Under the pieces are notes generated by a model. The model worked only from the letters and a program-made list of their open reading frames with translations. It was not told the DNA's origin and did not search any database. Below are positions 1 to 64,000 of a stretch of 64,000 nt of DNA, piece after piece. The stretch comes from Gracilaria domingensis. Taxonomy: Eukaryota; Rhodophyta; Florideophyceae; Gracilariales; Gracilariaceae. The first letter of the stretch is position 1. The number at the start of each line of letters is the position of its first letter. The translations under genes were made by a program, and so were the position numbers. The stretch lies in assembly GCA_022539475.1 (NCBI GenBank), contig VCMS01000049.1:275997-339996 (forward strand), in the 5' to 3' direction.

Positions 1-127
1 TGAGAATATCCTTTCTTACGGTTCTCTCATTGTCCGTTTTCGGAAGTTGTTTTGGTTGCCAATTGGCTGACTGTGTCGGTGAACGATGTAGTCCCGTCGC
101 AGGAGTAGCGCGCCACGTGCCGCTTCT

Positions 128-2095
128 ATGCCCGGTTCGTCCGGCTTGCCGGCAAGTTTGCCTCCGTTTCCGAAGGACGCACTGGAGGTCCCAGGCAATG
201 GCGACCCGAAACCGGCTTCCCGGGGCCGCCGTTCTGATAACGGGACCCCACCCACTCGTGAGCCAACCGAAACCACACCTGCGGCTGATGCCGCCGCAGC
301 GGTTGACGTTATGTCGTCGCGGTCCGACGAGTATACCCTCCGTGAATTAGAGGCTCAGGTTCGCATCCTGCAGAACTCCCAAGTGGGCCTCATCCGGGAT
401 ATTACGAAACTCCGGCAACGGCTCGATAAAGCCGGTGTCCGGGATGTTTCGAGCGACGTCCGTGTTTTACGGTCTGATGTCAACCAGATTATGGAACACC
501 GACAGGTGTCGGCTACCCTGCACGAGCAGGCTTCCGCACGCCTGGACCGCCTGGCCACCCGTCTGGAGACGGTCGAGCAAATCATCATATCTGATGCTGT
601 TGCGGCGGGAGCCCCGGTTTCTGAAGGTTCTCAGCACTCGCGCCGTTCCCAGGATCGCCCGGCAAAGAAGAAGGTCAAGGTCAAGTCTGACTCATCTTCT
701 TCATCCTCTTCTGATGAGGAGGGCCTTAAAAAGGGATCGTCTACCGTCTCTTCGGACAGCGCGGAAGAGCGCTCTCGCTATCGTGCATCCCGTTCGCGGG
801 CTACTGAAGCCACCTCTGGTGTTGCACGAGGCCGTACGAAAGGACGGAGACACCTTGGATTGAAGGAATTGAAGCCGACAAACTTACTGTATCGGAAGCT
901 GCTATCGTACCGATATTATCGGCTTGATGACACGACGCCACAGAGGACCCCACGTGGGACTGGCAGAATGCGAAATCATCTGCGACAAATGGAGCTCACG
1001 CTAAAGCCCCACAAATTCTCTGGGAAAGATCCAATTCTTGTCTTGGATTTTCTTAACCGCTTCGTAGCGGAAGCCGATGTACTTCGGATGAGTGAGGCAC
1101 AGGCCTACATCGCGCTGCCGTACTTTTTGACGGGCGTAGCCGAAGATCAATTCAATTCGGTTCGTGGGTCGTCTCGCGCCTCCGAAGGAGGAGTTACGTG
1201 CTGGCCGGAAGCAGTACAATATCTCCTGCGCTCTTACGAGACAGGCAATGAGATACAAGGTGCTATACTCGCGCTGCGAGACACGAAGCAAGGAGCCGAT
1301 GAGTCGGAAACCGTTTATTCGACCCGCCTCAATAAGGCTTCCCACAGATGTGGCAACGTGTTCTCCGCAGCTGAGCGGTGTACGATGTTTGTTGATGGAC
1401 TGGATTGATCAATTCGGACGTTGGTAGCCCATTATCGGGAGAACAAACGCCGGACTACCTATCTGGAACTAGTCCAATTTGCCCAAGCTGAAGGAGATGC
1501 AGCTCGCGCACGCACTGCTGTCAAGACGCGCACGCGCTGACTCCTTCATGTAGAAGGCCGGGACTCTTCACTGCCTCACTCACGAGGTTCTGTTCAAGAG
1601 GGTTATGATAACCTACACCTGTTACAGGACGATGGTTCAATGCCGAGTCCGGAATTGCCGTCGACGACGAAGCAGTCTACAGTGGACGTAGACCCCGCTC
1701 TGTACGCCGGACGTCAAGTACCGGCATTGCCCGTGCCGCACTCTGGCGGATATCGAAGCCAACGCCCTGGATGGAGGGACCCGTATCCTCCTCGACATGA
1801 GCGCCGTCCGCCCAACGCGGATCTTCTTCGTCACCTTATTTGTCATAGCTGTTACAGGCCAGAGCACACCGCCTCGAATTGCTTAATGCCCATACGGGAT
1901 ATGGCGAAGATAGTGCCTCAATATGAGTCGTTGACGCCCGCCGAGCGGGAACGTGTTCCCGACAAATCGTCGCTTCGTGCGAAGGCGGAGACTCAGTCTG
2001 GAAACCAGGAAACGGTGCCATCGAATGGTGGGACTGTAGCCGCCCCTGCGCAGTCGCAACCTCCGCAGATTGGCGACGAAGCTCAGAAAAACTGA
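128..2095 (+). pseudogene. Ty3/gypsy Gag with two in-frame TGA codons
   Basis: One frame of 656 codons runs from ATG 128 to TGA 2093-2095, with internal TGA codons at 1406-1408 and 1538-1540 and no frameshift. The N-terminal part has a predicted coiled coil (from about YTLRELEAQVRIL), then a serine/acidic stretch. A capsid-like region follows around residues 285-425, with an FSGKDP motif. After the stops comes a CCHC zinc knuckle (CHSCYRPEHTASNC, about 1849-1890) that would bind RNA. A homologous Gag remnant on the minus strand near 53680 has arginine where the first TGA stands. This suggests that TGA came from CGA. The product would form the particle that packages element RNA. Confidence 0.82.
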
Positions 2096-2219
2096 GCAAG
2101 GGAGCCTCCGGCAATGGAGAAGCACCCCGAGCGACGGGGTTTAGAACGCCTAGGGCTGAGAAGCCTCGCTCCCCGGTCACAATCCTTTCGAGGAAAATGG
2201 CCACTATCACTTTAGTGTC

Positions 2220-4856
2220 TTGCGTCGCCCGTGGATACGGTCGAAGAACAGCCGGCTCCCGGATAGAGTCCTGGTCATGGCGAAACGTAACTACAAAGTT
2301 TACGCCGACCTAAGTGTTTCCGACCAGTACATGGTTCGGCAGTTGTCCGTGCTCGATACAGGAGCTGGGCCAAATTTCTTGGTTGAATCGATGACTCCGC
2401 CGCACTTGCGGTCTCGTGTTCGTGCGGCGCCGCAGATTGATATAGCGGATGCGAACAATCGGCCTCTTTCGACTGTGGGAGTAATAGACCTGCTCGTCAG
2501 GCTTGGCCGCTACGTGGCGAAGCTCGATTTCTTGGTTTGCAAGCAACTCGCTGCGCTGGTTATCCTCGGCTGCGACTTCTGTGACCGCTTCGTCGATGCA
2601 ATTCGACCGTGGAAGCGAACCATCGAGACGGAAGATGGGACTACTGTACCGATCGTTTGGCGTCCCCTTCGCCGGGCTTTGAAGAAGCAAGTCCCTTTGC
2701 CTGCGGCACAGAAGCCTACAGCCGATGAACGGAAGTCTACAAAGCTCCGAGTAGCTCGGTCTATTTCCATCCTGCCTGAATCACAGGTCTGGGTTACTGT
2801 GACGTCCCCACAATGTGGCTTACAAACGGTACAACCGTTGCCTGCGTTACAGGAGAAGCATCAGCTTGCCCTCGCTAATGGGATTGTTTTCGTCGAACCC
2901 GAGAAGCCTTTTCAGGTGCTGGTTGCGAACTTCAGCCGTTTTCCTCAACGGTTGGTTAGGAGCCAAGTTATTGGTTCATTGCTTCCGCACCCTGCGGCTA
3001 TAGTGCCTACTCAGGTTTCTATTGCCGAAGTTCTCGGTATCCTCGAAACTGAGGAGGGGGAGGCGGAACGGAACAATGCCGAACCAAACCCTGGTCTGAA
3101 CAGCTCGTCGGAAAATGCTACGCCGACTTCGTCGGATGCGAATAACCACAGCCTGTCGAAGGAAGCAATGCCGACCTCGTCGGACAATAATGATAAGGAC
3201 CTGAGTGTTGCTGACACGAAGGATAAGGCAGTACAAGAACTGGAGTCTCTGGATCTTGAACATGTCCCAGAGACTCACCGCGATAAATTGCGGCACATGC
3301 TTGAGGAGTTCACGCCCATGTGGGATGGCACACTGGGTAAGATTGGTATTACCGAACATCGGATTGATTTGCTACCGAATACTCGGCCCATTTGGCGGCA
3401 CCCTTACAGGGCAGGACCGACAGCTCGGCAGGAGGAGAAAGCTCAAGTTGAGGAGATGCTCCGCGCTGGAGTTATCGAGCCGGCTCAGTCACCATGGGCA
3501 TCGCCGGTGGTGCTCGCGCCCAAAGCTGATGGGTCTTGGCGATTTTGCATCGATTACCGCAAGCTAAACGCGGCTACAGTCAAGGATGTATATCCTATCC
3601 CACGAATGGATGAATGCATCGATTCGTTGGGCGACACGAAAGTGTTCACAACCCTAGATGCGAATTGGGGCTACTGGCAAGTTCCCTTGAGGGCCGAAGA
3701 TCGTGACAAGACAGCCTTCGTCTGTCATGAAGGATTGTACCGATTCAATCGGATGCTCTTTGGGTTAACGAACGCGCCAGCCACATTTCAGAGAGCTGTG
3801 GATATTTTGCTCGCCCGCTTCAAGTGGAAGACTTGCCTGGTTTACCTGGACGACATCATTGTCTACTCCAGCAACCTGGACGAGCACTTGACCCACGTAC
3901 GGGATGTGATGCGAGTCCTACGAGATGCAGGCATCACACTCAAGCTGAAGAAGTGCGAGTTCTTTACCGAAACCGTCAGGTATCTCGGCCACGTTATCCG
4001 TCCTGGACGGCTTTCGATTGACGAAGTACGCGTGAAATACCTCAAAGAGGTTAAGCATCCGAGGACGCAGACGGAACTCCGATCTTTTCTCGGCTTGTGC
4101 AATGTGTATCGCCGCTTCATTCCGAACTTCGCGGATATCGCTGCACCTCTGAACGAGCTTCTTTGCAAAGGACAGCCAGTCGACCTGGAAGAATTCGACG
4201 ACCGCAAGGCCGCGGCTTTCTCGTCGCTCGTGGACGCGGTGACATGGCCACGTGTTTTATCCCTGCCTAGGGCTGGTTTGCCGTATGCAGTAGATACGGA
4301 TGCGAGCGACTACCAAGTCGGCTGTGCCCTGTTCCAGACCACCAATGATGGCGAGCGATTCCCAATTGGGTATTGGTCAAGGAGCCTCAACGTTCACGAG
4401 AAGAATTACTCGGTATCCGAGAAGGAGTGCTTGGCAGTTGTCTGGGCATTACAGACACTGCGGCCCTATCTTATGGAGACCCGCTTCATTGTTCATACCG
4501 ATCATTCGGCCTTACGCTGGCTACTCTCTATAGCAGAGCTATCTGGCCGCTTGATGCGGTGGAGACTTCGCTTGTCGGAATTCGACTTCGAAATTCGTTA
4601 CAAGAAAGGACTCCTGAACACTCAGGCTGATGCACTGTCCCGCTTGGAAACAGCGGCTGAAGCTGCGCCAGTCGATGATCTGGAGATACCGTGCTTCTTC
4701 GCGGAAGACGGCTCGAGCGATGCCGATGAAGAATCGGAAGGATGGGACATCTACGATGCTGTTTTAGCCGTGTCAGACACGCAACACGAACCGGGCTCTT
4801 TCGTACCGAGCAAGCCGGAGGAACTCATCCGGGAGCAGCACACCGGAGATTCGTAG
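2220..4856 (+). CDS. Ty3/gypsy Pol: protease, reverse transcriptase, RNase H
   Basis: This is 878 codons with no good ATG at the front; the frame opens after TAG 2142-2144 and is probably reached by a frame change from Gag. An aspartic protease motif, LDTGAG, lies near residue 45. Reverse transcriptase covers about residues 385-600, with the first catalytic Asp in FTTLDANWGYWQV and the YLDD box in YLDDIIVYS. RNase H follows at about residues 680-810 and keeps its acidic set (DTDAS, EKECLAVV, HTDH, ADALSR). The enzymes process the polyprotein and copy element RNA into DNA. The frame ends at a TAG just where the integrase frame is already open, so a 1-base indel near 4840-4856 probably split one Pol. 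Confidence 0.9.
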   Translation: MRRPWIRSKNSRLPDRVLVMAKRNYKVYADLSVSDQYMVRQLSVLDTGAGPNFLVESMTPPHLRSRVRAAPQIDIADANNRPLSTVGVIDLLVRLGRYVAKLDFLVCKQLAALVILGCDFCDRFVDAIRPWKRTIETEDGTTVPIVWRPLRRALKKQVPLPAAQKPTADERKSTKLRVARSISILPESQVWVTVTSPQCGLQTVQPLPALQEKHQLALANGIVFVEPEKPFQVLVANFSRFPQRLVRSQVIGSLLPHPAAIVPTQVSIAEVLGILETEEGEAERNNAEPNPGLNSSSENATPTSSDANNHSLSKEAMPTSSDNNDKDLSVADTKDKAVQELESLDLEHVPETHRDKLRHMLEEFTPMWDGTLGKIGITEHRIDLLPNTRPIWRHPYRAGPTARQEEKAQVEEMLRAGVIEPAQSPWASPVVLAPKADGSWRFCIDYRKLNAATVKDVYPIPRMDECIDSLGDTKVFTTLDANWGYWQVPLRAEDRDKTAFVCHEGLYRFNRMLFGLTNAPATFQRAVDILLARFKWKTCLVYLDDIIVYSSNLDEHLTHVRDVMRVLRDAGITLKLKKCEFFTETVRYLGHVIRPGRLSIDEVRVKYLKEVKHPRTQTELRSFLGLCNVYRRFIPNFADIAAPLNELLCKGQPVDLEEFDDRKAAAFSSLVDAVTWPRVLSLPRAGLPYAVDTDASDYQVGCALFQTTNDGERFPIGYWSRSLNVHEKNYSVSEKECLAVVWALQTLRPYLMETRFIVHTDHSALRWLLSIAELSGRLMRWRLRLSEFDFEIRYKKGLLNTQADALSRLETAAEAAPVDDLEIPCFFAEDGSSDADEESEGWDIYDAVLAVSDTQHEPGSFVPSKPEELIREQHTGDS

Positions 4857-4878
4857 TCGTCTAAATGGTGGAGCACAG

Positions 4879-7506
4879 TTGCCTTTCGTCGAGAACGACC
4901 AAGGATTTCTAATCCGAACTGTCGGAAACAGGCCACAGATTGTGGTTCCGCACTCACTTCAGTCACGAGTACTGCATTTGTCGCACTATGCGAAGTTGTC
5001 AGCCCACCCTGGTGGCAGAAAGTTGTACTACACCTTACGGAAGAACTTTTACTGGCCAGCAATGGCTTTCGACGCGTATGCCACTGTTCGTGGATGTTCT
5101 GACTGCGCGAAGAACCGCGTCAAGCTGCAGAAGTATTCCAAGAAGTTGGTACTATTCCCTGCTAGGGCTCCACTGGAGGTTGTGGCGATCGATCTACTCG
5201 GTGAGTTTATTCGCACCCGCCAGGGAAACCGGTTTTTGCTTGTTATCACCGACCGCTTTTCTAAGCTGGTACGCACTGTGCCTTTAAAGAATGTTACTGC
5301 TAGTGCGGTCGCCCAAGCTTTCGTCACACACTGGGCTTTTGTCTACGGACCGCCGATTGACCTACTATCGGATAATGGACGGCAGTTTACGGCTAAGTTC
5401 TTTCAAGACGTCTGCCGCATCTTGCGGATACAAAATTGGTTCACGACTACCTATCATCCCCAGAGTAATGGGCAGGTTGAGCGATTTAACCGCACTATGC
5501 TCAATGCATTGCGAACATTTGTTGCCGAGCATCCGTCGGAATGGGATCAGTACGCCGATGCCGTGACATATGCCTACAATACACAGGTTCATCGTACGAC
5601 TCAGATCTCGTCGTTCGAGCTGGTGCTATCACGCGCCTCACCTTCGGTGGCCATCGAGCCACAGCCAACTTTGGACAAGTTCCCCTCGCCCCGTCTACAC
5701 AGGGACGCCTGGAAAAACTGGCTTAAGAACATTATCCCTACAGTTGGGCAGAATATCGCTAAAGCACAGGCCGCATACAAGCGGAATTTTGACGCTAGAG
5801 TGCGTAAGAACGCCCCGCATATCAGAGAAGGTAGCTATGCCTTCGTGCAGAAGGAGTACTACAACCTCGAGAAAGAGAAGCGACACAAGCTTTCTCCTAT
5901 CGCGGACGGCCCGTTCCGGGTTATTGCTGTTACCGACACAACGGTTGTCCTTGACATCAAGGGAAAGCACGAGCGTTTGTCGTTGGATCGCGTAAAGCCT
6001 GCGCCAAAGCCTGTTTGGCAGGAATCGCAACCGCCATCGTCGGCTTCTACCGCACCTATTGTGGAAACAGCCGTCGAAACGGAAACAGCCGCCGCAGCGG
6101 GAACTCGCAATCAACCGTCTGTGTTGCCGCACCCGGATCGCAGACTTGCTCATCTGCCAGCTAAGCCGGAATCTGACCCATCGATCCCTACAGCCGCATA
6201 TGTGCACACGCGGATAATGACTTCTACGAGGATACTGGCCACCGCCCCCGACGCTTCGACTGAGGAGGGAGAGGAGGTAAATCGCTCTGTGTCGTTGTCG
6301 CCGTCGTCGACGGAATCGTCTTTGCAGGCTTCTGTTTCGCACGAGCGCGCGACGTCGTGCGACACGCAGCCGGAAACCCGGAATGAAAAGGACGACGCGC
6401 AGGTACCGCGCAAGCCTCAAGAGGAGGAGCTACGTTCGCAGGCCCGAAAACGGCAGCACAGAACCGATGTGGTACGTGATATGCTGCCGGAAAGCCGGAA
6501 GAGTCGCACAGGTTCGCTGAGGCCTTCGGAGAAGGACGCGCCGTTACCACGAAATCCTGAGTTGGAAAGCACCACTACGGTGAATCGCAAAGCCGGAAGA
6601 CCCGAAGGAGAGAAGTTAGTGAAGAAAGACCGTGCTGTTACGGCAGATCCGACTTCGGGAGATTTTGGTGCAGCACCAAGTGCCGAAGCCGTCGAAAATA
6701 CGGAATTAACCACCAGTGTGGCAAGCAGTCAAGCCACAGCAAGTGGGCAGCACTCAAGCACCGCCGACGAGCGCACGGCGCGCCAAGTGTCGAGCTTCGT
6801 GGGAGATCCGCCTCCAACCGAGGATTACAGTGCACAAGCCGGGCACGTGCCAGCCATAGACCTGGCGCCGCCTAAAACCGGTTCAGAAATTTGCGAGTTT
6901 GAATCGGCTCTTGAAAGCCATGCAAAGGCGCAGGTGTCGCAGACCGCAGTGCGCGGCGAACCGTCGCCACGGCATGTGCCAGAACACCACTCGCTGGCAC
7001 ACCGCGTTGCGGACCGTTCACCGTCGCAACGGGAGATTATGCCGGAACCCCGGAAGCTCACCATTCGAGAAGAACGAAGTCCGTTTACAGCCCAGCAGCA
7101 TGGGAAGAAGAACCAGGAAACTGGAAGCCTGACAGTCAGGAAAACACCATGGTCAACGTCGCCTTCGCCTGGTGTGCAGGATGTGTTGCCGTCAGGACCA
7201 AAGCCACCTACATTTGACGATGCCCACGACGGAAACAGGAGCGATGACGCCTCGAAAGAGGATTCCTCGACCAAGCCGCATCCTGAGCGGAAGGTCCTCG
7301 ATGAGGAATATGTTATCGACCGTCTGGTAAGTCACGGCTACGCCCCTGACGGGGAACTACTGTATTGAGTCCGTTGGTACGGCTATGCCTCTTCAGCGGA
7401 TACGCACGAGCCTATCGAGCATCTTCCTCGCTCTAAGGTCCTACAGTACCACCGTCGCACACGGACACCGATACCGGCTACGCTGGACAGAGCCCAAGTG
7501 GGTTGA
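4879..7506 (+). pseudogene. Ty3/gypsy integrase with long linker and TGA-split chromodomain
   Basis: The frame is already open before 4879 and continues from the tail of pol in another frame. An HHCC zinc-binding region (HLSHYAKLSAHPGG to CSDC) is followed by the catalytic core. Its acidic residues lie in VVAIDLLGEF, LLSDNGRQF and HPQSNGQVERF. A GPFRV-type C-terminal fold follows (about 5905-5995). A Pro/Ser/Glu-rich linker of roughly 430 residues then precedes a chromodomain start (EEYVIDRLVSHGY, about 7305). TGA at 7366-7368 interrupts the domain, but the same frame continues with VRWYGYASSADTHEP, the second half, up to TGA 7504-7506. Integrase inserts element DNA; the chromodomain probably guides it to marked chromatin. 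Confidence 0.85.
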
Positions 7507-9301
7507 CCACCCACAACTAGTGAGCTATGCCGTCTCGGACGGAATAGGCCGCTTCACGGGGATGGAATTGCATCATGCAAAACGTGCCGCTTCACGCGGA
7601 TGCAACGATGTTGATACTAACAAGCCGCCCTAGACGGACGCTACTGAAAAGCAGCAATATGCCGCTCTATGCGGACAGTCTCTGCCTGAGCAGACAAGCC
7701 GCAAAACGCGGAAGCCACCTACAGTGGAGAAGAAGATGAAGAAAGAAGCCTAAGAAAAAGGAGAAGAAGCCAGGACACTGGAAGGAAGACTAAGAAGTTT
7801 TATCGCTACAGCCCCTTCTGCGGAAAGTAACCCCTCCCTTGTGGTCCATTCGCAACAGCCTCGAACGAGGTATTGCCCACTGAGAAGGGGGAGAACAAGA
7901 AGAAAATTTTGAGCCATGCCGGCAACGGCTTGATGAATGACATCTACTATACGGGGCATGATTTAACGTCTACACCACCCTTAGGTGCCATTACATGTCG
8001 CCTATAGCCGAATCTCGTCGGTTTCTTTGCCGCGGAGACCGATTTACATTCGCCATTACTGGGAAATTGCGCTTGACCGTTCTGGCTGTTCACGGCTTCA
8101 TAGCCCAGTTTTCTTGGAATGTATGCACGCTCATGGGTGTCTGGTATCTTCTTTACCGTTCTACGGCATGTCCCGAGTCCGTTATTGACGGTATGTCTTC
8201 ATTTATAACGAAGGTCTGAGCACTACAGTACTGCCAGTACACTGGATCGGACTTATGCTGTATCCGTCACACGGCATCCCCTAAAATCTCGGCATCGCTC
8301 GACGAACTCTTTAGATTCGTATGAAGCTCTTCTGGGAGGTCTCTTTCTTTTTGGGAAGGCTGGACGCGAAGTTCTGAAGTCATCTCGGTCGGTCAGTCAA
8401 CTTGCCCTTTTGGGATGTCCGAACTGGAACGATCGCGTTTGACCCAATTAATCGGGAGCAAATTCCGATCTCTTGAAGTACATCGACTCTACCTAGAGAC
8501 ACTCAAAGTTGAGTCGAGTGGCGTACTGCCATATGTAACGGTTGTGGAGTTATAGCGTTCGCGAAAACACCCTCTGTCGGGCTATTTTTAGCACAATTTG
8601 GGACAGCGCTATCTCCGCAACGCGGCAGCCGATTGAGACGGGAACTGCCATCCGAGTACAGCTTCGGCAGGCCTACAAGTAATGCAAGAGAACGCTGAGT
8701 TCGGTAATCGTTCAAGCCGCTCTGCGGAGATGGTCAGTTTGCCGAATTTCGGTTGTTTACAGGATACCTGAACCGAAACGACCTCGTTTGAGGCACTTCC
8801 CGCTCTTCAAATACGGCTTTCTTGGGCTCAATCGTCTTGAACGACGCAGGAAAAATACCGGACTAGCCGGTGTGCTCCGTACTTGACGGCAAGCCGAAAA
8901 CTCGGAAGTGCCGAAACTGATGAAGGACGTACTGTAGCCGATATCAGTCCGGGATTTTCGCTCAATGACGCCCGCCGACGTGGACGGAAGCCTCTCTGAG
9001 GAGTATGTAGGATTAATTGGCACTTGTGTAGGAGGCACGTACAGCCGCTAGGATGCGGAAGGGAAGCCCAACACTGGAAATTTTCGCGAACGACCTGAGA
9101 AACCTGCGGGCAGTCCGGACCCGTCGTTGTCGTTGTCGACACCTCGAGAAGGAGGCTCGTGGTCATTACCCTACGCGGGAAGCCCCCTGGAGGATCTGGG
9201 ACGATTCGACCGAGGAGTTCGGCTTGCGAGGATGGATTGCCGGGTTCCGGGCTCGTCAACAGCATCTTTGCGCGTTGTGTCTCTTCCTGAGAAGGGAGAG
9301 A
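7507..9301 (+). other. Non-coding 3' internal region with many small GCCG..CGGA hairpins
   Basis: No reading frame here looks like a known protein. Short inverted pairs of the form GCCG(n)CGGA recur, for example around 7587, 7625, 7664, 7690 and 8713. Related GCCGGAA..CCGGAA pairs lie inside the upstream linker coding sequence (around 6368, 6485 and 7039). The stretch belongs to the retrotransposon because it ends in the polypurine tract and 3' LTR. It could hold packaging or RNA-structure signals; that is inference. Confidence 0.5.
9289..9301 (+). promoter_or_regulatory. Polypurine tract of the gypsy element
   Basis: A run of 13 purines (GAGAAGGGAGAGA) directly precedes a TG dinucleotide that starts the presumed 3' LTR. 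In this family such a tract primes plus-strand DNA synthesis. Confidence 0.6.
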
Positions 9302-9966
9302 TGTAGTGCAAATCGCACCAATATTATGCGTATTTTACAGTGCATATTATGCACCGGGTGTCCATTGCTGGACCCCGGCCTGCTGGCACATTTCTTAGAA
9401 TTAGTAATTTATTTTGCCTAATATTCTAGGAATTTACACTGGCACGCCTCGGCCTCCACAGTACTTAGGAGTGCCGACGGCGCGCCAGCTTCACTCAGTA
9501 AACCTCAAGGAGGCGTTTGGCTCTGATCTTCTTGCCGCTTGCGCACGGTCACAAGCCCCATCCTGGGAAACACCGGCGCAATTCCGGGCTGATCAACCAA
9601 CCTCCGTCTCTGAGGAGTACTAATCCGTCGTCACGGCACTTTTCTTATCTATTTTATTGTCTTTATTTCCGTCTTACGGCTTTCGCTACTCTGGCCTACA
9701 TTCTCGGTTTGTCGCATTTGTCTCGGAAGTTTTCCCGCTTATTGGGAGTCAGTGCTTCGCAGTGCGGCTCGTTTTCTGATCTATTGTCGTCCGATACCGT
9801 TGGGCTGGATACCTCCACTCGCTGTGGCTCGCCGGAACCATCCGGAAACGTACGCCGATTCTACTTTTTCTACCTCGGACTGCAAGCCCAGATCGGGGCC
9901 ACCCGGATTTACACCCGGCTCGTGTTGGTCCTATCGGAGGGTCCTGCCGCTCAACTACCCTTCACA
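9302..9966 (+). repeat. Presumed 3' LTR of the gypsy element
   Basis: The block starts with TGTAGTGC right after the polypurine tract and is non-coding. I place its end at the CA of CCCTTCACA near 9966, just before sequence leading into an unrelated pogo remnant. The partner LTR is outside the window, so the right border is uncertain by tens of bases. Confidence 0.5.
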
Positions 9967-10055
9967 GGGAGCAGAGTCTGAACACCCTGAAGTGCTCGTC
10001 CGCGACGCGGCTTGTTGTTTAACCGTCGAGGGTTTGAACCACAGCAGTCGACCCG

Positions 10056-11067
10056 ATGTTTGTTTTCAGAGGATGTAGGGTACGCACACAAACAAACAAT
10101 CAAACGGAAAGTGTTGAGCCCATTCATGAAGTTTTGTCTCGTGGAACCCTGTTAGCTGCTCAAAGAGACGTTGCCGGTGTTGAAGCCAACACTTTTTACC
10201 AGTGGGCAACCCATTTGGTGGCGAAGACGGAAGACCTCCGAGCGAGTGGGCGTCATGTTTTGCTAACGTACGAGGGATACCGCAGTCATATGTCACTTCG
10301 ATTCTGTGAATTGGTCGGAATCAATCGTGTGAACACGTACCAGCTGCCAGTGCATACTAGCGCCAACAGGCAATCGCTTGACGTTTTCGCCTTTTCGTCG
10401 ATGAAATCCACTTTAAAGGAGCTTTTTGCGGATTCTCTGGCCTCTTTGGCATTGTTCGACAAGAAGGTTGATGTGTTACACGAGTGTCGCTTGATAACAA
10501 AGGCCTACGGAAGAGCAATGACCCGTGGAAACATTTGGAGGGGATTTGTGAAAATTAGCCTCTGTCCTACAGATCCAAATCATGTGCTTAGAGAATACAG
10601 ACGGCGTTGTTTTGATTGCGATTCAGAGCGAGTTAATGTCACTTAAATGATCTCGATATTGCACGAGAAGAGAGCAAAGACGGGCGTAGAGATGTTGAGA
10701 CCTGCTGTTTTGACAAAAACGGGACTTATCGACAACAGTAGAAGAGTGATTTTGACCTGTGACGATTCGTACGAGTTTAGGAAAGACCAAGAACAGAAAC
10801 ACAAGACGAAGAAGAAAGCAAAAAAATCTAGATAAAGCTAAGTCATCCAAAGAAAGAGCCAAAGTTGTTCAAAAGAGTTCCGCGAACATTGCAACCCCGA
10901 TACAAAGCTCTCTGCGACGGAACGAACGTTTTGGCAGCAATCGTGCCGTGCCCCGATCCCTCGAGGAGCGTTGTCGTATAGCTCGAGATAATGCTCTCAC
11001 CAAACCTTCCGTCCCGGTTGCCGAAATGCCGCGAAACTGTACTAGCGACGAGGTGACTGCGTCATAG
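10056..11067 (+). pseudogene. Pogo/Tigger-like DDE transposase fragment
   Basis: The first ORF (10056-10646) matches the middle and end of a DDE_1 (pogo-type) transposase: a DVAGVEANTFYQWATH segment, then VLLTYEGYRSH and a LPVHTSANRQSLDVFAF block. In related proteins the second catalytic residue is Asp in a LLTYDGYRSH context; here it is Glu, so the copy is probably inactive. The same frame continues after TAA 10644-10646 to about 10835. A basic C-terminal tail then carries on in another frame to 11067. The N-terminal DNA-binding half is missing, perhaps lost when the gypsy LTR inserted just upstream. Confidence 0.7.
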
Positions 11068-11264
11068 ACTGTTTATGCGACGAAAACTGCTCTTGGTTAA
11101 GCTTTGTGATTGTTTCAGCAGATTGGAGATTAAAACCGCAAGAACGTTTAGCGCACAATAACATGGACTTAGGAACTTCATATGATAGTTTTTCTTCAAC
11201 TTTGATACTATGGTTTTTTTAAATGAGCCTGTTTTGGTCTCTACACTCTTAAAAACGTCTTATC

Positions 11265-12090
11265 TGGAGCTTGCGAAAAACTACGTTCGTTGTCATAAAA
11301 TGGCAATTTGGGCAATAGAAAAAATAAATTCAATCTTTGTAAGTTTTTAAGTTTTGATAGAGTGACGTGAAAGGGGTGCGCGCACGTAGCATTACCGCTG
11401 CAAGTTACAAACATGGTGTTCTATTTAACACAATATCTCGCAAATGTTCGCGAATATTCGCGAATCTTTTGAATATTTGCGAACATCTGGAAATGCAAAT
11501 ATTCGGAAACGAACAAAAACTTGTGCCAAATATTGACGTATACGTTTGTTCATATCGTACTATCTCCCGTTTCCTAAACATCTTCGTTCATGCCTGTTAG
11601 ATTCTGTAGACAACGCAGACGTATGTCAATTAGTTTTGCTATATTCGCGCGCTAAAGAGCCGAATATTCGCGAATATAGGCAAAAATTAAGAAATGTAGA
11701 GAGCGAATAATCTGGCTTCAGAGATAATTGACGTAATTCAAGCTAGTAGTACGTAAAACAATAGTTTGGCTTCCACATAACACATTTCGTTAGTTGGCGG
11801 AAGAACTAGCGTCTTTATAAAGAACGTGAAGAACTGGAATATTCGCGAACATATTAATGTTCGGTTGAAGGAAACAGTAAGTTGGATCTCGCCTTTGCCA
11901 CACATTGACATATAGCAAAATAATTTACAAATTTAAGAAATTGTGTCACGTAAGACAGTGTACAAGTTGTCGAATGGTTGCTTCTGACAGTTCGTAGTAC
12001 ACGAATTTTGGTCGCTGGCATTGTTGTTCTTATTTGATTACAACGAAGCGATTATATATTTAAATACACGCATTACCGCAAGCTCCTGTT
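11265..12090. mobile_element. MITE-like element with TTCGCGAA motifs, copy A
   Basis: The block of about 820 bp is bounded by GGAGCTTGCG at the left and its reverse complement at the right, near 12078. Inside are several GTTCGCGAATATTCGCGAA-type palindromes (around 11446-11490 and 11838). A second block at 17701-18537 has the same ends, motifs and order, including an ATGTTCGxTTGAAxGAAA box near its right side. It has no coding capacity. I could not find a convincing target duplication. Confidence 0.55.
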
Positions 12091-12299
12091 CTGTTCCGTG
12101 ACCGTTTTGCTTGGTTCAAAGCTTCTTTAGTGGGGAAGATATCGTGCTTTCTGGTAGTGTGCCAGGATGTACCAGAAAGAAAAAAACGTTGGAATGAGAA
12201 GGATTTTCAGGTGCTGTTCAAGTGTTGAGCCCACCCCCCTGTAGTTCATGTCAAAAGACGGAGATTTCCGCGAGCTCCGTGCGCCCCTTGTACGCATAA

Positions 12300-12445
12300 C
12301 CCCATGACACCAAGGTGAGGTATTTTCCTCACCCAATTTTTTGGGTGCAGTGGGATGTGCTGGTCCCACTCACTCACCCAGGGTGCAGTAGTCCCGACAT
12401 AAGGTGCAATGCACCCTGGCAAGGTGCGCTCACCTTGCTCCAGGG
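12300..12445 (+). repeat. Left terminal inverted repeat of the piggyBac-like element
   Basis: It starts CCCCATGACACC and contains internal small inverted pairs such as AAGGTGCAATGCACC and AAGGTGCGCTCACCTT. Homology to the right end continues for another 20 bases or so, but there the right copy is displaced by the nested insertion. Confidence 0.9.
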
Positions 12446-12949
12446 CGCACTCACCTTATGGTGGGACCACATTCATTCGGGCAATGATGTTTATCAGCGG
12501 AACTAAGGCTCTTAGGCTCTTCTTTGGCTTCTGTGATACGTATTGGACAGTCCAACAGAGCCCAATTCAATAGTCGCACCAAAACGGTTGGACTGCAACA
12601 ATTGCCCCTTGTATATCACCAATCTTCTCTACGTTTACGCTTCTTTTCTGGACCCGATCATTTTTGCTCAACAAATTCTATGACACTTTTTCCATACAAT
12701 CGCTAGAGTTAGACAATAGAACTGTCAACAGCTTTGGATTAAGTGAATCTCGTGCGTATATCATTACCGTATGTGGGATGTGAGCAATGTCTATTGGTTT
12801 TCGCCTTTGCTTCAGCATCATGCGCTTAGGATACTGACTTGTGTTCTACCCTGCTTATACAGAACGACGTAAAAAGCAAATCGTAAAGTAAGACCCGTGT
12901 TGGTGTTGCAGAAGTTTCAGCATCAAACGCACTCTTTTTATCTCTTTAC
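12446..12949. other. Non-coding sub-terminal region of the transposon
   Basis: This is about 500 bp between the left TIR and the 3' end of the transposase frame. I see no gene, repeat or clear regulatory site in it. Confidence 0.5.
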
Positions 12950-15900
12950 TTAGTGGCTTGGTACGCTGCTTCCGGCAACGTTTTGCGGTTCATTCAACCC
13001 ACGTTTCATCAGTTCCTGTAGTTCTTCATTTGGTATTGTTGCTCTGACAAGCACTCTGTTTTTGTGCCAAGGATCCCAACAGCGAGAGCAAATTGCTTGC
13101 CTACACAAAACACACCATAGCTTTTGTCTGGCACCCCCTTTCTTTCTGAAAACTTCTCCGTTCTTCTTAATAGTGTGGCTGTAAGAACAAAGAGAGCAAT
13201 ACGACTCTTTCCATTTCACCTTTCTATGCAACCGTGAGCCGGACAATCTCCTAATCGTATCCTCTGCTCTGTTGTACTTTTCTACAACGTTGCGCTTAAA
13301 CAAAGGCTCTATCTGCAACGAAGGCAAGGAATCACCTTCAATGCTGTTTGCAACGTTACAACTTTCACGTGTGTGCTCTCTTGAGTTCTCTAATTGTAAA
13401 TTCTTCTTGTACTCTTTCGCAAGTTGTCTCGCGTAATCTGCAAATGTTGTGCATCTGGATACATCGTGACGTAACTCCCTGTACCCTTTGCCTCTGGGTA
13501 CATCCTGCCACGTCTCTGGTAAAGCTCCACGGTTCTTGGCTTTTGACAAACGGTATAAAACGGCGGCATTATTGACCTGAGCGCACAGAAGTCTTCCAAT
13601 TATGCTAACGATCGGGTTCTCCGAGGCATTTGTATAACAAAGGGAAGTCAATACTCTGCTGAACTCGTCCACTCCTCCCTTGAAGTGGTTCCAATACACA
13701 AGAGCAGCAGGTCGGATCATTCTGGCTGGAGGAAGAGTCCCATTTTTCTCCACTAAGTGTTTGTAAGCACAGGTTAAGTTGTAGTAAGTGGCATAGGAGT
13801 GAAGATCTGTAGCATGCGTCAGGGGCAGCGTGTTGTCGTATTCCTTTGGGATATGACTTGCACTTTCTCCAACCCACTCGAATCATCCAACCCTTAACGA
13901 AGACAATAAATAACTGTACTGGTACAACAAAGTATTCGTGAACTCAATGATTGACGCATAGATAATTTCTCCGACGCCAGTTTTGCTTCCTTTTGCAACC
14001 ACAAAACATACTTTTTCTGTTCCTGAACACAAAGCGTGGTGAAGACACTGCATTCGATAGCCCGTGGAAGGAACAACGTCTTGAAATAGTTGCAACACGT
14101 CTTCACTTGTTCCAACAGATTTTAACACCGATAACGCCCCATACTTCCTCCGTACTTCTCTGGCCTTCTCAATCGTTCTTAATGCGGTCATTGTCTTTAT
14201 CTCAACAGCACATACGTTCTCCTCATCGGCTTTAATATTGGTGTAAGACATCAAAGCATCGGGGCTGTCAGAAACCATTGGTTCAGACTTTGAAGAAATT
14301 AGACCAACTGTGCGAATGTAACCAACTTTAAGCTGGACTGTATCGTCGACATGACCCTCTCGGCATCGAATCGCAGCGCTATTGTCAATAAAAAGTGAAG
14401 GTAGTGCCTTCAGAACCTGTCCTTCGTTAAAAAGTCCTTCCTTCATTCCTAAAGTGCTCACTAAAGGTTTCATGACCCAGCAGTCAAGCGAACTTTTGTA
14501 CATGGATTCGCGAAATGATTTCACATCATTCTGTAATTGCTGGTCTTCGTTGAGTACCTGCGGACTACTGTCCTCGAGAGTTATTCTTCCATATGAAACG
14601 TCCGACTTCAATTTCAAAACCTTTTCTACAAATGGAGTTTTTCTAATAGATCCAGGCACAGGATGCCCCACTCTGCTCATGATTGAAATAAGCTCTGCTC
14701 TGGTCTTCGATGAAATGACCTCAGAACTTGACTGAAGCAAAAAATCTCTTGCTTCTTGAAAGTCGTTGAGGGACTGGCTAGAACAAAGTTCAATATTAAC
14801 AGTGTGGCATATATGCTTAGCCCGCACCTCCAGACACAATCGCACCTCCTCATAATCATCACGGAAACGTGTAGATCCCAATCCAGTTTCTTTAGCTCTT
14901 GTCAAGTCGGAGAGAGCTCTGACGTTCGCTTCAAAATTCTGCGCTAAGGTTCGTACAAATGTGCTGCTTGTACGGGACGTAAATTCAAATGCCCGCGCCA
15001 AGAACCAAACCGGATCTTCAGATTGCAGTAAAGTGACCTCTTCAGTCTTTGCCAACAGCTGTGCAACCTTTTGCCGGCCATTGTGACTTAGCAAATAGTC
15101 ATGTGTTCCTTCCGCCCTCAACTCGTTCTGAAACACTCTGTGAAATCTCTCACGCTCTTCTGCACTATTAACAAGCTTAAACCCGGTCTTCGTTATCAAA
15201 ACAAACTTCGACGAATTAAACATTGGGTCATTATTATGATAGACACTTGCGATACGTCCGCTGTAGCTTTCACGGTATACAATAGCTTCCACTGGGCGAC
15301 CTGTGGAACTTTTCGGTTTGCGGCGAGCAGAGTAAATTGCTCTACACCCCTTTTCGCTGACAGCAACTCCTTTGTGACGTTTGCGAATAGGTCCATCCCC
15401 AAAAACGAAAGGATAGTCAAGTGTTCGCTTATGAGTTCCAAGAATTGTAGCACCAAGTCGATCATTAATAAAGTTGATAGACTCTTGATGACTGTACCCT
15501 CTGTCGGCTGCAAAGACCATATCAACCATAGGTCGAATAGGACCGGACGTAGGCACACCTTGCAGTAGCCTTATTAGTCGCTCCCATCCATCTAAAGACT
15601 GCTCTCCGACTCTTGAGAAGTGACGCGCGAGAAAGACGGGATTCAACGCAGAACAAATCGCATTATTAACAGGACCAAGCGCCTTTTTTGGGTTGTTAAC
15701 GTGGCTGAGTGCTGTCAGCTGTGCAACAGCACGAGAGCGCAGCCGCTGGTGATCATCGTCTAAACTTAAGATACTACGGCCTGGAAGCAGTAAAAATAAC
15801 CTGTTGATTGATGCCAGTTCATCCTCGAGCTCAGTGGTAAGAGCATTGGCTCTTCGCGGTAGATTTGACCATCCATTTCCATAGCTTTCAACGCGCTGTC

Positions 15901-17059
15901 TTCGCTCCGGATTGAAACATAAAGCAGACCAAATGTCATTGTACCGCACCCCAGATATCCCGACTTGAAAGAAGAAGTCTGTGTTCTCCTTCGCCGTCAT
16001 AGTCTGCACAGATGTGGAGTACGAAGCAGCCAACACGTGCTGAATAATTACTCCTTTGATTTCAAAAGCAGAAGTAAGAGGTTTCTTGCGGGCACGGAGT
16101 ACGCGATTGACATTAAGAGCTACTTTCGAAAGAACGTAGTCCGGAAGAAAAACATCAAACGTCGAGAGGCGTGTGAGGTTGCTCTCATTAGTTTCAGCCC
16201 GACCGTTGCTTCCATCTTCTTGAATTTCCTTCGTAACGTTTTTAAGGATCATGTTCGCCTCGTATAGAAATTTTTGACCTAGCTCATTGTTCAACTCATC
16301 CACTTCAAGATCCAAAACTTTAAAGGGGGAAGCATACTGCTAATTACCAAGACCTGTCACATTGTTTCTGTTACAATCATTTGAAACATCGTCTTCACAT
16401 TCTGTTCCAGTCTGCCCAGAACCCATGCTTTCCTCGAGTGTACAATCCATTTCATTGTGGAACAACGATGCCCAAACGTCTTCAACGGCCGTAGTGCGTG
16501 CTTCGATTGCGTTTGTAGTTACGCTCTCTAGGCTATTCCGGGCATCAAATGTTTGCCTATCTCGGTACAAATTTCGACCTTCTGTTGCTGGAATTGTTGT
16601 AGACTAGTTGTGTTGGTCGCCGTCATTAATCAGATCAATAGTTGATCCAGTGGTGCATGTTTCTGACTGACTGGCATTTGGCACGACGTACGTTGGGTCC
16701 ATGTCACTGCCTTCTCGTCCTTCCTCTGGATTGTGGTTTGTGTTCATTGTGTTTAGTGTTTGATCGTCTTGCGAGTGGTAAAGATTTGTGTGCGTTGGAA
16801 ACGGTGATGTGGAAATACTGAGGTTGATCGGTTCATTGTCTTTTTCGTGCACAGGTGGAGAGTGCAGTGTAGTTTGAACTACAATCATGTCTTGGTCTGC
16901 GTCTGAGTGAAACTGATCGCCACTGAACGATTCAATTGGATCGTTTGGACTCGGAGGAGACGTGTCTACCTCACACTGCGTTATGGGAGGATGTCGCATC
17001 TGTAAGATCGTTAGATGGCAATGACGATAGAGCAGGATATTGAAAGAGGCTAGGTGCAA
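12950..17059 (-). pseudogene. Piggybac-like transposase with PD-(D/E)XK-like domain; three in-frame stops
   Basis: A single minus-strand frame of 1370 codons is broken only by TAG 16604-16606, TAG 16340-16342 and TGA 13883-13885, with no frameshift. The N-terminal 250 residues are low-complexity and Ser/Asp-rich. A DDE-type core follows: the ILSLDDDHQR segment (about 15760) and AADRGYSHQES (about 15500). About 1200 bp further on is a nuclease-like block, SDSPDALM ... CAVEIKT ... YRMQCLHHAL (14270-14040), which fits a PD-(D/E)XK fold. After the TGA come YWNHFKGGVDEF, a typical piggyBac C-terminal signature, and a Cys-rich finger (CSLC, then WCVLCRQAICSRCWDPWH). I recall oomycete transposase-like proteins with the same order; this is unverified. 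The start codon is uncertain. Confidence 0.78.
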
Positions 17060-17110
17060 TATCTTTCTGTCCGAGTTGCTGGGCCCTGGATCAAGGTGAG
17101 TGCGCCCTGG

Positions 17111-18844
17111 GAAACTCGGGAAATGCAGAAAATGAACTATTTTTAAAAATTATAGTTCAATAAGCAGTAAAAGCGTTGATTAATAATGTTTACAGCAAGG
17201 CCTTTCCCAAATGTGGTAAGTTACAAACAGATAAATTTTAACTTTGCATACACGAAAGCTCATGTGCACAATACAGTAGGCATGCTAAAAGAAGAATGGC
17301 TCTGAAAAAGCCTTTACTATTATTTTAATGATAAATTTGAATATATTTGATGATGACTTCGAACTTATCATCGTGAACTTGTGATAACATGCATAACATC
17401 ACCTTCCAGACGCCTGAGCTTTGGTGTTAGAAAGTGTTAATGTCTTGGATATTAGGTACGCCTGTTAATTTCAACTTGTAGTTTCGTGAGCTTAACATTT
17501 GAATATTCCGAAACAAACGAATTTTAAGCTACAGAGGTGACAACTTGCAACATTTTGCCAGTTTTTGGTGTAGGTAACAAGATGAGACTTCAAAAAGCTT
17601 TTTTTCTACATTATCAAATTATTTGATTGTCGAAGCTCAACACTATTATGATTGAGCTCTTGTTTGAGATCGAAGTCTCATTTGAAAATGACACTCGTTT
17701 CACTGGAGCTTGCGGGAATCGCCGTTTGTTGACATAAACTAACAAGTAATTACAGGCGTCAGCATGTAAGACATTGTAGATTTATTTGGACCAATTTCAC
17801 ATAAAGTTACAATCACGTGATAGGTGTCACATTAGATATTGTAGGTTTCCAAAAATGATTGTTATTCGGCAAAAAGATCTTGGAAATGTTCGTGAATATT
17901 CGCGAACAATGCGAATATTGGCGAATGTTCGAAAAAGCAGAAGTTTAAGAACGAACAAAATAGAGCTCCCGAATTTTACTAGAAGCCGTGCAGTATAACC
18001 TACAATTTTTGTTCTATGTAACGACCAGCTATAGATCTATTGAGATGTAGTGAAGAGTAAGAAAGTAGTTTCCAAGAAACGTAATGTTCGCGTGGCGAAC
18101 ATGAAAAATATTCGCGAACATGAGCGTTTTTTTAAGAATTTGAAGCGGCGAATACTTCTTTTGTAGAAGTCAAAAACCGTATCTGAGTTCTAGGCGTAGA
18201 CAGTGCTGGTCATGCTTTCAAACTATATGCTTTATGTCTATGAAGACAAATTACTTTGTCTAATAAGGTTTGTTCTATCTCAAAATGTTCGCGAACAAAA
18301 AAATGTTCGTTGAAAGAAAACAGTAATTTCAACATACGGTCAAGTTGTAGGCTTCTTTAGCAAAAAGTTTGGGTAAATACCAGAGCGTGACAGGAACAAC
18401 CTGTCAACTTACAAAGGTATACGTTTTTAATAAAAATTGAGACTAATCCTTTGGACGAACATTGTTGTACTTTCTGAAACAACTGCAAAATTTTGCTCTT
18501 TCAATATCAACTTCCGGTGTTTCCCGCAAGCTTCTGATCTCAAGAACTCTACAAAAGTCATCAACCGATGTAACTCTTGTACATGTAGTTGATGACTGAA
18601 ATGTTGCTAAAGAGAACAAACGCTCATTAGTCTACTGTAAATCAATCAATACAAAGGTAAAGTCCAGATTGATACCTTTTCCAATAGGCAGTATTCTTCT
18701 TTCGTAAGATTTTTGTAAACCGTTGCATGGCTGGCACGTCTTTTAGTTCCAATTCTAGGGTAACTTTAAAATTAGCATACTTACATACGGTTGACATACG
18801 TAAGGCTCGTCAAATATTCTGCTTTTTTCGCAATTCCCGAGTTT
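17111..18844. mobile_element. Nested 1.7-kb element inside the right TIR
   Basis: GAAACTCGGGAAATGC at the left and its near-perfect reverse complement at the right (GCAATTCCCGAGTTT) flank 1.73 kb of non-coding DNA. CCCTGG stands outside both ends (17105-17110 and 18845-18850). Removing the block plus one CCCTGG rebuilds the sequence seen in the intact left TIR (CCAGGGCGCACTCACCTT). The insertion is therefore real and younger than its host transposon. The family is unknown, and the exact duplication length is unclear because TIR and flank overlap. Confidence 0.7.
17701..18537. mobile_element. MITE-like element with TTCGCGAA motifs, copy B
   Basis: This copy shares its GGAGCTTGCGGGAA ends and internal GTTCG(T/C)GAATATTCGCGAA clusters with the block at 11265-12090. 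It sits inside the nested 1.7-kb element, itself inside the large transposon, so three insertions are stacked. It may be the core of that nested element, not a separate insertion. Confidence 0.5.
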
Positions 18845-18991
18845 CCCTGGAGCAAGGTGAGCGCACCTTGCCAGGGTGCATTGCACCTTATGGCGGGACT
18901 ACTGCACCCTGGGTGAGTGAGTGGGACCAGCGCACCCCACTGCACCCAAAAAAATTGGGTGAGGAAAATACCTCACCCTGGTGTCATGGGG
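18845..18991 (-). repeat. Right terminal inverted repeat of the piggyBac-like element
   Basis: It is the reverse complement of 12300-12445 with a handful of differences and ends GGTGTCATGGGG followed by ATAA. Confidence 0.9.
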
Positions 18992-18995
18992 ATAA

Positions 18996-19961
18996 ATTGC
19001 GTTCATCATCATTGTACGCAACAAGGACAAATTCAGTCCCGGTTTCTGAGAGGCCTGTGGACGCCATTTTTGGGCGGAATGACGTGGGTGGTGACAAACC
19101 CGAGGAGAGCAACAAAGATTGTTCGAGAGTACCAGCCTAAACGGCGAAAGACGATAGTGTAGCTCAGCGATAGGGACAGCCCAGAACAACAGAAACAGAG
19201 CAACACACCCGGTAACCAACGTGTCTCGAAAGCCCACAGCCAGGTGGAGCGACAACAGGAAGGTACCACGGTAATGCAAGACACGGCCCGAGTTCGTGAA
19301 GGGAACGAGGGCGTTCGAATAGTAAAGAAGGTCGCAATGTGCGAACGAGCCCAACAGAGGGCACCACACTGCAACTTCAGGAAAGGTGGCGGGAGACCGA
19401 GCCGCCAGTAAAGAGGAAAGAGGGAGGAAAGGTTGGTGGCAGGGAAGCACAGACCGTGCTGAGGGGAAATGGTGGGTGCCAAAAGGAGGAGGTGGAAGTC
19501 GACGACGAAGAAGGGGAAGAAACAGTTTGCAAAGGTGGAGAGGGAGGGTCGTCGAGAGAGAGTGGTCTACCCGAGCCGAGTTAGTGGTGAGGTCTCGAGC
19601 TCGGGGGTTTATATAGAAAGCTGAACTTGAGATATAGTCTGACGTGGCGTGTTCTTTCTATTCTACACCTAGAAAGAATGGAGTTATTTCCGTGACGTTT
19701 CTCTAAAGTGAGTACATGATCGGTCTTCCATGTCGGGGTGTTGTCCGACTCCATTACACGCTATGATGTATGTACCTGTGACGGCGTTATGTTATTCGAA
19801 TATTTGTCAATGTCCCCTTGGTCCCCCAGTTACCCAGGTATGCCCTATCAAAGTCCTGTGCCGACTGTCGCGAACCAGGATAAATGTCTTTCCACCCGAT
19901 GCTCTGCCACTAGTTTTCCGTTCCTCACGATCCCGATCTTAGTTACTTTTCTCCGTCGAAC
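18996..19961. other. Intergenic region with purine-rich tract and TATA-like box
   Basis: No supported gene. The plus strand is strongly purine-rich at about 19380-19560 (GGAGGAGGTGG and GAAGGGGAAG type sequence). TTTATATAG at 19608-19616 is a good TATA-like box in plus orientation. It could serve the small gene at 19962, some 350 bp downstream. Confidence 0.4.
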
Positions 19962-20420
19962 ATGTCGGCCAAGCAAGTTCTGACTATGGTTACTGATGAT
20001 GATACGGACCATTCTGGTGTTCCCCATATGCCTTCAACAGTGATAGAGCGCGAAGCTGAAGAGGTTGATAGTGATGCCGTTGCAAAGGAGGAGGCAGAAG
20101 CGGACTCCGATACTGATATCGAGGAGAGAATTGAGGCCGAAATTGCAGACTTCGAGCTTGTCTTGTATCGCCTGTTGTCCGGCGAAGCAAGGGAGGCTGC
20201 CAACCTTTACAAAGGTATCCGGGCTTTGCCGGCTTTGTTTGTGCCAGGTTTGGGCTTTGGTCTTACGCTCTTTGCCTTAGCGCGGCGCTCATCGCGCCGC
20301 GCTGCCGTTGTCGATAGGGTGCGCTTAGCGGCGCGCGACACGGTCAGTGTCGCCAGCGTCCCTGTCGCCAAGAAACAGAAAACAGGAGACGGGGCATCGA
20401 GCCAGTCAGTTGCGACTTGA
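19962..20420 (+). CDS. Small acidic protein of unknown function
   Basis: The 152 codons start at ATG 19962, in a favourable context (AACATGT), with a TATA-like box upstream. Residues 30-65 are strongly acidic (EREAEEVDSDAVAKEEAEAD) and may form a helix. The middle has a short hydrophobic stretch (LPALFVPGLGFGLTLFAL, about residues 89-106). The tail is basic with a KKQK motif. The codons after the hydrophobic part are built from CGCGGCGC palindromes like those in the array downstream, so that end may have been shaped by repeat spread. I do not recognise a family; it may not be a real gene. Confidence 0.4.
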   Translation: MSAKQVLTMVTDDDTDHSGVPHMPSTVIEREAEEVDSDAVAKEEAEADSDTDIEERIEAEIADFELVLYRLLSGEAREAANLYKGIRALPALFVPGLGFGLTLFALARRSSRRAAVVDRVRLAARDTVSVASVPVAKKQKTGDGASSQSVAT

Positions 20421-20509
20421 TTCAACCTGTGCTGAATGTTGAGGCTGCCGCGTGGCTTTGCTTCTTGCGCGATGCTTCTGCCTTTCCAATAAACTTCCCC
20501 TGCTTGCGG

Positions 20510-20840
20510 CGATATGCGGCGCCACCTCTCTTCTCCTTCTGTGCCGCGCGCTACGCGCGGCGTCTTTCATCACCGCCGCGCGACAGCGCGCGGCACTCTT
20601 CATTCCGCACCGCGCAGCGCTGCGCGGCGCTCTTCATTCTGCGCCGCACAGCTCTGCGCGGCGCTTCCCAACGCCCCGCGGGAGCGCGCGGCGCATTTCC
20701 TTCTACGCCGCGCGACAGCGCGTGGCGTACCTCATTCTGCGCCGCGCAGCGGTGCGCGGCGCCCGGCGGCTGTGGCGCGCGATGATGCGCGACGCCTTCC
20801 TGAAGCGCCGCGCAACGCTGCGCGGCGCTCGGTGTGTTGG
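20510..20840. repeat. Tandem array of GC-rich hairpins, about 35-bp period
   Basis: About nine imperfect units follow each other. Each is a palindrome of the form GCGCCGCGC-n5-GCGCGGCGC followed by a pyrimidine-rich spacer such as TCTTCATTCT. The paired arms vary together in several units, for example GCGCCGCGCAGCGCTGCGCG and CCGCGCGACAGCGCGCGG. Two similar palindromes lie upstream near 20281-20300. Long ORFs across the array come from its high GC and are not convincing genes. Confidence 0.8.
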
Positions 20841-20902
20841 ATGAGGGCGCAGCTTCTTGCCGTCGCCCTCATCTCTTCTTCCGCTGAGCTGGAAAAATTC
20901 TT

Positions 20903-20939
20903 GGGGGGGTGTCCCAGAGAATTCCTTGGACACCCCCCC
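20903..20939. repeat. G7/C8 stem-loop after the hairpin array
   Basis: GGGGGGGTGTCC at 20903-20914 pairs perfectly with GGACACCCCCCC at 20928-20939 across a 13-base loop. It lies between the hairpin array and the next gene, and its function is unknown. Confidence 0.7.
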
Positions 20940-21082
20940 CCGCAAACGCCACCACAAGGCCCTTCTCCATCGTTTATCATGTAGCATTCTCTTTCCTTAG
21001 CCTTACGAACTAATAAGATGCCATGCCATTCGATCGCTAGTATAGAACAATACGACGAAGCCTACCTGCAACGCTCAGCAGA

Positions 21083-23074
21083 ATGGCGCCTGTCAACACA
21101 CGGCACAAGAGTCTCGTGGACGTTGGTCTTGGCGCCTTCGCCTTTCTGTGCAGCGTTGATCGTACCGCAGTTTCCATAACACGCCGTCTGCCAGTGCTCT
21201 GTATCTGTATCACCGGATGGGTCACTCTTGCCATTGTGACGTTGACCACGCCGTCCGTGATTGGAGGTGAAAGTGTCACCGAACGATTCAGTGAGCTCGC
21301 ACCAGTGCTGGTTTTGTCCAGCCCTATGCTGTGGGCGGCGCTGAAGGTCGTGCAAATGCTACTCGAGCTCATGGACCCCATCCAAGGCGCGCTCGCACTC
21401 GTCAATGCCTGGTTAGGCGCTCATCTTGGTGCTTTTGATGAACCGCTGTGCTTGATTCGTACGCGATCCATCCATGCTCACTTTCATGCGACCAAAAGAA
21501 TAGGTTCGAAGTATATTCGTCTTGCTCCTCTTGTCCGAAGTGTTCATCCAATGAAATCGAGTGACTGTTCCGGCACGGATCGCCACATTAACCAGAGAAA
21601 CCATCCTGGGAATGGTCCAACGTTCGAGACGAAGTATTCGCTTGCGTTTCGATGGACAAGGGAACTACTTCCATTTGCTGCCAGTGACGGCATGTTTCTT
21701 TCGCAGCACGTGACAACAGATTCATTTCTGAAACACTTCTTTACTTTTCGTTCGCAATCGGTTGCGGAAGAGGACTCGCAGAACTATCGGGTCAAGTTTT
21801 TGCCGCTTCACACCTGGTTTTACCGTCTCCGATATGTTCGATATCAGTTGAAGCGTCTTTCTCGCCGAGCTGCCCCGCATGCCGTTAGCACCGACTCGCA
21901 ACTCGCAATTGACAACATTCCATCTAAATGGGTGGTGCGACCACACGATCACCGTACGGCCATGTTGTTGCTAATACGAAGGTCAGCGTACTCATGGCCA
22001 GCCTTTGTTGCCAAGTACTCACAGGCGGTCTTGAGTCTGGTCATTTCGTCCTTTGACACCCTCGTGGGTGAATTGGGATCCTTATTGTTATTGTCGGCAA
22101 TGGAGTATTCTCATCCTCTCAAGCTACGACGCGATAATGCTCAAAGTTTACTTCTCACCAACTGTGCCGTGGTGAAGGATCTAGAGGGTCTTCGTGAAAC
22201 GTTGCAGAATGTTGGTCTAGATTCGTTCATGGTGCTCAGCGCGCATGCTGTATTGCTCAAATATCTCTTCACCGTCTTCCAAGGCCGAAGAGATATGCTT
22301 AGCAAAGCTATCACGATGATTCGAGTGGGACAACTGTGGCGAGCAAAGCCCCCGATGTACATGCAAAACTATCTGTCTCGATTTCAGCAATTGTTTCTTT
22401 CGGAATTCGAGTTGCCTGTGTTCGATGCGGACGAAGTTGACGCTATGGCTTTAATGTCGTACGATTCACAATCTTCTGAAAACATTGGCTCTTCCATGGG
22501 TCAGAACGATTCTATGATCTTGCTGAGCCGCAGTATTTCAAATCTGGCTAATCTCAGGCTCCAGCAAACAGCAGAAAACACGTCAAGGGATGGTGCATTG
22601 ATTTTTAGCACCCTCTTAAACAAGAGTTCAGAAGTTGAAACGATGCGGAAGGAAGTGATACAATCGTACTGCATGGGATGGAGCATTGGGCTTTCACAAT
22701 CTAATCTGTACAATGCGTTCGACTTCGAAAACTGTTTCGATGACGAAATGCGCTCTCGGCTTGTTGAGATGCTCCGTGTCTGCATTGATTGCCATGCTGC
22801 CATGCTTTGTTCGGCATTGAACGGCCATTCATGGTTCGACACCTCTCTGTCACAAAATAGCGAATACAAGGGAAACATCCGTGACCTGAGAGCGGACATG
22901 AAGAAAGTTGAACAACTCGACGTGTTGGTCGCTCTACACAGGAACGAAATTCGAGCTGCAGCTTGGCTTTTTGTGGATGAAATTGCGCAAGACGAGTGGC
23001 TGAATTGGCAGAAGTGGTGCATCGCTGATGCCCTTGAACTAACGGACCTGGTTTTCAGACAAGATGATGGATAA
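21083..23074 (+). CDS. 663-residue protein of unknown function
   Basis: One uninterrupted frame runs from ATG 21083 (context CAGAATGGC) to TAA, with no visible intron. A hydrophobic stretch near residues 35-62 (LPVLCICITGWVTLAIVTL) could be a membrane anchor or a signal anchor, and a second lies around residues 70-95. The rest looks like a mixed helical soluble protein with several Leu-rich helices and no motif I can name. There are no retroelement or transposase signatures. The frame is intact, unlike most of its neighbours, so this is probably an expressed host gene. Confidence 0.65.
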   Translation: MAPVNTRHKSLVDVGLGAFAFLCSVDRTAVSITRRLPVLCICITGWVTLAIVTLTTPSVIGGESVTERFSELAPVLVLSSPMLWAALKVVQMLLELMDPIQGALALVNAWLGAHLGAFDEPLCLIRTRSIHAHFHATKRIGSKYIRLAPLVRSVHPMKSSDCSGTDRHINQRNHPGNGPTFETKYSLAFRWTRELLPFAASDGMFLSQHVTTDSFLKHFFTFRSQSVAEEDSQNYRVKFLPLHTWFYRLRYVRYQLKRLSRRAAPHAVSTDSQLAIDNIPSKWVVRPHDHRTAMLLLIRRSAYSWPAFVAKYSQAVLSLVISSFDTLVGELGSLLLLSAMEYSHPLKLRRDNAQSLLLTNCAVVKDLEGLRETLQNVGLDSFMVLSAHAVLLKYLFTVFQGRRDMLSKAITMIRVGQLWRAKPPMYMQNYLSRFQQLFLSEFELPVFDADEVDAMALMSYDSQSSENIGSSMGQNDSMILLSRSISNLANLRLQQTAENTSRDGALIFSTLLNKSSEVETMRKEVIQSYCMGWSIGLSQSNLYNAFDFENCFDDEMRSRLVEMLRVCIDCHAAMLCSALNGHSWFDTSLSQNSEYKGNIRDLRADMKKVEQLDVLVALHRNEIRAAAWLFVDEIAQDEWLNWQKWCIADALELTDLVFRQDDG

Positions 23075-23787
23075 GTGGGAACTGGTTCTGACGGACAAAG
23101 GTGAACCAAACGACACAAGTTCCCAAGGGCCTGTTGGGAAGATCGTCTCGGAAGGCCATAGCTCTGAGCCGTTCCTTTGGTTGCTGATTCGAATTTTGAG
23201 TTATTGTTGTTAACCAGCTAGCCGAGGTTACGCTCAAGGTCGTTATTGCTGCGGAGTGGTGAGTAGATCTAGTGGTGAGTGACAAGATCGGGACATCGTT
23301 GACCGTCATGCAAGAGAACAGGATTCACTACAAACAGATGCATGTCATGCAAACGTATAACTAACAATTCACGCTGTAAGCAGAGTCATTACTTCCAACA
23401 GGTGACTCTGGGAGGGAGGGGCGGGTTTTCGAAGGAGACCGGCGCGCACGAAGGGGGTCCGGGATGGAAGAGTAGAGCATGATCGTCGGCTCGCGAGTGG
23501 TGGGGGTGCGCCAGTGAAAGCGCTGAAACAAAATTTGTTTGCATTTAATGCGACGGCGGTGTGTCTATCTAGTATACTATATGTGCCACGGACAGCGCCG
23601 TCGATCCAAAGATCTTCTTTCGCTCTCGCGCGGCAGATTCGCTCAAATAAATCCACTTCGTTCCTCGAAAATCCAAGGGCGCGTCGCGCGTCGTTGCCTC
23701 AATGCGATCATTACAGAGAAGTTGGAAATACTGTTTACAGGGTCGCTCATGTCCTCCGCGGCAAGCCCGCCGCGGCGCCATCACCGA
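23075..23787. other. Intergenic region
   Basis: This lies between the 663-residue gene and the end of the transporter frame. Short ORFs exist on both strands, but none resembles a protein I know. The minus strand here does not continue the missing half of the transporter in the same frame. Confidence 0.4.
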
Positions 23788-24771
23788 TCACCCGCGCGCC
23801 CACGCCGCGCATCGCATCGGCAGCAAAAACACCGTCCACAGCGCGCGCGCCTCCATCAACAACGACAGCGCCGGCTGCTTTAAGTAGTAGGACATCACCA
23901 TCAAGCCCCAAAACCCGAACCACCTCGCCCTCCCCTCAACCACCTCCCGCACCAACCGCTCAACCTCCTCGCGTTTCCGAGCGTCACACGCGACCAGCCT
24001 CGCCGACGACGCGCCCGCGCCATGCGGGTGCGCGATGTAGCGCAGCGCTTTGTCTGCATCGGCGAGGCGGCCGCGCGCGACGAGCCAGCGCGGCGACTCG
24101 CACAACCGGGATGACAGGGCCATGACGAGCAGTTCAAGTAGCGAGGTCGCGACGACGGCACCGCGCCAGCCGAGGTTGGACAACTTTGGCGCGAGCTTTT
24201 CGTGATCCGGGAGGACGTACGGCAGCAAGCCCGATATGAGGATACACGTGCTCCAGAACGAGCGCCACGACGCGGGGACCATCTCCGGCAGGATGATGTA
24301 GCACGCCAGCCTGCAGCCGCCGACGCTGAGGCCCATGAGCACGCGGAAGGAAAGCAGCGCGAGGTAGTTAGACGACAGGGCGCACGCAAGCTTGCACGCA
24401 AACGTGCACAGCGTGCAGAGGCGGAACACGGCCTTCCGACCGCGCAGGTCGATGACGGGCCGCCACGCGAAGAAGCCCGCGATGACGGCCAGGCCGCACG
24501 CGGTGTGGAGCCAGTAGAACTGCGTGTCGGAAAGACGCCATTCGCACGTCAGGGGCTGTTGGATGAGGGCGAGAACGAAGGTGTCGACGGGCTCGGCGGC
24601 GTTGGCGAGGGAGGCGAGAAAGACGAGGTAGTACTGGTAGCGAAGGACGGAGAGGGGCGGCAGGAAGTAGGGGTCCAGTACGTCGTCGACGGTGAAGGGG
24701 CGCGGCGCCGGCGGGGCGGGCGGCAGCTGCAGCGAAGTGACTTGTTCCCGCGGGCGTTGCTCGGACGGCAT
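23788..24771 (-). CDS. MFS transporter (sugar/organic-ion type), C-terminally truncated
   Basis: I start at ATG 24771 (MPSEQRPREQ); longer upstream frames lack transporter features. Transmembrane helices begin around residue 45 (YYLVFLASLANAAEPVDTFV). The second loop reads RPVIDLRGRKAVFRL, the MFS signature between TM2 and TM3. CESPRWLVARGRLADADKAL after TM6 is typical of sugar-porter and SV2-like members. The protein then has one or two more helices and stops at 327 residues, against about 450-550 for the family. The C-terminal half is missing, so this is a truncated pseudogene or a broken assembly. The gene upstream on the same strand is the carbonic anhydrase. Confidence 0.7.
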   Translation of the reverse strand: MPSEQRPREQVTSLQLPPAPPAPRPFTVDDVLDPYFLPPLSVLRYQYYLVFLASLANAAEPVDTFVLALIQQPLTCEWRLSDTQFYWLHTACGLAVIAGFFAWRPVIDLRGRKAVFRLCTLCTFACKLACALSSNYLALLSFRVLMGLSVGGCRLACYIILPEMVPASWRSFWSTCILISGLLPYVLPDHEKLAPKLSNLGWRGAVVATSLLELLVMALSSRLCESPRWLVARGRLADADKALRYIAHPHGAGASSARLVACDARKREEVERLVREVVEGRARWFGFWGLMVMSYYLKQPALSLLMEARALWTVFLLPMRCAAWARG

Positions 24772-25149
24772 TCTGCGGAGACGCCGCGCGCGCGGAAAAG
24801 CGTCCGGCCACTGTGACGGTGCGGCGCCCGTGGTGCACAGTGACGAATCGATCAACCACAGACGAATTCTTACGTGTCCAGAAGGATGTCGTGGACCCGA
24901 CAGACAACGTGGACACACATGCCATACTTTGGCGTTCTCGGGAAATGCATTTATACCAAAAGAATTGTTGCACAAGCTAATTAACAACGTGCATGCCGTT
25001 CTGACGCGTAGAATTAACGATGTGTTTCCATTTCTGAAGAGCTTTTTCGAAGAGTGAAGGGCAGTCACGCACGTCACGCTCATCCATACATCCTTTGGCA
25101 ACACGACGATGTACGTACATCGTCGAAGCGTCAAGGCGCATTAACACAA

Positions 25150-26058
25150 TCAATCTTCAACAGCTCTGGAGAAGGTCCCGAACGACCCCAACCCAAACAA
25201 GGAACGCCTCCTTCCCTTGGCCGGAAAAGAAACATCCCGTCCATTTAGCTCCTGCACATCGCGCGCGTTCCCAAACGCCTCGCTTTCTGTCAGCCTCAAG
25301 AAGAACGCCACCTGCCACCTCGCCACCGTCTGTCGCCGGTTCGACAACAGCCACGTCACCCCCTCCGTGCACGGGGGCGTCGTTAACGACCCTGAATATC
25401 TCCCAAACCCTTCAACCCCCCTCAGAAAAGCGCCCGTATTTACCCGAAACCTTTCCAAGCCCACGCGCACCCTCGCCAGAATGGCCGTCAACGCGCCGTT
25501 ACTGCCGCCCGATAAAGGCGCCCTCGTTTTACAATCGCCGTCCCGGCCGTCCGAAAACATGATGGACAACACCAGCAACGCGCCACTGTCCGACGCGTGT
25601 ACCATGTGCGCTTCAAGCGGGTACGCCACGCCACCGATGCGATGCTCGCTGCTTGAGTGGAAGTGAATGTTCACCAGGCTATAATGCACACCCTCCAGCT
25701 GCGCCCCACCACACGAGCCGGGATGCTCGCACGCTAGCTCAAAGTTGGAAGTTGTTCGCTCGAAGCGCACCTCGGCTGTAGTGGTGTATATTGTGGGCCT
25801 TGCTCGCAGCGTTTGTGCGTCGGGGACTGTTCTGGGGCATGGGAAGTCGATCGGGCTTTGGGAGAGACCGGAGCCGCATACGGCGAAGCTGGGGTCTAGA
25901 GTAGCCCACATGGGCGGACCGTTTGGCGCGGACGGGTCATAGGAGAACAGGTCCAGCTCTTCTTCTTCACGGTTTGTCAATGGCAGCCGATTGTTGATCG
26001 CGTGTGATGCATTGAGTAAGATTATCAAGAACGCGAGCGAAAATAGACCGTACGACAT
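25150..26058 (-). CDS. Secreted alpha-carbonic anhydrase
   Basis: The 302-residue protein begins with a clear signal peptide (MSYGLFSLAFLIILLNASHA). The alpha-CA domain shows QSPIDF, then the zinc ligands in IHFHSSSEHRIGG and EAHMVH, and the YSGSLTTPPCTEGVTW segment lining the active site. Cysteines at the usual places (VCGSG and PPCTEG) could form the domain's disulfide. The enzyme interconverts CO2 and bicarbonate and, being secreted, would act at the cell surface or in the wall, for example in inorganic carbon uptake. All key residues are present, there is no intron, and a TATA box lies upstream. Confidence 0.92.
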   Translation of the reverse strand: MSYGLFSLAFLIILLNASHAINNRLPLTNREEEELDLFSYDPSAPNGPPMWATLDPSFAVCGSGLSQSPIDFPCPRTVPDAQTLRARPTIYTTTAEVRFERTTSNFELACEHPGSCGGAQLEGVHYSLVNIHFHSSSEHRIGGVAYPLEAHMVHASDSGALLVLSIMFSDGRDGDCKTRAPLSGGSNGALTAILARVRVGLERFRVNTGAFLRGVEGFGRYSGSLTTPPCTEGVTWLLSNRRQTVARWQVAFFLRLTESEAFGNARDVQELNGRDVSFPAKGRRRSLFGLGSFGTFSRAVED

Positions 26059-26135
26059 ACTGTTACTGCAATTGGAAAGGTATTGTGCTGCATCAGCACT
26101 GCTGATCGAGATGGAGAGATCGCGTCACAGCCTTC

Positions 26136-26144
26136 ATTTTATAG
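26136..26144 (-). promoter_or_regulatory. TATA box of the alpha-carbonic anhydrase gene
   Basis: CTATAAAAT on the minus strand lies about 80 bp upstream of the ATG at 26058. Its distance and strength fit a core promoter with a 5' leader of about 50 bases. Confidence 0.6.
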
Positions 26145-28784
26145 TTTTCGATCCATGAGGAATGGCCACTCTGATGCTCAGCTAGACAGATTGCGCTCAT
26201 CTGTGGAGAAACACTATTCTCTCGGCGATGTGTGATGTTCGATTACGAGGGCGTATTGAATACAAAGAGAACTGTATTCTACGCAGTCCGTGAGCGTCTA
26301 GTAAGGGCACGTTCGTGAACGCAGAATATGCAAGAACACCATTAACACACTTCAGCTTACTAAGCTACGCATGGCCCACTTGACTTGTTCCCCACATCAG
26401 TGTAAGAACTCTAGAATACTATGTGTGTCGTTGGTACCGAATCAGGTCTGCGCGACGCAGCTCTTAGCTTCTATCTAGCTCACATCATTGTTTCTTCGCT
26501 GTATTTTATCGCGCAAGTCCGTTTGAATTTGGATGCTCACTAACTCTCCCTGCACGGGCCCGAGAAGAAAACAGAAACTGTCAAGTCTGTGGGGAGCAAC
26601 GACGCGGAGCCACACATGTGGCATGACGTGGCATGATCTTAGACCCGTTCGGAAGTTGTGACACCTTGGCTGATCTAACTAGACGCGTTGGAAAGCTTCC
26701 ACGGGTAAAGTTCTCATATTTGCTTAAGTGGATGGTCACCATGACAGCATATGACAACATTGTTTTTGCCACAGAGAGAAGGGACTCGTGTGGATCATTC
26801 CGGAAATGGAGGTCACCAATTGGTAGACGCAGACTTTGTGAGGCATTGGGCGTGACAAGCACATGATAAAACTCACATATTCCTGGTTATTTATGGCTTA
26901 CACGCCACACATACATTGTCAAATGTGGCTCGCTGCCACCCCTGAACAAGTCGTTCTTGTTCACTTTCATGCGCAATATCGCTTAGATCCATGAAGTTCG
27001 AATATCACTACGAACGTGTCAGAAAGTCAATCGTTTGACAAGCCACTATAAATGGTCTGGCTGCATCTAAGGCAAAACTCCCCGAATTACAAAATCTTTG
27101 AGCCTTCACACCCCAAATTTTACGTTGTTTTAAGGTTGAAAGACATCATCGTCATTTGCCTTCTTTGTTTGAAACTGTTGGGTCTTATTACTTTACTTTT
27201 GCGATCCACCTCATTTTCACAATGTCGACAAAGCAAAGTTTCGAACTTGCATGGTTAATGGCACCGAAGAATCGTATTATACGAGTAGAGTTATCTTTCT
27301 CACCGTTGCGCTACGGAGTCCGTTTTTGAATATAGGGAATGAAACGGGTTGTCACAAGCCGAGTGGAAAATATGAGGCACTGGCAGCTTACCGTCAGAAA
27401 TAGAATCCTTTTATCTTTGTACTGTAAACAGCGCTTTGCCGACATAACTATGGTATGGTCACGGCAGTTCTTCAGCGTTACGGACTTCGTGTAGATTTTG
27501 CTGTAAAGCATGGAAGCCCTTCGAGTAACCTAGATCGCAAAAAGCGCGGGCGGATACTTTGTAGCCCAGTGAAACCGATGCGCTTCACAATGGCAATTTT
27601 GAATTTCCGGAATTAAAGTTTGGTGTTTCAACGTAAGGCAGAACATTGATGATGCATTGCCAAAGCGTTCCTTGTCCTGCCTTTCCGCATATAATGTGCG
27701 CAGTAGCATCGATGATGATACTCGAACAGTTCTCGCCACGGTCTGTAATTCGCATTTCGTCAATTCATCTCTGTGATTCGTAGCGCCCCCCGCTGAGGCA
27801 GTGAGGAGTTGTGTTGATACCCTCGTAGCGGAGCAGGAAACGATTCCCGAACCGTGTTCTAGAAGCTACATACGTGCGACAAGTCGGACCACACTTACAG
27901 CAAAGCTCCTGCAGGCATGGCAAAAGCTCTAATCAGATCAAAATGCAAAGCCAATTTGCCAAAATCAAATAATTTACAAGCCTAAAGCACGGTTTTGGCT
28001 ATCTATTGGCGGTAGACCTTTTTAAATAAGAAACATTTTGTCTCTTTTTGGAGTAAGAGGCTGTTTAGGGCCGTTCTATGACTTTGGAAAATAAGGAAAC
28101 AGAAATTTTGAAACCCAAATTTTTCCATGTTTCCAACGTACGGGTCTTTCTACAAGTTGAAATTACTGAGTTGGAAAATTAATATGAAGCGTTCATTCAA
28201 TGTTGTGAAGCATTTTCAATCTCTTGACAAAAGTAAAACACTTCCAGTTTTTACAAAAAAATATGTATTTTCGTAAATACACTTTACGTTTCTCTCTCAC
28301 AATACAAAGTATTCGGTTTTCTATTACGATGATACAATCGTACACTATTACCAAAGGAAGTATGATACAGACAATAATGGAGCTAGTACAAAAACAGGGC
28401 TTTTGCGGGACAAAAAATATACGTTACTATATGCTCTTTTACAAAACTGTTGTTGATTGTTAGCGAGATAACACAATTTTGTATTTCGGTTGTGCAATAA
28501 ATGTAAAATATAATTTTTTTTCGTGAAAAACATGAAGCCATTTTAGATTTTCGGAACATAATTACATTTTGGAGGAAATTAAGGCATAAACAGCTTTCGT
28601 TTCCATGAAGGCGAAACGATTCGGGCTGTTTTCATAAACGGATGCGGAAACGTTTTGGCGTCAACGTGTGCAATGGCTATTGCACAAAACGTGACTGACC
28701 GTTTTCGTTTCGCAAATTAACAAAATCCTATAACGCCCCTTAGAGGTGCATGACGTCTAACTAATATGGCCTAGAATTGCAGGT
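26145..28784. other. Intergenic region without recognisable genes
   Basis: Only short chance ORFs occur. The right part (about 28080-28720) is AT-rich with TTTCC/GGAAA runs. I see no repeat structure, RNA gene or transposon signature. Confidence 0.4.
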
Positions 28785-28788
28785 ATAC

Positions 28789-29014
28789 TGTAACACTATG
28801 AGAGCCTACAAGCTCGAAGTCACGTCTGATCCCCGTGCTTCGCTTGTCGCTTACGTGTTACGAGACACTACGAGACAGTAGAGACAGAAGATAGCTTTTA
28901 TCATAGTCGTAAATCTCTCTAAACCTGTTACAACATCTGTACTAAATTAAGTGTCAGCCAGCCTTCCCCTTCCTCTCAAAAAGACAGACTTCATTCACCA
29001 TCCATATTGTTACA
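28789..29014 (+). repeat. 5' LTR of the non-autonomous element
   Basis: It starts TGTAAC and ends TTACA, and contains a repeated CGAGACACTACGAGACAGTA segment. It matches 30582-30805. Confidence 0.88.
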
Positions 29015-29016
29015 TT

Positions 29017-29028
29017 TGGTAGCATCTG
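29017..29028 (+). promoter_or_regulatory. Primer-binding site (initiator Met tRNA type)
   Basis: TGGTAGCATCTG starts two bases after the 5' LTR. Its first eight bases are complementary to the CCA end of a eukaryotic initiator tRNA-Met, the usual primer for reverse transcription. Confidence 0.6.
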
Positions 29029-30581
29029 TTTTCGAAACTCGCCGCCTGTATCCCACACACTAACACTCAGTACGATGCTTCATTCTACACAAATCTTTAT
29101 TGGGCTCTCTTTATCCGACCGGCATCAATCGCATTCGACCATTCCACTGTTTGACTTAAAGACTTCGGGAATTGCCGTCCTTTTTCAGAGAGAATAAGCG
29201 AACCCTCCGTCCTTCTCGATCGCGGACAAATCTTGGACATTGCCGTCCGTCAGCATTCAGACATGGCGCACATTGCCGTCCCTGAGTTCTCATCCGCATT
29301 TGAAGTCGAGACTCTACGCTGCTTAGTTTTTCTCTGTTGTAAATCGCCGTCCACCTGACACCTTTGGTCATCACTTGCTGCTACCGAAAGAACTGAACCA
29401 ACCTTGCTCCGGGTGTACAGAAACACCTTTCCGGGGTGTACCACTGTCGCTGCTGATCGCCTTATATCAGCAACTTTGCTCACGAATCGCTCTTGGACAC
29501 GCCTCGGCCTCTCGCCAACCTGTAAAATTCGCGTGAGTTGCCGCACATTACCCATCTCAGACGCAAGATTATAACCCGTCGTGGATCATATATAATGTCT
29601 CAAGGACGTCACTAAACCTTTCTTTCGCCGCAAGAGGCACTCATGGTTCGAGTCTTTATTGCTTTTTTCTCTAAGTGTAGTATAGCTCGGCCGGATCAAC
29701 GGGGGCTCTCCAAGCCCAAGTGGTGATGTCACGGGCTCCCGGGCACGTGTGTCTACTCTACCACGTGGGACGGTACGAGCAGGCTTGGCAAGGACTAATT
29801 AATTAATTTTCATTAATTTAGAATTAATATTTACTAGGTAAGGTAGATATGTGGCCGGGGTGATGCACCAAAAATGCATCTCCCGGTGGCCCACGTGGCA
29901 CTAGGCCCGTGAGAGCCGGAGGGGCGCTCATGTGTAATAAACCTCCAAGACGCCAACCTCCTACACCGAATGGTAAAGGCAAGCACCAACTAGGCTAATT
30001 CGACACCAGTTCGGTTCTACAGTCACCCATTCGTAAGTCTAGTAGTCTTCTATTAGTTTTGCTGACCTCGAGGGTTATACGTGCCTGCAGCAAACCAGTG
30101 CAGGCGTATTTACCACTTGGTCACCGTGCACTACAGGCAACGGCGGTTGTTGCCGACCTATTCGGTCTCACGCGTTTCATCCCTCCGCAGGGTCGAGCCC
30201 ACGCAGGGCTCCCCACTCACAGCTCGCTCCGATCTGCTTTACCACACTAAGTGACGTCGATCTCTCGTTTTCGCTCGGTCGCTGAAATTATGTTCTAAAC
30301 GTTGCTAACTTTTGATGGTGGCTTGTGTAGTATGCGATGCACAAGCACTTATGAAGGTCTCAGTCTAGTTTCACGAGAAAGACTTAAAACATCGGTTGTG
30401 TGCTCTTTTCTTGACATCTTCCGCTTCTTTTTGGCTACGCTTTATATTCTGAAACTGTCTATTTGGTTTTTTCTTGCTTCTCCGCAGATTCCTGCTACGT
30501 ACGCACTAGTTGTACTCTATCCTACATCGGTCGACTAACCAATTGTTCAACGAGGACGTTGGACTTCAAAACCGGGGTGAG

Positions 30582-30805
30582 TGTAACACTATGAGAGCCT
30601 ACAAGCTCCAAATCACGTCTGATCCCCGTGCTTGGCTTGTAGCTTACGCGTTACGAGACACTACGAGACAGTAGAGAGAGAAGGTAGCTTGTATCATAGT
30701 CGTAGATCTCTAAACCTGCTACAGCATCTGTACTAAAGGGGGCGTCAGCCGGCCTTCCCCTTCCTCTCGGAAGGCCAGACTTCATTCACCATCCATATTT
30801 TTACA
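30582..30805 (+). repeat. 3' LTR of the non-autonomous element
   Basis: This is a direct copy of 28789-29014 with scattered differences, preceded by the moderately purine-rich AAAACCGGGGTGAG. Confidence 0.88.
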
Positions 30806-30810
30806 AATAC

Positions 30811-32430
30811 GGCTTATTTTAAACCAAGAGACAAAATAAGAGAGCGCGCCGCACTTAGCGGCCAGAAACCTTAGCTTGAGACTCGGTCGCGCCGCGGACC
30901 AGATTACCTTTGGTTTAAAAACCGGCAAACCACAATGATTGCTACAGTCGAACTACAATCTTCTTGAGCTACGGCGGACCAGCAAATCCCTTTAACTGAT
31001 ATCATTTTTTCCATTTCTATACATCATGAACCAGCTGCTCCGCATCTATCCACACCATCAGCACCACTGCGTAGTCTCCAACGTTTATTAATGAGCAAAT
31101 TGAAAAAATTTGCTCAATTGAACCCTAAGCACGTTACTTTGATACTACGTTTCACTTCAAAAGCTGAAATTGATCGATCAAACATACGTTAGAGTCGCAG
31201 AGCAAGCTCGTAATCGCCATGTCCCAGACCACATTCTCGTGGAACAACAAAACGCACACAACATGACTTGGAGACGTGCCGATACGGCACAAATTAGCAC
31301 AAAAACGTGCGTAATACGGAAAATTCCGTCACGGACATGGCGCAGAAAGTTGAAATTGCATCTCTACGGGGTAGTGCGGAAATTGACGGGCGGACCGCGG
31401 CAGCACGTGGTAAAGAAATTGATGAGCAGCACATGTTGGATCAAGCAGTCCTTGACTACAAACACATGGCTTCGAAGAGAACGCACAAGATGAAAGATGG
31501 AGCTGAGACGGCGTTTGTTGGCAACAGAGAGTCGCGGGCAGAAAAAGAAAAGCGCAATCGAGAACGAAAGGAAACCATTTGGAAAAACAAACGTCTACGT
31601 CAGTAAGAACGAGATCAAAAGGAAATCCGCAGAAATGCTGCAGAAATGCAAGCGTTGCGTGCGCAAACCCGCATCGCTAATGCCGCATTTGCGAGTGCGG
31701 AATAACTACGCCGACATAATCAACAATCTGGGATACTTGTTAGGCTCTTTGCAAGGAGCAACAATCTGGCGGTCGTTGAAACAAGTACGCTCTTACCGCC
31801 GTCCTTGCCGGCGGAGCAACTCACTATGGACCCGAGTTTACTTGCACCATGTGACAGAGACCAACTCATAGGTACCGCGACTACTGCTGAGACGGAGTAA
31901 CCAGCAAACTATACGCAAGTAGGGAGCCCTAACGCGGGCTGCCCCGCGTCGACGGAAGATGAGAGCAAAACACAGTTTCAATGTTAAGCGTCGCGGCGCG
32001 ATGAGCGGTAGTTCTTCGCTCCGCTCTCCTCGCTCCCTCGCTTCGCTCTATCGCCACGGCTCGCTCCGCTGCGGACTTTGGGCTCACCGATCATCGCGCC
32101 GCGACGAGGTAAAACGAGCCGTTTCTTTTATAGAAATGTTCAAAAAACCAATTGAATAAAATCGAACGTTTTAAACCAGTTTTGAACGTATTTAGAAAGA
32201 GGACACGTTCAGAAAATCGTTCAAAACGCTTACAGTTAAGCGATACTACTGTAATTAAGCTAATCCTTTAGACCTTGCTTTTCGACCAGCGGATGACTAC
32301 TCGATTTACCAATCTGCGACCCCAGTTTCTAGCGCACGTCCCCAGGCGACTTCGTCGCATCTCCACGCAAATCCTGCTTCCTCCAGCTCACAACCGGAGC
32401 AGCCTCGCGCTGGCTTGCCCGTGCGCGACA
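30811..32430. other. Region of short ORFs with an inverted-repeat mini-element
   Basis: Overlapping plus-strand ORFs at 31170-31871 encode Lys/Arg/Glu-rich sequence without recognisable motifs and look like decayed coding DNA. TTTTAAACCAA near 30827 and TTTGGTTTAAAA near 30911 form an inverted pair about 95 bp apart. A second inverted pair is listed separately at 31989-32104. Confidence 0.35.
31989..32104. repeat. 116-bp mini-element with 14-bp perfect inverted ends
   Basis: TCGCGGCGCGATGA at the left and TCATCGCGCCGCGA at the right are exact reverse complements. The CT-rich interior (CGCTCCGCTCTCCTCGCTCC and similar) is unlike the AT-rich surroundings. It may be a very small MITE or a foldback element. 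Confidence 0.55.
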
Positions 32431-32435
32431 GCGTA

Positions 32436-32826
32436 AAGACCGCCCAAGGCGTTCCGCGTGCGCTGCGTCGCACAGGCGTGCCGGCGCGCAACAGCGTACC
32501 CACTGCGTGAGGCGTGCCGCGCGAGCAGTGTCGCAACGGCGCGCCTGCGCGCGAAACCATCCCAAGCGCGGGAGGTATGCCGCGCGCGAAACATCGCGCT
32601 GGCGCGCCCCCGCCCGAGAAACTACCTAGCACATGAGGCATGTTGCGCGCAAAGCGTCGGGCCGGGGCGCCCGCGCGCAGCAGCGTACCAAGCGCGCGAG
32701 GCGTGACGCGCGCGCAGCCTCGTGCCTGCGCGCCCGCGCGCCCGCGCGGGACGGCGTAAAGAGCGCGCGAGGCGTGCCGCGCGCGCAGGGTTTTGCCCGC
32801 ACGCCAGCGCAGAACGTAGTACTGCG
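32436..32826. repeat. GC-rich minisatellite, about 63-bp period
   Basis: Six imperfect units are recognisable by the repeated GCGCGCGAGGCGTGCCGCGC box, spaced 62-71 bp apart. Because most units are close to 63 bp, the minus strand stays open across the array and reads as a 21-residue repeat (RGTPRALGTLLRAGAP type). I do not see a start, a domain or a codon pattern that would make this a credible gene. Confidence 0.75.
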
Positions 32827-33345
32827 TACGTATGCACATACGCTTCGCATCCGCAGTGTCACTCGCACACTAACGCGAATTACAGGTACCACGCACGCGA
32901 ACCGTGCTACGCACGCACCGCATTGGAAGAGCCTGTATGGAAAAGGACAATCACTCTGCGTACTGGAACTGTCGCCGCTCTGGTGATCCTTGTTTGATGA
33001 ATACACTCTTTTCCTCAATGTCCGCGTGAACTATACGCAGAGGGAGGAAACGACTCAGAGCTACGATACCCGAACTCGAGCGATTCTGTTTCAGAGTTGT
33101 CTGCATACCTGGGTTACATAGGACATCTACAAGTTGGGGTACAAAAGCCGGTATACCTTTATTGTCGTGACCATGCGTTAATGCGACATCAGGACCTGTG
33201 TTGTTCACTCAAGATATCATCATTGTTCATGAAGGCTACACTAATGGGCTGATAAGGAAATCTTTTCTTCAACTTCCGTCGTCTTCGAAAGAAACCTTGT
33301 ACGCCTGACGCAGACTTACTCGTTTGGATATCTTGTGATTTCGCT

Positions 33346-35674
33346 TCACAGCTGCAGTAGAGGCAAGAGCGAGGTACACCTCGTCGAGAGCCGTGGAAAA
33401 ACTGCGAAGGGACTCACGCATTTGTCCCCAAACAAGCGCGGCTGTGCCTGTTTAAGCTTTTTGAGTAATGAGCTTGGTGTGACACAAAGTTTGAGATAGT
33501 CCGAAAGAAGCATCTGTGCGTGTGCATCATCAATAGCAATATTTTCAATCATTTTGTGGCACTGATCTGTGAGAGACCCTTTGCCTAACTCGAGGACAGC
33601 GGAACCAAAATGACAGGTAACGTAGTTCCTGAACTCTTCATAGAAGCGATCGCGACGAAAAGCAAGTGCATGGACAGCACTATAAATCCTACTCCATAGA
33701 CGTAATAAAGACACTTCCAATCCTGTCCTTTCGCTTACACTTATAACATGCGAAAACTGTAGGCAAAGCAACGTAGCTACAAACGTAGTATAAACATCAG
33801 CCATAGTGGCAGAGGTGCTCTCCAGAAGACCGATAAAGGTAGGTAGAGGGTTAAAGAGAAAATAAGCTTCACGAACTCGAGACCGAAATGACTTGCCGGA
33901 AAGTAGAACTGTCAGATCTTCATACATCTCAAAGCTTTCATCATTATTCCGTTGAGTTCGCTCATTCACCGATGCGTAAGGTAAATATGTCAACACACTC
34001 TGTACCTTGAGCAATCGCGAGAGCATCAAATTGACAGTAGTCAACTGCGTAGGAGAAAACAATAACATGGTGTAAACATTTTGTAGCTTCTCTAAGCAAA
34101 TTGATTCGTAAATCTTTCCCACCAACCCCACGTTCTTAACCGTCTTTGAAACATAAAGTGCATCTTTGATAGTTAGGGGAAGTGCAGCTATTTTGCCAAT
34201 GTCCATGCTGAAGTTGTGCAGACAGTGCGTAGCACAACCGTAGCTTTACTTAATGTATTCTGTTCCACTAGAATGTTTCTTAATACCCTCATGCTATTGC
34301 ATGAGTCAGATATAAATTCAAAACAAGTAGAAATACCCGTTCTTTGATCCATGCGTTGGATACACTCTGGAGCTTTGCTGCCAAGTGTTGGGATGTCTCA
34401 CGGTGTAGGTCGGTCTTCATGTATTCAATAAAAATCGGTAGTGGAGTGTGAAGAATGACGTTGCTCACAGATTTGGAGAGCTTATTAGTGGCGCCACCAA
34501 TTGAAAGAACTCCACCATTGCTCTCTCTGATAACGTTAAGACATGTTCCCATACAATCTTTAAACTTTTTCGAGAAGTTCACCACCAATCCTTTGAACCG
34601 AAGGCACTTTCCAAATTGGGGCCAACTTTTGAAAAAAAGTAAACCATATCTTATGTTCAAAAAGGCCAAAAGGTGAAGCAGATTCATGTATTGCTTTTTC
34701 CAAGAACAAATCGAACATTTTACGTCTTTCGATTGATGTTAGGATTTCGTTATTTCTGGTCATGTTTTCATTTGAATTTGTTATATTGCTATGCTTTTAT
34801 TTAGTTATTTATTGTTTTGATGCTTTATTTGAATTTCTTGTGATCTAGCGATCCGATGTGATATCCTAATGATCCTCAAAGTCTTTGTTTGACATTAGTC
34901 GTCAAAATGTTACCAAGAAATGTCACGTGTGATGTCTGACTATTCAGTTGACGTAATGACTGATTTCAAAGTTTCAGTGCCTTGCTGGAACGTCTACAAC
35001 TAGACAAGTTGCAGGAACTTCTAGAAGCTTCTAGAAGACTCCACTGTCGATTTCTACGCATAATTTCTACTAATTCCGACGCAATAGCCAGTACTCATAT
35101 AAGGACGTTAGTTTGAGGGATATTCAAGAAATCTGCGTTAGCGACCTTTTTTGCGAAGGTTTTATTCTCCATATAAACCCTGGTGGACTGCCTGACTTCT
35201 CCTCCGCAGTCACCATCGTTCACGTTCTCAACCATCGACTTAAGTCTTCAACCACCGATCAAGTGTTCTAACATTTGAGATAGAACTACGTAATATATGG
35301 CTCAGTGGTCCTCTTCCAAAATCGCGGAAGGCGTTAGAAGTCACTGCACCCTGCATGCTATCATGTGAAGAGCCGGGAGTATTGCCTTGAGGCTGTGCAA
35401 GAGTTGGTTTTGAAGTGTTCTGATCAATTAGAGCTTCTATGGACCTTTTGGTTTCTGTGCAATTCCGAGAATGTGTGTCCATGTTTACGGAACTTGCTGA
35501 TACCGATTTCGGGCAGTTTTTGCATTTGGCTCTCGAGGTTTTAAAGCCCGTGGGTGGTGCTATTTTGTCGAAGAATGCCCAACGATTGGCTTTAGGACGT
35601 CTATGATTGGTAAGCGAATGCGTTTGAGGTGTTATTCGTGCTAGGTTTACCAAAGATGGTCTACAGTTGAGCAC
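33346..35674 (-). pseudogene. hAT transposase pseudogene split by a solo LTR
   Basis: Read on the minus strand, the parts are in hAT order. A BED zinc finger (KCKNCPKSVSASS, then HSRNC; ORF 35674-35240) comes first. After the LTR comes a helical segment ending PSVQRIGGELLEKV. A DUF659-like piece then reads SNGGVLSIGGATNKLSKSVSN, followed by the ISDSCNSM block and CATHCLHNFSMDIGKI near 34225 leading into ORF 34206-33346. Removing the LTR and one 5-bp duplication (542 bp) puts the BED frame exactly in phase with the frame at 34763. Further 1-base shifts occur near an A5 run (about 34568) and around 34240-34320. The C-terminal dimerisation domain is not evident. The copy is inactive. Confidence 0.8.
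34737..35273 (+). repeat. Solo LTR inserted in the hAT pseudogene
   Basis: The 537-bp block starts TGTTAG and ends CTAACA, with ATTGA before and TTTGA after, a 5-bp duplication with one change. A related copy in opposite orientation lies at 45264-45791. No internal retroelement genes adjoin either copy, so both appear to be solo LTRs left by recombination. Confidence 0.8.
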
Positions 35675-35917
35675 TGTTTAGCTTCCTGAATGCTTGGGAC
35701 AGGTATTTAAGTTCAAATTTAGAATAGGAAATCTGTAATGTACTGTAGGACTTTTTTGAACGTGATGTGAACGTTTTATACGTTTACAAAACGTTTAAAA
35801 CGTTCGCAAAGAGAATTGAACGCTTTCAATGTGTCTATAGTTTCTTTACGTACTTATCACTGACTCCAGTTCATCGTCTTCATTTTCTTGGGCTGCTAAA
35901 GCAGCTGGCTTAGCTTC

Positions 35918-37008
35918 TTACCGCGAGCGAGGCTGCAGAGGATGACCACGCTGTCTCATCTGCCAGTTGCAGAGAAGCGCAGCGGTGTGAAACGAGATAG
36001 GAAACAGTGCTTTCTCGAAAGAACAACGGCCCAAGAACAATCTAAAGCGGTTGTTTAAGTAGCTGATGCCCCATTCATTCACCATACGTTGCTTTCTGAT
36101 TCGCCTCTTATACACAGACCGATACATCCATGTGGTGCTCTCGTTGCATTTGCATGGAACAACGCGAGCTCCGCTGCCTGCAAACCCCATGTCGGCCATC
36201 CCATGCTGTCCTGGAGACAAGAAAGATGTCGGATCGCGAAACAATTCTGAGTTAGTGTACATTTTTCTGTGGCTTTCCGCACCTTTATCGGATATTTCTA
36301 GGCGTAATAACCTCCCAAACAATCACAAAACGCCAACACAGACCAAACATGAGCTTTCTTATAGCCGTCATAGGCTCGCTCCTCTTCCGAGTTTTCCTTT
36401 GGTCGCCAGCATTTAGATTTGTCACCATCAACAAAAAACACACATTGTTGGAAGCCAATGATTAATTCTTCCATGTCTCTCCGCTCGTTAGCGTGCGGCC
36501 ATTGAATCAGTTTGAGCTGAATGGCATCAAAACATTTACACAAGGCATACAAAACATGCCGAAAGTAGTTTGAAACAGTTCCCGGTGAGATTCCACACCG
36601 ATGCGCAGTTCTTTCCATCCCTATTCCCCCTTCGTTCGGTCCTCCAAGCACATCTAAGAACAAAAATGACATCTCTTCCGAGTCTAAGCGTCGTGCGCGC
36701 GGAATTCTTTGATGTTCGCCGAAGACGTTACGAACATTTATAGCGATTTCTATCTGGTCGCGTACTATGTTGTGGAGGTGATCAAAGTCCTCACGGGACA
36801 TATGTGTAGTATTGTCAAACAAACGTACATCTGGATCGTGGTCACGTATGTGTTTGTATACATAAGTAGACTGCCGCATTGCATATCGCGCTTTTGAGCC
36901 TAAAACGGCGTTACCATGGCCTGGTGTGCATTCATCGGTACGTTCGCAGACGTCAGAGGGCGTAGAGCCGATTTGTTTGGTTAGTAGCATGCCTTGATTA
37001 ACCAGCAT
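35918..37008 (-). pseudogene. PIF/Harbinger transposase remnant, copy 1
   Basis: ORF 37008-36298 has an HTH-like segment (GGIGMERTAHRCGISPGTVSNYFRHVL), where Harbinger proteins bind DNA. It then has the first catalytic region, FFVDGDKSKCWRP, followed by AYDGYKKAHVWSVLAF. The frame then shifts by one base near 36310 and continues in ORF 36322-35918. There MADMGFAG carries the second Asp and VNEWGISYLNNRFRLF the C-terminal Glu region. The frameshift disables it. An old second copy of the family lies at about 47990-49680. Confidence 0.78.
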
Positions 37009-37209
37009 TTGAGTGTGCGCCGCTGTCTAGCACCTTTGCTCCATAAGAAGTAGAGGTAGGAGAATGTCTTCTACATCCCCTCGAGAGTCTCGTGACAAGA
37101 CACCATGTTCGTCCGGCGCACGTGGACATACAATAAGAGTTCGCTCTTATTTTGAAATCTACAACAGCCTGGAATCGAAGGTTAAGCCGTAAGGGCAAAA
37201 CTTCTTATT

Positions 37210-39450
37210 GAAAAAGGGTTTGTATTCTGTTCTTTTCAGAACCTCCCTCTTATATATAGATTAGGCTGAAAGCTTTCAAACAGGCAACGAAACAACTATA
37301 CTTTCAATTAAAAATTGGCGCCGTGTCACACGGCGCATTTTGTATGGCTTTTCGCGAGACCATCCAAAACAGATCAACTTGCGCCAGCAAATTAAAATTC
37401 AGGACGATAAAATGTCTTGCAAGCATGATATTTGGAAGAACACGTCGTGTACATTCCAGTAGTTGATTTGTATCATACAAATTTGTTACAAGCAGTACCA
37501 AGACTTTGGACCAATGATTCTATAGAGTTCTCAAGTAATTAAAAAATGCTGCTATTAACAAAATTATAAACAAAACAAGTCTATATATATGAAATATTGT
37601 AATTGTACAGGTATGTTACATTACATTGTACAGAAAAAATAACAAGAGTTTTCTGCAAGAGATAAATAAAAGGCAAACCAAAAATGATCTTTCATTCTAA
37701 AACAGTAACAAATTCACACTAGAACTATGCATCGCTTTCAAAAAAACATCTCAGTTTTCAATTTATGGAACCAAAATTGTTTTATAGCAAAACTTCTGGC
37801 CCCACTGAGGTTGACGAATCTAAATCTGAAGAAGGGCTACTTTACAAGTATTTCTTGTTTTAAGATAGCATAAGTTGATTGGTGGTCCTTCAGCCATGTC
37901 GTTTGGTACACACCGAACTTGAGAGTTTACATTTAGAACTTTATCAATTGTTTTAGAAAAACTGATAGAATACATTGAAATCTTTTAGAAAAATGCGTCA
38001 TGCCATACGGCGCATTTTAAGGTCTTTTTGGACACACATCTTAATATTGGATCACAACACTATCAACCAAAGAAAAATGAACCAAAGAAAAATCCTTGCA
38101 TGCATAATTTTCGGAGATATATCTCAGGCGGTTTCCAAAGATAAGCGCCATATCTATTGTAGCTGTAGATGTATTCTCTACAATAAAACCAAACATAAGA
38201 AGATGTTTAAAAAAAAACCGTATGTAGCTCTCCAATTATCAAATATGCAGAGTATAAATCTATGATAAAATTTTTATTTGAAGCCAACTTTTCTGGAAAA
38301 CAACTTAAATCGCAATGACGCTGTTCGGAGGAGTATTGCGGCCTTTTTTTGAGAAGAAAACTTTTTAAAGTAGGAGGCGCAAAGCTCCCATAGATCTATT
38401 CTTTGTTTCAAAATTATTTAAACTAAACGTTTCGAGACGGAAATAACGCCCTTCTTTCATAACATAGTTTACTTACAAATCTTTTCTCAAAGAGAAAAGA
38501 AGGCCTTTCCAAAACACATTATTATGACTACTATATCTTCCGTGCATTTAATAATCTTAATTATTATTTGGGTTAGATTAGCAAAATATCTCTCAAATAT
38601 AAAGTAGAATTATCTTTTCAAGATAATTTTAAGTAGTAACTAAAGTTTCCATTTCAAAGCATAGAAACGATTTCATAACAATAAAGTTTTTGAAACGTTC
38701 CTTGAAAATGTTCTAACTTCTTTTTACCTTATATTGGAGAAATTGGCAGAAATTAAGGCTCTACTTTCATTATGAGATAAATCCAATTTTGGATACCACT
38801 TTAAATTTAGCTCTCAAATTTGTGCATACAAGGAAAGTTTTATCTTCAAAAGCCCTGTTTTTTGTTCTAAAGCTTACAAAAACGTAACGTAGCAAGAAAC
38901 CTTATCACAAATTATTTTGAAAAAGTGGTGGAACGACATGCACATTAATTATTTCTCAGCAACTGATTTATTGAAAAGAAATTATATTGTCGGTGAAATG
39001 CAATATGACCACAAGACGTGACTTAAGCTTCAAAAACTAGTAACACGCGAAGACAATTCAAGCAGATATCAACGAGTAATTACTAGAACAAAAGGTAGTG
39101 GTATAGAGTCAGATCGTCTCAGAATAAATTAGGCCTTGTCTGTGAAAAAGTTCTTGCTCCTGCAGATATTTGAGGAAGGCACAAAGCCGTCGAAGTTTGC
39201 AATAATATTTACTGTGCATGAAAAAAATGTGGCGCTCCAAAATTAGAATAATCTTTCAAATTATTTTGAACCTGATTTGGATATCCTGGGCATACCCAGA
39301 GGCTACTTAAAGCAAATTGCTTTTATATGAACCCCCAAAAAGAATGCTTTACCTTTTTTTACATTGCGATGAGGACAGCATCAACAAGCTCACACATTTG
39401 TGCCTCTGGAATAGCCCCAAACCGTCCAGAGCTGTCTCTTTCTCCTTGCT
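37210..39450. other. AT-rich non-coding region
   Basis: There is no supported gene across about 2.2 kb. Two diverged stretches, around 37318-37440 and 37988-38115, share CGGCGCATTTT near the start and CTTGCA(A/T)GCAT near the end. They may be an old duplication. Nothing else is recognisable. Confidence 0.4.
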
Positions 39451-39454
39451 ATAA

Positions 39455-39692
39455 AACAAAAGAAACGACATGTGATCGGTGCTGTCGTGTCGGCGTTTAC
39501 TTCTTGGGTCGGTGTCTACAAGTCTAGCTACGTAGTTCGGGTCCTGCAGCTGTTGCAGCAACCCTATGCAGCCCGTGCTGCACTGCTGCGTGCAGCGCTT
39601 TCCATCGAGGTCACTGCTCTCATCTTTGGTGACCAAACTGCAGAGCAGTGCCTGCAGCCAGAGCAGTCCTATCTGTCTGTACAAGATCTACA
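39455..39692 (-). repeat. 3' LTR of the copia element
   Basis: It matches 44906-45146 at about 90 percent by eye and is entered from RNase H through a purine-rich tract at 39693-39714. Confidence 0.75.
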
Positions 39693-39722
39693 CACCTTCT
39701 CTTTCCTAGTCCCTTGCTCAAC

Positions 39723-40688
39723 TCAACCTGTAGAGCAATGTGAACTACGACACTCTTGTTGCTCAAACTGACCACTCAGTCTACAAGAGAACAACAGTAA
39801 CTCCAACGGCTGCACAAGGGGACTGTCTGTCTTAGTCAGAGGATCTGAAAAATTCAACTTTCCAGGTATCCAAATCATCTTGTCCACGTTGTGCGTCTCA
39901 AATTCAAATCGGATGACCCTGACGTCCGCCTGAATAGATCTATCTACGCTGTTTCTGCACGTCGAAAGTGTAGTGAATAGGTCCCTAGAATCCACAACGA
40001 CGATTAGACTCACTTCAATTCCCAACAATGTCTTCAACGCTTTAACGAGAACTTTCCCTTCGTCAATCGCCTCACCTGCTGCGAGAATTTCAGTAGAACC
40101 TATCGACTTCAAAGGCCTTCTTGACTTGCGAGACGACCAAGACAATGCGTGGAAGACTGCATCCTTCTCAAAGTCTCCAAACAGAATTCTAGCTATCCAG
40201 CCCAACTGATGATAGTCTTCATGCCTGCTTGCATCCGCAAATACCAGAATTGACACTTCATAATCCCGGTTGCCAGTAGACCGCACAGACTGTATTGTAG
40301 AACCTATTTTCTTCATGTTCTTGAGCATGTTGATCTGGGTAACAAGGTCTTTGACCTTCGGTAGAGGACCTTTCTGTCGAATGTTGTAATAATCTTTCGA
40401 GGCTGTATCGAGGTTGGACACGTAATGCTGTGATGCGTAATCATTTGGACTTCTATGACTATTTCTGAACACTACTAAGTGTACCAATAGACTGAAGGAC
40501 ACTACACTAGCATCACAGATAATATTTAGGAGAGTTAGTTTTAAAGTAGTATAAAAAGGGGCTTGACAAGCTAGAACGTCAACAGCTCCAACAAGAGACA
40601 ACAATAAATTACGAACTAAGTCAATATTAGTATCCGTTCTCAACTGAAAGCGGGAGACCGCGCAGCGCATCGTTGCAACTGTTATCAA
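39723..40688 (-). pseudogene. Copia RNase H region
   Basis: The ORF holds the end of Pol: VSILVFADASRHEDYHQLGW, then a Glu in STEILAAGEAID, an Asp in VVVDSRDLFTTL, and the copia-typical RSIQADVRVIRFEFE followed by WIPGKLNFSDPLTKTDSP. These fit the acidic residues of copia RNase H, which removes RNA from the RNA-DNA hybrid. The first 130 codons are poorly conserved, and the frame differs from that of the RT segment. Confidence 0.75.
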
Positions 40689-40720
40689 ATAAGTTAAAGA
40701 ACCGAATTATGTCTAACTAA

Positions 40721-41598
40721 CTATGTGTTTGAATCAACCTCTGCGTGATACAGAATCGACAGTTTTATTCGTCTACAGCTTTGAAGGAGCCGGACTGGCG
40801 TATACATCTGTGAGAGTAGACTAGTTCTTTTGAGGACCAGAACCACTGTATAGGAATTGGATCGGATTAATACGAGATTTCTCGACACTTTCTGTTGCAG
40901 GAAGCTTGCCGCAAAAGCACAGAACAGCCACGCTGCGGTTCCAAGCCATCCCAGTGAGCTGTTTACGGATCGAAAAGCCGAAGATTCGACTGCATTTAGT
41001 GCTTCCTCGGGCTCTTTTCTACGCTTGCGATCGATTGGGTAGGCCTCTAGACCTTTCAGTTTCTCGTCCCCATGGATAGTGATAGAGTAATCTTCGAACT
41101 GCAAAATATCTAAACCGAAATACCTGAAAGCACCAGAGCCAAAAACGATTGTTCCGAGTATATACAATCGCTGCATGCGCTCAATAGATTCCTTCACGAT
41201 GTCTCGCGGACCACCCAAAAGCACGTCATCTGTTATCTTCACAGCTAGGATCTCAATGTGACCTTCAGAACATCTGTAGAACAGCTGTGGCACGAAGACT
41301 AAATGACGAAAGCCCAGCTGGCATGAGTTCATCGCTAACCCTTTGCCATTTAGCAGAGGCGTTGACGAGACCATAAGATGCAACGCGTAAGAGCCAGTAG
41401 AGTCTGTGCTTAGTCTTGCATTCACGCGCAGGCACCACGTAGACATCGCGCAGTGCATCACCACTCCGTAGAAATGCACTCTAGAAATCAATCTTCGCTA
41501 GCGTTCACTTTCTGATGGTCGTCATTGCCAGCAGAATTCCTATCCTAAGTGGCGGGCAGGTAGCAGAGTCAGTCTTCACATTTTTCTTGGCACTATCT
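40721..41598 (-). pseudogene. Copia reverse transcriptase, frameshifted
   Basis: RT begins at the end of the upstream ORF (FYKIKRCDDGKLILGR). It continues in a second frame (HGNEDSAKKNVKTDSATCPP, near 41580) and a third (a RDVYV ... YGLVNASAKWQ stretch around 41350-41470). The frame of ORF 41491-40721 becomes convincing from about ILAVKITDDVLLGG, the copia DD box in altered form (VDD to TDD). FRYFGLDILQFED follows. At least three frame changes show this RT cannot work. Confidence 0.7.
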
Positions 41599-43998
41599 TC
41601 ATTGCCGTGCAGAGCGATTCCGGCCCAATATAAGTTTTCCATCATCACAACGCTTGATCTTGTAGAACACCTGACTGGAGATAAAGTTTGCGTCCGCAGG
41701 AACATCCGATACTGGCACGCGGTCGACAGTCTTCAAGAACGCTTCCTCCTCCTTCAAATACGCATTCTGGGTTAGGAAGCGGGGCAACCCATGCGATTGG
41801 TGCAGCATGAATTCCTTGGATCCCAAAACATCAAAGAATGCGTTCAAGGTGTCTTTCTCAATGCTTTGTAACTCTTGGCCTGGAGACAACTCAACCTCGT
41901 TTGCATGATGGGTTTTCTCATTACGGTAACGCCATTGCTCCTTTCTAAGGTCAAGAATTTCGCTCTGCCCATCATCGTACCGCACTGAGTACTTCTGTGA
42001 CCTTGGTCCATACCGTTGAATCCTTCCAGGGTAGTACTGCTTGTCAGCCGGCCTATGAACTTCGATTCCATCAGCAACAACCGGTCTGCGTGTTACCGTC
42101 CTTCGAGCTTCAAGAGTAATTAAACTTCCTGACGGAACGGCTGTCGTCGGTTGGGCAGGGGCCGCTACATCGTCTTGTTCGGCTTCCGTGTAATTCTGAG
42201 CAGCTTCTTCCATCTGCGCGGTTGTGTTGCTTCCCAACGTATCTGGATTTCTGAGTTCTGGTTGAGAGGTCATTGTCTGTTGGACAGTTGCTGTTGCGTC
42301 TTCGTGCGGCAACAACACGGCATCGAAATTCTCTTCTTCGGATGTACTCTCATCCACTGATGCATCGTTTTCTGCGTCTACCTCATGATCATGTAAGTGA
42401 TCCATGGCCACGGCTAAGGAAATGTTCAACTCGTCGATGGCATTTTGCACAGTAGCAGCGAGCTCGTCGTGGGGTTCTGCATGTCTGACATCTTCTTCTG
42501 CTGCAGAAACGGTTCTTCCGTTCACTCCGGATACTGTCACCGTCCTGCTCTCATGGTCGTAGGCGATGACTGGCTTGGCTATTGACCACTTCCCCGGCTT
42601 TTCATGCTGATTCTTGACATATATCTGCACATGATCTCCAACGGATATGGGTAATTCAGTCACAGCCTTTGAGCGCATGATCAGATTCAACTTTCTCTTC
42701 GCGATGATTGCTTCATGTGCTTTACGCAGAGCATCTGGAATGGAAACTGGGTCGTTCGAGTTCTCCACTGGTCGAGTGTAGCCTTTGGCAAGCTCATTCG
42801 CAGACAAGACATCGTTTCCGTATAGGTCATTCGATATGCGAATAGCTTCCTGAATGAGAATGTTGACACGATCCTTCTCCTCAGAGTCACAATCGGACTT
42901 GAGACGTAGGTACACATTGCGTATGACCCTTTGCTTAGACTCAAGAACATTCTTGTTATGTCTCCATGGTGGAATCGGACGCATCTGTATGCCAGTCTGC
43001 TCCAAATGCTGTTTGATTATGGTATTATGGAAACCTCTGTCAAACAGAACAGCCTTTGGCGTCCAAAATGGGGAAAACCAAAGCGCTTCGAAGGCAGAGA
43101 TAGCACTAGTCATGGATGTATCCGCTACTGGACAGCCAGCAGAATATCTAGATGCAGAGTCCATTGCGTGGAACACACACACGTCTTCCAAGAACATGTG
43201 ATCTACGCATACCACGTCATTAAAAGACCTACTCATGTTACTCAGAGAAACTTTTCTAGTGGTCTGATGGAGAGATGTCGTTTTACAATGTGTGTATTTC
43301 TCTAACACTTCAGACAAATAATTAATGACTCCTTCATTCCATAGGTCATTTCTGTGTAACAGCACCTTTATGTCCGAGTATGCTGCGTGACCACAAACAT
43401 GTAGATGAACCTTATCTACAATCCGTTTGATTTCGCTCCACGGTCTCTCAGCCTGTGAGTCAGCCACGTTAGCCATTTCACAGTACAGGATACTCTGATT
43501 CTTCTCGGACACGCTTCTTGCGGCTGAGAGGAACTCATAGTAGGGGATGTAGTTATGCATGTCGTGATCTACAGGCGCGATGAATCCCTGCGAGTTTCCA
43601 TTTTTATCAGGCGGTAATCGCAACGCGTTAGTTCCAATGTGTAGAATGTCACAGTGCTTAATCATATTTCTTCCTACGACCCACTGCGTTGACCCTTCAA
43701 TGACCAAATGCCTGATTCTAACTGCACCTCTATCCGTCGTTCTGGCTTCAAGTACCACGGATCCCAGAATAGGTCTGCATTCACTCGAATGTTCTCCCTT
43801 TCCATATTGCCAAAAAGGTCGATCCGCTACAGCTTCAGGGATAGGATCAAGAACAGCATCCCACTCGGGACACACAAAGTGTTTAATCATATGCAGTTCG
43901 CTTAGTCCAATACCACTGTACGGAGCACCATTATCAAGTAAGGGGCCAACAACGTTCTCCAACACTGGTTCAGAGGTATTCGAACAGCACTGAACCAT
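41599..43998 (-). CDS. Copia protease, integrase and Tudor-like domain
   Basis: This 799-codon open frame begins with a protease-like motif in altered form (LLDNGAPYSGIG, residues 20-31; Asp-Asn-Gly where Asp-Ser/Thr-Gly is usual). The integrase zinc region starts at VHLHVCGHAAY. Its catalytic acids lie in VVCVDHMF, VLFDRGFHN and KNVLESKQR. A low-complexity acidic linker follows. Residues about 640-690 (41930-42085) then read IEVHRPADKQYYPGRIQRY, followed by YSVRYDDGQSEILDLRKEQW. That pattern is typical of Tudor/agenet-like chromatin-reader folds. The domain sits where chromoviruses carry a chromodomain and may aid target choice. The frame ends as RT begins. Confidence 0.75.
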   Translation of the reverse strand: MVQCCSNTSEPVLENVVGPLLDNGAPYSGIGLSELHMIKHFVCPEWDAVLDPIPEAVADRPFWQYGKGEHSSECRPILGSVVLEARTTDRGAVRIRHLVIEGSTQWVVGRNMIKHCDILHIGTNALRLPPDKNGNSQGFIAPVDHDMHNYIPYYEFLSAARSVSEKNQSILYCEMANVADSQAERPWSEIKRIVDKVHLHVCGHAAYSDIKVLLHRNDLWNEGVINYLSEVLEKYTHCKTTSLHQTTRKVSLSNMSRSFNDVVCVDHMFLEDVCVFHAMDSASRYSAGCPVADTSMTSAISAFEALWFSPFWTPKAVLFDRGFHNTIIKQHLEQTGIQMRPIPPWRHNKNVLESKQRVIRNVYLRLKSDCDSEEKDRVNILIQEAIRISNDLYGNDVLSANELAKGYTRPVENSNDPVSIPDALRKAHEAIIAKRKLNLIMRSKAVTELPISVGDHVQIYVKNQHEKPGKWSIAKPVIAYDHESRTVTVSGVNGRTVSAAEEDVRHAEPHDELAATVQNAIDELNISLAVAMDHLHDHEVDAENDASVDESTSEEENFDAVLLPHEDATATVQQTMTSQPELRNPDTLGSNTTAQMEEAAQNYTEAEQDDVAAPAQPTTAVPSGSLITLEARRTVTRRPVVADGIEVHRPADKQYYPGRIQRYGPRSQKYSVRYDDGQSEILDLRKEQWRYRNEKTHHANEVELSPGQELQSIEKDTLNAFFDVLGSKEFMLHQSHGLPRFLTQNAYLKEEEAFLKTVDRVPVSDVPADANFISSQVFYKIKRCDDGKLILGRNRSARQ

Positions 43999-44029
43999 GT
44001 TGAACGATATTACGTTCTTCCTATCTTGA

Positions 44030-44905
44030 GATTTTCGAGGCTCATCTAAGCAGAGAGTGCCTGGTTTTAGCGAACCGTTCTCTTGGTAGTCGCTTCTCCA
44101 GTGTCCATACTTTTCACACTTGTGGCACTTGGTTCTCGCTTTTATCTCAGCCAGTTGTTCCGGGGTTCTTCTCTGTCTGCCCCGAGTGTTTTCCTTGCTG
44201 TGCGACCTGGTACTTCATGCAGAACTTGCTTGAAAGGAGTTCATACTGCTATTAGCTTGGCTTGTCTTTCCACATTGGCGTAGTACTGATCCTATCGACT
44301 CGTACGATACAGTTCTCAGATAGTCATTCGTTGAAGCACTTGCAGAAAGCTTCACATCTGAGGTAGTACAATTTGCCAAGACGGAGATTCGCTGATTGCT
44401 ATCCACAATTGCGTTCGCAAACAAGGTAAACGCAACCAATTATTCTGAAATCTTGGCGTCTTCCGCATGTGCGTTCACTCTGGACACTTGAGCTTGAAAC
44501 CGAGATTCAATTCATAAAAGTTTCATTTGAGCCTCTACGGGTGTTGAGTAACGTGAGAAAATCTTGATAAACGTCTGTCACTACTGCCAGAGGGTCTCTC
44601 TTGTACACAGCGTTTACAATCGCTTGCACACTCTTCTCAGATTTCACGACGTCATCCGGAACAGAGCGACACAGGTCCTTCGCTCGTCCATACAGTTGAG
44701 ACTGTAACAGTAGCCCTCGAATCTGCTTCGTAGCATGATACGAGTTAGATTCAGGCATCAAGCCGTGATATGCCTCCCATTGCTTCACTGCCTGAGCGTA
44801 TTCTTCTTCATTGCCACGTCCGTCTGTCCCAAGGAAATGCTGCAGATCCCAGCTAAAGCGCGGGTGCTTCGGCAGGCCCTTAGATGAGCTAGAATCTGGG
44901 CCCAT
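44030..44905 (-). pseudogene. Copia Gag, frameshifted
   Basis: The frame starts ATGGGCCCAGATTC right after the 5' LTR (MGPDSSSSKG). A helical Gag-like region of 132 codons follows, to 44507. After a frame change come a second ORF (44439-44215) and a zinc knuckle near 44090-44140 (CHKCEKYGHWRSDY). Its last cysteine is replaced by tyrosine, which would spoil zinc binding. Confidence 0.6.
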
Positions 44906-45146
44906 AACAACAAAAGAAACGACATGTGATCGGTGCTGTCGTGTCGGCGTTTACTTCTTGGGTCGGTGTCTACAAGTCTGGCTACGTAGTTCGGGTCCTG
45001 CAGCTGCTGTAGCAACCCTATGTAGAACGTGCTGTACTGCTGCGTGCAGCGCCTTCCACCGAGGTCACTGCTCTCATCTTTGGTGACCAAACTGCAGAGC
45101 AGTGCCTGCAGCCAGAGCAGTGTGGTCTATCTGTATAAGATCTACA
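44906..45146 (-). repeat. 5' LTR of the copia element
   Basis: This is a direct copy of 39455-39692. The minus-strand ORF across it (45090-44785) is a chance frame shared with the 3' LTR. Confidence 0.75.
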
Positions 45147-45263
45147 TATTAATCCTTTCACATTTACTTTAATCGAAAAAGGGTTAATCTTCAGATTTGC
45201 GACCAAATGTTTTATTGCTTGTCGAGGTGTCATATCCTGTGTTCTTCTTGTGCGTCGGCGTTC

Positions 45264-45791
45264 TGTTAGAACATTGGATCTGAGGTTGAACAATGGTTGA
45301 GAACGTGAACGATGGTGACGGCCGAGGAGAAGTCGGACAGTCGACCACGGTTTATATGGAGAATCGGACCTTCGAAAATAAGGTCGCTATCGAAGATTTC
45401 TAGAATATCCCTCAAACTAATGTGTCTATGAGTACTGGCCCTTGCGTCGGAATTAGTGTAGAAACTGTGCGTAGAAATCGACAGTGGAGTCTTCTAGAAG
45501 CTTATTGAAGTTCCTGCAACGTGTCCATTTGTAGAAGTTTCAGCAAGGCACCGAAACTATGAAGTCAGTCATGACGTCAACTGACGAGGCAGACATCACA
45601 CGTGACATGTCTTGGTAGCATTATGACAACTAATGTCAAACAAAGACTCTGAGGATCATAAGGGTGCCAAATCGAATCGCTAGATCACGGGGAATTCAAA
45701 GAAAGCATCAAAACATTAAATGACTAAATAAAAGCACAGCAATATGACAAATTCAAATAAAAATATGACCAGAATTAACGAAATCCTAACA
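45264..45791 (-). repeat. Second solo LTR, inverted relative to 34737-35273
   Basis: On the minus strand it starts TGTTAGGATTTCGTTA and ends GTTCTAACA, and it matches the 34737-35273 copy along its whole length with many small differences. It lies about 120 bp from the copia 5' LTR but is a different family. Flanks CGTTC and CAATC show no clean duplication. Confidence 0.8.
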
Positions 45792-46728
45792 CAATCTCAT
45801 TTTTTCCCTACGAAGACACAGTTTTTACGAACTCGGGGTATCTTCTACGCACTTTTTTTCTTTTGCGTCATTCAGTTTCCCTAGCGGTTGAGGAGTAATC
45901 TATTTCACAGTCACTGGTGGGCTCATTTTCGGCGATTTGCTACACGTTACGAACAGCAGAATGCTAGTTCCACCGTCGACTACAAGAAAACAGCTGGTAC
46001 GCCCTGATATTTTGGTTTTCGCTTTTCGTTTGTCACCAACTGCGCCATTTCGCGCAAACATGGCTTCTACAACAGTAATTAAATCTAGGGAATCCACAAA
46101 TAAAGGCTTATGATCAGCCACGTGACACCGCGCATTTTTTTCAATAGTATTTTCTCTATAATAACTGTTTGTTTTATAAAATCAAGAGCATTCTATTTGT
46201 AAGCGAGGACGTTTTGTCAGTGCACCAACAACGTAATCAAAATAACCAGGAAGTACTATTACTGCTAGTATTTATTCCACTTTAGCAAAACATGCCTCTA
46301 CGTTTTAAGCTAAATAAATAATGTCCATGCAGAATACCAGAACTGCTATTGGTGCCGGTATCTATTCTATTTTTTATTTGAGCTGAAATTGGCTTGACAA
46401 TGGGAGCTCATTGCAAAGTTCGCATACCAGTAGGAACTTTGGAAAACGTTTCTTGAGTTAGACGTGTACGAGGAGTTTCTCCGCCCAGCTTCCAAACCGT
46501 ATTATTTTTGTGAAATATGTCTTTTATTAATTGAATTTCCAGCCTCTCCATCACTATACGTGTAGACGTTTAAAGTGTTCTTTTCACTTCACATCATCAA
46601 TTATATTTCGTGTTAAGTGAGGGCAAAAGAAATTTTTCACATTAAAAACTTCAGAACGTTCGTGTGAGCCTTTCCGCGCACCGCGGCGAAATAAGGAAGA
46701 AACGATTCGTTTACATATCTATCATTTC
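45792..46728. other. Region without recognisable genes
   Basis: A 73-codon minus-strand ORF at 45900-46121 has no motif I know. The rest is AT-rich, with sequence near 46560-46720 that may be the outer end of the second Harbinger copy. Confidence 0.35.
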
Positions 46729-46828
46729 GTCAAATTCATCTTCTTCATTTGTTTAAGCTGCTAGGTCATCCAACTTAGCCTCGTATTGTGTACAACAGAA
46801 CCAGTCCGCTAAAGGAGACAAAACCCAC

Positions 46829-47281
46829 CCTTTGAGATAAAGTGATGCGCAATGGATGTCCATCGAATAAAATTTTGGGACATCTATAGGATGTCTGTCG
46901 GATATCTTCTGCGCATCCAGGATATCCCAATGATATGCCGTGGTACCCCGTTGGATGCGCCTAATTGATGCCCTTTACATGTCCTTTGGATGTACAAAAA
47001 CTATTCCAAAGATATTCATATGATGCACGAAGATATGTCCCATGGATGTCCGGAAATCCACGGTTCATCATTTGGACATCACAAAATCCAATGGGCATCT
47101 CTTCGTACGTCATATGCGTATCAGGCGGTTATCATTTGGGTATACATCATGCATCATCTGAGCATCATTTACGTACATCAAATGGACATCTTGAGGAGAT
47201 CAAATGGACATCTTCAGGTTTCGTAATTCTAATATGGTTTATCTTGGGGATATCATCCGGACATCAATTCACCTCTCTGGG
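46829..47281 (+). mobile_element. GATGTCC-rich MITE, copy 1
   Basis: This 453-bp block is the inverted counterpart of 48833-49285 over its full length. It begins CTTTGAGATAAAGTGATG and ends TCACCTCTCTGGG. GATGTCC and its complement GGACATC recur more than a dozen times inside. No coding capacity. Confidence 0.75.
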
Positions 47282-47985
47282 CCACCCTCGTGCGCGATAC
47301 TCTCGAGTTGTTCGGCTTTGCTCTCTATGAATGGTGGCGCAGCGGAGAAGCCCTTTTTTGGTGTCAACACTAGTCGGGCGTAACTCCAAATGATCTCTTC
47401 CTGATTTACAGACGAAAGTAGGCAATGAACCCAAAAAGGGCGGTTGTAGCTGTATCAATAAAAAGCGAAAAGACTGAAGAAAAAAAAGATGAATAAAGAC
47501 CGTATGTACTGGACACAGACCCAAAAGAAAGAACAAAAGAACAACAAGAAAAATGTACACACAGGGCCAAAAACGACCGTAAGAACAAGAAAACACACTT
47601 CTCAGAGACACGAGGTTGATAAGCAGAAGTCGTGATCCCGCGCAGGCCAAATACTTGAAGCCAAACACTCGCTTATCATTACTTCCCTAGAGGGTGGCCG
47701 TGAAGCCAACACCTAAGTATAGATCACTACACCATCTTACAGTATTCACTATAGCGCTACATGTCCGGACAATACACTACACGTGTACCGTGCCCTCGGC
47801 TCAGAGGGCAACCCGTGTGAGCGGACACATCCACCACGTGGACAGCTGAAGTGTCCACCATTCAGGCTAACAGACAATACTTTGCACTGGCGCAAGCAAC
47901 GCAATCCTTACCATTCTGAGGCAACATTCCGGGAAACCCGGTAAGCCTGCCAAAGGCAGCGCGTGCACCACCAGAATTCTGCGGC
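47282..47985. other. Inserted non-coding DNA between Harbinger pieces
   Basis: GGCCACCCTC near 47280 and GAGGGTGGCC near 47688 form an inverted pair about 400 bp apart, suggesting another small element. The remainder up to 47985 has no gene. The minus-strand ORF at 47264-47668 is hydrophobic and Phe/Ser-rich, and I do not credit it. Confidence 0.4.
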
Positions 47986-48832
47986 GTTTTGCTCTACATA
48001 TCGCGCACGAGGCTGCCAGGGATAGCGACGCCCCCTCATCTGGAAGTTGCAACGAAGCGCTGCGGTGTGATATGCAACGAGAACAAGTTATTTCTCGAGA
48101 GACCAACGGCCAAGAAACAGTAGAAAGCGGTTATTGAAGTAGCCGGATACCCCATTCATCCACCATACGTTTCTTTCGAATTTTTTTGTTGTACATGATC
48201 AATACATCCATGTAGACTCTCATTACGTTTGTATGAGACAAAAAGAGCTCTGCTGCCTGAAAACCCCATATCCGCCATACCATGCTGACTCGGAGACAAA
48301 ATCGAGGTCGGATTGCGAAACACTTCGGAACTCGTCTACATGCAGCGATCGGTTTTTGCGCCTTTGTCAGATATTTCTAGATGAATAAACCTTCCGAACA
48401 AATCAGAAAAGGTCAGGACGGACCACGCGTGGGATTTTTGTAGCCATCATAGCCCCGTTCTTGTTCAGAGTTGTCTGTGGGCCGCCAGCGCTTGGACTTG
48501 TTTCCATCAATAAGGGACACACTTTGGGGAAATCCTATAATGAAATGTTCTATATCTCTTCTTTCATTCGCGTCCAGCCATTTTATTAAATCTGGATGGT
48601 AAGCATTCAATGCCCTAAAAAGAAAATACAAAAATTGTCTGAAGTAGTTCGAAATGGTTCCTGATGATATTCCATATCTGTATGCTGTTTTTCCAAGTGC
48701 TATTCCACCTTCGTTAGGTCCCTCAAACAAATCTAAGAACAAAAACAGCATTTCATCATAGTCCAAACGTCTTTTTCGTGGTGTTCCTTGTTGATGCTCG
48801 AACTCGTCAGGAACCTCTATCGGCATCTCTAG

Positions 48833-49285
48833 CCCAGAGGGGTGACTTGATGTCCAGATGAAATCCATCAGATAACCCATCTTAAAACTAAGAAACCTAA
48901 GATGTCCTTTTGATCTCCTTAAGATGTCCACATGATATACAAAAATGATGCTCAAATGATGCGTGAAGTATAACCAAATGATAACCTCCTGATACGCATA
49001 TGATGTACGAAGAGATGTTCATAGGATTTGTGATATCCAAATGATGCATTCTGGATTTCCGGATAGCCATGGGACATATCTTCGTGCATCATACGAATAT
49101 CTTTGGAATAGTTTTCGTACATCCAAAAGACTTGTAAAGAGCATCAATTTGGCCGATCCAAGGGAATACCAAGGCATATTATTCGGATATCCTGGATGCG
49201 CAGAAGACATCCGTCTGATATCCTGTAGATGTCCCAAAATTTCATCCGATGGACGTCCATCGCGCATCACTTTATCTCACCTCTA
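48833..49285 (-). mobile_element. GATGTCC-rich MITE, copy 2, with TAG duplication
   Basis: The 453-bp block is flanked by TAG at 48830-48832 and 49286-49288, a 3-bp target duplication of the PIF/Harbinger type. It cuts the second Harbinger frame between DLVNQ and EMPIEVPDEF. It matches 46829-47281 in opposite orientation. Confidence 0.8.
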
Positions 49286-49689
49286 TAGACCCTGGTTTAC
49301 CAGATCTTTAAGATGATCAAAATCTTCACGAGACATGTGCATTGTTTTGTCAAACAAAAGAATTTCTGGATGGTCATGACGTATATCGTTGTACACCACT
49401 GTTGGTAATCTCATTGCATATCGCTTTTGATCCTAAGAAAGCATTTCCACGGCCTGGCGTAATCTCCTCGCCCGAATCAAAGGTTGCTGCTGGCACAGAT
49501 CGAACCTGCGCAGTTAACATCATTCCTCAAGTAATTAGCTTTTTGGTGTGTCTCAGCGTTTGGCGCGTTTGCTCTTTGAGAAGCGAAGAAATGAGGATAT
49601 CCTTAGTGTCCATGCGGCCAGCTCTCTTGACAAGACATCATGTTCTTTGGGGGCACCTGTCCAAAAAATAAGTGTTAGCCTCTATTTCC

Positions 49690-50849
49690 AAATCTATGAC
49701 CAGCCTGAAATCAAGGGTTAAGCCATAAGGGAAGATTTTCTTCTTTAAAAGAGGCTATTAGGTGTTTCCTACACTTTGAACGGTTTCCGTGGTATCCAGA
49801 AGCTTACTCTATTTAATGAAGGCCTCACCGATTACCCGAAAGATGATCCCGGCTTAAGAGCTTTTGCAGAGATCAAAACATTGCTAGACGCAGGCGTACA
49901 AAAAGCGGGCTCTGGGACCCTCCATACCACTTCATGTAACCCGTGACTGACGAAGAAAGAGAGGTCGTAAATATCCCATGTGTGCAGCTACAACCGCGTT
50001 CCAAAGAGGATAAGTTGCCGTGATACTTAGCATAACAAGACATGTGTGCCACGTCAATGAACCTTCACTGCTGCACAGTGGTAGTGAGCTTTCACTGCAC
50101 TGTGGAGCAATGGTATATTAATTTTCGTTCTGTACCCTTTCGGTACACAATAGCGTGACAAAGTAGTGTAACTCTTACATAAGTGGCAAACCTGGCCCCT
50201 AAACCTACCATGTTGCCTACGCAGAGGCTTACGCCTAGCGCGCGCAGCTCATGATGCGGGAGTAAAGTGTTGTCGCCATATATGTCCTACATAGATGTAC
50301 ACTACAGTGTACTACACGGTGTTTAGTGCACAAATCCCTCTAGACTGCACCAATTTGACCGGAAGCATGGGAATTACTTGCTCATCTCTAGGTTCTTTTA
50401 GGAGTACATACGCAAAATTAAATACCACCGATCGAGCCGAATCGCTTTACTGTACTCTCATCTGTAACCTTTTTGGAGCACATTTTAGAAAGCTGTGGTA
50501 TACTGATGTACATAACAGTTCTTTTCTTGAATTGTTATGTACATCAGCAATTCTGTGCTTGCATGTGATTCTAAGAACTTCCAAATACTATTCTTCTCTT
50601 AGTAAACAAGACTTTGCGAAAAAATTGAACAAAATTGAACAGTAACTAGAGTTGATTGGTCTATATAAAGACAAACACAAACCTTCTTTTACAACTTAAT
50701 GTATAACATCTGACCACAAAACACGGCTGTACCTATTGCACTGCCCAAGACCCAAACGGTGACAGTGTTCTCTTTGTTTGTCGATCAGGCTGCCAGCGGC
50801 AAGTAAAGGTTGCTCGGAAACAAAAATGTTTCTATCTGTAGATAGATAG
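49690..50849. other. Region without recognisable genes
   Basis: A 116-codon plus-strand ORF at 50295-50645 lacks known motifs. AGTGAGCTTTCACT-like hairpins near 50060-50100 resemble the 27-bp repeat at 52553. I see nothing else. Confidence 0.35.
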
Positions 50850-52215
50850 AACTACGCTGTGAGCACCGACTTCATTTGTGCTCCTGGCAACAGGAAACAG
50901 TATATCTCTCTCTCATTCTCTGTGAGCAGAGGCTGTGTCTCTGCTCACAAATGCCAGAATCAACTCTGTGAGTGCACTCTTGCTCGTGTGATCATAGCAG
51001 ATTCGGTGAACTCTGTGAGCACGATCTCAGCACGTGTTCAGAGCTGGCGGATTAGTCGCTGTGAGCACGGAATTTGGATGTGCTCAGACCAGTTTAGATG
51101 GATGCCGTGAGCACGGACTGTGCCTGTCTCACTGCAGGCAGACACAGTATCTCTAGACGCTGTAACACAGCTAGTGGGGTAGACGTTGTAAGCAGGTGCT
51201 CTGCCTGTGCCCACAACCGATGATGTGGACGCTGTGAGCACCGGCTGTCCCAGTACCCACAGCGAGTGATGTGGACGCTGTGAGCACGGGCTGTGCCTGT
51301 GCTCACAGCATGAGATGTAGGCGCTGTGAGCACCGCCTGCGCCTGTATCCACAGCGGGGAATGAGGACGGTGTGAGCACGGGCTGTGCCTGTGCTCAGAG
51401 CGGGGGATGAGAAGGCTGTGGGCACGGGCTGCACCTGTGCCCACAGCCAAAAATATGGACGCCATGAGCACTGGCTGTGCTGGTACTCATAGCGGGGGAT
51501 CTGGACGCTGTGAACACCGGCTGTGCCGGTGCCAACAGCAAGTGATGTTCACGCTGTCAGCACGGGCTATGCCTGTGCCCACAGCGAAGGATACGCACGC
51601 TGTGAGTACGATCTGTGCTTGTGCTCACAGCGGGAGGTATGAACGCTGTGAGCACCGGCTAGGCCTGTGCTCACAGCGAGTGATGTGGACGTTGTGAGCA
51701 CGGGCTGTGCCTGTGCCCACAGCAAGGAATAGGAACGCTGTGGGCACGGGCTGTGCTTGTGCCTTCAGCGAGGGATATGGACGCTGTGAGCACTGGCTGT
51801 GCCTGTGCTCACAGCTTCTTTTATGAACTGTGCGTTAACCAGCTGAGCGTGTGCATCTGCTTTGGCTGTGCTACATGCAGGCGGCGGTACCCTGGGAAAA
51901 GCAGGCAGACTTTATTTCGTGACTCGTCTGGCGCAGGCGCAGTCTCTGCTAACAACAGCTATTGTGGGCGCTGTGAGCACAATCTGTGCTTGTGCTCACA
52001 ACAACCTGTTGCCAACAAGCACCGTGGACGCTGTGAGTACAGAACTCGTCTGTGCTCACAGTAGGTGAAGTGTACGCTCTGTGTACAGGCCGTGCCGGTG
52101 CTCACAGCTAACGATGTGGACGCTGTGAGCACGAACTGTGCTTGTGCTCACAGCAGGCCGTGCATGTAAACCGCTTGAGCACAGGTTGTTTCTGTGCTTA
52201 CAGCAGTCGTACTTT
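50850..52215. repeat. 46-bp hairpin satellite
   Basis: About twenty units, most regular at 51229-51820, share the pattern GACGCTGTGAGCAC-n8/10-GTGCTCACAGC followed by a GAGTGATGTG-like spacer. The period is 46 bp. Each unit is an inverted repeat, and in many units a change in one arm is matched in the other (for instance CTGTGGGCAC with GTGCCCACAG). The edges are degenerate (50860-51100 and 51830-52215). Since 46 is not a multiple of three, the long ORFs here are not coding repeats. Confidence 0.9.
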
Positions 52216-52552
52216 TGAAGTGCTCACAGGCTGTGAGTCACAGCCGAACCTCCCGCTGCTGTGGCAAGATCATGAGCACCATCAGCCTGTACTCGAAGCA
52301 GGCTGGTAAGCCCTTACCAAGAGCACTCGCAGGTTACCGGTACCAGCCTGCTGCGAGCACGAGATGATGGTATGCACCCGTGTTGTTTATGGCCTGACTT
52401 CTGACAGGACGTCTGTCACGTAAGGGGTTCAGATATGAGAAAGAACCACTTATTTTGACCCCGTTTAGAGGGGGTGTAGAAATCGCCTGTGCCTGTACAT
52501 TCAGCAGGGTACAGGTTGCAGGGAATGAAAGATCAATACAACTGTACAATTG

Positions 52553-52665
52553 CAGTGAGCGTTCACTGCTATCCTCTACCAGTGAAAGTTCACTGCTGTA
52601 CTCTAACAGTGAGCGTCCACTGCTACACAGAGCCAGTGAACGTTGACTCGTGACAGTAAACTCAG
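52553..52665. repeat. 27-bp AGTGAxxxTTCACT hairpin repeats
   Basis: Four units in a row start AGTGAGCGTTCACTGC or a variant, followed by a C/T-rich spacer. Each core is a short palindrome. Similar single copies occur near 50065-50105. Confidence 0.75.
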
Positions 52666-52984
52666 CTACGCTGCCGTGAGCACGGTCACACCAACGATTG
52701 CCTTCCTACCCTGCGCAGCTCCAGAGCAAAAGGTACTCTGTATATGTCCATGCTAACCTACGACTGATACCTTCCGCCTGCGCCAGGCTCAAACGCTTTG
52801 CGTATACCCGCAGCAAAGCGCACCGCACGCTGCCTGCTCCTATCAGACCTGCTGCAGCTGCGTCGTATCCGTCGCAGGCTCAAAGCGCAAAATCGCCGCA
52901 TCTTCTCGCCGCAGAGCGATCCGCACGCTGCTCTTCTCTGTCCGGGGTTCACCGCGCTCGGTATATGAACTCTATTCTGGGGGC

Positions 52985-53720
52985 CTAACTGAACCCCATG
53001 CGTGAGTACTTCGCCTTTAACTTGATTCGAGGGTGTCTGTGCCGGAACGGCTGGTGAGCATAAACCGGAACCGGTAATCCCAGCTCTGCTCCGGGCCGAT
53101 CATATTCCTTTCGCAAAACAGATTCCTTTTCCTCTCGCGTGAGGGCTTCGTAATACGCAATACTTTTGGCCTGTGCGACGGCGGGTATACGCACTGCGTC
53201 GATACTTGACGCGGAAGGTGGCACTGGTAACATATGACCGAGGCCGGTCTGTCGCGGGGACGATTTTCCACCCGACGTTGTGGCACTGTGTTCTTTCAAC
53301 CTGGACGGTTCAGACGCGAATAATTGTTAGCGTAAGGCAGCGGGGCTGCAGGCACCGGGACGCTTTGTGCGTACAATGCAGAGTCTTTTTCTGTACTCGG
53401 AAGCGAGGTTGACGGCAGGTACGTAGACCGGTAAAAATCGGGATTACTTCCAATGAAGTGAACGTTATCATCGTCGCCAGTACCGGTTCTCCTTTTCAAA
53501 ACCGAGACGGATGGTGACGCACTCTCCGCGAGTAGCGCTCTCGCATGGCGCTGCCTCGGGTTTCGTGCTTGATACGTCTCCCCTTCCGCCTAAGCGTAAT
53601 TAACCAACTCTAGGTACGCCATTCGGCGTTTTCCTTGCTCTGGCGAGCGACCAACGACCGAATGGCACGGTCCAAACCATCAACAAACATGGTACACCTC
53701 TCGTCTGTCTCTTGCAGATG
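52985..53720 (-). pseudogene. Ty3/gypsy Gag remnant
   Basis: Reading the minus strand from about 53720, MFVDGLDRAIRSLVARQSKE matches the gypsy Gag at 1390-1450. Further on a damaged zinc knuckle (CYQCHLPRQVSTQC, with the His replaced by Gln) lies near 53215, followed in another frame by YYEALTREEKES, matching QYESLTPAERE of the first element. Stops and frameshifts abound. The fragment matters because it shows the Gag sequence before the TGA codons seen in the copy at 128-2095. Confidence 0.75.
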
Positions 53721-53721
53721 C

Positions 53722-53840
53722 TAGTTTTTGGCGAGGGTCGTCCAGAAATTGGCAAGGGTCGTCCAGTAAATTTTTTGAAAAAATATCGAGATCAATTATT
53801 TCAAAATTTGCAGATAATTGCTTGGGTCGTCCAGAATCGC
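53722..53840 (+). repeat. Three GGGTCGTCCAG motifs
   Basis: GGGTCGTCCAGAA or GGGTCGTCCAGTA occurs at about 53737, 53757 and 53824 within 100 bp, next to the break in the Gag remnant. It may be the end of an unknown transposon. Confidence 0.5.
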
Positions 53841-54132
53841 TGTGCAGTAAATACTGGTGGGTTTTCCACTCGTGCTAGTTCTTTAGTCGAGGGCTACCTG
53901 AACTGTATTTCGCGAAGTCTAGGTTCAGTTTCCATTAAGGTGCACATTACACGATACCTTCTGCGGAATGATACCCTGCAACGCATGGAATACTAGTGCT
54001 AGTACAGATGATGCCCATTATGAAATCATACCGTTTTATTCGTATCTATTCTTCTATCGACCGCTTTTGCTAACCACTACTTCGCTATATTACATGTACC
54101 ATATCCCCATGATGGAGCGGGTGTAGGCGCAA

Positions 54133-54271
54133 TCTGCGGCAGATGCCGCAGACTGCACGTCCACCATCGGCTGTATCGGTAGAACAAATACGCACTCCGA
54201 GAGGATGAGGCGCGAAGCGCCTCATCCTCTCCGTTCCTCATGTACGGAACCATGCCCAGATGCATGGTTCC
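54133..54271. repeat. Cluster of three strong stem-loops
   Basis: TCTGCGGC/GCCGCAGA (54133-54152) comes first. GAGAGGATGAGGCGC/GCGCCTCATCCTCTC with a GAA loop (54199-54231) is a perfect 15-bp stem. GGAACCATGC/GCATGGTTCC (54246-54271) is the third. All are perfect. They could be an RNA structure or remains of a foldback element; nothing identifies a product. Confidence 0.7.
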
Positions 54272-54328
54272 CTACTTGAGGAACCTGCACCTGCAACTCG
54301 TGAGCTACGTCCGCATCAAAAGTCATTT

Positions 54329-54846
54329 ACCTGTATACGCAAGCAGAAAGTATCCATAAGTTAGTCAATGATCCGTTGGATACATTTGAAATGCGATGGA
54401 ACGTACCATTGATAAAGCAAAACAGAAACGTTGCGCCAGAAAAGTCGAGGGACCTAGTAACTCGCAAAATGAAAAAGAAGAAGGAAAGGGATCGGTTAGA
54501 TTACCAGCCCACCATCATCGTAAAGCGCGAAAGGTGTCGAAGCGAGAACTCACAACCAAGGACACCAAGAATGCCCAAGCATCAAACATACCGCAAGATG
54601 CGATAAACGAGAGAGCAGCCTATGTCCCAACCAAGTGCCAGAATCGCCTATCCCGAACAGCCAGAGATCGATCTTGAGAGACGAAATGAAATTGGTCGTT
54701 TTCCTGTATACGCAAGCAGAAGGTATCCATAAGTTAGTCAATGCTCCGTTGGATACAGTTGAAATGCGATAGAACGTACCAGTGATAAGAGCAAAACAGA
54801 AACGTTGCGCTAGAAAAGTCGAGGGACCTAGTAACTCGCAAAAGTA
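54329..54846 (+). repeat. Pair of direct repeats of about 145 bp
   Basis: 54329-54470 and 54700-54846 both run from TGTATACGCAAGCAGAA to GACCTAGTAACTCGCAAAA with few differences. They start TG, but I see no CA end or target duplication, so a tiny LTR element and a tandem duplication with a 371-bp step are both possible. Confidence 0.6.
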
Positions 54847-54849
54847 ACC

Positions 54850-55534
54850 CAAAGCCTTTTTCCTGCCGTTTACATGTCGCAGAGCGCGAAGAGACGTGGT
54901 GAGGATTGGTTAGTTTAGAACAAAGATACGTAGAAGGAAATGGAAGCACGTACGAAAAGACTGCACGGAAAGACTGCACGGAATACATCCGTGAGATACG
55001 GATGCTGTCCGCTTTATGGAGGCGTCCGACGAGGGCGGAGAAAGAGAATAAGGTACGCTTCATGTCCGCTTAATGGAATCCATTCTCAGCACGCTACTTC
55101 GTAATCCGTCGTACTTTTTTCCGCCCTCGCACTTCGTAGCGAGTGCGAGGGCGGAAAAACGTACGACGGAGCGGAGTAGAACGCGAGGATGGCACGGATC
55201 ACGACGGTGACAAAAGATCGGACGTCGGACGGGCGGGGGCGGCGGCGGAGGGAAGAGATTTATTTTTCTGTGCGAGATTGGACAAGTGTACAGCGTACAA
55301 CGTTGGGAAACCAGAGGTTTATAACCAGTGGTAGATAGTACGAGAAGTACACCCTTGTGTTGAGGTCGACGTGTACCTACGTTCCTTTTTGAACGAAAGC
55401 ACGTGATTTAAACTCAAAATATATTCTCCGTTCTGAGCAACACGTCGATATTGACTGTCACTCGACCTCCTTCTCCCTTCGGACGCCCTTCCCTTGCAGT
55501 CTTTGTCGTCGTTTCTCGTTCATTTCTTCTTCCC
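54850..55534. other. Upstream region of the transposase cassette, with a long hairpin
   Basis: The only strong feature is a hairpin at 55105-55170. Its left arm begins TCCGTCGTAC and its right arm ends GTACGACGGA. The 29-bp stem has a single mismatch and an 8-base loop. A TTTATAAC box at about 55317 could be a TATA element for the gene starting at 55535. Confidence 0.6.
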
Positions 55535-58500
55535 ATGGTCTACTACTGTACACATAAGAAGCGTGGGTGCCCCTTCGTTACTCGCCGAGGAGTCTTATCT
55601 CTTCAACAGCATGTCAACCATTGCCCGTTTCGTCTGAAAGCAGCGCTGGAAGACGACAATAGCCGGGCCATTCGGAGAAGCAAGCGTCTCAAGCTTTCCG
55701 CGCCCGCGCCCGCATCTTTTGAAACGGTCACTGCCCCTTGTCGCCTTCCCGAGCCTCCAGTGTCCGAGGACATCGTCGACCCCACTCCGTGAGCCCCTCC
55801 CATTCCGGACACTTCGCATTGTGTTTCTCCTTCCCCGGGTCCCGCGTCATTAGAGCGAGAACACGGAAGCAGTTCCCGCCCAGTGCCTTCTGAGGAGGCC
55901 CTTGGTGATTTGCATATGGATTATCTCACGGTTTGTCTGGCTTCAGTAGCTTCCAACCTTGGTCATCGTGAGGCGGACGAGCTAATTGGGCTACTTCGGG
56001 ACCCGCGATTCTCGCAAAAGCGATTCAACGAGACCATAACAAGTTCCAAGCGCTGTACAGAACTGAAGAACGCCATTTTCGAACGATACGCCTCAAAGGA
56101 CGGTTTCAATCGCAGAACTGTCTCGCCAGAAAGATGTAAGTTCAGCGCCACCCTCTACACGAGAGACCCCGTTCAGACACTTGTGAAACAGCTCCAGTTG
56201 GCTAACAACGAAAACACATTCTTCCACCCTATACCTCAGACCCACTCCACCAAAATATCTCACCCCATGTCCGGCTCTCTCGCAAGAGACGCCACCTCAA
56301 AACTTAAGGAAATGGTCATGGGCTCTTTGGATAGTAGAATAGTGTGGTACTCCCAAGAAATAAGTTACAGTGAATCTTTCGTAGGTCTTCTGCAGGTATA
56401 CACCGATAAGTCTTCAACAACTCTAAAGCAAACATCGGTTACCGCCTATCCTCTTCACCTCATATTTCTCAACTTCTCCGACGAGCTTCGCCGTAAGTGT
56501 ATCCATGATGACCTCACAGTAGTGGCATACTTCCCTACCACACTGATCGAGGTTTCCGCAGCTGAAGCAGACGCAATGCCATTTGTTTCTAGCAAGTCTC
56601 TACGCGAGTCCAGGATGCAAATCCTTCAAGAATCTCTTCGTCAAGTCCTGGAGCCCATTCTAAATCTCACGCAGAAAGGTTTTCAGTTCATCGGGGAAGA
56701 CAAACTAAGTCGAGTGTGCCATCCTCTGCTTGCAAGTTATTGTGCGGATATTCCTGAGGCTAAGGACATTCTGTCCATTCTTCATGGGACCAAAACGGAA
56801 AGCCCGTGTCATAGATGCAAAGCCCCTCGCTCATCTTTATGCAGTCCTATTCCCACCTCATTCAACGGACGTTCTCAAAAGCACACGAAAAGCATCCGAA
56901 AGACATACACAGCTATCTTGCAACATGCACAAAAAGACGAGGCGGAAAGACGTCCACGTCGTGCGAGGGAGAGGAGATCTCAAGCGGATACTCTGATGCG
57001 TTCAAATTCCATATCTCTCATTCCTTCGTTCCTCGAAACTTCCGTAAGCCTTGGAATGATCCCGGGATTGTCTCCATACAGTCTGTTCTCATTCGAACCA
57101 TTACACAACTTGCATCTCGGCATCTCAAAGTTGATAAAAACGGCCACAATCGAGAGACTGCAGTCAGACACCCTGTGCATCACAATAGGAACATCTGCAT
57201 CGCGTTCATTTCGAACGATACGCACCCAACTCCTCAACCATGCAAACGCAATTCTAGCTGCCATAGAACGCGATTCTCCTGCCAAAGGTTTACATATCGA
57301 TTTCTCCACGCAGGAGAAAGGCAAATCTTTGAATGGTATCTTCACGAAAGACGGTCTCCGTGGAATGCTGGAGGCCAAAAACTACAAAGCACTTGACATG
57401 GTCTTTCCCTTCATAGAAGCATTCTTTGACATATGCTATGGAGAACAGGACGTTGCCCCAATCACAACCGTTTTCTCTCAGTACTCGGACTTGCTCTCGA
57501 CCTTATTCAGATACAATCGTGACCCGTATTGGACTGAAAGCTCTCTCCTGTGTCTTAGTTCGGAGATTGAAACCTTCAAGCGTTCCGCAACAAAGACTCT
57601 GGCGGATTTTCATCCCTCCAGACTGGGAACTCTGAAGTTTCATCTTCTCGATCATCTCGTGGACGATATTCGCCGTCTGGGAAGTATCAAGTACTACGAC
57701 GCAGGCATATACGAACATGCACACCTGCTATTTAAGAGACACTACAAAAAGACGTCCAGAAGAACAGCAACGGCTGTGGAGGAGACTATTCGCTCCATTG
57801 AGCACGGACATGTTAGAAAGCAATGGAATGGCAATACTCCTTACCAGCGTAATGCAGGTTTACCAGGAACTTCCACACAGCTTCCTCGGTTTGCAATGAG
57901 AGGGCGTTCTTTCACTTTACGAGCTCTTCAACATTGTGTTTCAAGTATGTCCAGTTCAAAAACATGGACTGCTGTTAGAGAAATGTTCTCAAGTACGGAC
58001 ACAAGGTCGATTCTTGATCAAATTGGTGAACAGGCCCTTCCTCCTTTCCTCAGTCTCGTGAAAAAAACACTGGATGAGCACTCTATTACATACTTCCCAG
58101 AAAAGACAAGGATAACTCTGGTGAATTCGGCCCTCGTGAAAGGCGATTTCGTTCCGACTCTTGAACACTTCGATTCGTCTTCTAAGGCACTTAAGCTGGG
58201 ACGACCCAAATACCCCATCATCCAACGTGTCTTCGCTTCTCCAGCATTTGCTCCCAGTAGAAAGCCAAAGTTTTCCACTGTATTGGTAAGCGGAGAAGAT
58301 TCAGAGACTTGGGTTGCCCAGGCAGTCGCTCTGATTCGAATATCTCTCCTTGATTCTGCACTTACCGCACCAGAGGTGGCATTCGTCCGGTATTTCGAGG
58401 TTTTACCCCCCGCAACAAACATCGACCACATATTGAAATGCATATCTTTACGGTGGGCTACAAACGATGAAAAGAACCACACTCTTCCGTTCCCTCGTCA

Positions 58501-58714
58501 TTCCAAAGCGGAGACTATCGTAGAGTTAACTCCTTGGTACGGGATGGTTCCGGCTTCTGCACTACAGGGAACTTTCCATGTTGTTCGATCAAACTACCCT
58601 GCTCCACCTTTTTGTCTTCCACTTCAATGGTTTCAACACCGATTCTACATCAATCGATTCTATCATGATTCAGATGAAGGACCAACTGAGCACGTTGATC
58701 TTGTACAGCCTTAA
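55535..58714 (+). pseudogene. Plavaka/CACTA-like transposase, one in-frame TGA
   Basis: A 1060-codon frame starts at ATG 55535 with a Cys/His finger (YYCTHKKRGC ... HVNHC), as in Plavaka transposases. TGA 55790-55792 interrupts it; the frame continues without shift to TAA 58714. Plavaka-like landmarks follow: VTAYPLHLIFLNFSDELRRK, a CHRCKAPR zinc motif, and SLFSFEPLHNLHLGISK. Near residue 690 is a GTLKFHLLDHLVDDIRRLG block with YYDAGIYEHAHLLFKRHY. The enzyme would cut and paste an element with CACTA-type ends. Its 3' end is only 50 bp from the convergent gene at 58765. I cannot see the terminal repeats. Confidence 0.72.
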
Positions 58715-58764
58715 ACATTAAGGGCTCCATCCTCTACATGTTCACCTTGTGGTGCCTTTTCTTG

Positions 58765-61105
58765 TCATCCTGTGTTACTTCCGAAATCGTTCATGTCCAT
58801 TTCCTTGAACTCCATATCCCCTTCCTCGCATTCACCAACGAAGCAATCGCTAATAGACCCCAATCTTCGGCTCACACTGTCAATAAAAAATTGTTCTTTC
58901 ACAGTGAGGTAAAGTCTTCCGTTCGACGGCATTCGATATCCAAATGTAGCCTCTCTCATATCATTACCAAGAACCTTAGTCCAATCTTCCGTTGTCGTTC
59001 CAAAATTATGAAACTCGCTGGAATTGGTCCTCAAGACACGTTGCCTAACATCCCCCAGAACATTCTTTAAACACAGAGGTAGCAGTTCGGCAAACTTCTT
59101 TGTAAACAGTTTCTGTCTCTGGCCACCCCTTGACACATCCGTACTTAGAAGGCTCACAACCGTCAACACCCAAGCGTCCAAACGTGCGAGCAACAGTATT
59201 GTGCCATCTAAGAAGGTGCCTGTATCCTTGTCTTCCACATCATACCCAATAAACTCCTTCAGCACTTGTACCCCGACACGGTTTCGGAAGAACAAGTCTT
59301 GATCTTCCGTCGGCATATCCTCGACATTGTCCGCATTGGAGTACTTTAGACGAACAAGTGGGGCTTTTCTCCACCATGAAGTGTTCGGTACACCATTTTC
59401 GTCAAGACGCAGTATGTTCTCCTGCGCTTCCTTCAACTGCATTGTGAGTTCGTCAGCATTCTCTTCTACCAGCTTTGTTCTTCTCCAAATCAGATCGTAC
59501 CCCAGGAGCAGAAATAGTTTATCCCTCGTATTTTTCTTACGAACGCCCACGACGTCACTCATGGTCTGCCGCATTCTCTGCCTAAGGCACATATCTGCAC
59601 AAAGTTCCAGTATACACCTGTCGGTAAGAGATGCTTTTCTAATACCTTCCCAGCTCAACTCCTTCAACTCGATTTCAACCATTTTCTTCAGCAAAGCATC
59701 TGGCCCCCCCTCTACCGAGTGTGAACATGCCAAAACTGCCCAAGAGCTCCACGGGGTTTTTAGAAACCATGTATGAACCACCTTCCTCCGGCTCAACAAG
59801 CCCTTCACCACTCTCAGTTGCGTCTTCCACCTTCTCGGCACGGTTACCCCAATTTCGGGTGAGCGACTCACCTTCGAGCCATAGCTCACTTGTTTCTCTC
59901 CTTGCCCACGTCAGCATGTTGTGATACACTGCTCGAGCAACCCCTCGAAACTCGTCGCACACCTCAATTTTATGCTTCTTTCGACCTGTCTGCCCAGGTT
60001 CACCAGCACGTGTACTCCTATCTCCCTCCTGTTTCAGTGCCCCTCTTAGCCCTTCAATGACTAGATCCTTCTCTTCAAGCCTCTTTTTCAAAGCCGTACT
60101 CTGCTCTTGGGCGACCTTCACTAGAATTCCCCGAACCATCAAGTCCTCTTGTAGCGTCTTAACCTTTTCTTTCAAGCAATTCATTTCATTTAAAAGATCA
60201 TGTCTGTTCATAGAGGTTGATTTCACACCAGTGTGGATATCTTCCGGTATTTCCCTAGCCTGTTCGGCGACAGGCTCCGGTAATGCCGCAGGATTCGGTG
60301 TTATTTCGTTATCGGAACTATCCTCATGTGCCATAGCCTTAGACACGAGAGGCTGCAGGCGTTCTGTGTCCACCCTTGGCACGGCTTCGAGCTCCAACTC
60401 CCGTGTCTGTCCTCCTCCATGGCATGGTATATCAGATGAGTTGGGCCTCGTACGAGCTGCAACGGCCCCCGTTCTGGAAAGAGGGGAAGGTCGAGGACTA
60501 ACTCGTCTATCAGTTGTCTCTCGATTTCTTATTGTCTTTCTCCCTTGTCCGGACCCATTGCGAGGCATGATACGATTCATAGCGGACCCAGTTCTAGAAG
60601 ACAGGGATGGACGTGACGATCGTAATATACTAGGGCTCTCACGACTTCTCGTCATTGTCCCTTGTTGTCCTGATCCACTGGGCGGCGTAACCCGCGCCCC
60701 AGTAGCTCCGGTCTTCGATGTCGGCCGGGGACATGAAGGTTTTGGTGTCATACGAACCTCTTCGGTTCCAGTTGTCATGCCCTCCTGTCCTGACCCGCTG
60801 GGCCGAGTTACCTCATCTTCTTGAGGAGCAGAGACAGATTCACGATTTGCATTATCGGCAGTTGACGGCACGACATCGTTCGCTGATCCACGAATTCTTG
60901 ACGCCATCCCGGAAGACGCTCCGCTGCGAGATGGGCGAGAGAGTCCTGTAGAAGGACGCCCACTGACTCTCTCCTTCGTCGAGGACGACTTCCGTTTAGG
61001 AAGTGCGGTGCTTGTAGCCTGATTCGTATCATCCGATGCTCTTCTCTTCTTCTGTCCACTCTTGTTCCGCTGCGTACTATTTCGCTTTCTCGGCGTTATA
61101 CCCAT
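58765..61105 (-). pseudogene. Basic, repeat-containing coiled-coil protein in the cassette (frameshifted)
   Basis: Two overlapping ORFs (61105-59675 and 59889-58765) make one protein of about 775 residues if one base in the C7/G7 run at 59704-59710 is discounted. The N-terminus is rich in basic clusters (MGITPRKRN and KKRRASDD) that look like nuclear signals. Three imperfect repeats of about 40 residues with SGSGQ and RPSLSSRTGA motifs follow (about 60440-60830). A coiled coil comes next (NEMNCLKEKVKTLQEDL ... LKKRLEEKDLVIEGL). The C-terminal 370 residues are helical with no motif I know. It may be an accessory protein of the transposon. Confidence 0.6.
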
Positions 61106-61138
61106 GCTGTGGAGATAAACAGGGTAACGAAACGAAAT

Positions 61139-61173
61139 TGTTGGGGAGGGGGGGAGGGGGTGGGGGGGGGGGG
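61139..61173 (+). promoter_or_regulatory. G-rich tract upstream of the coiled-coil gene
   Basis: Four or more G runs (GGGG, GGGGGGG, GGGGG and G12, separated by A or T) on the plus strand could form a G-quadruplex. The tract lies 35-70 bp upstream of ATG 61105, in the likely promoter region. A sequencing or assembly slip in so long a run is also possible. Confidence 0.5.
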
Positions 61174-61356
61174 TGCATGGTTCAGATATTCCGGGAGACT
61201 CCGCAGTTCCTGCTTTTTAGGAATTTGAGGTGCCCAATGGGTCGCAAATATCGCCGTTACAGATGAAGAGCTCCAGTGTACATGTACAACAACGCGTATT
61301 GCAGGCAGCTGCAACACTCACAAGCATATTTACTTTCTATTCGGTACTGAACTCAT

Positions 61357-62118
61357 CTATTGCTCCAATGTCAGAGCCCAGTCCCAGGCGTACTGCTCTC
61401 CGTAGTTGAAATACAACTCTTCGCCCCTCTCAATATCTCTTACTGCTCTACAACGAAGTAGAGCATAGTTAGAAAGGTCTGACTTGAACTGTATCACGGA
61501 CTTCGCTTCCACCACCTGCACATTGGCACTTCGAGTCCTGTTTGACCGGGGCTCCGATAAATCGGGATCCCCGGCATGATATCCGGCGTCGCTAATGTAG
61601 CCCCCGATACAAAAAGGCGCCGGGACAATGTAGACTTCGCTCTCCTTTCTATCCTGAGCCTGTCCTGGTCTGTTCCTCAGGTGCAGAAACTCCGTACCAG
61701 TCACAGTGATCATCATAGAAAACAACTTGTACCGCACTGGAGTTGCTCCGAGACAGCCACTTCCATACGTTAAGTGTCTTTCCTTCCGGTTCGTCAGATC
61801 CGTGTATACCAAAGTTCCATAGAAATGACAGATAGTTTCCCCAGCCAATATCTTATGTTCCGTGAACACCCCCATACCAGCACGGGGATGTCGAATCTTA
61901 GAAGATGCTATATATAAGCGATAGCGATTGGCTTCAACAGTCAACAGCATATGCATATCCATAAGATTCAGAGCTCCTCGGTACTTCCCCTCCCAAAGAT
62001 CTACAGTACGCTGTCCACACTTCTCGACAAAGTCCCAGTCCTTCCAGTATCTTCCTAGGAACTGAGTAAATGTCCAGGCATCACTTGGTACTGGGGGTAA
62101 CCAAATGGAGCCTCCCAT
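61357..62118 (-). CDS. SET-domain (protein lysine methyltransferase) part of the methyltransferase gene
   Basis: The ORF contains a SET core. YIASSKIRHPRAGMGVFTE and ETICHFYGTLVY form the N-terminal SET motif, and YALLRCRAVRDIERGEELYF with FNYGEQY forms the C-terminal motif. The NHS/pseudoknot region is divergent (RSANVQVVEA where NHxxxPN is usual), so catalytic strength is uncertain. SET enzymes transfer methyl groups from S-adenosylmethionine to lysines, often on histones. The frame overlaps the end of the DNA methyltransferase ORF by 64 bp at a G5 run (62093-62097). A one-base indel there would fuse both domains, and the sequence before the overlap reads naturally into this one. Confidence 0.75.
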   Translation of the reverse strand: MGGSIWLPPVPSDAWTFTQFLGRYWKDWDFVEKCGQRTVDLWEGKYRGALNLMDMHMLLTVEANRYRLYIASSKIRHPRAGMGVFTEHKILAGETICHFYGTLVYTDLTNRKERHLTYGSGCLGATPVRYKLFSMMITVTGTEFLHLRNRPGQAQDRKESEVYIVPAPFCIGGYISDAGYHAGDPDLSEPRSNRTRSANVQVVEAKSVIQFKSDLSNYALLRCRAVRDIERGEELYFNYGEQYAWDWALTLEQ

Positions 62119-63962
62119 TCAAGCCGACCTCGATCCCGATGTGGAACCCGTTCATAGGTCGTTGAAGCCGCATCCACCACCTCCTGTTCAACCAGGATGT
62201 CATTCTTCCCCACGCGAATAGCTTCGGCCATAAGAGTCGTTAGATGGTGCTTCGCATGGCTGAAACATGGCCTATTCTTCTCGCACCCCAAGAACTTCCT
62301 ATGATTTGTCAGCGATAGGCACGCCATACCCGTAGAAAAAGTTCCCGCGAACATTTCCATGACAAGATCACCCGGTCTTGTGAAGCGACATATCAACTCC
62401 TTCATCAACTCCTTCGACTTCTGCTCCGGTCTTATATACTGCCCACCTGGTATTGAACTACCTGGCTCATGTACCTTCCATGTCAACCACTCCCCCGCTC
62501 TCGGTTTGGGCACCCGGTCAATTACATTCCTGTTAGCCGGGAAAGTGGAAGGAATGAAATTGTTCTCCTCAAATGGAGTAAGACTGGCTTCCTCCGATGG
62601 TCGCAATCCACGCTTCACCCCATGAACGGCGTACTCCGTTACGGGCTGTATCCCAAACTTCCGTGGATTCCCTCCAACATTACTGCGATCCCGGATGAAC
62701 ACCAGTGGATTTGCATCCACTTTAAACGAAGGCATGAGTTCTGGTTTACCTTCGCTTCCAGCTTCATCTTTCGTACTCGCCGTTTCCGAAAGTATCCTGT
62801 GCCACACATGAAACTGTGCCAGGGCACAGAATATAATGAAGTGCCCACCTGACCGAAGCGCGGAACTTATTAAGTCAGCCGTACGGATCATGTCTTCCTC
62901 ACTGAAGACATCGTGACCACTATTCCGTTTGTTTCTCTTCCTTCGAGTGTTAAAGGGAGGGTCTGTTAGGACAAGCTGTGCCTCACCCCATAAAATCTCA
63001 CTCTGATTCACAAACGTTTCGTGTGTGTGCCTCAGGTCCTTCATGTCACAGTTGTACGCTACAAAGTGTGACTTTCTCATCCCCTTCCACACCTTGTCCA
63101 TATTCATTCGAAGGAGACTGGATATCCCCTTCATGGGCGGCTCAATACCAGTCTTTTGGATGTTGTAACCGGCAACCCGAGATTCATGCTCCGCAAGATT
63201 CACCGGCTTCTCGAACTCGTCGCTATCGGAGCTCACGAGGTTCATATACTCTCGACGAGGTGGGGGTGGGGCAGACTTGGTCGAAGAAGGTTCGGCATTA
63301 CCGGAAGTTTAGGGGTTTTCGTCAGTTCAATATCAGGTTTCGCGTGAATGCCGACATGGAACCCTGCCGCATGACGCATATCCTGTATCGGTTTCCATAG
63401 CAACTCCGAAAACTTCTGAAATCGAGCAGGCAACTCACCGGAGTCAGAGCTAGATACGGTATCCATCCGTATCTCCGAAAACTCTATCCAGTTCCTCATC
63501 TGATCAACCCGTAAGCTATAGAGGCTATCGTGGGTGCATATGGTTTCGAGGTCTGTCAAAAAATCCTTAGCCAGTATTCGCAGGTTTGTATCGCATTCAT
63601 CACTCCAGGTCTCCACCGATCCACTAGTACTGCTCTGTGGCACATCCTTTGTGTTGAATCGAGTACTCTGGCTCGGCGGGGCATAACCAGACTCCCGTGT
63701 CTCTAGCGCTGTATACTTCAACGTCTGCATATTCATGTAAAATGTATGGTTTCACCATGTGCTGAACGTTCGTGTATCCAAGATGAGCCGCAAAACAACT
63801 CCATGCCCATACGACCTCACTGATAGCGAATCCCAGTCGATCACAGTTGTCTTTGGAGAACGACGTAAAAGTGGGTATGTACACAGATGGTGCATGGTTC
63901 ACTTTTCGTTTCTTTTTCGGTTGTTTCTTCTTCATCATTCGGATGTTGTCGTTCTCTCCCAT
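62055..63962 (-). pseudogene. Beta-class DNA N6-adenine methyltransferase with NLS (frameshifted)
   Basis: The clearest part, ORF 63245-62055, has catalytic motif IV as LVLTDPPFNTRRKRN, a target-recognition-like middle, and then the SAM-binding motif PGDLVMEMFAGTFSTGMAC. The order IV, recognition, I is that of beta-class amino-methyltransferases, and DPPF favours N6-adenine. Upstream, ORFs 63962-63624 and 63736-63242 continue the N-terminus in changing frames. The first begins MGENDNIRMMKKKQPKKKRK, whose PKKKRKV is a classical nuclear signal. One-base shifts lie near 63710-63745 and in AAAACCCCTAAAC near 63305. Together with the SET part it would be a nuclear enzyme of about 850 residues. Confidence 0.75.
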
Positions 63963-63981
63963 TATGTGGCCGAGGTATGAT

Positions 63982-63992
63982 AAGTATATAAC
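63982..63992 (-). promoter_or_regulatory. TATA-like box for the methyltransferase gene
   Basis: GTTATATACTT on the minus strand lies 20-30 bp before ATG 63962. This is close, so translation may start very near the transcript end or at a later ATG. Confidence 0.45.
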
Positions 63993-64000
63993 GACCTCAA

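Follow-up and report, generated by a model that had tools for sequence, protein, structure and literature searches.

Does a DNA transposon of the red alga Gracilaria domingensis carry its own gene for a DNA methyltransferase fused to a SET domain? The question arises at the right edge of the stretch analyzed here (the window, positions 1-64000), which is the end of contig C49; C-numbers denote contigs throughout. The element found there moves by cut and paste, is present in high copy number and has been active recently; it is a DNA transposon of up to ~22.6 kb, with a Plavaka-lineage transposase, short imperfect terminal inverted repeats (TIRs) and a 2-bp target duplication. We regard the identification of element and transposase as nearly certain. 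The features in the window are as follows.

53700..53701, no strand: left-flank dinucleotide CT, one side of the 2-bp target duplication that is expected here; its partner lies outside the window
53702..64000, plus strand: portion of the element within the window, from its left end to the end of the contig
53702..53717, plus strand: left TIR CGTCTGTCTCTTGCAG; 12/16 match to the right end, first 7 identical
53736..53834, plus strand: subterminal GGTCGTCCAG, three copies (starts 53736, 53757, 53825)
54322..54843, plus strand: two direct repeats of ~149 bp (54322-54469 and 54695-54843), 94% alike
55535..58714, plus strand: Plavaka-lineage transposase, 1059 codons, Cys/His-rich start
58765..61105, minus strand: putative coiled-coil/low-complexity protein gene; frame broken here into overlapping 58765-59889 and 59675-61105
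61357..62118, minus strand: SET-domain portion of MTase-SET (Pfam PF00856, E 1.9e-8)
62055..63245, minus strand: beta-class amino-methyltransferase part of MTase-SET (Pfam N6_N4_Mtase PF01555, E 9.8e-14)
63242..63998, minus strand: N-terminal helical part of MTase-SET; open frame disrupted in this copy and truncated where the contig stops

Comparison of copies places the onset of homology at ~53702 in the window and in nine other copies, with different flanks in each. This left end lies further left than position 55535, where the preliminary description began, and the right end of the window's element falls outside the window. A full unit of ~22.6 kb is present in C34 (C34:184904-207547), and the right end was located in C34 and C17. 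The further copies that the preliminary description proposed to look for are abundant. Genome-wide pattern searches returned 361 exact left ends, 344 transposase sites and 219 SET sites (32 bp), the two site searches allowing up to 3 mismatches and giving 0 matches with reversed-pattern controls. Copies of the element number in the hundreds and, among those scored, the ends agree at 98-100%; the end patterns do not match copies whose third flanking base is G.

Site and end listings comprise the first 100 places by contig, and all counts derived from them hold among the matches listed. Ends were paired from 100 listed left ends plus three added by hand (C17, C179, C157) and from 82 of 100 listed right ends plus three added by hand (C179, C23, C157); 18 right ends on C102-C120 were omitted, since the listed left ends reach only to C100. 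Flanking dinucleotides match in 14 of 17 pairs shorter than 16 kb, in agreement with the Plavaka duplication of 2 bp (A) or 2-3 bp (B), and in 3 of 17 pairs of 16 kb or more. Without the pairs that rest on hand-added ends (C17, matching; C157, C179 and C23, not matching), the counts are 14/16 and 2/14. Among the long mismatches, two arise by pairing across the nested elements on C65; the longest matching pair, also on C65 (26.1 kb), encloses the other element there. We read the mismatched flanks of long copies as mis-joins or recombination. SET is listed for none of the 14 short pairs with matching flanks. Of 99 transposase sites listed (one of the 100, on C121, was left out of the spacing counts), 62 are without a SET site in the surrounding 6 kb; copies thus move without SET.

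The transposase had been described as Plavaka/CACTA-like and encoded on the plus strand. The Plavaka assignment and the strand hold: Pfam Plavaka PF18759 matches the long frame 55883-58714 (E 7.8e-19, 68.5 bits against a cut-off of 26.3, profile positions 36-274 of 325), and the protein has the Plavaka C(2)C and H(3-4)H motifs, as CHRC at residue 425 and HLLDH at residue 703. Catalytic residues D291, D406 and E727 are our own reading rather than taken from an alignment. The in-frame stop at 55790-55792 is private to the window copy and is missing from all 13 other copies inspected. A strict CACTA identity does not hold, since the element ends in CGTCTGT..ACAGACG and duplicates 2 bp, where CACTA/EnSpm elements have CAC..GTG termini and a 3-bp duplication. 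The ends also differ from those of PlavakaA and PlavakaB (TGT..ACA or CATCA..TGATG), and the element is therefore filed in neither.

The neighboring minus-strand gene is present as first described and converges with the transposase, the two frames ending 50 bp apart at 58765 and 58714. It is a single open frame of 864 aa in copy L011. Its coiled-coil character is a reading of the sequence; no Pfam match and no significant constraint were found for it.

On the minus strand, the methyltransferase (DPPF, FAGTFSTG) and SET domain noted at first sight were recovered by Pfam PF01555 and PF00856, the latter with 35.1 bits against a cut-off of 22.4. Motif IV (DPPF) precedes motif I (FAGTFSTG) and the fold is beta-class, as in beta-class DNA amino-methyltransferases. 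The two frames are separate and shifted in the window copy, and many copies, that of the window among them, are broken. In C171, MTase-SET is one open frame of 1055 aa, of which 1042 aa are also found in L041. Domain matches and the predicted model of a homologue, in which the N-terminal part is helical, together define a protein whose N-terminal domain is helical, followed by a bacterial-type beta-class DNA amino-methyltransferase and, at the C terminus, SET. Both catalytic domains are probably active. The DPPF/Y motif tips the balance modestly towards adenine (N6) as the DNA target, in an enzyme family (PF01555) that writes N4-methylcytosine or N6-methyladenine and with a fold that matches both kinds. 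Relatives of the SET domain are weak and mixed (KMT2C, EZH2, KMT5A), and viral SET proteins are among the Foldseek matches of the homologue model.

Codon variants common to several copies show purifying selection in MTase-SET, and singleton variants are closer to neutral. On the basis of these variants, the gene appears to have stayed functional while the element multiplied. Among 33 diverged homologues, the methyltransferase is kept in all 33 and SET in 30. One of the homologues of MTase-SET is from Chondrus. At least 595 stretches of prokaryotic genomes match a search pattern and at least 120 encode a relative; of these, none of the 80 listed matches past query residue 780, and the listed relatives thus correspond to the methyltransferase only. 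A viral origin found no backing in IMG/VR, where 48 stretches match a pattern and none encodes a relative; the rows shown in the VIA list fall on the methyltransferase part, and the SET and N-terminal folds are barely probed there.

The best explanation overall, which we favor without great confidence, is a Plavaka-lineage transposon whose own MTase-SET marks it permissively. The protein would methylate adenines in element DNA and, in the nucleosomes that cover the element, a histone lysine. The resulting permissive chromatin would sustain transposase expression or leave the ends accessible, and copies that lack MTase-SET would be mobilized in trans. Taken separately, a permissive, anti-silencing effect falls slightly short of an even chance. 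The opposite effect, in which MTase-SET writes a repressive mark on the copies and so limits damage to the host, would resemble the action of rotifer N4CMT, which writes a repressive mark on transposons (PMC8885841). We consider such copy-number control unlikely, as hundreds of copies with nearly identical ends give no sign of effective self-limitation and the motif is DPP(F/Y) rather than the SPPY of N4CMT. Equally unlikely is a gene that is of no use to the element and is kept for a reason other than transposition (a benefit to the host, selfish survival or its recent capture). Such a passenger would fit the clean target duplications of the 14 short copies for which no SET site is listed, and likewise the little constraint on the other genes of the right half; it fits poorly with the purifying selection on shared variants and the retention of both domains in diverged homologues.

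That one pair of TIRs encloses all three genes, as initially proposed, is supported by the constant transposase-SET spacing at 33 of the 60 listed SET sites and by sharp outer ends with differing flanks at many sites; 23 of the 60 have no transposase site within 12 kb. A target duplication, the check suggested at the outset, is evident around short copies without SET but not around those that bear it. Flanks match in C17 only among the 11 end-paired copies with SET (C17, C23, C34, C38, C41, C50, C65, C89, C99, C100, C179), which is about the chance expectation. The SET matches inside the C41 and C179 pairs are absent from the C1-C120 pattern-match list used. This shortfall would fit a Plavaka transposon inserted beside a separate MTase-SET element, the two then copied together or joined in assembly, and so would the partial mis-joining or recombination of long copies. 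On C5 and C29, long pairs for which no SET site is listed mismatch as well, however, and the 21.4-kb pair on C6 matches, so that mismatch tracks length at least as much as SET. Together with the constant spacing and sharp ends, this makes two adjacent elements very unlikely. Because the flanks of SET-bearing pairs match no more often than by chance, we lowered our estimate slightly, and still judge it very probable that MTase-SET lies inside the mobile unit. That MTase-SET belongs to a host gene family or a segmental duplication, and has the transposase beside it by chance, is highly improbable, given the ends with differing flanks and a listed element landmark near 45 of 48 SET sites on C1-C100 (counting only transposase rows near SET sites), even if 3 of the 48 have none.

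Transposons with cytosine-mark editors or SET genes are already known; here, one polypeptide joins a bacterial-type DNA amino-methyltransferase to SET on a high-copy DNA transposon. DIRS elements, which are tyrosine-recombinase retrotransposons carrying an adenine-type methyltransferase, are similar in being mobile and encoding an amino-methyltransferase, and we know of no SET fusion on them. Plavaka transposons include TET/JBP-carrying families in fungi, and the available parts of that account (Kojima 2025, PMC12730594) describe the same Pfam transposase, C(2)C and H(3)H motifs, 2-bp duplication and carriage of an epigenetic-mark enzyme. The present element differs from them in its red-algal host, its CGTCTG..CAGACG termini, its length and its DNA amino-methyltransferase-SET fusion in place of TET. 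A SET histone methyltransferase is also borne by HarbingerS and MuDR transposons of Phytophthora (Kojima and Jurka 2014, as cited in PMC12730594); these belong to other transposase superfamilies, and the passages available mention no DNA methyltransferase fused to SET. The giant Plavaka repeats of Amoebidium are similar through their database matches in dinoflagellates or red algae; the accessible text presents them as clusters of genes arranged in tandem, many of them containing tyrosine recombinases, and mentions no MTase-SET (PMC11244446). Bdelloid N4CMT likewise joins a bacterial-type beta-class amino-methyltransferase to a chromatin module, but is described, in the portions available, as a host gene with a chromodomain and SPPY, not borne by a transposon (PMC8885841). 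In the literature covered, mostly titles and abstract openings and with most subscription papers outside coverage, no description of an MTase-SET fusion on a transposon was recognized.

The finding bears on 6mA or 4mC as a real written mark in red algae, on the coupling of DNA amino-methylation and histone methylation in one enzyme, and on the use of such marks by transposons against silencing. With many nearly identical copies in a single seaweed, the family lends itself to testing. Should the marks prove absent, it is still a large cargo-bearing Plavaka-type element that complicates the G. domingensis assembly.

A more speculative and rather improbable extension involves a second large protein, putatively ParB/GmrSD-like and dioxygenase-like. 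MTase-SET would place a coupled DNA-amino-methyl and histone mark on the element's own copies and keep them permissive for transcription and transposition within a repeat-silencing host; the second protein would read, bind or remove such marks. Such a self-identity system would amount to a bacterial modification system rebuilt as the chromatin weapon of a eukaryotic transposon. The dioxygenase-like (TET/JBP-type) reading of the right-half protein is a lead from HxD..H-like residues in its sequence. Its model is poor (pLDDT 30), searches gave no Pfam or NCBIfam family and only chance-level PDB matches (best E 0.71), and the proteins related to it are all from G. domingensis apart from one unnamed protein. 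The ParB-like reading was set aside, its one match being a sub-threshold GmrSD_N (E 0.21), as was a ketopantoate-reductase-like reading of L042:7316-8560, which was ours alone; the sole Pfam row there is MarR, below cut-off at E 0.029.

Placement of the target duplication as CG inside the ends (CG|TCTGT..ACAGA|CG) was rejected, as the empty sites of C157 lack CG and the copy matching the C23 left flank reads TCTGAGATTCG there. C23 was likewise rejected as a clean 22.8-kb copy: its left flank lies inside another copy's gene, and the expected right partner with GA sits at C296 (2 mismatches of 26). C250 has an exact left partner with AA on C106. The search for a C53 partner gave a single match with 3 mismatches, taken as no result. 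A partner was thus found on another contig in two of three such tests (C23 and C250, not C53), which we read as assembler mis-joining or ectopic recombination, either of which fits. Near the left end, GGTCGTCCAG is absent from the rest of the window, and its three copies are possible transposase-binding repeats. An additional unit of the ~149-bp direct repeat is present in the copies on C120, C307 and C463.

The element is a mobile unit carrying a Plavaka-type transposase, and a constrained methyltransferase-SET fusion gene lies colinear with it in most of the listed SET-bearing copies. The genome assembly of this florideophyte red alga has 77,892,253 bases in 680 contigs, and the window occupies C49:275997-339996. 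When it was searched with positions 54500-64000, the best 14 of 794 candidates were the window itself and copies from 13 further contigs, the latter 96-99% identical over their main matches, whether full or partial. In the window and nine other copies, homology sets in near 53702, with flanks that differ. Copies on contigs C34 (22,644 bp) and C17 end alike on the right, in ...CACAGACG, and differ in the flanks beyond, and the two ends pair, CGTCTGTCTCTTGCAG with CGTCTGTGTTCTGCAA, at 12 of 16 positions. Exact end patterns occur 361 (left) and 285 (right) times in the genome; with up to three mismatches, the SET site occurs 219 times and the transposase site 344 times. Reversed-pattern controls for the ends and both sites gave 0 matches each in the whole genome. 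Much of the amplification is recent, since scored end copies are 99-100% identical (best 40 of 624 candidates) or, in a second search, 98-100% (best 40 of 655), older copies being under-represented because the best candidates were scored first.

Target duplication was assessed by joining listed ends no more than 30 kb apart. Flanking dinucleotides were equal in 14 of 17 such pairs shorter than 16 kb and in 3 of 17 pairs of 16 kb or more, against 8.5% by chance. They varied among copies (TT, GG, TA, AT, GT, AA, CA, AC, TC) and therefore represent true duplication. One copy (C157:158026-167062) is inserted in a retrotransposon whose coding frame we read as gypsy-like; compared with five empty gypsy copies, the filled site contains the element plus 2 nt, and the flanking dinucleotides, AG and AC, are one base apart. 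This retrotransposon is abundant (best 40 of 279 candidates scored) and provides many empty reference sites. At C65:175276-201381, a 13.2-kb copy (AT/AT) is cleanly nested inside another (AC/AC).

The gene arrangement first read in the window was confirmed: the transposase frame is on the plus strand, the coiled-coil gene and the fusion gene (MTase-SET) are on the minus strand, and the transposase and coiled-coil stops converge across a 50-bp gap. In the window, Pfam searches matched Plavaka at E 7.8e-19, N6_N4_Mtase at 9.8e-14 and SET at 1.9e-8. All three window genes are damaged, the transposase by a private stop and the others by frameshifts. On C171, MTase-SET is a single open frame of 1055 aa, most of it in the extracted stretch L041, with both domains detected. 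Three further SET matches (G000:C382:11387, 35738 and 111587) lie in open frames of 1169-1170 aa with slightly unlike spans, possibly a diverged MTase-SET family.

The preliminary description had proposed that one transposon carries all these genes. Colinearity upheld this in most listed SET copies, whereas the duplication did not: among the 11 SET-bearing copies whose ends were paired, flanks were equal in only one. Colinearity is therefore the evidence that MTase-SET belongs to the unit. Listed SET sites on C1-C100 number 48, of which 45 had an element landmark nearby in the correct orientation (transposase 30, left end 37, right end 12, all three 9) and three had none. The single equal pair, on C17, bounds an internally deleted 17.3-kb copy that has TC on either side and contains the transposase and about three-quarters of the MTase-SET gene with both domains; as about one in 11 is expected by chance, it proves nothing by itself. 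SET-bearing copies are long, and most long pairs have unequal flanks. A search for partners of insertions on C23, C250 and C53 located two on other contigs, both for nested insertions: the C23 left end has its partner on C296, and the C250 right end is matched exactly on C106, with an identical dinucleotide. For C53 there was one hit with three mismatches, counted as no result. At these nested long copies there has been either mis-joining by the assembler or genomic recombination, which is why long copies may mismatch. A SET site lay within 6 kb of 37 of the 99 listed transposase sites and was absent from 62, so many copies are without MTase-SET.

Codon variants across copies, each counted once, were compared with neutral N:S ratios. 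Variants in at least two copies were constrained in MTase-SET (N12:S20, 0.21 of neutral) and the transposase (N7:S22, 0.12), whereas singletons were nearer neutral (N120:S68, 0.62, and N189:S85, 0.83, respectively). Both genes have thus been kept intact in multiplying lineages, with drift after insertion. In the same comparison, constraint on the coiled-coil gene was not significant in either frame. The p values assume independent variants, which related copies do not supply.

Both its profile match and its motifs place the transposase in Plavaka, but the termini match neither Plavaka subgroup; the element is therefore best named a Plavaka-lineage element with another end type. According to excerpts of four papers, Phytophthora HarbingerS and MuDR elements carry SET genes, and Plavaka and other fungal transposons carry TET genes (PMC12730594); Amoebidium has Plavaka giant repeats with similarities to red algae and dinoflagellates (PMC11244446); in rotifers, N4CMT combines an amino-methyltransferase with a chromodomain (PMC8885841); and EnSpm-Plavaka elements occur in a green alga (PMC12633428). 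These excerpts describe no transposon-borne amino-methyltransferase-SET fusion.

Judging from its DPPF/Y motif, the MTase-SET protein would methylate DNA adenine or, less probably, N4-cytosine. Its SET part would methylate histone, and the two marks would be coupled. Their effect may be permissive, given the tie of 6mA to H3K4me3 and permissive chromatin reported in an excerpt of PMC12695648 and a weak KMT2C leaning of the SET domain. Copies without SET move, so MTase-SET is not needed in cis.

Genes in the right half of the element (copies on C34 and C171, outside the window)
Large protein, >1000 aa, sub-threshold match to GmrSD_N (ParB-like)
HAD-like hydrolase frame 1, PF08282 E 3.5e-13
HAD-like hydrolase frame 2, PF08282 E 5.6e-4, just under the cut-off

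The two hydrolase frames are 43% alike. A C-terminal stretch of the large protein with HxD..H residues might be read, speculatively, as dioxygenase-like. Between C34 and C505 or C17, dN/dS was 0.74-1.01 for three right-half genes; for a fourth it was 1.61 (C17) and 0.40 (C505, only 43 codons). The interval separating the divergently oriented genes for MTase-SET and the large protein contains an inverted-repeat cluster (L040:5267-6731 and L041:5986-6892) with 100-bp arms 97-98% alike, which could be a shared promoter or second recognition region. The public G. domingensis gene models P0042 and P0043 give the large protein of this transposon the names 'mediator of RNA polymerase II transcription subunit 15-like' and 'cell-wall-anchored protein SasA', which appear to be misannotations of a repeat. 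Adjoining the C171 copy, on the minus strand (L041:2-658), is a Cys/His-rich stretch that we read as the beginning of another, distinct Plavaka-like gene, which suggests a second Plavaka-type family in the genome.
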